The notes under the pieces were generated by a model. That model made no database searches and was not told the DNA's origin. It saw only the letters and a list, made by a program, of their open reading frames with translations. Below are positions 1 through 38,961 of a stretch of DNA of 38,961 nt, piece after piece. The stretch is from positions 1 through 38,961 of the forward strand of contig JAFEEB010000065.1 of the NCBI GenBank assembly GCA_018241325.1, in the 5' to 3' direction. The stretch's first letter is position 1, and each line of letters opens with the position of its first letter. The DNA comes from Pseudomonadota bacterium (lineage in GTDB: Bacteria; Pseudomonadota; Gammaproteobacteria; Burkholderiales; Burkholderiaceae_C). Both the position numbers and the translations under genes were made by a program.

Positions 1-774
1 CAGGTCGATGATCTCGGCATCGACCCCCATCTCGTTCACCACCGTCTCGACGACATGGACCATCGTGCCATAGGCCAGCACCGTCACCGCCTCGCCTTCG
101 CGGGCGATGCGCGCCTTGCCCAGCGGCACGCGATAATAGCCCTCGGGCACCTCGCTCCCCGCATGGCGGTTCCACGGCTCGACCGGCCGGTCGTAATAGC
201 CCGAGAAGGGGCCATTGTAGATGCGCTTGGGCTCGAAGAAGATCGTCGGGTCATTATCCTCGATCGCCGCGATCAGCAGACCCTTGGCATCGTGCGGCGT
301 CGCCGGGATGACGGTCTTGAGGCCGGAAACGTGGGTGAAAATCCCCTCCGGGCTCTGGCTGTGCGTCTGCCCGCCGTAGATGCCGCCGCCGCAGGGCATG
401 CGGATGGTCATGGGCGCGCTGAAGTCGCTGGCCGAGCGGTGGCGCAGGCGCGCCGCCTCGGACACGATCTGGTCGGTGGCGGGGTAGAAGTAGTCGGCGA
501 ACTGGATCTCGGCCACCGGGCGCAGGCCGTAGGCACCCATGCCCACGGCTACGCCCACGATGCCGCCCTCGCTGATCGGCGTGTCGAAGCAGCGGGTCTT
601 GCCATACTTGGCCTGCAGGCCTTCGGTCACACGGAATACGCCCCCGAAATAGCCGACGTCCTCGCCGAACACCACCACGTCAGGATCACGCGCCATCATC
701 ACGTCCATGGCCGAGCGCAGGGCCTGGATCATGGTCATGGGCACGGTTTTGGTTTCTTGCTTTTTGTCCGCCAT
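1..774 (-). CDS. bkdA2: 2-oxoisovalerate dehydrogenase E1 subunit beta (partial, C-terminus beyond window)
   Basis: This is the beta subunit of the thiamine-diphosphate-dependent E1 component of the branched-chain 2-oxoacid dehydrogenase complex, which decarboxylates the oxoacids of Val, Leu and Ile. I translated 258 codons from an ATG at 774. The N-terminal part reads MIQALRSAMDVMMARDP, then GEDVGYFGGVFRVTEGL, then DTPISEGGIVGVAVGMGAYG and EIQFADYFYPATDQIVSEAAR, which are the typical transketolase pyrimidine-binding signatures of E1 beta. The frame is open to position 1, so the C-terminal domain (roughly 80-90 residues) is missing. The ATG lies three bases after the TAG of the E1 alpha gene, so the two are surely co-transcribed. 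The E2 and E3 genes would be expected beyond the window edge. Identification of the family is firm; the branched-chain assignment rests mainly on the alpha partner. Confidence 0.93.
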   Translation of the reverse strand, partial: MADKKQETKTVPMTMIQALRSAMDVMMARDPDVVVFGEDVGYFGGVFRVTEGLQAKYGKTRCFDTPISEGGIVGVAVGMGAYGLRPVAEIQFADYFYPATDQIVSEAARLRHRSASDFSAPMTIRMPCGGGIYGGQTHSQSPEGIFTHVSGLKTVIPATPHDAKGLLIAAIEDNDPTIFFEPKRIYNGPFSGYYDRPVEPWNRHAGSEVPEGYYRVPLGKARIAREGEAVTVLAYGTMVHVVETVVNEMGVDAEIIDL

Positions 775-777
775 GGC

Positions 778-2208
<1,431 letters not shown>

Positions 2209-4005
2209 TCACGGCGTCGGTGCGTGTGCGGCGGCCTGCCCGTGCAGCCGCGCATACAGGGCGCCGCGCGCCATCAGCTCGGCGTGCGTGCCTTGCTCGG
2301 CCACGCGCCCGCGCTCCATCACCACGATGCGGTCGGCGCGCTCGATGGTGGACAGCCGGTGCGCGATGACCAGGGTGGTGCGCCCGGCCATGGCGGTGTT
2401 CAGCGCCTGCTGCACCAGGCGTTCGCTTTGCGTGTCGAGCGCGGATGTGGCCTCGTCCAGCAGCAGCACGGGCGCGTTCTTGTACAGCGCGCGGGCAATG
2501 GCCAGGCGCTGGCGCTGCCCGCCCGACAGCTCGGTGGCGTTGTGGCCCACCACGGTGTCCATGCCGCGCGGCAGGGCGTCCACGTGCTCGGCCAGGTTGG
2601 CTTGTTGCAGGCAGCGCTGCACGCGCTCACGGTCGATCGGCCCGGCGCCCAGCGCCACGTTGGCGGCCACGCTGTCGTTGAGCATGATCACGTCCTGGCT
2701 GACCAGCGCGAACTGCGCACGCAGCGCGGCCAGCGGCCAGCGGCCGATGTCGATGCCGTCCAACTCGATGCGGCCGCCGGTGGGTGTCACGAAGCGCGGC
2801 AGCAGATTGGCCAGCGTGGTCTTGCCCGAGCCCGAAGGGCCGACCAGGGCGACGGTCTCGCCGGCGCGTACGTGCAGGTCCACCGCGTCCAGCGCGGGCG
2901 CGGCGTCCGGGCGGTAACGCACGCTGACGGCGTGCAGGGCCAGTTCGCCGCGGGCGCGCTCGGGCACGCCGGCGTCGGCGGCCGGCGCGTCGGCCTCGGG
3001 CTGCACCGTGTCCAGCAGCTCCAGCCCGCGCTCCAGCGCCGCCAGCCCGCGGGTGACGGGGTGCACCACGTCGGCGAGGCGGCGCGTGGGCGACACCAGC
3101 ATCAGCATGGCACCGATGAAGGCCACGAAACCGCCCACCGTGATGGCGCCCCCGCCGTTGCTGCGGCCCTGCGACAAGGCAATGGCGATGACGGTGGACA
3201 GCGCGATGGCGGCCACCAGTTGCGACAGCGGCATGGTGGCGGCCGAAGCGCGCGTGGCCTTCAGCGCCAGGTCGCGCAGGCGCCGGCTGAGTGCGGCAAA
3301 GCGTCGGCCCTGCTGCGACTGGGCCTGGTGCAATCGCACCATGCGATGCGAGAGCACGTTTTCTTCCACCACGTAGGCCAGCTCGTCGGTGGCGTCCTGG
3401 CTCTCGCGCGTGACCAGGTACAGCCGCCGCGAGAGCACCTTCAGGATCAAGGCCACGGCCGGCACCAGCACCAGCACGATCAGGGTCAGTTTCCAGTTCA
3501 GGTAAATCAGGTAGGCCATCAGCGCCACCACCGTGAAGCCGTCGCGCCCCAGGTTGAGCAGGGCCTGCACCAGCAGGGTGGAGCCGGTCTGAACCTCGTA
3601 GACGATGGTGTTGGCCAGCTGGCTGGCCGACTGGCGCGAGAACAGTGCCAGGTCGGCGTGCAGCAGGCGCTCGAACAACTGCTGGCGCAGCACCACCATG
3701 CCGTCGGCGGCGATGCGCGAGAGCGCGTATTTGCTGGCGAACTGCGCCAGCCCGCGCAGCGCGAACAGGCCGATGATGGCCGTGGGCACCATCCACAACT
3801 GCAATTGGCCCTCGGTGAAGCCCTCATCCAGCAGGGGCTTGAGCAGCGCCGGAATGGCGGGCTCGGTCAGGGCGCTCATGAAGGTGGCGCCGATGGCCAG
3901 GAACCACCCCGTCCGGTATTGGCCGAAATACGGCCACAGGCGGCGCAGGCGCCGCCACAGCGAGGGGGCATCGGCGGCAGGCGCGGAGGTAGGGTCGGCA
4001 GACAT
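2209..4005 (-). CDS. msbA: Lipid A export ATP-binding/permease protein MsbA
   Basis: This is an inner-membrane ABC half-transporter that flips lipid A-core from the cytoplasmic to the periplasmic leaflet and works as a homodimer. The 598-residue product has about six transmembrane segments in the first 320 residues, then a nucleotide-binding domain with Walker A (VGPSGSGKTTLANLL), the ABC signature ELSGGQRQRLAIARALYK, Walker B with LLLDEATSALD and the H-loop IAHRLSTI. The ATG at 4005 is preferred because it gives the family length and a TAGAAT -10-like hexamer stands at 4034-4029. The frame stays open to 4155, but the extra residues are low-complexity (a VQTG repeat made by a 12-base tandem repeat). 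It diverges from tolB. MsbA and closely related multidrug exporters are hard to separate by eye, but length and domain order favour MsbA. Confidence 0.88.
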   Translation of the reverse strand: MSADPTSAPAADAPSLWRRLRRLWPYFGQYRTGWFLAIGATFMSALTEPAIPALLKPLLDEGFTEGQLQLWMVPTAIIGLFALRGLAQFASKYALSRIAADGMVVLRQQLFERLLHADLALFSRQSASQLANTIVYEVQTGSTLLVQALLNLGRDGFTVVALMAYLIYLNWKLTLIVLVLVPAVALILKVLSRRLYLVTRESQDATDELAYVVEENVLSHRMVRLHQAQSQQGRRFAALSRRLRDLALKATRASAATMPLSQLVAAIALSTVIAIALSQGRSNGGGAITVGGFVAFIGAMLMLVSPTRRLADVVHPVTRGLAALERGLELLDTVQPEADAPAADAGVPERARGELALHAVSVRYRPDAAPALDAVDLHVRAGETVALVGPSGSGKTTLANLLPRFVTPTGGRIELDGIDIGRWPLAALRAQFALVSQDVIMLNDSVAANVALGAGPIDRERVQRCLQQANLAEHVDALPRGMDTVVGHNATELSGGQRQRLAIARALYKNAPVLLLDEATSALDTQSERLVQQALNTAMAGRTTLVIAHRLSTIERADRIVVMERGRVAEQGTHAELMARGALYARLHGQAAAHAPTP

Positions 4006-4056
4006 GAAGCGGTGGCGGGCGAGCGTCGATTCTAGGGGGCGCGGGTGCATGCCCGA

Positions 4057-4092
4057 CTGCACGCCGGTCTGCACGCCGGTCTGCACGTTCAT
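4057..4092. repeat. 12-bp tandem repeat, three units
   Basis: CTGCACGCCGGT occurs twice in tandem (4057-4068, 4069-4080), followed by a third unit that matches in its first seven bases, CTGCACGTTCAT (4081-4092). It lies in the 254-base gap between msbA and tolB. No gene is seen in this gap. In the minus frame it would encode VQTGVQTGVQ as an upstream extension of msbA, which I regard as untranslated. Confidence 0.7.
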
Positions 4093-4180
4093 GAGCACGC
4101 TCGTTGGCACGCGCTTGGAGATCGCGGGAACCATTGGCCGCGTGATACCTCTCACCGGTTTTCAATGCGGCGCTACAGTT

Positions 4181-4202
4181 TGTGACGTGGCGCCGCTTCA
4201 CA
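4181..4202. promoter_or_regulatory. 22-bp imperfect palindrome upstream of tolB, possible operator
   Basis: TGTGACGTGGCGCCGCTTCA plus the next two bases CA form a palindrome in which 18 of 22 positions match the reverse complement, centred on GGCGCC. It lies 57 bases before the tolB start and between two divergent cell-envelope genes (msbA and tolB). The outer TGTGA/TCACA arms resemble half-sites of CRP but are 12 bases apart instead of 6, so a CRP site is unlikely. No family is assigned. Confidence 0.35.
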
Positions 4203-4259
4203 TGTGTAACATCGGTGCCCATGCGCTGCCTGCTGCGGGCCGTTTTCTGATCGCGTTGC

Positions 4260-5561
4260 ATGAACATTGACTCCTCCTTTCGCCGAGTGCCTGACGGGCG
4301 CCGGCGCAGCCTGTTGGGCGCATTGCTGTTGACCCCCGCGTTGCCGGCGCTGGCGCAGTTTCGCGTCGAAGTCTCCGGCGTGGGCCTGACGCAAATGCCG
4401 ATTGCCCTGGTGCCGTTTCGCGGCGAGCCGGGTTCGCCCCAGCCCATCAGTGCCATCATTCGCGCCGACCTGGAGCGCAGCGGCCAGTTTCGCGCGGTGG
4501 ACGCCGCGGGTGCCGCGATGGATGAAACCACGCGCCCGGACATGTCCAGCTGGCGCCAGCGCGGGGCCGATTCGCTGGCCGGCGGCAGTGTGTCGCCCTT
4601 GGCCGATGGCCGCTGGGACGTGCGCTTTCGCCTGTGGGACGTGGTGCGCGATGCGGACCTGGGCGGGCAGGGCTACGTCGTTCCAAAAGCGGACTTGCGC
4701 CTGGCGGCCCACAAGAGCGCCGACTACATCTACGAGAAGCTGACCGGCGACAAGGGGGTGTTCTCCACCCGTATCGCCTACGTCACGCAAAACGGCAAGC
4801 GCTACACCCTGTGGGTGGCCGATGCCGACGGCGAGAACGCGCAGCCCGCGCTGTCCAGCCCCGAATCCATCATCTCGCCGCGCTGGTCGCCCGACGGGCG
4901 CCAACTGGCCTATGTGTCCTTCGAGGCGCGCAAGCCGGTCATTTACGTGCACGACGTGGCCAGCGGCCGCCGGCGCCTGCTGGCCAACTTCAAGGGCTCC
5001 AACAGCGCGCCGGCCTGGTCGCCGGACGGGCGCTCGCTGGTGATCACGCTCTCGCGCGACGGGGGCTCGCAGCTCTACCAGATCAGCGCCAGCGGCGGCG
5101 AGCCGCGGCGTTTGACGCAGTCGCAAAGCATCGATACCGAGCCGGCCTTTTCGCCCGACGGCAAGAGTCTGTATTTCGTCAGCGACCGCGGCGGCGCGCC
5201 GCAGATCTACCGCATGCCCGCGGGCGGCGGCGCAGCGCAGCGCGTGACCTTCGGCGGCAGCTACAACGTTTCGCCCAACCTCAGTGCCGATGGCCGCTGG
5301 ATGGCCTACGTCGCCCGCACGGGCGGAGCGTTCAAGCTGAACGTGATGGACCTGGCCAGCGGCAATTCGACCGCCATCACCGACACCGGCGACGACGAAA
5401 GCCCCAGCTTTGCACCCAACAGCAAACTGATCGTGTATGCCACGCGCCAGGGTGGGCGCGAGGCGTTGATGACCACCACGGTGGACGGCAAGATCAAGGC
5501 GCGCCTGGCCGGGCAGGCCGGTGACTTGCGCGAACCCACCTGGGGCCCGTATTCGCGCTGA
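4260..5561 (+). CDS. tolB: Tol-Pal system beta-propeller protein TolB
   Basis: TolB is the periplasmic component of the Tol-Pal machine. It binds Pal and supports outer-membrane constriction and integrity during division. The 433-residue product begins with a signal peptide (basic DGRRRSLLGALLL, then PALPALAQ with likely cleavage after ALA). An N-terminal alpha/beta domain follows, and from about residue 200 repeated propeller blades of the type SPRWSPDGRQLAYVS, APAWSPDGRSL, EPAFSPDGKSLYFVSDR and SPNLSADGRWMAYVA. The ATG at 4260 is the only start that keeps the full signal peptide; no clear Shine-Dalgarno sequence precedes it. It is followed by pal and cpoB, but the usual upstream partners tolQ, tolR and tolA are absent here; msbA lies upstream in the opposite direction. 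Confidence 0.96.
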   Translation: MNIDSSFRRVPDGRRRSLLGALLLTPALPALAQFRVEVSGVGLTQMPIALVPFRGEPGSPQPISAIIRADLERSGQFRAVDAAGAAMDETTRPDMSSWRQRGADSLAGGSVSPLADGRWDVRFRLWDVVRDADLGGQGYVVPKADLRLAAHKSADYIYEKLTGDKGVFSTRIAYVTQNGKRYTLWVADADGENAQPALSSPESIISPRWSPDGRQLAYVSFEARKPVIYVHDVASGRRRLLANFKGSNSAPAWSPDGRSLVITLSRDGGSQLYQISASGGEPRRLTQSQSIDTEPAFSPDGKSLYFVSDRGGAPQIYRMPAGGGAAQRVTFGGSYNVSPNLSADGRWMAYVARTGGAFKLNVMDLASGNSTAITDTGDDESPSFAPNSKLIVYATRQGGREALMTTTVDGKIKARLAGQAGDLREPTWGPYSR

Positions 5562-5591
5562 CCCATTTTTTGACACACAGGAGAAATCAGG

Positions 5592-6131
5592 ATGTTCAAA
5601 CGTTATTTCATGCTGGCTGCCATGGCCTTGTCCCTGGTGCTGGCGGGCTGCGGCTCCGACGTGAAGCTGGACCAACCCGCCGAAGGCTCGTCAACGGCCG
5701 CCGGCGCGGGCGCGGGCGGCGCGCAAGGGCAGGGCGCGGGGCAAAGCTCGGTCACGCAGGTGCAGGCCGATGCCTCGGCCGCCGACAAGGCCGGGCCCGT
5801 GGGTGTGGCCAAGGTGATCTATTTCGACTACGACAGCTATACCGTCAAGCCCGACTACCAGTCCGTGGTTGACCAGCACGCGCGCTTTTTGCAATCGCGC
5901 CCCAACGCCCGCCTGGTGCTGGAGGGCAACACCGACCAGCGCGGCAGCCGCGAGTACAACCTGGCCCTGGGCCAGAAGCGCGCCGAGGCCGTGCGCCGCG
6001 CGCTGACCCTGGTGGGCGCCAGCGACAACCAGATCGAGGCCGTGAGCTTTGGCAAGGAAAAGCCCGCCGTTGAGGGCACCAGCGAAGAGGCCTACGCCAA
6101 GAACCGCCGCGTCGAGTTCCGCTACCAGTGA
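5592..6131 (+). CDS. pal: Peptidoglycan-associated lipoprotein Pal
   Basis: Pal is an outer-membrane lipoprotein that binds peptidoglycan and TolB. The 179-residue product has a lipoprotein signal with lipobox LAGC (Cys20), an Ala/Gly-rich linker to about residue 70, and a C-terminal OmpA-like domain with YFDYDSYTVKPDY, EGNTDQRGSREYNLALGQKR and the terminal NRRVEFRY. The ATG at 5592 is preceded by AGGAG at good spacing. The gene follows tolB by 30 bases and precedes cpoB, giving the conserved tolB-pal-cpoB order. Confidence 0.97.
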   Translation: MFKRYFMLAAMALSLVLAGCGSDVKLDQPAEGSSTAAGAGAGGAQGQGAGQSSVTQVQADASAADKAGPVGVAKVIYFDYDSYTVKPDYQSVVDQHARFLQSRPNARLVLEGNTDQRGSREYNLALGQKRAEAVRRALTLVGASDNQIEAVSFGKEKPAVEGTSEEAYAKNRRVEFRYQ

Positions 6132-6133
6132 AC

Positions 6134-6919
6134 ATGATCACCGCCTCGCCCAAACCCCTGCTGCGCGCCCTGGCGTTGGCCGGCACCGTGCTGTTCGCGT
6201 GGCCGGCGCATGCCCAGCTGTTCGGCGACGACCAGGCGCGCCAGGCCATCCTGGACTTGCGCCAGCGCTTCGACCAGGCCGTCACTGCGCAAAACCGCTT
6301 GGTGGACGAGAACACGCAGATGCGTCGCAGCATGCTCGAGTTGCAGCAGCAGATCGAGTTGCTGCGCGGCGATCTGGCGCGCGCCCGGGGCCAGGAGGAG
6401 CAGTTGCAGCAGGAGATCACCGAGCTGAAAAAGGGCCAGACCAGCGCGCTGGATGGCCTTGATCAGCGCCTGCTCAAGCTGGAGAAGACCCCGCCGGCCA
6501 ACGCCGAGGGCACCGGTGCCAGCGCCCCCGCGGGCGCCGAGGGCGGAGCCGAAAAGCAGGACTACGATGCCGCGCTGGCGGTGTTTCGCAAGGGCGACTA
6601 CGCAGGGGCGCAGTCGGGCTTTGCCAATTTCGTCAAGCGTTACCCCAGCAGCGCGCTGGCGCCCGCCGCGCTGTTCTGGCTGGGCAACGCGCAGTACGCC
6701 ACGCGCAACTACAAGGAAGCCATCACCAACTTCCGCTCGTTGCTGACAGCCGCGCCCAACCACGCCAAGGCGCCCGAAGCCATGCTCTCCATCGCCAATT
6801 GCCAGATCGAGCTGAAGGACGTGACCGGCGCACGCACCACACTGAACGGGTTGATCAAGACCTACCCGCAGTCCGAGGCCGCGCAAGCCGGGCGTGAACG
6901 CCTGTCGAAGCTGAAATAG
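6134..6919 (+). CDS. cpoB: Cell division coordinator CpoB (YbgF, Tol-Pal associated)
   Basis: CpoB is a periplasmic protein that couples the Tol system to peptidoglycan synthesis during division. The roughly 260-residue product has a signal peptide ending AWPAHAQ, an N-terminal coiled coil rich in Gln/Glu/Leu (about residues 20-105) for trimerisation, a Pro/Ala/Gly linker, and C-terminal TPR repeats starting at DYDAALAVFRKGDYAGAQSGF. The ATG at 6134 is chosen. A GTG at 6128 that overlaps the pal stop (GTGA) is a possible alternative adding two residues. It is the last gene of the tolB-pal-cpoB unit. The rpsF promoter begins just after its stop. Confidence 0.93.
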   Translation: MITASPKPLLRALALAGTVLFAWPAHAQLFGDDQARQAILDLRQRFDQAVTAQNRLVDENTQMRRSMLELQQQIELLRGDLARARGQEEQLQQEITELKKGQTSALDGLDQRLLKLEKTPPANAEGTGASAPAGAEGGAEKQDYDAALAVFRKGDYAGAQSGFANFVKRYPSSALAPAALFWLGNAQYATRNYKEAITNFRSLLTAAPNHAKAPEAMLSIANCQIELKDVTGARTTLNGLIKTYPQSEAAQAGRERLSKLK

Positions 6920-6934
6920 CCGGCCTGCTATAAT
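6905..6934 (+). promoter_or_regulatory. Promoter of the rpsF-priB-rpsR-rplI operon
   Basis: A perfect TATAAT at 6929-6934 is preceded by TG-C, making an extended -10 element. A weak -35 candidate, TCGAAG, lies at 6905-6910 with 18-base spacing and overlaps the end of cpoB. The start of rpsF is about 90 bases further on, leaving a leader of roughly 85 bases. Ribosomal protein operons often have such leaders; I could not define a specific S6:S18 binding fold by eye. Confidence 0.7.
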
Positions 6935-7025
6935 CATCGGTTCCTTGCCGCATCCCGCCTGACGCCGGGAGCGGCTTTTCTCATGGACTCACGCGTGCGG
7001 GTCCGCCAATCCACAAGGAGTTTGA

Positions 7026-7391
7026 ATGCGTCACTACGAGATCATTTTGCTGATCCACCCGGATCAGAGCGAGCAAGTGCCGGCCATGCTGGAGCGCTAC
7101 AAGGGCATGGTCACCGCCGGCGGCGGCAAGATCCATCGCGTGGAAGACTGGGGCCGCCGTCAGTTGGCCTACCAGATCAACAAGCTGAGCAAGGCGCACT
7201 ACCTGTGCGTCAACATCGAGGCCGACCAGACCGTGATGGGCGAGCTGGAGCACGCCTTCCGCTTCAACGACGCGGTGCTGCGCCACCTGACGGTGCAGCG
7301 CAAGAAGGCCGACACGGCGCCGTCTTCGATGATGAAGAGCGTCGAGCGCGAGGAAGCGCGCAAGGCCCAGCAAGCGGAGACCAGCAACTGA
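7026..7391 (+). CDS. rpsF: 30S ribosomal protein S6
   Basis: S6 is a small-subunit ribosomal protein that pairs with S18 on the platform. The 121-residue product starts [19 protein letters not shown] and contains [23 protein letters not shown] and [14 protein letters not shown], all hallmark S6 segments, with a charged C-terminal tail. AAGGAG at 7014-7020 stands at ideal distance before the ATG. It is the first gene of a four-gene ribosomal/primosomal operon. Confidence 0.98.
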
Positions 7392-7419
7392 GCCCACGCG
7401 GGGACCAGGCAAGCGGGTG

Positions 7420-7725
7420 ATGAACCAAACCCGGTTGTCGGCCAGCATTGCCCAGGCCAGCGCCTTGCGCCACACCCCGGCCGGCTTGCCTGCCCTGGAT
7501 GTACGGCTCGAACACGAGTCCTGCATCGAAGAGGGCGGCCAAACCAGGCAGGTCCGGGCGGTGCTCAAGGCGGTTGCGCTGGGTACGGTGGCCGAACGGC
7601 TGGCGTGCCAGGCGATCGGCTCATGCTGGTGCTTCAGCGGCTTTCTGGCCAGTCCCCGTCAAGGCAAGCACGTTGTGCTCCATATTCAGGATTTTCAGCA
7701 AGATCACATTCACGGAGGCTCTTAA
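7420..7725 (+). CDS. priB: Primosomal replication protein N (PriB)
   Basis: PriB is a single-stranded-DNA-binding OB-fold protein that helps PriA reload the replisome at stalled forks. The 101-residue product, starting MNQTRLSASIAQASALRHTP, has the family features LPALDVRLEHES, a central Gln/Arg/Val strand, and the C-terminal SPRQGKHVVLHIQDFQ. The ATG at 7420 is taken; a GTG directly before it would add one residue. The stop codon abuts the rpsR ATG. Location between rpsF and rpsR is the standard position in beta- and gamma-proteobacteria. Confidence 0.93.
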   Translation: MNQTRLSASIAQASALRHTPAGLPALDVRLEHESCIEEGGQTRQVRAVLKAVALGTVAERLACQAIGSCWCFSGFLASPRQGKHVVLHIQDFQQDHIHGGS

Positions 7726-8007
7726 ATGCCCGCATTCAAGAAATTCAACAAGGACAAGCGTCCCAAGCGCAACACCCAGTCGTTGCTGTTCAAGCGCAAG
7801 CGCTACTGCCGCTTCACCGTCGCCGGCGTCGAGGAAATCGACTACAAGGACGTGGACACCCTGCGCGACTTCATCGGCGAAAACGGCAAGATCGTGCCCG
7901 CCCGCCTGACCGGCACGCGCGCCATCTACCAGCGCCAGCTGAACACCGCCATCAAGCGCGCGCGCTTTCTGGCCCTGGTGCCCTACACCGACCAGCACCG
8001 CGTCTGA
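7726..8007 (+). CDS. rpsR: 30S ribosomal protein S18
   Basis: S18 is a small basic ribosomal protein and the binding partner of S6. The 93-residue product has the conserved core [19 protein letters not shown], then [19 protein letters not shown] and AKYQR-type [19 protein letters not shown]. Its ATG directly follows the priB stop; GGAGG inside the end of priB is the ribosome-binding site, so translation is likely coupled. Confidence 0.98.
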
Positions 8008-8020
8008 GGAAGGAACCATC

Positions 8021-8473
8021 ATGCAAGTCATTCTTCTGGACAAGGTTGTCAACCTGGGCATCCTGGGTGATGTGGTCAAGGTCAAGGACGGCTACGCCCG
8101 CAACTTCCTGATCCCCACCGGCCAGGCCCGCCGCGCCACTGCCGCCGCCAAAGCCGAGTTCGAGGCCCGCCGCGCCGAGCTGGAAAAGCACGCCGCCGAC
8201 AAGCTGGCCGCCGCGCAGGCGCTGGGCGCCAAGCTGCACGAGCAGACCATCAAGCTGACCCAGAAGGCCGGCGTCGATGGCCGCCTGTTTGGCTCGGTCA
8301 CCAACCACGACATCGCCGACGAGCTGAAGAAGCAGGGCTTCGACGTGCACAAGTCGCAGATCCGCCTGCCCAATGGGCCCATCAAGACCATTGGCGACAC
8401 CACGGTGGCCGTGTCCCTGCACACCGACGTGGACGCCGAGATCACCGTCGCGGTTTACGGCGAGACGGCCTGA
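8021..8473 (+). CDS. rplI: 50S ribosomal protein L9
   Basis: L9 is a two-domain large-subunit protein that stabilises the L1 stalk region. The 150-residue product opens [17 protein letters not shown] with [17 protein letters not shown], the L9 signature. A long Ala/Glu/Lys helix follows and then the C-terminal domain with [27 protein letters not shown] precedes the ATG. The gene is last in the operon and is followed by a strong terminator. In many relatives dnaB follows; here an unrelated convergent gene does. Confidence 0.98.
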
Positions 8474-8492
8474 TCGGGCGCTCGACCCAAGC

Positions 8493-8525
8493 AAAAAACA
8501 GCCGCCTTCGGGCGGCTGTTTTTTT
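8493..8525. terminator. Bidirectional intrinsic terminator after rplI
   Basis: A 14-base-pair stem made of A6-CAGCCGCC and GGCGGCTG-T6 closes on a TTCG tetraloop (8507-8510). A T-tract follows on the plus strand and, by symmetry, another on the minus strand. It ends the ribosomal operon and can also end the convergent lipoprotein transcript whose stop is at 8539. Confidence 0.93.
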
Positions 8526-8538
8526 GGGATCGAAGGCT

Positions 8539-10539
8539 TTACTTGAAATACTTCGACAGCGCTGCCAGCAAGCCCTCGGGGTGGGCCGCGCTGGTCAGGG
8601 GCGCCAGCTTGTCCACGTCGTAGGTTTCATCGTCGTGGAAGGAGGCCCAATATTGCTTCTGTGCGTTCCACATGCCGAACGCGCCGGTCTTGGACTGGCA
8701 CAGGCTGCCGTTGTAGGCGTGGATGCCGAAGGTGCTCTCGGTGTTGTCCGGTTTGTTGTCGCGCTTCCAGTTGGCGTTTTGCCATTCGAAGATGGCGAAG
8801 CCCTTGACCAGTGACTGGGGGTTGGCGTCCATGTATTCGCGCACCGCGCTGGCCTGGCCCACCACGGCGTCCACCTTGGCGTCCACCGAGCCGATGGCCA
8901 GGCTGTTGGTGCCCAGCTCGGTGATCACCAGCGGCACGCCCAGCTTCAGGTTGTCATAGGCCTGCAGGATGTTGTTCTTCAGGTCGTCGCCGGTCTTGAG
9001 CTTGAAGGTCTGCACCGCGTTGTAGAAGCGATTTGCGTACAGATCGGCCGGCAACTGATCGCGCAGCAGGTTGTAGAACTTCTTCTCGTCGCCATTGCTG
9101 ACCGGCACCGTCATGTAGTGGTCGGGAGCCAACTGGTGCAGCAGCTTGGCCACACGCACGGCCTTGGGGATCAGGGTGGCCGAGGTTTCGCCGTCCTGGT
9201 TCAGATCCAGCTCGTTGCCGATGCTGAACGAGTGCACGGCCGGGTGGATGGCGCCGTTTTTCTTGACGCTGGCGACGATCTGCGTGACGGTGTTGTCGAT
9301 GTTGTCCCACGGGCGGTTTTCTCGGTCCCGATTTTTGAAGTTGTAGTTGGACACCGGGATGATCACCTTGATGCCCAGCGACTGCGCCTTGTCCAGGAAG
9401 GCGATGTGGCCGTTGCCGCCCGTTTCCCACTTGTCGGAGCCGCGCTGGTAGTTGTAGTCGTACAGGCGCACCAGGTTGATGCCTTGCGCGGCCATGGCTT
9501 CCAGGTCGTTGCGCCCGCAGCCGTTCTTGCTGCCCCACAGGGCCTGGAAGGCTTCGGCGGTGGTGTCCGAGTCGAAGAAGGCGCCCGTCGGCGGCGCGAG
9601 GAACTTGGCCGGAATGGCCGAGTACGCCACGCCGCGCCAGGTCTGCGCAAACACCTCGGAGGGGATGCCGCGGGCGCCCGCGTCAACGAAGAGCACGGCG
9701 TTGCGCAGCACCGTGCCCGCGTCCGGCACGCCCGGGCCGGCGAGCAGCGTGGCGGCAAAGCTCAGGCGGCCGGAGGCGACGTCGTAGCGCGGGTCGGACA
9801 GGGTCAGCGGCATGATGTCGTAGTCGCCGTCGCCGGGGTCGCCCGCCACCGAGGCGTTGGGCAGCACGGCGCTGAAGCGCTCGGGCCACAGGTTGACGAA
9901 CTGGCCCAGGCTCTCGACGTCGGCACTGCGCGCGGGCGCGTTGTTCATCCACAGCACGTTCTGATCGACGCCTTGCAACTCCAGTCGCCAGTTGCCCGCG
10001 CTGTCTTTCGCCAGCGACGTGCTGGCGGCCGCCACCGCAAAGCTGGAGCCCTCGGCGGGCGCCTTGAGGTTGTTGAGCAGCGTGAGCACCGGGCGGGCAA
10101 AGCCGCCGGCGGGGGCGCCGAGCGCGTCCGACGCGCGGCTCACGTGCAGCGTCAGGCGCAGGCTGCGGGCGCCGGCGTCGTAGGCCACGTCGCGCACGCT
10201 GCCGAACAGGCCGTGCACATCGCCGGCCATGTGGAACTGCAGCAAGGCGTTGGGCGCCACGCCGCCATAGACGCGTTGCCAGTCCGCGTTGATGAAGGCC
10301 TGTGTCTTGGCATCACCCGTGAGTCGGTCGGGGCGGTCGCTGTACCAGTCGACCTCGGGTTCCACGCCGCTCAGGGTCACGGTGACATCCTGACCCACGC
10401 TGGCGGCGCCCGCGTTGCCGCTGGCGGCGGACAGCACGTAGATGCGCTGGGTCGGGTCGCCGTTGTCGGCGGTGTCATCGCCACCGCAGCCGACCAGCAG
10501 CAGCGCCAAGGTGGCCAACAGCAATTGAAGCAGTTTCAT
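8539..10539 (-). CDS. Exported lipoprotein with duplicated N-terminal domain and clan GH-A-like glycosidase barrel
   Basis: I do not recognise a named family for the whole 666-residue protein. It has a lipoprotein signal with lipobox LVGC (Cys18; Gly at +2). Residues about 51-158 and 184-287 look like two copies of one beta-rich domain. Each runs hydrophobic strand, L-x-GV, x-V-x-W, a short P-x-R, F-(I/V)-x-x-W, PNA, then a second strand block; copy 1 carries YSDRPDR. From about residue 300 a TIM-barrel glycosidase-like region follows. It has NLVRLYDYN, FSIGNELDLN (Glu443 as candidate acid/base in a GNE motif) and LVITELGTNS (Glu541 as candidate nucleophile), then FAIFEWQN. The last portion resembles endings of GH17/GH72-type or related beta-glucan-active enzymes. 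GAGGAA precedes the ATG. It is the last gene of a minus-strand group of hydrolases. Substrate unknown. Confidence 0.72.
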   Translation of the reverse strand: MKLLQLLLATLALLLVGCGGDDTADNGDPTQRIYVLSAASGNAGAASVGQDVTVTLSGVEPEVDWYSDRPDRLTGDAKTQAFINADWQRVYGGVAPNALLQFHMAGDVHGLFGSVRDVAYDAGARSLRLTLHVSRASDALGAPAGGFARPVLTLLNNLKAPAEGSSFAVAAASTSLAKDSAGNWRLELQGVDQNVLWMNNAPARSADVESLGQFVNLWPERFSAVLPNASVAGDPGDGDYDIMPLTLSDPRYDVASGRLSFAATLLAGPGVPDAGTVLRNAVLFVDAGARGIPSEVFAQTWRGVAYSAIPAKFLAPPTGAFFDSDTTAEAFQALWGSKNGCGRNDLEAMAAQGINLVRLYDYNYQRGSDKWETGGNGHIAFLDKAQSLGIKVIIPVSNYNFKNRDRENRPWDNIDNTVTQIVASVKKNGAIHPAVHSFSIGNELDLNQDGETSATLIPKAVRVAKLLHQLAPDHYMTVPVSNGDEKKFYNLLRDQLPADLYANRFYNAVQTFKLKTGDDLKNNILQAYDNLKLGVPLVITELGTNSLAIGSVDAKVDAVVGQASAVREYMDANPQSLVKGFAIFEWQNANWKRDNKPDNTESTFGIHAYNGSLCQSKTGAFGMWNAQKQYWASFHDDETYDVDKLAPLTSAAHPEGLLAALSKYFK

Positions 10540-10584
10540 TTTTGTGTTCCTCGTTGTGGTTATGGATTTTTGAAATGGGCGGGG

Positions 10585-12168
10585 TCAGGGCCGATCAGCG
10601 ACGCGCTGGAAGCGCCCGCGCTCGAGGTCCTCGGCGTAGCGCTCGATCTGCATTTGCCCCGGGGTGAACGTCAGAGCCGAAATGGAGCCCGGCGTCGCGC
10701 TCTCGCCCTGCGGCGCGAAGGTGAAGACGTCACCGTCCCAGTGGCGCAGGCCATGGCGCACGGCGGCCGGACCCAGCACCAGTTGCAGCGCGTCGCCCGC
10801 GGCATTCAACTCGATCCGGGCGTCGCCGTAGTACGCGCTGGCGTAGCGCCCGACCAGGCTGGCCAATGGCGACGGTGGCGTGGGCGCGGCCGGCGGCGGC
10901 TGGCCCACCAAGCGGCCCTGGGGCTTGTACTGGCCGTGCATCGCGTCCAGGTTCTGCATGGTCATCAGCCAGTCGGCGGCGGGCGCGTCGTCCCAGGCGC
11001 GCTCGCCGAAGAGCACGGCGATGGCTTCGGCCAGCCCGCGCGGCTGCGCGTTGGTGAGCACGGTGATGCCCAGCTGGGCCTGGGGCCACAGGATGAAGCT
11101 GGTGGCTGCGCCCATCACGAAGGCGCCGGAGTGCGAGACGCTGGCGTGGCCGTGCGGATCGGTGCCGACGTTGAAGCCGTAGCCATACTTGCCGTCGGGG
11201 TGGGCCGTCATGGCTGCTTGCAGGGCGGCGGGGCTGGCGAGCGCGCGCCCCTGCCACTGGCCCTGCGCCAGCACCAGCTTCATCCACTGCGCCATGTCGG
11301 CCGCACTGGAGCTGACGCCGCCCGCGGGCGACTGTGCGTCGGGCTGGCGCGGGGGCTCTTGCACCACGTAGCGCGCGGGGAAGGCGCCATAGGTGTCATA
11401 GCTGATGGCCACCTGCACATGGCCCCACGCCCGGTTGGCGCGCGCCGCAAAGTCGGCAAAGCGCGAGCTGGTGCGGCCCATGCCCAGTGGCCGGTACAGC
11501 GATTGCTCGGACAGCGTGGCCCAGTCGGTGCCGCGGGCTTGCGCCATGGCCTGGGCGGCCGCGGTCAGGCCGAAGTTGGTGTAGTCGTAGCTGCCGTAGG
11601 GGTTGAGCGCGACCGCGCGCAGGCGTTGCAGGATCTCGGTGCGGTCGTAGCCGATGTCTTCGAGCTGATCGCCCGCGTGGTCGGGCAGGCCGCTGCGGTG
11701 GCCGTACAGATCGCCCAGGGTGAGGCGGGCATTGGTCTGAGGGTCTGGATAGGCCAGCGCGAAGCCGGGCATCAAGCGCTGGATGGGCGTGCTCCAGTCG
11801 ATCGCCGGCTGCGCGGGCGCGGCGGCGCCCGGCATCTGGGTGGCCATTGCCGTGGCGCCGACGGGCTTGGACACCGAGGCGAGTTGAAACACGGTATCGG
11901 CATCGACCGCACCGCCCTGGTCCACGCGGCGCACGCCGAAGCCGTGCGCGTACACGGTCTGGCCGCGAAACACCACGGCCACCGCCACCCCGGGCACGCC
12001 GGTGCGCGCCATCCACTGCGGGATTTGCGTCTCGAGCCGGGTGATGGCGGCTTGCACGCTGTCGGGCTTGGGCGCCGGCGGGTCGCTGCCGCCGCGGGCG
12101 GCGAGCGTGGTGCTCAGGCAGGCGATGCCGGCAATGCCCACGCGGACGGTGAGTGACGTGCAGCGCAT
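10585..12168 (-). CDS. Serine hydrolase, beta-lactamase/class C-like, with C-terminal DUF3471 domain
   Basis: This is a penicillin-binding-protein-like hydrolase of the beta-lactamase superfamily (EstB/AmpC fold). The 527-residue product shows the SxxK motif SVSK (Ser98, Lys101), the YxN motif YTN (Tyr196-Asn198) and HSGAF as the third (KTG-like) element. The last hundred residues (VGRYASAYYGDARIEL and onward) look like the lipocalin-type DUF3471 domain often fused to such enzymes. The likely reaction is ester or amide hydrolysis in the periplasm. The N-terminus is hydrophobic but reads TLAARGGSDPPAP: one base change (TGC to CGC) would turn a classical LAAC lipobox into LAAR, so the lipid anchor seems to be lost. 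The ATG at 12168 is preferred, with GGAA upstream. It lies between an alpha/beta hydrolase gene and a lipoprotein gene on the same strand. Confidence 0.86.
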   Translation of the reverse strand: MRCTSLTVRVGIAGIACLSTTLAARGGSDPPAPKPDSVQAAITRLETQIPQWMARTGVPGVAVAVVFRGQTVYAHGFGVRRVDQGGAVDADTVFQLASVSKPVGATAMATQMPGAAAPAQPAIDWSTPIQRLMPGFALAYPDPQTNARLTLGDLYGHRSGLPDHAGDQLEDIGYDRTEILQRLRAVALNPYGSYDYTNFGLTAAAQAMAQARGTDWATLSEQSLYRPLGMGRTSSRFADFAARANRAWGHVQVAISYDTYGAFPARYVVQEPPRQPDAQSPAGGVSSSAADMAQWMKLVLAQGQWQGRALASPAALQAAMTAHPDGKYGYGFNVGTDPHGHASVSHSGAFVMGAATSFILWPQAQLGITVLTNAQPRGLAEAIAVLFGERAWDDAPAADWLMTMQNLDAMHGQYKPQGRLVGQPPPAAPTPPSPLASLVGRYASAYYGDARIELNAAGDALQLVLGPAAVRHGLRHWDGDVFTFAPQGESATPGSISALTFTPGQMQIERYAEDLERGRFQRVADRP

Positions 12169-12275
12169 GATTTGTTCCAAGGGTTGTTCTGGACCAGATG
12201 CTCGCATGGCGTGGCCGCTGGCAGATGGGTGAAGTGTGGGCGGTGCGTCCTGCGTTGGGGTCAGGCGTCCGGGCG

Positions 12276-13628
12276 CTATCGCACCGCAAACAGCTCGTCG
12301 AGCCAGTCCATCGAGACGGCGGCCGAGTACGCCAGGTTGCCGATCTGGCAGTGGCCGTCGGCGCCTTCCTCGACCGTGAACACGTGCGAGGCGCTGGGGC
12401 CGCCGACGGTTTGCAAAAAATGCGCGTGCTGCGCCAGCGGCTCCTTGCCTTCGCCCTGGCCGACCAGGGCGAGCGTGGGGCAGCGAATGCGCCTCAGGTC
12501 GTCGTCGCTGACACGAAAATCGCGCAGCCGCCGATAGGTCTGCTTGAAGCTGGGCTGACCCAGGCGCAGCATCAGGTTGCGCATCATCTCGCGGGTTTGC
12601 GGGGGCAGGACGCTGGGTGGAATGTGGTCCACGTCAGCCAGCCGGATGTCCTGCGCGTCGGGCATCTCGGCCGGATCGAAGCCGACGAAGGAAACCATGT
12701 AGGCGTGCAGATCGACGATGGGCGAGTTGGCGATCAGCGCGCGCAGGCGCGGCTCGTGCGCCGCGATGCGCGAGGCGAAGTAGCCGCCGTAGCTGATGCC
12801 CATCAGCGCCACGCGGCGCGCGTCGGTGCCGGGGCGTGCCAGCACGTGGTCGAGCGCCAGCTTGCCGATGCGCTCGTACTCGGGGATGAAGGCCATGCGC
12901 GGATGAAAACGCAAGGTGTCCATCTGGCCGGGGCCGGTGATCAGCATGAGGTGGTAGCCGCGCTCCTGCGCTGCGCGGCCATAGGCCAGCCAGGTTTCTT
13001 CGAGCGTGCCGTCGTAGCCGCTGATGATCAGCAGCGTTTTGCCGGGACGGGCGCCGGCCAGCGGGTTGCGAAAGTAGTAGGCCGGCAGCGGCGTGTCGCC
13101 CCAGGGCAGGGAGAACGCCTCGAACGGCGCGCCGTGGGCGCGCATGGCGGCGGCAAAGCAGTCGCGGCTTTGCAGGCCCAGCCTGGCGTGCCCGGGGTCC
13201 TGCACGCTGCTGTAGTACTCGGCCGCACGGTAGTTGTTGCAGGCCACCAGGTATTGGTCGCGCGCGCTGGCGGCATGGCCGCGACGGGCACGGGCCAGCG
13301 CGTCGGCCTCCTGCCGTGCGCCGGCGGCGGCGAATTCCTGCACCCAGCTGGCCGGCACGCCGTTGTCGATGCGCTGCGCCAGCGCCAGGCATTCACCGAC
13401 GGAGGCGCCGCCATAGCGCGCCGCGCCCAGCTGGCGCAGCAACTGATAGTCCATTTCGGCGTCGGCAAAGCCCTGCACGCGGGTGCGGCTGCGCTCCAGG
13501 CGGGAGGCGGGCGTGTCGGTGCCTGATGGGGCCGTCTGGCCCTGTGCCAGCACGGGCGGCGCCAGGGTGCTGGCTGCGGCGGCAAGGAAGGCCCGCCGTG
13601 GGGGCGTGGCTGCGGTTGGCGTGGACAT
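12276..13628 (-). CDS. Tat-exported alpha/beta hydrolase (FrsA/esterase-like)
   Basis: This 450-residue alpha/beta hydrolase has a twin-arginine-type signal peptide (PPRRAFLAAAAS, hydrophobic stretch, cleavage near VLAQG). A helical N-terminal region (about 40-170) is followed by the hydrolase fold with GKTLLIISGYDGTLEET, the nucleophile elbow GISYGG (Ser279), a strand-end segment CPTLALVGQGEGKEPL that may hold the acid, and GADGHCQIG with the candidate catalytic His426. Domain order resembles the FrsA/2,6-dihydroxypseudooxynicotine hydrolase group, whose members act on C-C or ester bonds; the substrate cannot be read from sequence. The gene lies 36 bases after an AraC-type regulator and 107 bases before the serine hydrolase, all on the same strand. 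Confidence 0.85.
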   Translation of the reverse strand: MSTPTAATPPRRAFLAAAASTLAPPVLAQGQTAPSGTDTPASRLERSRTRVQGFADAEMDYQLLRQLGAARYGGASVGECLALAQRIDNGVPASWVQEFAAAGARQEADALARARRGHAASARDQYLVACNNYRAAEYYSSVQDPGHARLGLQSRDCFAAAMRAHGAPFEAFSLPWGDTPLPAYYFRNPLAGARPGKTLLIISGYDGTLEETWLAYGRAAQERGYHLMLITGPGQMDTLRFHPRMAFIPEYERIGKLALDHVLARPGTDARRVALMGISYGGYFASRIAAHEPRLRALIANSPIVDLHAYMVSFVGFDPAEMPDAQDIRLADVDHIPPSVLPPQTREMMRNLMLRLGQPSFKQTYRRLRDFRVSDDDLRRIRCPTLALVGQGEGKEPLAQHAHFLQTVGGPSASHVFTVEEGADGHCQIGNLAYSAAVSMDWLDELFAVR

Positions 13629-13664
13629 GATGGGTGGCGTGCGGGTGTGCGGATGCGTTGCGGG

Positions 13665-14663
13665 TCAGGGCGCCGGCTCTGGGCGCATGCGTTGGTGCCA
13701 TTCGGTGGGCGACAGGCCAAAGCGCTTGCGAAACAGCTTGCTGAAGCTGGACTGGTCGGCAAAGCCGCAGCGCCAGGACAGCGCTCCCACGTTCAGCCGG
13801 GCGCTTTGCTCGATCAGCGCGCAGGCATGCAGCAGGCGCTGCTCGCGCAGCGCGCCCATCACGGTGCTGCCTTGGGCCGCAAAGGCCTCGTACAAGCGCG
13901 TGCGCGAGCACGCGGCGCCGTGGGCGATGGCGGCGACGTCCAGATCGTGCCGGTGCGCGTGCAGGCGCATGAACTGCAATGCGGCGGCGTGATGCGCGGC
14001 GTCGGCATCCGGTTTGTCGCTGGCCGCGTCCGGCACGCGGCCCTGACGTCCCAGGTTGCGCAGCGTCAGCAAGGCCAGCGCGCGCGTGGCCTGCAGCAAG
14101 TCGGCATGGTCGGCGGCGTCGAGTCGGCCGCTGCGTGCCAGTTGGGCGAGCTGCTCCAGTTGGACGGACAGCAGGGGCACCAGCGCGCATTGGGCCGGGG
14201 TGATCAGCATGTTGCCCGGCTCGCGCCCCAGCGCGGCGGCGGCATCCGGACGGGGCAGGGCCAGAAAGACCTCGCGCGAATTCGGGCCCCAGCGATAGTG
14301 GCCCGGACCCCGCGTGTCGTACAGGCCCAGCATGCCCGGTCCGATGCGCTGGGGCGTGCCCGGCGCGGCGTCATGCAGCACGTGGCCGCTCTGGATCAGC
14401 GTGAGCACCACCATGCCGGGTTCGTTGCCGGCGCGACGCGAATCGGTGCGCATCTCATAGGCGGTCGAGCGCATGACGCCGAATGTGCAGGCCTCGCTGT
14501 GCAGGGTGAGCAGCTCGGCGTCAAGCGGCGAGCCCGGCAGCGGCGGCAGCAGGTCCACCCAGCGGTGGGCGCGCTCGCGCCAGGCGTCAAAACGCAGCGC
14601 GGGCTCGGCGTCGTCGGTGGACAGGCGCACCAGCTTGCACGGGGGCGGCGCGGGCGGGGTCAT
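13665..14663 (-). CDS. AraC-family transcriptional regulator (copy 1 of a tandem pair)
   Basis: This 332-residue regulator has an N-terminal ligand-sensing domain of the AraC-binding-like type (about residues 1-200) and a C-terminal double helix-turn-helix. The latter reads LDVAAIAHGAACSRTRLYEAF, LNVGALSWRCGFADQSSFSKLF and the closing FGLSPTEWHQ. The start at 14663 (MTPPAPPPCK) is chosen because it aligns with the N-terminus of its neighbour at 14815-15807; an open frame extends further upstream without similarity. It shares long stretches of protein and DNA identity with that neighbour, for example the block GVMRSTAYEMRT versus GTKRSTAYEMRT, so the two arose by tandem duplication. It most likely controls the hydrolase genes directly downstream. 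Confidence 0.9.
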   Translation of the reverse strand: MTPPAPPPCKLVRLSTDDAEPALRFDAWRERAHRWVDLLPPLPGSPLDAELLTLHSEACTFGVMRSTAYEMRTDSRRAGNEPGMVVLTLIQSGHVLHDAAPGTPQRIGPGMLGLYDTRGPGHYRWGPNSREVFLALPRPDAAAALGREPGNMLITPAQCALVPLLSVQLEQLAQLARSGRLDAADHADLLQATRALALLTLRNLGRQGRVPDAASDKPDADAAHHAAALQFMRLHAHRHDLDVAAIAHGAACSRTRLYEAFAAQGSTVMGALREQRLLHACALIEQSARLNVGALSWRCGFADQSSFSKLFRKRFGLSPTEWHQRMRPEPAP

Positions 14664-14814
14664 GGCCTCCAGCATGCCGCCAGTTTTGACGGCGCGCACC
14701 GCCATCCGGACGCTTGCCCCCAAACTGGGACGCATTGACCAGAGATTCGTCCGCGCGGTTTGACGGAGGTCGGAGCCGGGCCGGTCATGGCTTCTGCTCG
14801 GCCGGGGCAAGGCC

Positions 14815-15807
14815 TCAACCGACCAGGCCGCGGCGCGCGTGCACGCGCCACTCGGTGGGCGACAGGCCAAAGCGCGTGCGAAAGAGCTTGCTGAAACCCG
14901 AGGGGTCGGCAAAACCGCAGCGCCAGGCCAGGGCGCCGACATTCAGGCGCGGGCTTTGCTCGATCAAGCTGCGGGCGCGTTGCAGGCGAATTTCGCGCAG
15001 CGCGCCCATCACCGTCTCGTGCTGGGCGGCAAACGCCTCATACAGCCGCGTTCGCGAGCAGTGGGCGCCACGCGCTATCGCGGCGCCATCCAGGTCGTGG
15101 CGATGGGCGTGCTGCTGCATGAAGCGCAGCGCCGCGGCGTGGCGCCCGGCGTGCAGGTTCTCGCGCACGTCGTCTGCGTTGCCGGGCGAACCTTGCCGGC
15201 CCAGGGTGCGCAAGGTGAGCAGCGCCAGCGCGCGCGTGGCCTCCAGCAGGGCGGCGTACTCGCCGGCGTCCAGCGCGTCGGGCTGGCGGGCCAGGCGCGC
15301 GAGGTGGGCCATTTGGCTGGACAGCATGGGCGCCAAAGGGGAGTGTTGCGGCGAGATCAGCACGTTGCCGGGGTCGCGTCCCAGGCAGGCCCAGGCTTCG
15401 CGGCGCGGCAAGGCCACATAGGTCTGCCGGGCGTTGGTGCTCCAGCGATAGTGGCCCATGCGTTGCGGGGCGTACAAGCCCAGCATGCCGGCGCGGGCGT
15501 GGTGGTGCTCGCCCGCGGCGGCGTTCAGCTGCATCTCGCCGGCCTCGAGCAAGGACAGGATCACCATGTCTTCGTTCGGTGGCACATGCTGCGAGCCGGT
15601 GCGCATCTCGTAGGCGGTGGAGCGCTTGGTGCCGAACAGGCAGCGCTCGCTGCGCATCAGCGTCCACGATGCATCCAGATCGTCGCCGGGCGCCAGCGGT
15701 CGCGCGTCCACCCAGTTGTGGGCCACCTCGCGCCAATACGCCAGCCGGGCAGCGGGTTCCAGTTCGCTGGAGGACCAGTGTTCGACCGTGCAGGGCGGGG
15801 GTGACAT
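14815..15807 (-). CDS. AraC-family transcriptional regulator (copy 2 of a tandem pair)
   Basis: This 330-residue paralogue of the regulator at 13665-14663 has the same layout. The N-terminal sensor domain contains RLAYWREVAHNWVDARPL, HYRWSTNARQTYVALPRR and GRDPGNVLISPQ. The C-terminal AraC helix-turn-helix contains LDGAAIARGAHCSRTRLYEAF, LNVGALAWRCGFADPSGFSKLF and FGLSPTEWRVH. The ATG at 15807 gives the full family length. It lies 151 bases upstream of copy 1 and is followed by it on the same strand. Divergence is concentrated in the sensor half, which suggests that the two may respond to different ligands. Confidence 0.9.
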   Translation of the reverse strand: MSPPPCTVEHWSSSELEPAARLAYWREVAHNWVDARPLAPGDDLDASWTLMRSERCLFGTKRSTAYEMRTGSQHVPPNEDMVILSLLEAGEMQLNAAAGEHHHARAGMLGLYAPQRMGHYRWSTNARQTYVALPRREAWACLGRDPGNVLISPQHSPLAPMLSSQMAHLARLARQPDALDAGEYAALLEATRALALLTLRTLGRQGSPGNADDVRENLHAGRHAAALRFMQQHAHRHDLDGAAIARGAHCSRTRLYEAFAAQHETVMGALREIRLQRARSLIEQSPRLNVGALAWRCGFADPSGFSKLFRTRFGLSPTEWRVHARRGLVG

Positions 15808-15868
15808 GGTGAACCGGATTCTAGATACAAATAGAAACTTTGGGTTTATCTTCTGCGGATCGCCAACG

Positions 15869-15907
15869 AAAAAGCCGCAGCGCGCGCAAGGCGGCGCTTG
15901 CGCGCGC
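15869..15907 (-). terminator. Putative intrinsic terminator of mutL-miaA
   Basis: An 11-base-pair perfect stem (GCGCGCGCAAG at 15880-15890 with CTTGCGCGCGC at 15897-15907, loop GCGGCG) lies 20 bases after the miaA stop. On the minus strand it is followed seven bases later by TTTTT (15873-15869). The distance to the T-tract is longer than ideal, so this is a probable but not perfect terminator. The segment 15808-15868 next to it is AT-rich and is the likely promoter region of the AraC copy 2 gene. Confidence 0.6.
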
Positions 15908-15927
15908 CCGCGCGGGCGGATCGGCGG

Positions 15928-16923
15928 TCATGCCGCTGGCGAGGCGTGCTCAAGCAGATGGTGCAACACCTGCGCGCGGAGCGCGGCGCTGGTGGCGTCG
16001 GCGTCAACCGGCACAAGGTGGCGCCGGGGCATGGCGCGCAGCCAGGTCATCTGGCGCTTGGCCAACTGGCGCGTGGCGATGATGCCGCGCTCGCGCAACT
16101 CGGCCAGGGGCCAGGCTTCGTCCAGCGCCTGCCAGGCCTGGCGGTAGCCCACGCAGCGCATGGCGGGCAGGTCGGGCGTGAGGTCGCCTCGTGCGCGCAA
16201 GGCCTTGACTTCGTCCAGAAAACCGGCCGCGAGCATGGCGTCGAAGCGTTCGGCAATGCGTTGGTGCAGCCATGCGCGCTCCATCGGTTCGAGGGAAAAA
16301 AGCGGCATGGCGCTTGTCCCATGCGCGCAAGCTGCTGCCGTTTTTATAGTGTGAAAGCTTGACAAGGGGCGGCCGGTGAGTTCCCACACTTCCAGCGCGC
16401 GTTGAACGCGCTGGCTGTCGGAGGGCGCCAGGCGGGCGGCGGTGGCGGGGTCGACGCGGGCCAGCTCCGCATGCAGCGCCGGCCAGCCAAGGGCCCGCGC
16501 GCGGTCGTCGATGCGGTCACGTACGGCCGGGTCGGCGCGGGGCAGCTCATCCAGGCCGTCCAGCAATGCCTTGAAGTACAGCATGGTGCCCCCCACCAGC
16601 AGCGGCAGGCGGCCGCGCGCGCGGATCTCGGGGATCAGCCGCTGGGCGTCGCGCGCAAACTCGGCTGCGCTGTAGGCTTCGCGCGGGTCGCGGATGTCGA
16701 TCAGGTGGTGCGGCACCGCGGCGCGTTCGGCCGGCGTGGGCTTGGCGGTGCCGATGTCCATGCCGCGATAGACCAGGGCCGAATCGACGCTGATGATCTC
16801 CACCGGCCATTCTTCGGCGATCGCCAGCGCCAGCGCGCTCTTGCCGCTCGCGGTGGGACCGGCCAGGCACAGGGCCTCGATCGCGGGCGGGGTGATGTCA
16901 GCGGCCACGCAGGAACAGTCCAT
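15928..16923 (-). CDS. miaA: tRNA dimethylallyltransferase MiaA
   Basis: MiaA adds a dimethylallyl group to A37 of tRNAs reading codons that start with U (the i6A step of ms2i6A). The 331-residue product has the P-loop [12 protein letters not shown] (residues 20-31), [38 protein letters not shown], and the tRNA-binding C-terminal part [10 protein letters not shown] with [12 protein letters not shown]. The ATG at 16923 overlaps the end of mutL by 26 bases; a GTG at 16908 is a possible alternative. Residues about 189-205 ([14 protein letters not shown]) are encoded by an in-frame copy of a repeat family also present in mutL and intergenic regions. Co-directional and overlapping with mutL, as in many proteobacteria. 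Confidence 0.96.
16311..16358 (-). repeat. Comamonadaceae-type palindromic repeat, copy inside miaA
   Basis: Read on the minus strand, this copy carries the shared core AGCnnnTTGCGCnnnnnGGACAAGCGC and a preceding ACTATAAAAA. It is aligned in the same register as the copies at 17575-17641, 31174-31232 and 33542-33588. It lies in frame within miaA and contributes a loop of about 16 residues without disturbing the flanking conserved motifs. Confidence 0.75.
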
Positions 16924-18706
16924 CCAGCTCGCGCAGGCTGAGCTGGCGCCAGGTGGGGCGGCCGTGGTTGCATTGGTCCGAGCGCTCGGTGGCCTCCATC
17001 TGGCGCAGCAGGGCGTTCATTTCCTCCAGCGTCAGGTGGCGGTTGGCGCGCACCGCGCCGTGGCAGGCCATGGTGGCCAGCAACTCGTGCTGGGCGCGCT
17101 GGATGACGGTGCTGGCCTCGTGCTGCGCCAGCTCGGCCAGCACGCTGCGCGCCAGCTCCACCGCGTCGCCCGCGGCCAGGGTGGTGGGCACGGCGCGCAC
17201 GGCCAGGGTCTTGGGTGAGAAGGGCGTGACCTCCAGGCCCAGGCGCCGCAGCACGTCGGCATTGGATTCGGCGGCGGCCACTTCGGTGGGCGTGGCGGCA
17301 AAGGTGGCGGGGATCAGCAACGGTTGGCTGGTGATGCGGTTGGCGCCCAGTTGCGCCTTGAGCCGCTCGTAGACGATGCGCTCGTGCGCGGCGTGCATGT
17401 CCACCACGATCAGGCCGGCGTGGCTTTCGGCCAGGATGTAGATGCCGTGCAGCTGCGCGATGGCGCGGCCCAGGGGCCAGTCGGGCGCGGCCTGGGCTGG
17501 CGGCACCTGGGCGGGATTGGCGGATGAGGCGGGCTGCCACAGGGCCTGCAGTTCGTGTACGGCGTGGCCCTCGGTTGCTTCAAAATAAATAGCGGATTGC
17601 GCAAATGGGGCGGGCGCTGGCGCCTGATTTGGCTTGAAAAACGTGGGTTCGTCAGTCCCAGCGTCCGAAATTAGGGCAGGTTCGGCCAGCAGCGCGGCGC
17701 GCGGCGCGGCCAGGGCGTTTTCGATCGCGTGTCGCACGGCCTGGTGCACCTCGCGGCCGTCGCGAAAACGCACTTCGATCTTGGTCGGATGCACGTTCAC
17801 GTCGACGCGTGCCGGGTCGATGGCGATGTGCAGCACGTACACCGGCTGGCGCTGGCCGTGCAGCACGTCCTCATAGGCAGCGCGGGCGGCGTGAGCCACC
17901 ACCTTGTCGCGCACGTAGCGGCCGTTGACGTAGGCAAACTGCTGGTCGGCGCGGGCGCGCGCGATGTCGGGCACGCCCGCGCGGCCGGTGATGTGCACGG
18001 GGCCCAGGCGGTGGTCGATGGCCACCGAGTCGGCCAAAAAATCCTCGCCCAGCACGTCGGCCAGGCGTTGTTGCAGGCCGGCCGCGCCGGGGTGGCTGCG
18101 CCACTGCTCGACCAGCTTGCCTTCGTGCCAGATGGCAAAGCCCACGTCGGGCCGCGCCAGCGCGTGGCGGCGCACGGCCTCGATGCAGTGGGCCAGCTCG
18201 GTGGCGTCGCTCTTCAGAAATTTGCGCCGCGCCGGCACACTGAAGAACAGCTCGCGCACCTCCACGGTCGTGCCGGGGCTGCGTGCGGCGGGCCGCAACT
18301 CGCCCGTGCGGCCATCCAGCAGCCAGGCGCTGTCGGCCCCGGCGGTGCGCGAGAGCAGGGACAGCTCGGCAATCGAGTTGACCGCCGCCAACGCCTCGCC
18401 GCGAAAACCCATGGTGCCCACGGCCTCCAGCTCCTGCAGGCTGGCGATCTTGCTGGTGGCGTGGCGCTTGAGGGCGGTGGCCATCTCGTGCTGGGCGATG
18501 CCGGCGCCATCGTCTTCCACGCTGATCAGCCGCACGCCGCCAGCCAACAGACGCAGCGTGATCTGGGTGGCGCCGGCGTCCAACGCGTTGTCCAGCAGCT
18601 CGCGCACCACCGAGGCCGGGCGCTCGACCACCTCGCCGGCGGCGATCTGGCTGATCAGCTCGTCGGGGAGTTCGCGGATGGGGCGGGGGCGGGGGGCGGA
18701 CAGCAT
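16898..18706 (-). CDS. mutL: DNA mismatch repair protein MutL, endonuclease-type
   Basis: MutL links mismatch recognition by MutS to strand incision and removal. The 602-residue product has the GHKL ATPase motifs in order: [34 protein letters not shown]. The C-terminal domain carries [13 protein letters not shown] (from Asp436), ACHGA (Cys548) and CNHGRP (Cys579). These correspond to the metal-site motifs of nicking MutL proteins such as the Neisseria enzyme, with Met in place of the usual Gln of the DQHA motif. The linker region includes about 22 residues (356-377, [20 protein letters not shown]) encoded by a repeat copy. The start at 18706 is supported by TAGAAT six bases upstream, which suggests a leaderless transcript; no Shine-Dalgarno sequence is seen. 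It overlaps miaA downstream. Confidence 0.96.
17575..17641 (+). repeat. Comamonadaceae-type palindromic repeat, copy inside mutL
   Basis: Plus-strand reading begins TTGCTTCAAAATAAATAGC, followed by GGATTGCGC, a 5-base spacer, GGGCGGGCGCTGG and a CTGATTTGGCTTGAAAAA tail. It matches the copy before xerD in order and spacing of the blocks. Here it lies antisense to mutL, stays in frame and encodes part of the flexible linker between the ATPase and C-terminal domains. Its base composition is visibly more AT-rich than the surrounding gene. Confidence 0.75.
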
Positions 18707-18733
18707 CCCGGCATTCTAAAAAGCCTTGCCGGA
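18707..18733 (-). promoter_or_regulatory. mutL promoter -10 and inverted repeat
   Basis: On the minus strand TAGAAT (18718-18713) ends six bases before the mutL ATG, the spacing typical of leaderless transcripts. The same stretch is enclosed by an inverted repeat, CCGGCA (18708-18713 plus strand) with TGCCGG (18727-18732). No good -35 hexamer is visible. Confidence 0.45.
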
Positions 18734-18749
18734 GGTACCGTCTTCGGGT

Positions 18750-20336
18750 TCAGTCATGCCCCAGTTGACGCCGTGGCAAGTCGCCCTGGACGACCGCCCA
18801 GGCGTCCTCGACCCAGTCACACAATACGCGTCGCGTCTCGCGTGGATCGATGATATCAAGCACGCCAAATTTTTCCGCCGTGCGAAACGGTGAGGTCACG
18901 CCCAAGTAGTGTGCCTCCAGCTCGGCGCGCTTGGCGGCGGGGTCGCTCGCCGTTTCAATCTCCGCCCTGTGGGCGGCCATCACGCCGCCCTCGATCGGGA
19001 TCGAGCCCCAGCGTGCCGATGGCCAAGCGAAGCGGTGGTTGAGGCGATTTCCCCCCTTGGGCCCGTGCAGCGCTCCGGCCATGCCGAAGCAGCGTCGGAT
19101 CAAGATGGACACCCAGGGTGATCGGCAGGCAGCCAGCGCCTCGCCCACGCGCACGGCGCCCAGCAAGGTGCCACTCAGCTCGGCCTCCAGCCCTGTCGCG
19201 TTGCCGGGCTGGTCGACAAAATTGACCACCGGCAAGCCGAACTGGCTGCAGAGGCGGGTGTGGCGCTCCATCTTCCAGGCGGCGGCCAGTGTCATGGCTC
19301 CGCCCTGGACCTTGGGGTCATTGGCCAGGACTCCAATCGGCACGCCGTTCAGGCGCCCCAGCAACGTCAGGATGGAGCCGCCCTGCCAGCGTCCGATTTC
19401 AAACAGGCTGTTGCGATCGAAGACGCTCGCGAGCAGCTTGCGCGGATCGTAGATCTTGCGGCGATCGCGCGGGATCGCATCCTTGAGCCAATCGTCTGCA
19501 CGATTCGGGTCGTCGTCACAGGCCACAATCGGCGCCAGCTCGTGCACGCTGCGCGGCAAGTAGGAAAGAAAGCGCCGAACCTGGGCCAGCGCATCGGTCT
19601 CGTCTTCAGCCTCGTTGTGCACGAGCGCGCTCTTGCGCTGGGCCTGCCAGCCTCCCAGCGCGTTCTTGTCCACCTCCACGCCATAGGCCTGACGAACCAC
19701 GTGCGGTCCGGCTGCCATCACCTGCGCCTGCTCGCGCACCAACACGGAAAAATGCGAGGACAAAACCTTGATCGCCCCCTGGCCAACGCAGGCGCCCAAG
19801 GCCACACCGACGACCGGAACGGTCTGCAACAGCTCCTGCGTGGGCCAGGTTGTGTATTCGGGTATCTTGGTGCCGCCGATCTGCATCAACAGCTTCACGC
19901 TGCCACCGGCCGAGTCGACTAGACGCACCAAGGGCATACGCAGTTGGTAGGCGAGACGTTCGATGTAGATCCATTTATCGGCGATGGTGCCCTCGGAACT
20001 GCCGGCCTTGATGGTGAAATCGTCGACGTGCAGCGCCACCTTGCGCCCGTCGACGCGCGCGGTGCCGATGATGGCGTTGGTGGGGTCTGTGCGTAGATAG
20101 CGACCGTCGGCGTCGTACTGGCTCTTGCCGGCCAGCGTTCCCATCTCTTGAAAGCTGCCCTCGTCGGCGAGAGCGGCGATGCGCTCGCGGGCGTTCATGC
20201 GGCCACTGGCCCTGAAGCGCTCCAATGCGTCGGGCCCACCCATGGCCAGTGCGCTGGCGCGGCGCTGCTGCAGCTCGGTCAACTCGCTGACCCACTCGCC
20301 GTTGGGCGCCAACGGGCAGTCGTGGCGCACGGTCAT
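18750..20336 (-). CDS. Acyl-CoA carboxylase carboxyltransferase subunit (PccB/MccB-like, divergent)
   Basis: This is a crotonase-fold carboxyltransferase of the biotin-dependent acyl-CoA carboxylase/decarboxylase family, 528 residues. The N-terminal half reads GRMNARERIAALADEGSFQEMG, then DFTIKAGSSEGTIADKWIYIERLA and DSAGGSVKLL, which corresponds to the first oxyanion loop. The expected second loop is GACVGQGAI (181-189), where relatives usually show AGGA, so one glycine is replaced by glutamine. The C-terminal half has ILTLLGRLNGVPIGVLANDP, the usual CoA/biotin-side block, and GNATGLEAELSGTLLGA. The ATG at 20336 overlaps the stop of the upstream receptor gene as ATGA, which fixes the start. 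The partner mini-BCCP is encoded divergently at 21484. No biotin carboxylase gene is present in the window. The acyl substrate and reaction direction are unknown. Confidence 0.85.
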   Translation of the reverse strand: MTVRHDCPLAPNGEWVSELTELQQRRASALAMGGPDALERFRASGRMNARERIAALADEGSFQEMGTLAGKSQYDADGRYLRTDPTNAIIGTARVDGRKVALHVDDFTIKAGSSEGTIADKWIYIERLAYQLRMPLVRLVDSAGGSVKLLMQIGGTKIPEYTTWPTQELLQTVPVVGVALGACVGQGAIKVLSSHFSVLVREQAQVMAAGPHVVRQAYGVEVDKNALGGWQAQRKSALVHNEAEDETDALAQVRRFLSYLPRSVHELAPIVACDDDPNRADDWLKDAIPRDRRKIYDPRKLLASVFDRNSLFEIGRWQGGSILTLLGRLNGVPIGVLANDPKVQGGAMTLAAAWKMERHTRLCSQFGLPVVNFVDQPGNATGLEAELSGTLLGAVRVGEALAACRSPWVSILIRRCFGMAGALHGPKGGNRLNHRFAWPSARWGSIPIEGGVMAAHRAEIETASDPAAKRAELEAHYLGVTSPFRTAEKFGVLDIIDPRETRRVLCDWVEDAWAVVQGDLPRRQLGHD

Positions 20337-21319
20337 CGCACGCCTTTCAGGCCCAGGCTGGTGGCCAGTGTTGTGGCGGACTGCCACTCGGACATCAAGT
20401 AGCGGTGTGATTCGACATAGCCGCGAAAGATTGGCTTGTTGCCCGACTGCTCGACCATGATTTGCCAGTTCTTGTCCTGTGAGACACGACGCAGCGCTTC
20501 TTCCCAATAGCGGATTTGTTCGGCATTCACGCCCGGTGGCAGCATTACGCCGTTGTAGCTGATGTAGTCGGCGGCCACGCCCTGCTCGCGCCAGGTCTTG
20601 ATGCCGGCGAGGGCGCCGGTTCCCGGTTCGGCGGCAGCGCTGGCCAGTACCCGGAGCTTGCCCGCCACCACCTGCGGCAGGATGACCGGTGCGGTCGCCG
20701 AGACCACGTCCACATGCCCGCCAATCAGCGCCGTCACGGACTCGCCGGAGGAGCGAAAGGGTGCGATGGTGAGCTTGTCGATGGCGACGCCCGCGACCTT
20801 TAGCGGTTTGGCGATGGCCATGTGCGTGTTCTGGCCCAAGGCCGGGGCTACGGCGATGCGGATTTGGCTGGGGTCGGCCTTGAGCGCAGCAACCAAGTCG
20901 GCGCCGCTTTTGAGAGATGAATCAGCGCGTACGGCCACCAGAGAAGTCTCTTCCACCATCATCGCTACGGGGGTGAAATCGCGCGGATCAGCCTTGATCA
21001 GACCCGTGACGGCGCCGGCGATGGCGCCGGTGTGGAACGTGCCCAGATCATGCGCGTTACCGGCGTTGCTTTTTAGCTGTTGCAAGGCCAGCGCGCCGCC
21101 GGCCCCCACCCTGTTTTCGACCACGATCACCTGGTTGTGGGTCAGTTTGAGCTGCTCTAGCGTGTTCTTGATGCCGCGGGCGTACAGATCAACCGTGCCT
21201 CCGGGTGCTACGCCGACGATGTAGGTGATGCGCTCAGTAGGGGCCCATGGGGTCTGCGCCGTTGCGGTGCCGGCACTCCAGAACGCCAGAGCCGTGGCGG
21301 CGAGTGTGAAAAGTCTCAT
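20333..21319 (-). CDS. Bug/TctC-type tripartite tricarboxylate transporter receptor
   Basis: This is a periplasmic substrate-binding protein of the Bug family, which captures carboxylates for TctAB-type transporters or acts as a sensor. The 328-residue product has a signal peptide (cleavage near GTATAQ), the loop GVAPGGTVDLYARGI, ENRVGAGGALALQQL, the central PFRSSGESVTALIGGHVDVVSA and the C-terminal GVNAEQIRYWEEALRR. It is the first gene of a two-gene unit with the carboxyltransferase (ATGA overlap), so the ligand is plausibly the acid that is then CoA-activated by the divergent ligase. No TctA/TctB genes lie nearby. Confidence 0.9.
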   Translation of the reverse strand: MRLFTLAATALAFWSAGTATAQTPWAPTERITYIVGVAPGGTVDLYARGIKNTLEQLKLTHNQVIVVENRVGAGGALALQQLKSNAGNAHDLGTFHTGAIAGAVTGLIKADPRDFTPVAMMVEETSLVAVRADSSLKSGADLVAALKADPSQIRIAVAPALGQNTHMAIAKPLKVAGVAIDKLTIAPFRSSGESVTALIGGHVDVVSATAPVILPQVVAGKLRVLASAAAEPGTGALAGIKTWREQGVAADYISYNGVMLPPGVNAEQIRYWEEALRRVSQDKNWQIMVEQSGNKPIFRGYVESHRYLMSEWQSATTLATSLGLKGVR

Positions 21320-21402
21320 GGGATCTCCTTTCGGGAATGGGGGTGCGTGACGCAGGCATCGACCAACAAGGTCGAGAAAGCGCCCCTGGTTGTGAATGTC
21401 AA

Positions 21403-21431
21403 ATTGAATCAGGCCAAAATAAGATTGTCAA
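21403..21431 (-). promoter_or_regulatory. Putative promoter of the Bug receptor-carboxyltransferase unit
   Basis: On the minus strand a perfect TTGACA (21431-21426) is followed after 17 bases by TTCAAT (21408-21403), a moderate -10. The -35 hexamer lies inside the GATTGTCAACAATC palindrome, so a bound regulator would occlude it. Confidence 0.5.
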
Positions 21432-21436
21432 CAATC
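21423..21436. promoter_or_regulatory. Operator palindrome in the divergent promoter region, likely GntR site 1
   Basis: GATTGT-CA-ACAATC is a palindrome with perfect 6-base arms. A second copy differing at one position (GTTTGTCAACAATC on the minus strand) lies at 24016-24029, just upstream of the gntR gene. FCD-type GntR regulators commonly bind TTGT-N2-ACAA-like palindromes. It overlaps the -35 elements of both divergent promoters, which suits repression. A related TTGTATAAAA lies at 21443-21452. Confidence 0.72.
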
Positions 21437-21453
21437 ATAGTGTTGTATAAAAT
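21425..21453 (+). promoter_or_regulatory. Promoter of the mini-BCCP/acyl-CoA ligase unit
   Basis: TTGTCA at 21425-21430 (five of six to consensus) and TAAAAT at 21448-21453 (five of six) are separated by 17 bases. The predicted transcript start is near 21460, so the ATG at 21457 cannot serve. The AAGGAG at 21473-21478 and ATG at 21484 are used instead. Confidence 0.65.
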
Positions 21454-21483
21454 TCTATGTACGGAATCAATCAAGGAGTTCAC

Positions 21484-21699
21484 ATGGCGCAAACCCTGCA
21501 ATCTGAAGTAACCGGAACGGTCTGGAAATTGGAGGTCATCGAGGGCCAGGAGGTGACAGCCGAGCAAACCTTGATCGTCATGGAAAGCATGAAGATGGAA
21601 ATTCCCGTGATCGCTCCCAGGGCCGGGCGTGTACTGCAGCTGTTGGTGGGCGAGGGCGAAGCTGTGGCCGAAGGCCAGGGTGTGGTGGTGCTGGGGTGA
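21484..21699 (+). CDS. Small biotin carboxyl carrier protein (biotinyl domain only)
   Basis: This 71-residue protein is a stand-alone biotinyl domain. It has TGTVWKLEVIEGQEV, the biotinylation motif VMESMKMEIP (Lys37), and APRAGRVLQLLVGEGEAV with paired Gly turns. It lacks the N-terminal extension of AccB. Its role is to shuttle the carboxyl group for the carboxyltransferase encoded divergently. The ATG at 21484 has AAGGAG five bases upstream; an ATG at 21457 lies at or before the predicted transcription start. Its stop overlaps the GTG start of the ligase gene as GTGA, so translation is coupled. Confidence 0.9.
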   Translation: MAQTLQSEVTGTVWKLEVIEGQEVTAEQTLIVMESMKMEIPVIAPRAGRVLQLLVGEGEAVAEGQGVVVLG

Positions 21700-23261
21700 T
21701 TGCCGGGCAATTGATTACCTGGGCCGCGCATCAGTATGGCGAGCGTCCGTCCCTGGTTCTACAAGACCGCAGCTACAGCCACATCGAGATGGAGCAGCGC
21801 AGCAACCGCTTGGCTCACGCGTTGCTTGCCCTGGGACTCAAGCCCGGCGAGCGCGTGGCGGTACTGCTGGAAAACTCGGTCGAAAGTCTGGACAGCCTGT
21901 TTGGAGTCGAGAAGGCGGCGTTGACCTATGTGGCGCTCAATGCGCGCCACACGCTGGCGGAACACCGGGACATCTTGGCCGATGCCCAGGCCAGCGCGGT
22001 GATCGTGGGGCCGCAGTTTGCCGAATTGACGGCCGCTTTTGCAACCGATGCCAAATTGGGTCGTGGTGGGCTGCGGCGCGTTTTGAGCTTCGGCGTTTCA
22101 GGTAGTGGCGTGCTTGATCTGGCGCAGGCCTGTGCGCAGGCGTCGCCGATGCCGCCCTGTCTGGAAGTGCGGCCTGAACACTACCTGCGCATCGCCTACA
22201 CCAGTGGCACCACTGGCCAGCCGAAAGGGGTGGCCTACTCGCACCAACGCGTGCATGAACGTCTGGTCAATCACTTTCTGGCCATGGAGTACGGTCTGTC
22301 GGTGGACGACGCCATGCTGCACGTGGGCCCGCTCACGCATGCAGCAGGGGTGTATTTGTTTCCGTGTTTCCTGCGCGGCGCGCGCAACGTGATCCTTGAA
22401 CGCTTCGATCCGCTGTCGGTGCTGGCTGCCATAGAACGCGAGCGCGTTACGCACCTGATGCTGGTGCCCACCATGATGAGTCGCCTGGTGGAAGCCCTGG
22501 AAGATGGCGCGCGTGCGGACTGTTCCTCGCTCAAGCGCATCCACTATGGCACGGCGCCCACGCCAGTGACCCTGATTCGGCGCGCGCAAGCCGTGTTTGG
22601 GCCGATCCTGCGTCAGCAATACGGCATGACGGAGGCGGTGCAGCCCTTGACGGTGCTTTATCCGCACGAGCATGTGGGTGATAGTGTGGATGGCGCGGAC
22701 GATTCGATTGGTTCCTGCGGGCGGGTCACCGCCAACGTGCGCATCGTGCTGCGCGATGCCCAAGGTCAGGAGGTAGCACATGGTGAGGTGGGCGAAGTAA
22801 CCATCGCCCACGAGGGGGTGGGCAAGGTCGAGTTCTGGCGTCGGCCAGACTTGTTGGCGGCCAGTGTTCGTAACGGGTGGTACTACAGCGGCGACCTGGG
22901 ACGGTTCGATCGACACGGATATCTGCACATCGTCGGACGCAACAAGGACATGATCATCAGCGGGGGCTTCAACGTATACGCCCGCGAGGTGGAGGACGCA
23001 TTGCTGACGCACCCGTCGGTGTTGGAGGCTTCGGTGATCGGCTTGCCCGATCCGCAATGGGGCGAGGTGGTGGCGGCGGTGGTAGTGCCGCGCGAGGGTG
23101 AAGCCATTGATGCGACGCAACTGCAGGCCCATTGCGCCGATCGCATCGCGGGCTACAAGAAGCCGCGGCGCGTGGTTTTTTCCAAGGCCTTGCCGCGCAA
23201 CCTGGCTGGCAAAGTGGTCAAGGCGGAATTGGCGGCTTTGTTTGTGGACGGCGCGGGCTGA
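21696..23261 (+). CDS. Acyl-CoA ligase (AMP-binding, fatty-acyl/aryl-CoA synthetase family)
   Basis: This is an ANL-superfamily enzyme that activates a carboxylic acid to its CoA thioester via an acyl-adenylate. The 521-residue product has the P-loop YTSGTTGQPKG (168-178), YGTAPTP, the QQYGMTEA motif (A5), YYSGDLGRFD (A7), GRNKDMIISGGFNVY (A8) and the C-terminal catalytic lysine in NLAGKVVKAEL (Lys506). It starts with GTG at 21696, overlapping the BCCP stop; no nearby ATG is in frame. The gene is convergent with gntR. Together with the Bug receptor and the carboxyltransferase it suggests import, activation and (de)carboxylation of an organic acid. The substrate cannot be told from the sequence; medium-chain, branched or aromatic acids are all possible. 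Confidence 0.92.
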   Translation: MIAGQLITWAAHQYGERPSLVLQDRSYSHIEMEQRSNRLAHALLALGLKPGERVAVLLENSVESLDSLFGVEKAALTYVALNARHTLAEHRDILADAQASAVIVGPQFAELTAAFATDAKLGRGGLRRVLSFGVSGSGVLDLAQACAQASPMPPCLEVRPEHYLRIAYTSGTTGQPKGVAYSHQRVHERLVNHFLAMEYGLSVDDAMLHVGPLTHAAGVYLFPCFLRGARNVILERFDPLSVLAAIERERVTHLMLVPTMMSRLVEALEDGARADCSSLKRIHYGTAPTPVTLIRRAQAVFGPILRQQYGMTEAVQPLTVLYPHEHVGDSVDGADDSIGSCGRVTANVRIVLRDAQGQEVAHGEVGEVTIAHEGVGKVEFWRRPDLLAASVRNGWYYSGDLGRFDRHGYLHIVGRNKDMIISGGFNVYAREVEDALLTHPSVLEASVIGLPDPQWGEVVAAVVVPREGEAIDATQLQAHCADRIAGYKKPRRVVFSKALPRNLAGKVVKAELAALFVDGAG

Positions 23262-23264
23262 ATT

Positions 23265-23999
23265 TCACGCGCTCTCGCCCAGCAGCCGCGCTGCCTCCTC
23301 GGCCGACTCCTCGCTGCGTTGACGCGCCAGTTGCATCATGGCGTCGGCATCCCAGTGCTCCATGGCCTTGGTTGCCAGTTTCCACAGATGCAGTGAGCGC
23401 CGTCGCCGCTCCAATGACGCCAATCCGAGTTTGCTGTAGCGCAGGCTTTGCAGCGACAGTGCGGCGATCATTCGGCTGAGACGCTCGTTGCCGGAAAAGC
23501 GCGTGCAAATCAGAATCAGGCGGTAGGTTAGTTCGGCATATGTATCGCCGCCCGCCGGGTCATCGGCCAGAGTTTGCAGACGCTGCACCCCGGCGCGCAT
23601 CACGGCCAGCAGTTCGGGCGGACGTTCCTGCATGACTTTGCGTACGGCGATGTCAAACAGTCCCGAGCGAATCTCGAACACCTCGCGCAACTCGGTGGGC
23701 GAGAGCTGCGTGACGATGGCACCGCGCCGCGGCAACACTTGAACGAGGCCCTCCCGCTCCAAAATTCGGATTGCTTCGCGCACCGGGCCACGGCTAAGCT
23801 TGAATTCATCGGCCAGCTCTTGCTCGCCGATGCGCGAACCTGGCGCCAGCGCTCCCGCCACGACGCGGTTGCCCACTTTGGCGGCGACCTGCTCGGGAAC
23901 CGACAACGTGGGGCCCGCCGAGTCGGCGAACAGCCGCAATTCAATCGCCTTCTCCCAGTGCGCAAAGATGGCCTGGTCCGATGCGGTGACTTTGGACAC
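23265..23999 (-). CDS. GntR-family transcriptional regulator, FCD/FadR subfamily
   Basis: This is a 244-residue DNA-binding repressor/activator. The winged helix-turn-helix at about residues 33-95 reads VAAKVGNRVVAGALAPGSRIGEQELADEFKLS in consecutive parts, then RGPVREAIRILEREGLVQV and RRGAIV. It is followed by an all-helical FCD effector domain (ELREVFEIRSGLFDIAVRKV onwards). The GTG at 23999 is the only suitable start and has no visible Shine-Dalgarno sequence. Its stop is three bases from that of the convergent ligase. A palindrome just upstream matches the one in the ligase/receptor divergent promoter, so it probably represses both itself and the island, with an acyl-CoA or the imported acid as inducer (inference). 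Confidence 0.92.
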   Translation of the reverse strand: MSKVTASDQAIFAHWEKAIELRLFADSAGPTLSVPEQVAAKVGNRVVAGALAPGSRIGEQELADEFKLSRGPVREAIRILEREGLVQVLPRRGAIVTQLSPTELREVFEIRSGLFDIAVRKVMQERPPELLAVMRAGVQRLQTLADDPAGGDTYAELTYRLILICTRFSGNERLSRMIAALSLQSLRYSKLGLASLERRRRSLHLWKLATKAMEHWDADAMMQLARQRSEESAEEAARLLGESA

Positions 24000-24015
24000 G
24001 GTGCGTTGATGTGAA

Positions 24016-24029
24016 GATTGTTGACAAAC
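24016..24029. promoter_or_regulatory. Operator palindrome upstream of gntR, likely GntR site 2
   Basis: GATTGTTGACAAAC on the plus strand (GTTTGTCAACAATC on the minus strand) differs at one of 14 positions from the palindrome at 21423-21436. It lies 17 bases upstream of the gntR GTG and just downstream of a TATACT -10-like hexamer (minus strand, 24045-24040), so it would cover the transcription start. This suits autorepression. Confidence 0.68.
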
Positions 24030-24091
24030 GATATTCAGCAGTATAGGGCTGATGCTGCATCACGGGATAGGGGCGCCTGATAGCCGGCATC

Positions 24092-24097
24092 GATAAT
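24092..24097 (+). promoter_or_regulatory. -10-like hexamer directly before dedA
   Basis: GATAAT at 24092-24097 ends seven bases before the ATG at 24105, the spacing seen in leaderless transcripts; no Shine-Dalgarno sequence is visible. A clear -35 is missing. Alternatively the perfect TTGACA at 24021-24026 inside the GntR site may contribute to an upstream promoter. Confidence 0.35.
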
Positions 24098-24104
24098 CAC
24101 CCCC

Positions 24105-24755
24105 ATGGAATACGCAATGCACCTGGTCGACTTCATCCTGCACGTCGACCGCTACCTCGGCGCCTTCGTGGCGCAGTACGGCGCGTGGGTTTACGCGCTG
24201 CTGTTTCTCATCGTGTTCGTCGAGACGGGCGTGGTGGTGATGCCCTTTCTGCCGGGCGACTCGCTGCTGTTCGTGGCCGGAGCCCTGGCGGGAGCCGGTT
24301 TGATGAGCTGGCCGCTGGCTTGCGCCGTGCTGCTGGTGGCGGCCATTTTGGGTGATCAGTGCAACTACAGTGTCGGGCGCTACTTTGGACCCAAGGTGTT
24401 CCAGTGGGACGACTCGCGCTGGTTCAACCGCAAGGCCTTCGATCGGGCGCATGCGTTTTACGAGCGCTACGGTGGCATCACGATCATTCTGGCGCGCTTC
24501 ATGCCATTCATCCGCACCTTCGTGCCCTTCGTGGCCGGGGTGGCCGAGATGAACCGCGCGCGCTTCACCCTGTTCAACGTGACGGGTGCGCTGATCTGGG
24601 TGCTGGGCCTGGTGACGGCAGGCTACCTGTTCGGCAACCTGCCCTGGGTGCAGGCCAACCTGAGCAAGATCATCTGGGCGCTGATTCTGGTGCCGGGGCT
24701 GATTGCACTGTACGGCGCCTGGAAGGCGGGGCGCGCCGATCGCCAGGCCGCCTGA
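24105..24755 (+). CDS. DedA-family membrane protein
   Basis: This is a polytopic inner-membrane protein of the DedA/SNARE-associated (VTT) family, linked to phospholipid flipping and envelope homeostasis. The 216-residue product has the family signatures VFVETGVVVMPFLPGDSLLF, LGDQCNYSVGRYFG, YERYGGITIILARFMPFIRTF with PFVAGVAEMNRARF, and a C-terminal hydrophobic pair. Acidic and basic residues typical of transport by DedA (the Glu in VFVETG, the Arg in ARFMPFIRTF) are present. The start may be the ATG at 24105 or the ATG at 24117 (MHLVDFILHVD), which is closer to the usual N-terminus of the family. The stop is one base from that of the convergent cupin gene. Confidence 0.92.
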   Translation: MEYAMHLVDFILHVDRYLGAFVAQYGAWVYALLFLIVFVETGVVVMPFLPGDSLLFVAGALAGAGLMSWPLACAVLLVAAILGDQCNYSVGRYFGPKVFQWDDSRWFNRKAFDRAHAFYERYGGITIILARFMPFIRTFVPFVAGVAEMNRARFTLFNVTGALIWVLGLVTAGYLFGNLPWVQANLSKIIWALILVPGLIALYGAWKAGRADRQAA

Positions 24756-24756
24756 T

Positions 24757-25089
24757 TCAACCGGCCAGCAGGCAGATGGTGACCAGCAGCGACGCGTCTT
24801 CAACCGCGGTCAACTCGTGCGGCGCGCCGCCGGGCAGGTGCAGGAAGTCGCCGGCGCGCATGTGGCGCACTTCGCGGCCCAGGCGAAAGTCCACCACGCC
24901 TTCCAGGCATTGCACGGTGATTTCGCCGGCCACCTGATGGCCCGGCATGGTTTTGCCGGCCAGCAGGACCACCCGGATGACTTCGAGTTGCGGGGCCTTG
25001 AGCAGGGCGTAGGACGGGGTCTGGGCCAGCTTGTCGCCCAGCGGCAGAACGCTGCCGAGCTGGCCGGGGGCCAAGTGGGGTTGTGCCAT
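24757..25089 (-). CDS. Small cupin-domain protein
   Basis: This 110-residue single-domain cupin has the first motif PGHQVAGEITVQCLEGVVDF and the second motif MRAGDFLHLPGGAPHELTAVED, which together form a beta-barrel metal site (His in PGH, Glu in GEIT, His in PHEL). Such small cupins often bind a metal or sugar/phenolic ligand; no substrate is indicated. It follows amiC by 35 bases on the same strand and converges with dedA. The ATG at 25089 is taken. Confidence 0.85.
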   Translation of the reverse strand: MAQPHLAPGQLGSVLPLGDKLAQTPSYALLKAPQLEVIRVVLLAGKTMPGHQVAGEITVQCLEGVVDFRLGREVRHMRAGDFLHLPGGAPHELTAVEDASLLVTICLLAG

Positions 25090-25124
25090 GGCGGCTCCGA
25101 TGACGATGACAGTGGAGCCTGATC

Positions 25125-26537
25125 TTAGACCTGTCGGTTGCGCGCCAGCGGGGGGTTGGCGGCAAAGTACTTCTTGATGCCGCTGGCCAGCGCGTCGGCC
25201 AGCTCGTTCTGGTAGGCCTGGCTGCGCAGGCGCTGCTCCTCCTGGGGGTTGCTGATGAAGGCGGTCTCCACCAGCACGCTGGGCACGTCGGGGTTGCGCA
25301 GCACGGCGAAGTTGGCGCGTTCGACGCTGCCCTTGTGCAGGCGGCTGATGGCGCCGATGTGCCCCAGCATGGCGTCGCCCAGCTTCAGGCTGTCGCGGAT
25401 CTGGGCGGTGGTGCTCATGTCCAGCAAAGCGCGCTGCACGCCTGCGTCCTTGTCGCCCGTGTTGACGCCGCCGATGCGGTCGGCCTCGTTTTCCTTGTTG
25501 GCCAGCCAGCGCGCCGCCGTGCTGGAGGCGCCGTGCTCGGACAGCGCGAACACGCTGGCGCCGTTGGCGTCGGGGCGGATGAAGGCGTCGGCGTGGATGC
25601 TGACGAACAGGTCGGCGCGCACGCGCCGCGCCTTTTGCACGCGGGTGGCCAGGGGCACGAAGAAGTCGGAGTCGCGCGTGAGGTAGGCGCGCATGGGGTT
25701 GCCGCCCACGCTGGCGCCGTTGATGCGGTCGCGCAGCTTGAGCGCGATTTGCAGCACCACGTCTTTCTCGTGCGTGCCACTGGCGCCGGTGGCGCCGGGG
25801 TCTTCGCCGCCGTGGCCGGGGTCGATGGCGACGATGATCAGGCGTTCGGTGCCGGCGGCGTCACCGGCGCGTGCCACGGCGCGCGGCGGCGCGGGTGCAG
25901 CCGGCGACGCGGGCGATTGCGCGACGGCCGCGTTGGCGCGCTCGATCTGGCGGGCGATCAGATCGCCAAGCGAGTCGGGCGCGGGGGTGGGGGCCGGCGC
26001 GGGCGCCGTCGCCGTGACGGCGGGCGTGGACGAGCCGGCGAGTGCGGGCTCGCGCGTGCGCTGCGCGATCAGCGCCATCAGCGGATCGATGGGGTGGGCG
26101 GGGTACAGGTCGAACACCAGGCGGTTCTTGTAGGCCGCCACGGGGGTGAGGGTGAAGACCTCGGGCCGGATGTCCTGCTTGAGGTCAATCACCAGGCGCA
26201 CCACGCTGGGCGAGTTTTGCCCCACGCGAATGCCGGCGATGTTGGGGTCGTCGGCGCGCACCTTGGCCACCAACTCGCGCAAGGTGGCGTCCAGCTGCAG
26301 GCCTTCAATGTCCACGGCCAGGCGCGGCGGCGAGACCACCAGGCGGTGCGTGGTCTTGAGCGGTTGGTCGGACTCGATGGTGACGCGCGAGTAATCCTCG
26401 GCGGGCCAGATGCGCACCGCGACGATGCCGGCGCCGTGGGCGATCTGGTGCGCGCCGATCAGCAGCACCAGCGAGCCGGTCTTCAGCAGGTGGCGCCGCT
26501 CGGGCGAGGGTGGGGCGGGCCATTGGGGGGACGTCAT
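25125..26537 (-). CDS. amiC: N-acetylmuramoyl-L-alanine amidase AmiC (AMIN plus Amidase_3)
   Basis: This is a periplasmic zinc amidase that cleaves the stem peptide from MurNAc to split septal peptidoglycan. The 470-residue product has a Tat-type signal (SPERRHLLKTGSLVLL), an AMIN septum-targeting domain (about 38-145), an Ala/Pro/Thr-rich linker (165-230) and the Amidase_3 domain. Visible zinc and catalytic residues are His242 in AIDPGHGGEDPG, Glu257 in HEKDVV, His315 in SIHADAF and Glu424 in VETAFISNPQEE. The ATG at 26537 overlaps the tsaE stop as ATGA, which fixes the start. The tsaE-amidase-mutL-miaA neighbourhood is widely conserved; here the amidase and mutL are separated by about 6.4 kb of other genes. 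Confidence 0.95.
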   Translation of the reverse strand: MTSPQWPAPPSPERRHLLKTGSLVLLIGAHQIAHGAGIVAVRIWPAEDYSRVTIESDQPLKTTHRLVVSPPRLAVDIEGLQLDATLRELVAKVRADDPNIAGIRVGQNSPSVVRLVIDLKQDIRPEVFTLTPVAAYKNRLVFDLYPAHPIDPLMALIAQRTREPALAGSSTPAVTATAPAPAPTPAPDSLGDLIARQIERANAAVAQSPASPAAPAPPRAVARAGDAAGTERLIIVAIDPGHGGEDPGATGASGTHEKDVVLQIALKLRDRINGASVGGNPMRAYLTRDSDFFVPLATRVQKARRVRADLFVSIHADAFIRPDANGASVFALSEHGASSTAARWLANKENEADRIGGVNTGDKDAGVQRALLDMSTTAQIRDSLKLGDAMLGHIGAISRLHKGSVERANFAVLRNPDVPSVLVETAFISNPQEEQRLRSQAYQNELADALASGIKKYFAANPPLARNRQV

Positions 26538-27034
26538 GCGCGAAACTCCTGCAGCAATTGCTCTCCAACGCGCGTGCCGGCGTTCAGGTGCACCGTGCGC
26601 TGCTCGCCGGGCTCGACGGCCAGGTTCAGTGCCAAATCCGCCACAGGCAGCAGCGGTGCGGCGTGCTCGGGCCATTCGGCCAGCTTCAGGCCCGGCGCGG
26701 CAAACACATCGCGAAAACCGGCGTCTTCCCACTCGCGCGGATCGCCAAAGCGGTAGAAGTCGAAGTGCGCGATGCGCAGGCCATCGGGCGCCTGGTGCGG
26801 CTCCAGCACGGCGTAAGTGGGGCTTTTGATGGGGCCCGCCACGCCCAGCGCGCGCAGCAGGTGGCGCACCAAGCTGGTCTTGCCCGCACCCAGCTCGCCG
26901 CGCAGCTCGATGAAGGCGTTGCGCAGCGCCGGCTGTTGCGCCAGCCGCGCCGCGAACGCCGCGGTGTCGTCCTCGGTGTGCCAGGTGAGCACGAGGGCCG
27001 GGCGCGTTTTTACAATGGGCGGGTGACTGGACAT
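26534..27034 (-). CDS. tsaE: tRNA threonylcarbamoyladenosine biosynthesis ATPase TsaE
   Basis: TsaE is the P-loop ATPase that works with TsaB-TsaD in making t6A37 on ANN-decoding tRNAs. The 166-residue product has Walker A ELRGELGAGKTSLVRHLL (Lys52), IKSPTYAVLEPH, IAHFDFYRFGDPREWEDAGF and LAEWPEHA, which are diagnostic. The ATG at 27034 overlaps the start region of the divergent queG (GTG at 27023). It overlaps amiC by four bases. Confidence 0.96.
   Translation of the reverse strand: MSSHPPIVKTRPALVLTWHTEDDTAAFAARLAQQPALRNAFIELRGELGAGKTSLVRHLLRALGVAGPIKSPTYAVLEPHQAPDGLRIAHFDFYRFGDPREWEDAGFRDVFAAPGLKLAEWPEHAAPLLPVADLALNLAVEPGEQRTVHLNAGTRVGEQLLQEFRA
27011..27016 (+). promoter_or_regulatory. 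-10 hexamer of queG, leaderless spacing
   Basis: TACAAT at 27011-27016 ends six bases before an in-frame GTG at 27023. It lies inside the tsaE coding region of the opposite strand. No Shine-Dalgarno sequence precedes the GTG, so a leaderless queG transcript is likely. Confidence 0.5.
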
Positions 27035-28120
27035 GGCGTGCAAATCGATTCTCGGGCCTTGCTCGATCAGGTGCGCGTGTGGGCGCGCGAGTTGGGGTTT
27101 TCGCAGATCGGCGTGGCCGGGGTGGACCTGAGCAGCGCCGAACCGGGTCTGATGCAGTGGCTGGCCGCCGGGTTCCACGGCAGCATGCAATACATGGCCG
27201 CCCATGGCCTGAGGCGCGCCCGCCCGGCCGAGCTGGTGCCGGGCACCGTCAGCGTGATCACGGCGCGCATGAATTATCTGCCCGCCGGCTTGCCCGAGGA
27301 CTGGCCGCAGCGCGAGCGCGAGCGCCTGACCCGCGCCGACGAAGGCGTGGTGTCGGTCTATGCGCGGGGCCGCGACTACCACAAGGTGGTGCGCGCGCGC
27401 CTGCAAAAGCTGCAAGATCGCATGGCCGCGCAGCTGGGCCCCTTTGGCCACCGCGTGTTCAGCGACTCGGCGCCGGTGCTGGAGGGCGAGCTGGCCGCGC
27501 GCAGCGGCCTGGGCTGGCGCGGCAAGCACACGCTGGTGCTCACGCGCGAGGCCGGATCGATGTTTTTTCTGGGCGAGCTGTTCGTGGACCTGGCCCTGCC
27601 GCCCACGCCCGCCGAGCAGGCGCATTGCGGCAGCTGCACCGCCTGCATCGATGCCTGCCCCACCGGCGCCATCGTGGCCCCGGGGCGGGTGGATGCGCGC
27701 CGCTGCATCTCGTATCTGACGATCGAGCACGACGGCGCCATCGACCCCGCCCTGCGCCCGCTGATGGGCAACCACGTCTATGGCTGCGACGACTGCCAGA
27801 CGGTGTGCCCGTGGAACAAATACGCCGGCCGCAGCGAGCTGCCCGACTTCGATGCGCGCGACGGCTTGACGGGCGCGCAGCTGACCGAGCTGCTGGGCTG
27901 GACGGAGGATGAATTCCTGCGCCGCACCGAGGGCACGCCGATCCGGCGCATCGGCCACGAGCGCTGGTTGCGCAACGTGGCCATCGCGCTGGGCAACGCG
28001 CTTGCGCTTTGGCCCAAGGACGATGCGCGCCGCGCGCCCGTGCAGGCCGCCCTGGGGAGCCGCATCCAGCACCCCAGCGCACTGGTGCGCGAGCACGTCG
28101 AGTGGGCACTGGAACGTTGA
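27023..28120 (+). CDS. queG: Epoxyqueuosine reductase QueG
   Basis: QueG is a cobalamin- and [4Fe-4S]-dependent enzyme that reduces epoxyqueuosine to queuosine at tRNA wobble position 34. With a GTG start at 27023 the product has 365 residues. It shows GFSQIGVAGVDLS, VFSDSAPVLEGELAARSGLGWRG in parts (candidate catalytic Asp148), and two ferredoxin-type clusters: CGSCTACIDACPTGA (Cys202, 205, 208, 212) and CDDCQTVCPWNK (Cys255, 258, 262) with the extra Cys228 in RCISYLTIE. A C-terminal HEAT-like tail follows. A second GTG at 27038 is also possible. It diverges from tsaE with overlapping 5' ends. Confidence 0.94.
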   Translation: MTGHGVQIDSRALLDQVRVWARELGFSQIGVAGVDLSSAEPGLMQWLAAGFHGSMQYMAAHGLRRARPAELVPGTVSVITARMNYLPAGLPEDWPQRERERLTRADEGVVSVYARGRDYHKVVRARLQKLQDRMAAQLGPFGHRVFSDSAPVLEGELAARSGLGWRGKHTLVLTREAGSMFFLGELFVDLALPPTPAEQAHCGSCTACIDACPTGAIVAPGRVDARRCISYLTIEHDGAIDPALRPLMGNHVYGCDDCQTVCPWNKYAGRSELPDFDARDGLTGAQLTELLGWTEDEFLRRTEGTPIRRIGHERWLRNVAIALGNALALWPKDDARRAPVQAALGSRIQHPSALVREHVEWALER

Positions 28121-28186
28121 CGTTGACATCGACATGGCAGCGTTCACTATGATTTTTTGATGGCGATTGCAGGCGGGGATTGCGCG

Positions 28187-28240
28187 ATTTGCTGTTATTT
28201 TCATAGCATGTGCCGACGCATGTCAACCGTGCAAAAACGG
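28187..28240 (+). repeat. Possible degenerate copy of the palindromic repeat
   Basis: TTTGCTGTTATTTTCATAGC followed by ATGTGCCGACGCATGTCAACCGTGC resembles the TTGCT-n-ATAGC-n-TGCGC-n-CAAGCG layout of the repeat family, but needs indels to align. The 273-base gap 28121-28393 between queG and the next gene is otherwise AT-rich with no convincing gene. A TATAGC at 28302-28307 could be a -10 for the downstream gene. Confidence 0.35.
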
Positions 28241-28393
28241 TGGTTTGTACGTTCTAAACCGCGCCAAGCGGCATGTTTCCTATCGGGCGTGCAATTTTTT
28301 GTATAGCATATGCGTATTCGCGACTGCGCGTGGCGCCGCGATTCGCGGATCCTTCGACCTTGTTTCCCCCGATTCCAATCTGCAGGAGCTGCC

Positions 28394-29146
28394 GTGAGCC
28401 TAACCCTCAAGCAAGTCCAACCGCTGTTGACCCAGGCCGAGCTCGAGCTGTTTCAGTCCAGCCGAGCCACCGCGATTCGCAGCTTGAACGAGCGCCAATT
28501 GGTCGCACGCACCAAGCGCACGCGCGCCCTGCGTGACAAGTACCGCGACCTGTACCGGCGCCAGACGGTGCGCTCGCGCGCCGGCGTGGCGGTGACCGAG
28601 GCCAATCGCCGCACCGATCTCAAGGCGCAGGTCATGGCTGACGTGCTGGAGCGCTTCGAGGCCCAGTCGGCCAAGTTGCAGGCGCAGGCCGCCAAGGCCG
28701 CCGCCAAAAAAGCCACCGCGGCGAAGAAGGTGCCGGCCAAGAAGGCGAGCACCACGACCGCACCCGCGAAGAAGGCTGCGGCCAAAAAGGCGCCCACCGA
28801 GAAGCCGGCAGCGCGCAAGCCACCGGCCAAGAAAAAGCCGCTGTCTTCGCGCAACGCCATCACGGGCGCGGCCAAGCCGGCCAGCACGCTGATGAAGCAG
28901 GTGCGCAAGGCGGTGGCCAAGCAACAGGCGACGGCGCCGGTCGAAGGCGCGCCACGGGCGCGACGCGCCATCCGCGCGGTCGTGGGTGGGTCGGCCACCG
29001 ACAACGCCCAGGGCGCCGTGCCGACCAACATGCCCGCCAAGGCCCAGCGGCTCAACCCGCTGAAGGCCAAGCCCATCAACAAGAAAATCCACGCGTCGGC
29101 GCGTGGGCGGCAAAAGGTGCACACCGCCAAGCGCGACGCACGTTGA
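28394..29146 (+). CDS. Lys/Ala-rich basic protein with histone H1-like tail
   Basis: I do not recognise a named family. The 250-residue product has an N-terminal predicted helical domain (about residues 1-90) with LLTQAELELFQSSRATAIRSL and KRTRALRDKYRDLYRRQT, then from about residue 95 a long low-complexity region of AAKKA/PAKKA type resembling eukaryotic H1 and bacterial H1-like tails, and a basic C-terminus. Extreme basicity suggests binding to nucleic acid, perhaps as a nucleoid protein (inference). The GTG at 28394 is chosen because AGGAG stands at 28384-28388; the frame is open upstream to 28310, but that part is not protein-like. It stands alone, convergent with the AEC permease gene. 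Confidence 0.75.
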   Translation: MSLTLKQVQPLLTQAELELFQSSRATAIRSLNERQLVARTKRTRALRDKYRDLYRRQTVRSRAGVAVTEANRRTDLKAQVMADVLERFEAQSAKLQAQAAKAAAKKATAAKKVPAKKASTTTAPAKKAAAKKAPTEKPAARKPPAKKKPLSSRNAITGAAKPASTLMKQVRKAVAKQQATAPVEGAPRARRAIRAVVGGSATDNAQGAVPTNMPAKAQRLNPLKAKPINKKIHASARGRQKVHTAKRDAR

Positions 29147-29177
29147 CGATCGGGCGGCGCGACGCGGCCTGCGCCGG

Positions 29178-30095
29178 TCAGGGCAGGCTGGGTGCGAGGC
29201 TTGCCAGCGCCCAGGGCAGGCTGATGGCGGCCAGAACGGTCGACAGGGTGACCAGGCCCGCCACGTACGCACCGTGGTAGCCCATGCGGGCGGCCAATAC
29301 GTAGCAACTCGACGACGTGGGCAGCGCCGAGAAGATCAGCAGCGCCGTGGCCTGCGTCCGGTCCAGCTGCAACGCCTGCGCCAGCAGCCATGCCACCAGC
29401 GGCAGTGCCGCATGGCGAATGACGATCACACCCACGCCAAGGGCCTTGTTCGTCGCCACGCTGCGCAGTTGCATGCCGGCGCCGGCCGCCAGCAGGCCCA
29501 GCGCAATGGACGAGGCGCCGATGCGCGAGAGCGTGGGTTGCAGCCAGGCGGGCGGGCCCAGGCCGGCCAGGTTGGCCGTCAGGCCCAGGGCGGTGGCGAT
29601 GATGAGCGGATTGCGCACGATCTCCAGGGCGAACGAGCGCTCGCCATGGCGTGCCATCGGCCACACGGCCGCCAGGTTGGCCAGCGGCACGCTCACGCCG
29701 ATCAGCACCGCCATCGGTTGCAGGCCCTGGGGTCCCAGCACGCGCTCGGCCATCGCCAGGCCGATGAAGGAGTTGAAGCGAAAGGCGATCTGCGCGCTGG
29801 CGGCGTGGTCGCGCAGCTCGATCGCGCGCCGCAGCCCCGGCAGGTACGGCAGGGCCCAGGCCAGTGCGATGCCGCAGGCCATCAGGCCCTGGCCGGCGCC
29901 GATCAACGCGCTCGCGGCATGCAGGTCGAGCGGCGTGCGCACGATCGACTGGAACAGGAACACCGGAAAGAGAAAGAAATACACCAGCTTCTCGACCGCC
30001 AGCCACAGCGGTCGGTTCAGCGCGGTGTGGCGACACAGCAGGTAGCCGATCAGGATCAGCGAAAAATCGGGCAGCAGCAGTTCGGCGTCGCGCAC
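29178..30095 (-). CDS. AEC-family transporter (auxin efflux carrier type)
   Basis: This is an inner-membrane permease of the bile/arsenite/AEC superfamily, with about ten hydrophobic segments over 305 residues. It has the family block [17 protein letters not shown] in the first half and [27 protein letters not shown] and [16 protein letters not shown] in the second. Bacterial members export or import small organic acids such as malonate or lactate; the substrate here is unknown. It starts at a GTG (30095), as no ATG lies in frame nearby. It diverges from the Bug receptor gene at 30200. Confidence 0.88.
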
Positions 30096-30199
30096 CGGGC
30101 GAGGATAGCCGAGCGCCCAGCGGCGCCATCGCTCGTTTCACCATGCGCATAATGCGCAGCTTCACGATCACCCTTGCGTCCCACGGGAGGAGACTTTTC

Positions 30200-31162
30200 A
30201 TGCAACGACGTCATTGGATTGCCCTGGCCGCCACCAGCCTGACTGCGGGTTCGGTCTTTGCGCAGGCTTACCCGAACAAGCCGATTCGCCTGATCGTCCC
30301 GTTTGCACCCGGCGGCACGACGGACATCATCGCCCGGGTGGTGGCCGACCCCCTGGGCCGCGTGCTGGGGCAGACGGTGGTGGTGGACAACAAGGCGGGC
30401 GCGGGCGGCGTGATCGGCGCCGCCGAGCTGGCACGCGCTGCGCCGGACGGCTATACGCTGGGCGTCGCCACGGTATCGACGACCGCCGCCAACCCGGCCA
30501 TCAACAAGAAGACGCCTTACGATCCGATCGCCGATTTTGTGCCAGTCACCAACATGGCCGCCACGCCCAACGTGATTGCAGTCAACCCCAGCTTCCCGGC
30601 GCATGACTACAAGAGCTTTGTGGCTTTGCTCAAGAAGGAGCCCGGTAAATTTTCCTATGGTTCGTCGGGTACGGGCGGCATCGCCCATTTGCAGATGGAG
30701 CTGTACAAGAGCCTGACGGGCGTGTTCATCACGCACATCCCGTATCGCGGGGCCGGCCCGGCCCTGAACGATACCGTCGCGGGGCAGGTGCCGATGATCT
30801 TCGACAACGTCCCGTCGTCGCTGCCCTTCATCAAGAGCGGCAAGCTGATCCCGATCGTGGTGGCCGCGCCCGAGCGCCTGAAAGAGCTGCCCAACGTGCC
30901 GACGTTCAAGGAGGTTGGGCTCGAGCCCGTCAACCGCATGGCCTACTACGGCATCGTGGCGCCCAAGGGCACCAGCCGAGACATCGTCGACAAGCTGCAC
31001 GCCGCCGTCAAGAAGGTGCTGGCCGACCCGGCGGTGAAAAAACGCATCGAGGAGACCGGCTCGATCATCATCGGCAACACGCCCGATGAGTTTGCCCAGC
31101 AGATCAAGGACGAGCTGGCGGTGTACCAGCGCGTGGTGGCGCAGCAAAAGCTGAGTCTGTGA
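30200..31162 (+). CDS. Bug/TctC-type solute receptor (orphan)
   Basis: This is a periplasmic binding protein of the Bug family, 320 residues. It has a signal peptide ending [31 protein letters not shown] in parts, [21 protein letters not shown], the glycine-rich [14 protein letters not shown], and [20 protein letters not shown], all highly typical. GGGAGGAGA at 30185-30193 precedes the ATG. No TctA/TctB permease genes are near; such orphan receptors are abundant in Burkholderiales. It is better conserved against the family norm than the receptor at 20333-21319. A CATAAT at 30148-30153 may be its -10. Confidence 0.94.
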
Positions 31163-31173
31163 TGGCACAACAA

Positions 31174-31232
31174 TTGCTCTGAAATTTATAGCTGTATGCG
31201 CATGCTGTACAAGCGCTGCGGCTTGATTTGAA
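31174..31232 (+). repeat. Comamonadaceae-type palindromic repeat, copy at the xerD start
   Basis: The stretch TTGCTCTGAAATTTATAGC then TGTATGCGC, ATGCT, GTACAAGCGCTGCGG and CTTGATTTGA fills the whole gap between the Bug receptor stop and the xerD ATG at 31232. It is the clearest intergenic copy in the window and shares block order and spacing with the copies in mutL and miaA and the one at 33542-33588. Confidence 0.75.
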
Positions 31233-32146
31233 TGAGTCCTGCACGGGTCGCCTCCGACGCCTCGATCGACCGCTTCACCGACGCCCTGTGGCTGGAAGAC
31301 GGCCTGTCGGCCAACACCCTGGCCGCCTACCGGCGAGACCTGAGGCTGTACGCGCTCTGGCTGGGCCAGGCGCACGGCGTGGCGCTGGCGCAGTCGCAGG
31401 AGCACCACCTGCAGGGGTACTTCGCCGCCCGCGCCGACACCCGCGCCACCTCGGCCAATCGGCGGCTGACGGTGTTCAAGCGCTACTTTCGCTGGGCGCT
31501 GCGCGAGGGCCTGATCCGGCAGGACCCCACGCTCAAGCTGCTCGCGGCCAAACAGCCCCTGCGCGTGCCCAAGACCCTGAGCGAGGCGCAGGTCGAGGCC
31601 CTGCTGGCCGCGCCCGACACCGACACGCCGCTGGGCCTGCGCGACCGCACCATGCTGGAGCTGATGTACGCCAGCGGCCTGCGCGTGAGCGAGCTGGTCG
31701 CCCTCAAAACCATCCATATCGGTCTGAACGAAGGCGTGCTGCGCGTGCTCGGCAAGGGCAGCAAGGAGCGCCTGGTGCCCTTTGGCGAGCTGGCGCGCGA
31801 CTGGCTGGAGCGCTGGCTGCAAGGCGGCCGCCCCGCGCTGCTGGGCGCGCGGCAAACCGAGGCCTTGTTCGTCACCAGCGCCGGACGCACGCCGGGCACC
31901 GCCATGTCGCGCGTGATGTTCTGGAGCCTGGTCAAGCGCTACGCACGCCAGGCCGGCATCACCACGCCGCTGTCGCCGCACACGCTGCGCCATGCCTTTG
32001 CCACGCACCTGCTCAACCACGGGGCCGATTTGCGCGCGGTGCAGATGCTGCTGGGCCATGCCGACATCTCCACCACCACCATCTACACGCACATCGCGCG
32101 CCAGCGGCTGAAGGACCTGCACGCGCAGCATCATCCGCGGGGCTGA
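31232..32146 (+). CDS. xerD: Tyrosine recombinase XerD
   Basis: XerD is the site-specific recombinase that works with XerC at dif to resolve chromosome dimers. The 304-residue product has the SAM-like N-terminal DNA-binding domain (IDRFTDALWLEDGLSANTL, TFKRYFRWA-type VFKRYFRWALREG) and the catalytic domain with Arg151 (ASGLRVSEL), Lys175 (GKGSKER), His250 and Arg253 (SPHTLRHAFATHL), His276 (MLLGHADIS) and Tyr285 (TIYTHI). The ATG at 31232 directly abuts a repeat element and no Shine-Dalgarno sequence is visible. There are no phage or IS genes around it, so it is the housekeeping recombinase. Confidence 0.95.
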   Translation: MSPARVASDASIDRFTDALWLEDGLSANTLAAYRRDLRLYALWLGQAHGVALAQSQEHHLQGYFAARADTRATSANRRLTVFKRYFRWALREGLIRQDPTLKLLAAKQPLRVPKTLSEAQVEALLAAPDTDTPLGLRDRTMLELMYASGLRVSELVALKTIHIGLNEGVLRVLGKGSKERLVPFGELARDWLERWLQGGRPALLGARQTEALFVTSAGRTPGTAMSRVMFWSLVKRYARQAGITTPLSPHTLRHAFATHLLNHGADLRAVQMLLGHADISTTTIYTHIARQRLKDLHAQHHPRG

Positions 32147-32291
32147 GCGCCATCCTTGCCCGCTGGAATCCGCTGGCTGGCTCACCCAGCCCATCGGATA
32201 GGCCAGCGCTGCTGGTGCGGGCTTGCGGTGCAAGGCGAGTTGATGCTGCGCTTCGGCGCGAACGGCTGAGGGGTTTGCAAAGCCCGCGAGA

Positions 32292-32307
32292 CTGTATAAA
32301 AATACAG
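32292..32307. promoter_or_regulatory. LexA (SOS) box in front of the radical SAM gene
   Basis: CTGTATAAAAATACAG fits the CTGT-N8-ACAG consensus exactly and has an AT-only core. It lies five bases upstream of the ATG at 32312 and contains a TATAAA -10-like hexamer (32295-32300), so LexA would block RNA polymerase directly. TTTGCA/TTGCAA at 32274-32280 could be the -35. The rest of the 165-base gap after xerD shows no gene. Confidence 0.85.
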
Positions 32308-32311
32308 TCGC

Positions 32312-33421
32312 ATGAACCCCGATGATTCGATTCCACGCGGCGCGCGCGACGCCCTCCAGGCGCTGAAGGGCCGAGGCGCGGTGTCCCGGCTGGCGCACCG
32401 CTTTGTGCGGGATCAACGCAGCGCCTTCGATGATGGCTGGGGCGAATGGACCGATGACGGCGCGACGGCGGCCCCCGCCACCCAGGTGATCTGGCAAGAC
32501 GCCCGCAGCGCCATCAGCGCCAACGACTCGCCCGACATCGCGTTCGACTACGCGGTCAACCCGTATCGCGGCTGCGAGCACGGCTGCATCTACTGCTTTG
32601 CACGGCCCACCCACAGCTACCTGGGGCTCTCGCCGGGCCTGGACTTCGAGACACGCATCATCGCCAAGCGCAACATCGCTGCCGTGCTGGCGCGCGAGCT
32701 GGCGGCGCCGCGCTATCGACCCTCGGTGATCAACATCGGATCGGCCACCGACGGCTACCAGCCGGTGGAGCGCGAGCTGCGCCTGACGCGCAGCGTCGTC
32801 GAGTTGCTGGCGCGCGCGCGGCATCCGCTGTCCATCGTCACCAAGTCCAGCGGCATCGAGCGCGATCTGGACTTGCTGGCGCCGCTGGCCCAGCAAGGGC
32901 TGGCCGCCGCCTACGTGACCATCACGACGCTGGACGCCGGCCTGGCACGCATCCTGGAGCCGCGGGCCGCCGCGCCGCACCGGCGCCTGCGCACCCTTCG
33001 CGCGCTGGCCGAGGCGGGCGTTCCGGTGGGCGTCAGCGTGGCGCCGCAGATTCCGTTCATCACCGAGGACATGGAGCAGGTGCTGGCGGCCGCACACGCC
33101 GCCGGCGCGCGCCGCGCTTTCTACACGGTGCTGCGCCTGCCCTGGGAGTTGTCCGAGCTGTTTCAGCAGTGGCTGCTGGCGCACTATCCGGACCGGGCCG
33201 CACGGGTCATGGCCCGCGTGCGTGACATGCGCGGTGGCAAGGACTACGACAGCGGCTGGGGTCAGCGCATGCACGGGCAGGGCGTATGGGCCGACGTGCT
33301 GCGCCAGCGCTTTGAGCTGGCCTGCCGCCGCCTGGGCCTGAACCGCGAGCGCTTTGGGCTGGATGCGAGCCGGTTCCGCCCCGGGGCGCTGAGGGGGCAG
33401 ACGGACTTGTTTGATGGGTGA
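32312..33421 (+). CDS. PA0069-type radical SAM protein (SplB-like), SOS-controlled
   Basis: This 369-residue radical SAM enzyme belongs to the COG1533/SplB-like group (DNA repair photolyase-like), close to the PA0069 family. The [4Fe-4S] cluster motif is CEHGCIYC (Cys88, Cys92, Cys95), preceded by YAVNPYRG and followed by ARPTHSYLGLSPGLDFE. INIGSATDGYQPVE and TKSSGIERDLDLL form the SAM-binding side, and GVPVGVSVAPQIPFITE the end of the barrel. The C-terminal GLDASRFRPG is family-typical. The ATG at 32312 follows a LexA box with no room for a Shine-Dalgarno sequence, so the leader is very short or absent. Its substrate is unproven; SOS control suggests repair of damaged nucleic acid. Confidence 0.9.
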   Translation: MNPDDSIPRGARDALQALKGRGAVSRLAHRFVRDQRSAFDDGWGEWTDDGATAAPATQVIWQDARSAISANDSPDIAFDYAVNPYRGCEHGCIYCFARPTHSYLGLSPGLDFETRIIAKRNIAAVLARELAAPRYRPSVINIGSATDGYQPVERELRLTRSVVELLARARHPLSIVTKSSGIERDLDLLAPLAQQGLAAAYVTITTLDAGLARILEPRAAAPHRRLRTLRALAEAGVPVGVSVAPQIPFITEDMEQVLAAAHAAGARRAFYTVLRLPWELSELFQQWLLAHYPDRAARVMARVRDMRGGKDYDSGWGQRMHGQGVWADVLRQRFELACRRLGLNRERFGLDASRFRPGALRGQTDLFDG

Positions 33422-33443
33422 TCAGGCCTTTGAAACAGCCGAA

Positions 33444-33480
33444 CGCAAAGGGCGCAAAGGGTTCGCCAAGGGCGCAAAAA
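33444..33480 (+). repeat. Short degenerate CGCAAAGGG tandem repeat
   Basis: Two perfect units CGCAAAGGG (33444-33461) are followed by degenerate units TTCGCCAAGGG and CGCAAAAAG, directly after the radical SAM stop. Similar CGCAAAGGG-type tracts occur downstream of genes in many proteobacteria. No function is assigned. Confidence 0.55.
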
Positions 33481-33541
33481 GCTTCTTCAACTGTTCTTCC
33501 GCGTTCTTTGCTTCTCGGGGTTCGGTATCAATACGTGTGCC

Positions 33542-33588
33542 AGCGCTTGTCCTGCTTGCGCAACAAGCTATCAATAAAATAGTGTCAT
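33542..33588 (-). repeat. Comamonadaceae-type palindromic repeat, copy before the eptA stop
   Basis: Read on the minus strand: ACTATTTTATTGATAGC, TTGTTGCGC, AAGCA, GGACAAGCGCT. It contains the full core and lies in the 163-base gap between the radical SAM gene and eptA, overlapping the last bases of eptA by about four. The two genes converge here, so the repeat may act as a transcript end. Confidence 0.75.
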
Positions 33589-35246
33589 CCCGCCCCCTGG
33601 CACATCACGCCCATGTCGCGCCGCGGGTCGTACACCTTCGTGCGCACGCCCAGCAGGCCCAGAACCGTATGAAAGTAATTGTCTTGCGACACGTGTTCGT
33701 CGCGCAGCCTGGCCAGGCACTTCAGGCTGATGCCGCTCTCCTGCTGGAACTGGGGCGACAGCCAGAACACCCAGGGAATGTGCTTTTGCACGTCGGGCGC
33801 AAACCGATAGGGCAGGCCGTGCAGGTACAGGTTGTTTTCGCCCAGCGACTCGCCGTGGTCGGACAAATACATCAGGGCGGGCGACCACTGGGCCTCGTGC
33901 GCCTTCAGCCAGTCGATGTTGCTGGCCAGCACGTGGTCGGTGTAGACGATGGTGTTGTCATAGGCGTTGACCACCTGCTCGCGCGAGCACTGCTGCAACG
34001 CGTTGGTGGTGCATTCGGGCTCGAACTTCTTGAAGGCCTTGGGCGAGCGCTTGTAGTAGGCCGGGCCGTGGCTGCCCATCTGGTGCATGAAGACCACCAC
34101 GCCGCGCGCCCGCCGCTCAGGCGGCAACTGGGCGATGCGCTCGTCCAGGCCGTTTTGCATGACCTCGTCCAGGCACTCGCCCTCGGCGTCGCACAGGCCG
34201 GGGGTTTGCAGCGCCTTGTCGTCCACGGTGGGCACGCGGTCGCACACGCCCTTGCAGCCGCCGGCCTGGTTGTCCAGCCACAGCACGGCGTAGCCGGCGC
34301 GCTGCAGCACGTCGGCCAGGCCCTCGGTGTTGTCCTGGCGCGCGTCGAAGGCCTCGCGCCCCAGCGGCGAGAACATGCAGGGCACCGAGGCGGCCGTGTT
34401 GGTGCCGCAGGACCAGGCGTTGCGCAGGCTGACCACGCCGCGCGCGGCCAGCTCGGGTGTGGTGTCGCGGGCATAGCCGTTCAGGCCTTGGTGGTCCGAG
34501 CGCGCGGTTTCGCCCACCACCAGCAGCACCAGCGGCGGGTGCGCGCCGGCGGGGCGAGGCGCCAGGTGCGCGTCCTGCCCGATCGGCAGCACCGCCGCGC
34601 CGTTGCGCTGGATGGGCCGCTCGCCCAGCGTGGCGATGGCGTAGAACGAATTGAGCGGATTGATCAGGTAGCGCAGCTGCGTGTGGTTGCGCATGGTGGC
34701 CGACAGGTCCTGAAACGACAGCCCCATGGCGACGATGGCCAGCGCCAGGGCGGCCACCAGGGTGAGGGCGTTGTTGCGCAACTGGCGCAGGCCCGAGGGC
34801 CAGGACATGCGCGCACGCCACAGCAAGGCCACGGGCAGCACGCCCAGCAGGGCCAGCGCGCCGGCCATGCGCCAGCTGAGCAACTCGCGCGCCTCGCGCG
34901 TGTCGGTCAGCAGCACGTTGACCATCATGGTGCGCTCGATCACCACGCCGTAGCTGAGCATGAAGTAGGCGCCGGCCGCAGCGGCCAGCAGCATGAAGGC
35001 GAGCACCGGCTTGAGCGACCAGCGCCAGGCGAACAGGCTGCTGATGGCCACCTGCACCGCGCCGATGAGCAGCGCAAACGCCAGGCCAAACAGCCAGCCG
35101 CGCGCGTTGCCCAGCTCGGGCAGCGCGGCCAGAGCCCGCCACAGCGCCAGATTGCCGATGGTGGCGATCCACAGCGCCGCCAGCACCATCACCGTGAGTG
35201 GGCGCAGGCCGCGTGGCGTGGCCGTGGGCGTTGTCTTGTCCATCAT
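33585..35246 (-). CDS. eptA: Lipid A phosphoethanolamine transferase EptA
   Basis: This is an inner-membrane/periplasmic enzyme that transfers phosphoethanolamine to lipid A and lowers its negative charge. The 553-residue product has five predicted membrane segments in the first 175 residues, then an alkaline-phosphatase-like domain. Metal and catalytic residues are visible: Glu246 in VVGETARSDH, the nucleophile Thr284 in SCGTNTAASVPCMFS, His393 in MGSHGPAYYKR, and Asp463/His464 in LSDHGESLGE. Six or more cysteines placed as in EptA/MCR suggest the usual disulphides. The start could be either of two adjacent ATGs at 35246 and 35243. No two-component regulator genes are adjacent. It is a chromosomal EptA; I see no mobile-element context. 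Confidence 0.94.
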   Translation of the reverse strand: MMDKTTPTATPRGLRPLTVMVLAALWIATIGNLALWRALAALPELGNARGWLFGLAFALLIGAVQVAISSLFAWRWSLKPVLAFMLLAAAAGAYFMLSYGVVIERTMMVNVLLTDTREARELLSWRMAGALALLGVLPVALLWRARMSWPSGLRQLRNNALTLVAALALAIVAMGLSFQDLSATMRNHTQLRYLINPLNSFYAIATLGERPIQRNGAAVLPIGQDAHLAPRPAGAHPPLVLLVVGETARSDHQGLNGYARDTTPELAARGVVSLRNAWSCGTNTAASVPCMFSPLGREAFDARQDNTEGLADVLQRAGYAVLWLDNQAGGCKGVCDRVPTVDDKALQTPGLCDAEGECLDEVMQNGLDERIAQLPPERRARGVVVFMHQMGSHGPAYYKRSPKAFKKFEPECTTNALQQCSREQVVNAYDNTIVYTDHVLASNIDWLKAHEAQWSPALMYLSDHGESLGENNLYLHGLPYRFAPDVQKHIPWVFWLSPQFQQESGISLKCLARLRDEHVSQDNYFHTVLGLLGVRTKVYDPRRDMGVMCQGAG

Positions 35247-35568
35247 GGGCGGTGATTGTCGGACGATTGGCTGAGGCGGGGCTGAGGGTCAGGTGCGGGT
35301 GCCGGTTTCTTTGATATGGCTTTTTGTACGGCGGTCACCCGAAGCGATCAAACCTCAAAGAAGCCAATGGCCGCGGAGCAGGCCAAGCCAGCGATCGCCG
35401 TGGCCGGGGTCTCCCTGGTCACTGGCGAGCCTTGCAGGCCGCGCCGGGCCAGTGGCCCGGCCCTTCGCCAGCCAACAAAAGATCCACCGGACCTTTTGTG
35501 CGCAGGCTCAGCCCCCTGAAAGGGGGATGGCGAAACATCGCGCAGCGAGTGAAGACTGGGGGTGAGCG
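35247..35568. other. 322-base non-coding stretch with stacked inverted repeats between eptA and dnaJ
   Basis: No convincing gene is present; open frames on both strands are Pro/Arg-rich and unlike proteins. It holds three inverted repeats: GCCGGGCC-AGT-GGCCCGGC (35443-35461), ACAAAAG...CTTTTGT (35475-35499) and CCCCCT-GAA-AGGGGG (35512-35526). The neighbourhood resembles repeated intergenic DNA I associate with Comamonadaceae (the CCCCCTTTCAGGGGG stretch). It must contain the eptA promoter; no PmrA-type direct repeat is evident. Confidence 0.5.
35475..35499 (-). terminator. Terminator-like hairpin after dnaJ
   Basis: ACAAAAG (35475-35481) pairs with CTTTTGT (35493-35499), extended inside by TCC/GGA after one mismatch and closed by an ACC loop. 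On the minus strand the 3' arm is U-rich (CUUUUGUUGG). It lies about 70 bases past the dnaJ stop and could end the dnaK-dnaJ transcript. Confidence 0.4.
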
Positions 35569-36708
35569 TCATGCCCCAAAGAAGTTGCGCACCTTGTCCG
35601 TCCAGCTGTCGGTGCTGGGCGAATGCTTGGCGCCACCTTTTCTCAGCGATTCGTCGAACTCCTTCAGCAGCTTGCGCTGGTGTTCGGTCAGCTTGACGGG
35701 GGTTTCGACGCTGATGTGGCAGTACAGGTCGCCCGGGTAGGACGAGCGCACGCCCTTGATGCCCTTGCCGCGCAGGCGAAATTGCTTGCCCGCCTGCGTG
35801 CCTTCGGGAATGTCGATGGCGGCCTTGCCGCTGAGGGTGGGCACCTCGATCTCGCCGCCCAGCGCCGCGGCCACAAAGCCGATGGGCACCACGCAGTGCA
35901 GGTCGTCGCCGTCGCGCTCGAAGATCTCGTGCTTCTTGACGCGGATCTCGATGAACAGATCGCCCGGCGGGCCGCCGTTGGTGCCCGGCTCGCCGTTGCC
36001 GGTGGAGCGGATGCGCATGCCGTCGTCGATGCCGGCGGGAATCTGCACTTCCAGCGTCTTCTGGTTCTTGATCTTGCCCTGGCCGTGGCAGGTGGTGCAG
36101 GGCTCGGGAATGATCTTGCCCGTGCCGCGGCAGTGCGGGCAGGTCTGCTGCACGCTGAAAAAGCCTTGGCGCATCTGCACCACGCCCTGGCCGTGGCAGG
36201 TGGTGCAGGTTTTGGCGCTGGTGCCGGGCTTGGCGCCGCTGCCATGGCAGGTGGCGCAGTCGTCCCAGCTGGGGATGCGGATTTGCGCCTGCTTGCCGGC
36301 AGCGGCCTCGTCCAGCGTGATCTCCATGGCGTAGCTGAGGTCGGCGCCGCGAAACACCTGCCGGCCGCCGCGTGCGCCGCCCGCGCCGCCGGCGCGGCCA
36401 CCGCCAAAGATGTCGCCGAAGATGTCGCCAAAGGTCTCGGCAAAGCCGCCAAAGCCTTCGGCACCGCCGCGCATGTTGGGGTCCACGCCGGCGTGGCCGA
36501 ATTGGTCGTAGGCCGCTTTCTTCTGCGGCTCCGACAGCATCTCGTAGGCTTCCTTGGCCTCCTTGAACCGGGCCTCGGCGCTGGTGTCGCCGTGGTTGCG
36601 GTCGGGGTGGTACTTCATCGCCAGCTTGCGATAAGCCTTCTTGATTTCATCGTCGGAGGCGTTCTTGGGAACGCCCAGGACTTCGTAGTAGTCGCGTTTG
36701 GTGGCCAT
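35569..36708 (-). CDS. dnaJ: Chaperone protein DnaJ
   Basis: DnaJ is the Hsp40 co-chaperone that delivers unfolded clients to DnaK and stimulates its ATPase. The 379-residue product has the J domain ([28 protein letters not shown]), a Gly/Phe-rich region (to about 120), four zinc-finger repeats [24 protein letters not shown] and CTTCHGQG, and the C-terminal substrate-binding domains. The ATG at 36708 is fixed by the conserved MATKRDYY start; the bases directly before it are TCCTCC, with only GAG further up as a weak Shine-Dalgarno sequence. It follows a TMEM175-like gene, not dnaK directly. Confidence 0.98.
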
Positions 36709-36741
36709 GGAGGACTCGGGTAATCGGAATGGGAAAACGCG

Positions 36742-37326
36742 TCAGCGGTCGGGCCCGGATGCCGGCGCGCCACGGTATTGGGGGGCGGTCAGCGCGCGGG
36801 CCAGCGGCACCACGGCATAAAACAGCAGCGAAAACAGGGGAAACAGCAATGCCGCGGCCGTGCCCAGCAGGTAGATGCCAGCCATCACCAGGCTGGCGCG
36901 AACTTGCGCGCGCTGCGCCGCGGCGAGGGCGGGCTGGCTGCGGGCCACCGCGGCGCGCAGCGCGGCAAAGCCCAGGCACACGGCCACCATCACGGCGCCG
37001 TAGAACGCCGCGGGCAGGGGCTCGCGCCAGTGAAACTCGCTGCCGTAGTCCAGCGCAAAGGGCACCAGCGACATGAAAAACAGCAGCGCGCCGTTGACCA
37101 GCAGGATGCGCGCGTCGATGCGGTCCACCTGCGCGAACAGGTGGTGGTGGGCGATCCAGTTGGCCAGCACATTGCCAAAGGCGATGGCGTAGGCCAGGTA
37201 GATCGGCCACAGTTCGGCCAGCGCGCCCAGCGTGGGCTGCTTGGGCACCTTCAGCTCCAGCACCATGATGGTCAGGATGATGGCCATCACGCCATCGCTG
37301 AAGGCTTCGAATCGGCTTTTGCCCAT
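36742..37326 (-). CDS. TMEM175-family (DUF1211) potassium channel-like membrane protein
   Basis: This 194-residue integral membrane protein has about six hydrophobic segments. Its first helix holds the family hallmark [12 protein letters not shown] (Arg5, Phe9-Ser10-Asp11-Gly12), which in TMEM175 proteins lines a K+-conducting pore. [14 protein letters not shown] follows after the second segment. The ATG at 37326 has AGGA upstream; an upstream TTG is unlikely. It sits between dnaK and dnaJ on the same strand, 33 bases before dnaJ and only about 27 bases after the dnaK terminator T-tract, so it is probably made from read-through transcripts. Ion selectivity cannot be told by eye. Confidence 0.88.
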
Positions 37327-37353
37327 GCGGTGTGTCCTGCGCGTCAACAGTGC

Positions 37354-37382
37354 AAAAGGCGGCCGGGCTTTCGCCCGCCGCC
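37354..37382 (-). terminator. Intrinsic terminator after dnaK
   Basis: On the minus strand GGCGGC-GGGC-GAAA-GCCC-G-GCCGCC forms a ten-pair stem with one bulged base and a GAAA tetraloop, followed by TTTT. It lies 22 bases after the dnaK stop and before the TMEM175-like gene. It should lower transcription of the downstream channel and dnaJ genes relative to dnaK. Confidence 0.8.
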
Positions 37383-37404
37383 CATGGCGCTGTCTGGCTG
37401 CCGG

Positions 37405-38961
37405 TCAGCCCTTCTTGACTTCCTTGACCTCGGCATCGACCACGTTGTCATCGGCCGGGGCCGATGCCTGCGCGCCGCCGGGCGCCCCGCCGGTGGCCCC
37501 CGCGCCCGCAGCCTGGGCGGCGGCGGCCGCATCGGCGTACATCTTCTCGCCCAGCTTCTGGCTGGCGGCCATCAGGGCCTCGGTCTTGGCGTCGATCGCG
37601 GCCTTGTCGTCGCCCTTCAAGGTTTCTTCCAGCTCCTTGATGGCGGCCTCGACCTTGTCCTTCTCGCCGGCTTCCAGCTTGTCGCCGTGCTCGCCGATCG
37701 ACTTGCGCACGCTGTGCACCATGGCCTCGCCCTGGTTGCGCGCCTGCACCAGCTCCAGCTTCTTGTGGTCCTCGGCGGCGTTCAGCTCGGCGTCTTTCAC
37801 CATCTGCTGGATCTCGGCCTCGGACAGGCCCGAGTTGGCCTTGATGGTGATCTTGTTTTCCTTGCCCGTGCCCTTGTCCTTGGCGCTCACGTGCAGGATG
37901 CCGTTGGCGTCGATGTCGAAGGTCACCTCGATCTGCGGCAGGCCACGCGCGGCGGGCGGGATGCCTTCCAGGTTGAACTCGCCCAGCGCCTTGTTGCCGC
38001 TGGCCATCTCGCGCTCGCCCTGAAAGACCTTGATGGTCACGGCCGGCTGGTTGTCGTCGGCGGTGGAGAAGGTCTGCGCGAACTTGGTCGGGATGGTGGT
38101 GTTCTTGGTGATCATCTTGGTCATCACGCCGCCCAGGGTCTCGATGCCCAGGGACAGGGGCGTGACGTCCAGCAGCAGCACGTCCTTGCGGTCGCCGCTC
38201 AGAACCTGGCCTTGCACGGCGGCGCCGACAGCCACGGCCTCGTCGGGGTTGACGTCCTTGCGCGGCTCCTTGCCGAAGAACTCCTTGACGGTCTCCTGCA
38301 CCTTGGGCATGCGCGTCATGCCGCCCACCAGGATCACGTCGTTGATGTCGCCCACGGCAATGCCGGCGTCCTTGATGGCGGTGCGGCAGGGCTCGATGGT
38401 GCGGGCGATCAGGTCTTCGACCAGGGCCTCCAGCTTGGCGCGCGTGAGCTTGATGTTCAGGTGCTTGGGCCCGCTGGCGTCGGCCGTGATGTAGGGCAGG
38501 TTGACGTCGGTGGCGACGCTGGAGGACAGCTCGATCTTGGCTTTTTCGGCGGCTTCCTTCAGGCGCTGCAAGGCCAGCACGTCGGCCTTCAGATCGACGC
38601 CTTGCTCCTTCTTGAACTCGCCGATGATGTAGTCGATGATGCGCTGGTCGAAGTCCTCGCCGCCCAGGAAGGTGTCGCCGTTGGTGGCCAGCACCTCGAA
38701 CTGCTTTTCGCCGTCCACGTCGGCGATCTCGATGATGGACACGTCGAACGTGCCGCCGCCCAGGTCATAGACGGCGATCTTGCGGTCGCCCTTGGCCTGC
38801 TTGTCCAGGCCGAAGGCCAGCGCCGCGGCGGTGGGTTCGTTGATGATGCGCTTGAGGTCCAGGCCGGCGATGCGGCGAGCGTCCTTGGTGGCCTGGCGCT
38901 GGCTGCCGTGGAAATAGGCCGGCACGGTGAGGACGGCCTGGGTCACGGGCTCGCGCAGGTA
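37405..38961 (-). CDS. dnaK: Chaperone protein DnaK (partial, N-terminus beyond window)
   Basis: DnaK is the Hsp70 ATPase chaperone. 518 residues are visible, from the end of the first ATPase lobe ([17 protein letters not shown]) to the C-terminus. Seen are [75 protein letters not shown], the linker region [15 protein letters not shown], the beta substrate domain, the helical lid, and the acidic end [13 protein letters not shown]. About the first 125 residues lie outside. The segment after VPAYF reads [16 protein letters not shown], where nearly all DnaKs have [16 protein letters not shown] or [16 protein letters not shown]. The frame is intact. A terminator follows, then the TMEM175-like gene and dnaJ. 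Confidence 0.96.

Follow-up and report, generated by a model that had tools for sequence, protein, structure and literature searches.

Does a radical SAM gene that starts directly behind a LexA-like palindrome belong to the SOS response, and if so, what would its product act on? The question is raised by one locus in the window, by which we mean the whole 38,961-nt stretch of beta-proteobacterial DNA analysed here. The gene occupies 32312..33421 (+ strand) and encodes a 369-aa protein of the PA0069 family, which matches NF033668 from end to end of the model (451.5 bits, cut-off 360, positions 1-348 of 348) and the radical SAM model PF04055 (49.1 bits, cut-off 29.5). As the original prediction claimed, the reading frame is intact and contains a CxxxCxxC motif: CEHGCIYC at residues 88-95 (32573..32596, + strand), whose C88, C92 and C95 are assigned to a 4Fe-4S cluster and are invariant in 52/52 aligned orthologs. 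This alignment (A1) comprises 52 of 62 rows picked from 81, with L055 left out for a stop and nine more omitted.

The candidate LexA (SOS) box, CTGT-ATAAAAAT-ACAG, is a 16-base palindrome (CTGTATAAAAATACAG) at 32292..32307 (+ strand) with exact CTGT and ACAG arms, the single such site in the window and one that is kept upstream of orthologs. The fifth base past the box is the A of the ATG at 32312, so the claim of a perfect box just before the start codon holds in both position and spacing, and a Shine-Dalgarno sequence cannot fit in the 4-base gap (32308..32311, + strand). From the upstream stop to the KGRG motif conserved in the family, which starts at residue 19, this ATG is the sole in-frame ATG, GTG or TTG. 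A -10-like hexamer had also been claimed to overlap the box, and TATAAA does lie within it (32295..32300, + strand). However, a sigma-70 scan with a 16-18 nt spacer gave no promoter pair at the box region and no convincing -35, so the hexamer is tentative and no more than suggestive.

Bare arms say little alone, because the host genome holds no more of them than of a backwards control: the 3.82 Mb assembly has 11 sites for CTGT-N8-ACAG and 11 for the control. The window has one site vs 0.27 expected from shuffles, with at least one site in 25 of 100 shuffled windows, and arithmetic from the genome rate puts the chance of the bare pattern in a given 50-nt stretch at ~1.4e-4. The A/T-cored form CTGTATNNNNATACAG, allowing up to one mismatch, is found at 4 genome places vs 1 for its control. 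The exact form is unique to the radical SAM gene, and the three one-mismatch sites lie before imuA, before lexA and on contig C82. The lexA gene itself is on contig C77 (TIGR00498, 224.5 bits, cut-off 110.95) and has CTGATTAAAAATACAG and CTGGATAACAATACAG in its promoter, each one mismatch from CTGT-N8-ACAG, while CTGTATGAATATCCAG lies 22 nt before the imuA ATG. The imuA call comes from NF033429, at 114.1 bits for a 154-aa piece, which is below the whole-protein cut-off of 150. According to PMC6595937, most Betaproteobacteria have CTGT-N8-ACAG as their SOS box. Contig C82 (L012, G000:C82, 4754 bases), which holds CTGTACCGTAATACAG, encodes proteins that from their translations look foreign to a beta-proteobacterium, and it is perhaps assembly contamination.

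A scan of orthologous promoters had been suggested as a check, and it bore out the box. The region scanned was the 200 nt that precede the KGRG codon, in 110 loci made up of the window gene plus 29 and 80 from two ortholog searches. Exact CTGT-N8-ACAG was present at 68 of these loci, and the best site had one mismatch at 16, two at 14, three at 11 and four at 1. When the loci were split by record title (two by the look of the protein), all 17 non-beta loci (9 alpha-type, 6 Xanthomonadales and 2 gamma) were without an exact box, so the undivided count of 68/110 becomes 68/93 among beta-type loci. The window gene is counted in the latter, one locus is a repeat (L023 = L045, leaving 92 distinct) and some records carry no title more precise than Proteobacteria or Myxococcales. 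Among 44 loci of the class or order that belong to other families, 28 had the exact box, divided unevenly by family (e.g., 15/15 in f15, 0/6 in f17 and 0/3 in f26). The exact box was thus lacking at 25/93 beta-type and 16/44 other loci. The best rival among the 256 same-gap palindromes reached 5/93 beta-type and 3/44 other-family loci, CTGT/ACAG at other gaps from 4 to 13 occurred at 0 or 1 locus, and GTTC-N7-GTTC occurred at none of the 44.

Forty further genomes of the window's own family, hand-picked among the matches listed and scanned over ~380 nt (520 for G230) with 60 nt of the match included, gave an exact box in 36 and a one-mismatch site in 4, vs 0/40 for the control arms GACA-N8-TGTC. 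One of these loci repeats an earlier one (L300 = L053), so 35/39 new loci are exact. In L296 the exact box is 262 nt upstream of the match; the one-mismatch site of L324, 207 nt upstream, looks like chance. The other same-genus ortholog, in G230, has CTGTATAAAGACACAG. Presence of the gene varies within the genus: among the four genomes listed for it, one of them the window's own, G015 and G146 (completeness 99-100 %) have no match at 1e-40.

Other lineages have other boxes. In a phylum-wide sample, the PA0069 family was found in 172/398 genomes, 11 of them from the window's own family, and 148 of the remaining 161, namely the 44 above and 104 outside the class, were scanned upstream of the gene (of the 13 left out, 12 had no listed place and G306 was skipped, its match beginning at model position 27). 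CTGT-N8-ACAG was found in 0/104 genomes outside the class. GTTC-N7-GTTC, which we take to be the alpha-proteobacterial LexA box, was found in 89/104 and lacking in 15. GTTC pairs at other gaps came to 0-2 in these 104 genomes, and the next-ranked direct repeats (TGTT in 70 and TTCT in 48) share letters with GTTC and appear to be these sites read in a shifted register. The alpha-type loci of the first set agree, with an exact GTTC-N7-GTTC in 7/9. TTAG-N6-TACTA, presumably the Xanthomonas LexA box, precedes 2/15 Xanthomonadales-type orthologs vs 0/232 others. The next nearest NCBIfam model to the window protein is the Rv2578c family (NF038135, 207.8 bits, under its cut-off of 430), which has a likeness in regulation as well: among four actinobacterial relatives, GAAC-N4-GTTC, which we assume to be an SOS box, is exact in one, while two have a looser GAA-N6-TTC and one has neither. 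A LexA-type box is therefore retained while its motif changes, as expected of a real SOS member. We also observed a PA0069-type gene with a GTTC-N7-GTTC box in a record titled Mycobacterium sp. KBS0706 (L116), a label that may be wrong.

The box belongs to this gene and not to a neighbour. Upstream, a xerD-type recombinase gene (31232..32146, + strand; TIGR02225, 352.3 bits, cut-off 329.6) lies outside the unit as context and is co-directional, on which ground we rejected the idea that the box serves a neighbour gene. Downstream, a phosphoethanolamine--lipid A transferase gene (33585-35246, - strand; NF028537, 573.6 bits, cut-off 500) is convergent to the radical SAM gene, which is therefore a single-gene unit; the transferase is of the ordinary EptA type, as it scores far below the cut-offs of the listed MCR models. 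We surveyed neighbours at 79 loci (flanks up to 3 kb, frames of at least 110 aa) and listed the 14 largest groups, none of which covers more than 14 of the 79 loci. One group, of 13 loci, reaches across distant lineages, and at 12/13 it consists of an antisense frame lying on the radical SAM gene, with L074 unconfirmed; a LysR-type group covers 5 loci and the remaining groups are confined to related genera. Since the neighbours vary between lineages, the box travels with the gene. A role in anti-phage defence was rejected, there being no PADLOC hit.

The claim that the mRNA is nearly leaderless is supported by comparison. We measured start spacing in the 96 orthologs with an exact box (68 + 28, window gene counted). 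The start lies 0-8 nt after the box in 23 of them, 12 of which have a single base between ACAG and ATG, and it overlaps the box in 10. An SD-like tetramer lies upstream of 0/23 close starts vs 21/63 starts further away. At least 7 of the 23 close-start orthologs have a further in-frame start downstream, which makes their true start ambiguous. Outside the class, the start in the 89 boxed genomes lies most often 12 nt (17 genomes) or 23-25 nt (42 genomes) from the box, and 24 of the 89 have an SD-like tetramer. Because starts without a Shine-Dalgarno sequence recur among orthologs, a near-leaderless mRNA is likely and is the simplest reading.

Taken together, the conserved box, the boxes at the genome's own lexA and imuA promoters and the exchange of one box for another in other lineages strongly support the LexA control that had been claimed, and the radical SAM gene is very probably under DNA-damage (SOS) control. 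We are confident of a fuller reading, in which a single-gene SOS unit with a near-leaderless mRNA would produce a PA0069-family enzyme that likely acts on damaged nucleic acid, at a lesion unlike that of spore photoproduct lyase (SPL). The mechanism that we infer, from LexA binding and induction to the start site, repair activity and substrate, would run as follows. LexA would sit on the box, covering the -10 region and the transcription start, and keep the gene off. DNA damage would activate RecA and so cause LexA self-cleavage, and derepression would yield a short mRNA starting at or a few bases before the ATG at 32312. The product would be a 4Fe-4S radical SAM enzyme, most likely acting on damaged nucleic acid via a 5'-deoxyadenosyl radical; both its lesion and its way of returning the hydrogen would differ from those of SPL. 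It is the regulation that makes mending of nucleic acid likely, because relatives keep the damage link even where the box motif has changed.

An improbable alternative is that the gene encodes a true SPL (SplB) under SOS control, reversing 5-thyminyl-5,6-dihydrothymine. The two families do share a radical SAM barrel and the CxxxCxxC motif, and 25/52 aligned family members weakly match the SPL Pfam model, PF20903 (best 1.7e-5). Compared as profiles, the family and three SPL-model hits align over only 60 columns of the C-terminal half at 94.7 % probability, or 93 columns of that half with the best hit alone, and PMC3323433 gives the name splB to the SOS-regulated gene. However, the window protein gave no hit to the SPL model at E up to 1, and its genome (G000) has no match to it at 1e-5; such matches occur in 2/150 genomes sampled. 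Cys141 of the B. subtilis enzyme is described as the hydrogen donor in PMC9850924, whereas the PA0069 family has no conserved fourth cysteine: beyond C88, C92 and C95, the next highest cysteine columns reach 26 and 21 of 52 orthologs. When aligned with MAFFT, the best SPL hit has its counterpart of this cysteine opposite an ortholog gap beside S144-A145, in a stretch that aligns poorly, and two weaker SPL-model hits are likewise without a cysteine at that place. We therefore rejected SPL family membership (no model hit, no extra invariant cysteine), with the poor alignment of the region as a caveat. The kinship with SPL that had been claimed survives in a distant form: the window protein is a distant SPL relative and probably not an SPL. 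Comparison with known structures was uninformative: phmmer against the PDB returned 18 weak matches, chiefly over ~40 residues, of which 14 were to pentatricopeptide-repeat proteins, and the family profile matched SkfB over a short stretch (0.00046) and NifB at 0.23 or worse.

The enzyme could instead be SOS-controlled and act on RNA or on something other than nucleic acid, for example by repairing or modifying tRNA after damage. Modification of RNA or peptides is common among radical SAM enzymes, and a nucleic-acid substrate is so far a matter of reasoning from regulation. We still regard this as unlikely: the family or its near relatives stand behind other LexA-type boxes in other bacteria, and some orthologs stand behind an element common to DNA-repair genes (the TGAGAC element, below). 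That the box is a chance palindrome before a constitutive gene would suit the equal genome and control counts and the quarter of shuffled windows with a site of their own, but the box lies at a like position in most orthologs and is replaced by another LexA-type box elsewhere; its conservation among orthologs leads us to reject chance, which we consider extremely improbable. The preferred reading thus remains an SOS-controlled enzyme for damaged nucleic acid.

Part of this link has been published as a prediction, so the window gene is a new and well-supported example of it. The study of Sanchez-Alberola et al. (PMC3323433, 2012) predicts 'splB' to be LexA-regulated in alpha- and beta-Proteobacteria, with Variovorax paradoxus among the beta species tabulated, and uses the same argument from a changed motif to count 'splB' as an SOS member. 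Like the window gene, that 'splB' is an SPL homolog with predicted LexA boxes of different motifs in two classes. It differs in being named a photoreactivation enzyme, whereas the window gene falls within the PA0069 family and outside the SPL model; we infer that the two are the same family. Five other papers tie radical SAM genes, not necessarily of the PA0069 family, to LexA or SOS as well: COG1533 is in the Bacteroidetes LexA network (PMC8565304), radical SAM genes are in Gram-positive and Balneolaeota LexA sets (PMC7739468), one has a LexA ChIP site in Streptomyces venezuelae (PMC9380542), unnamed ones have SOS boxes in Acidovorax citrulli (PMC6595937) and SplB-like genes stand beside SOS factors (PMC3765255). 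As to the suggested place of PA0069 in the P. aeruginosa SOS regulon, none of the papers searched names PA0069 together with LexA, and one that mentions PA0069 uses it as a chromosome tag site. The significance is that an enzyme present in 172 of the 398 genomes sampled would be tied to DNA damage through lineage-specific LexA-type boxes, and that its usual name (photolyase, SplB) is probably wrong.

Xanthomonadales-type relatives suggest a further change of control. We placed 15 orthologs in this group: 6 named loci plus 9 genomes of f17 and f26 that probably belong here. In 11 of the 15, all without a LexA box, TGAGAY-N10-YANNNT lies shortly before the start, with an ATG, GTG or TTG in any frame 2-7 nt past the element (6 or 7 nt in 9/11). 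The remaining four comprise the two with TTAG-N6-TACTA and two with neither. The element precedes 1/232 other orthologs and is expected 0.015 times per 15 mononucleotide-shuffled sequences. The 11/15 count is partly circular because the pattern was drawn from some of the same 15 orthologs, so genome searches form the independent part of the test. TGAGAC-N10-YANNNT-N5..8-ATG occurs at 12 places in 6 genomes vs 0 for the backwards control (G684 has none), and at 50 places in 60 genomes of one family vs 3 for the control, with matches in 36/60. Five places are common to both lists, leaving 57 distinct ones (L325-L381, in genomes of family f17 and G507). When the ATG was not required, CTGAGAC had 4 matches in four genomes: the radical SAM gene accounts for two, a third has no gene just behind it and the last lies 40 nt before a 68-aa frame.

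Most genes behind this element look like repair genes. An open frame of at least 50 aa follows 45 of the 57 places, 11 have a short frame only and L334 was not read. The 45 targets were grouped by BLAST, and one or two members per group, none of them PA0069-type, were scanned for family. Eleven targets are PA0069-type (10 full-length plus the 83-aa L373), 4 of these 11 coming from the genomes used to design the pattern. Seven are in the group of L331, a UDG-linked radical SAM protein (TIGR03916, 561.4 bits), and 5 are helicases: L348 is RecQ, L358 is Lhr-like and the other three resemble L358 by eye. There are also 4 RmuC-like proteins, 3 5'-nucleotidases, 2 DnaE2-like proteins and 13 singles. 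The singles include UmuD (whose gene has TTAG-N6-TACTA upstream too), exonuclease I, an AlkB-like 2OG-Fe(II) oxygenase and a KTSC protein; the others (an arginyltransferase, a periplasmic binding protein, an ADP-ribosylglycohydrolase and six nameless frames) may be chance. In total, 32/45 targets are of repair type. On G386:C1, the 83-aa copy L373 behind TGAGAC lies just upstream of a full copy, L194, which has TTAG-N6-TACTA.

The element lies ~23-28 nt before a leaderless ATG, which puts it near -26, and is followed by a -10, a layout that we take to resemble mycobacterial PafBC promoters. This geometry makes a WYL-type activator a candidate. WYL proteins are present in 8/8 genomes searched, with one ortholog group in 6/8 (L382-L386 and L388), and no link between WYL genes and the element was found in those eight. 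A broader picture, slightly more open to doubt than to belief, sees in the PA0069 family a core DNA-damage enzyme of bacteria, with SPL-unlike chemistry and with a damage control that has outlived several changes of the LexA motif. In the Xanthomonadales-like family, LexA would then have been largely replaced by a separate, probably LexA-independent leaderless repair regulon defined by TGAGAC-N10-YANNNT-N5..8-ATG, with a WYL-type activator as candidate. Such a regulon possibly spans, in various genomes, genes for the UDG-linked radical SAM protein, recQ, lhr, rmuC, dnaE2, exonuclease I, an AlkB-like protein and umuD. If real, the element would mark a second repair regulon in this group, where we know of none.

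Two minor observations concern phages. The protein encoded at 32312-33421 also matches phrog_13321 (function unassigned) at 156.8 bits, and four phage records hold partial relatives of it at <60 % identity.
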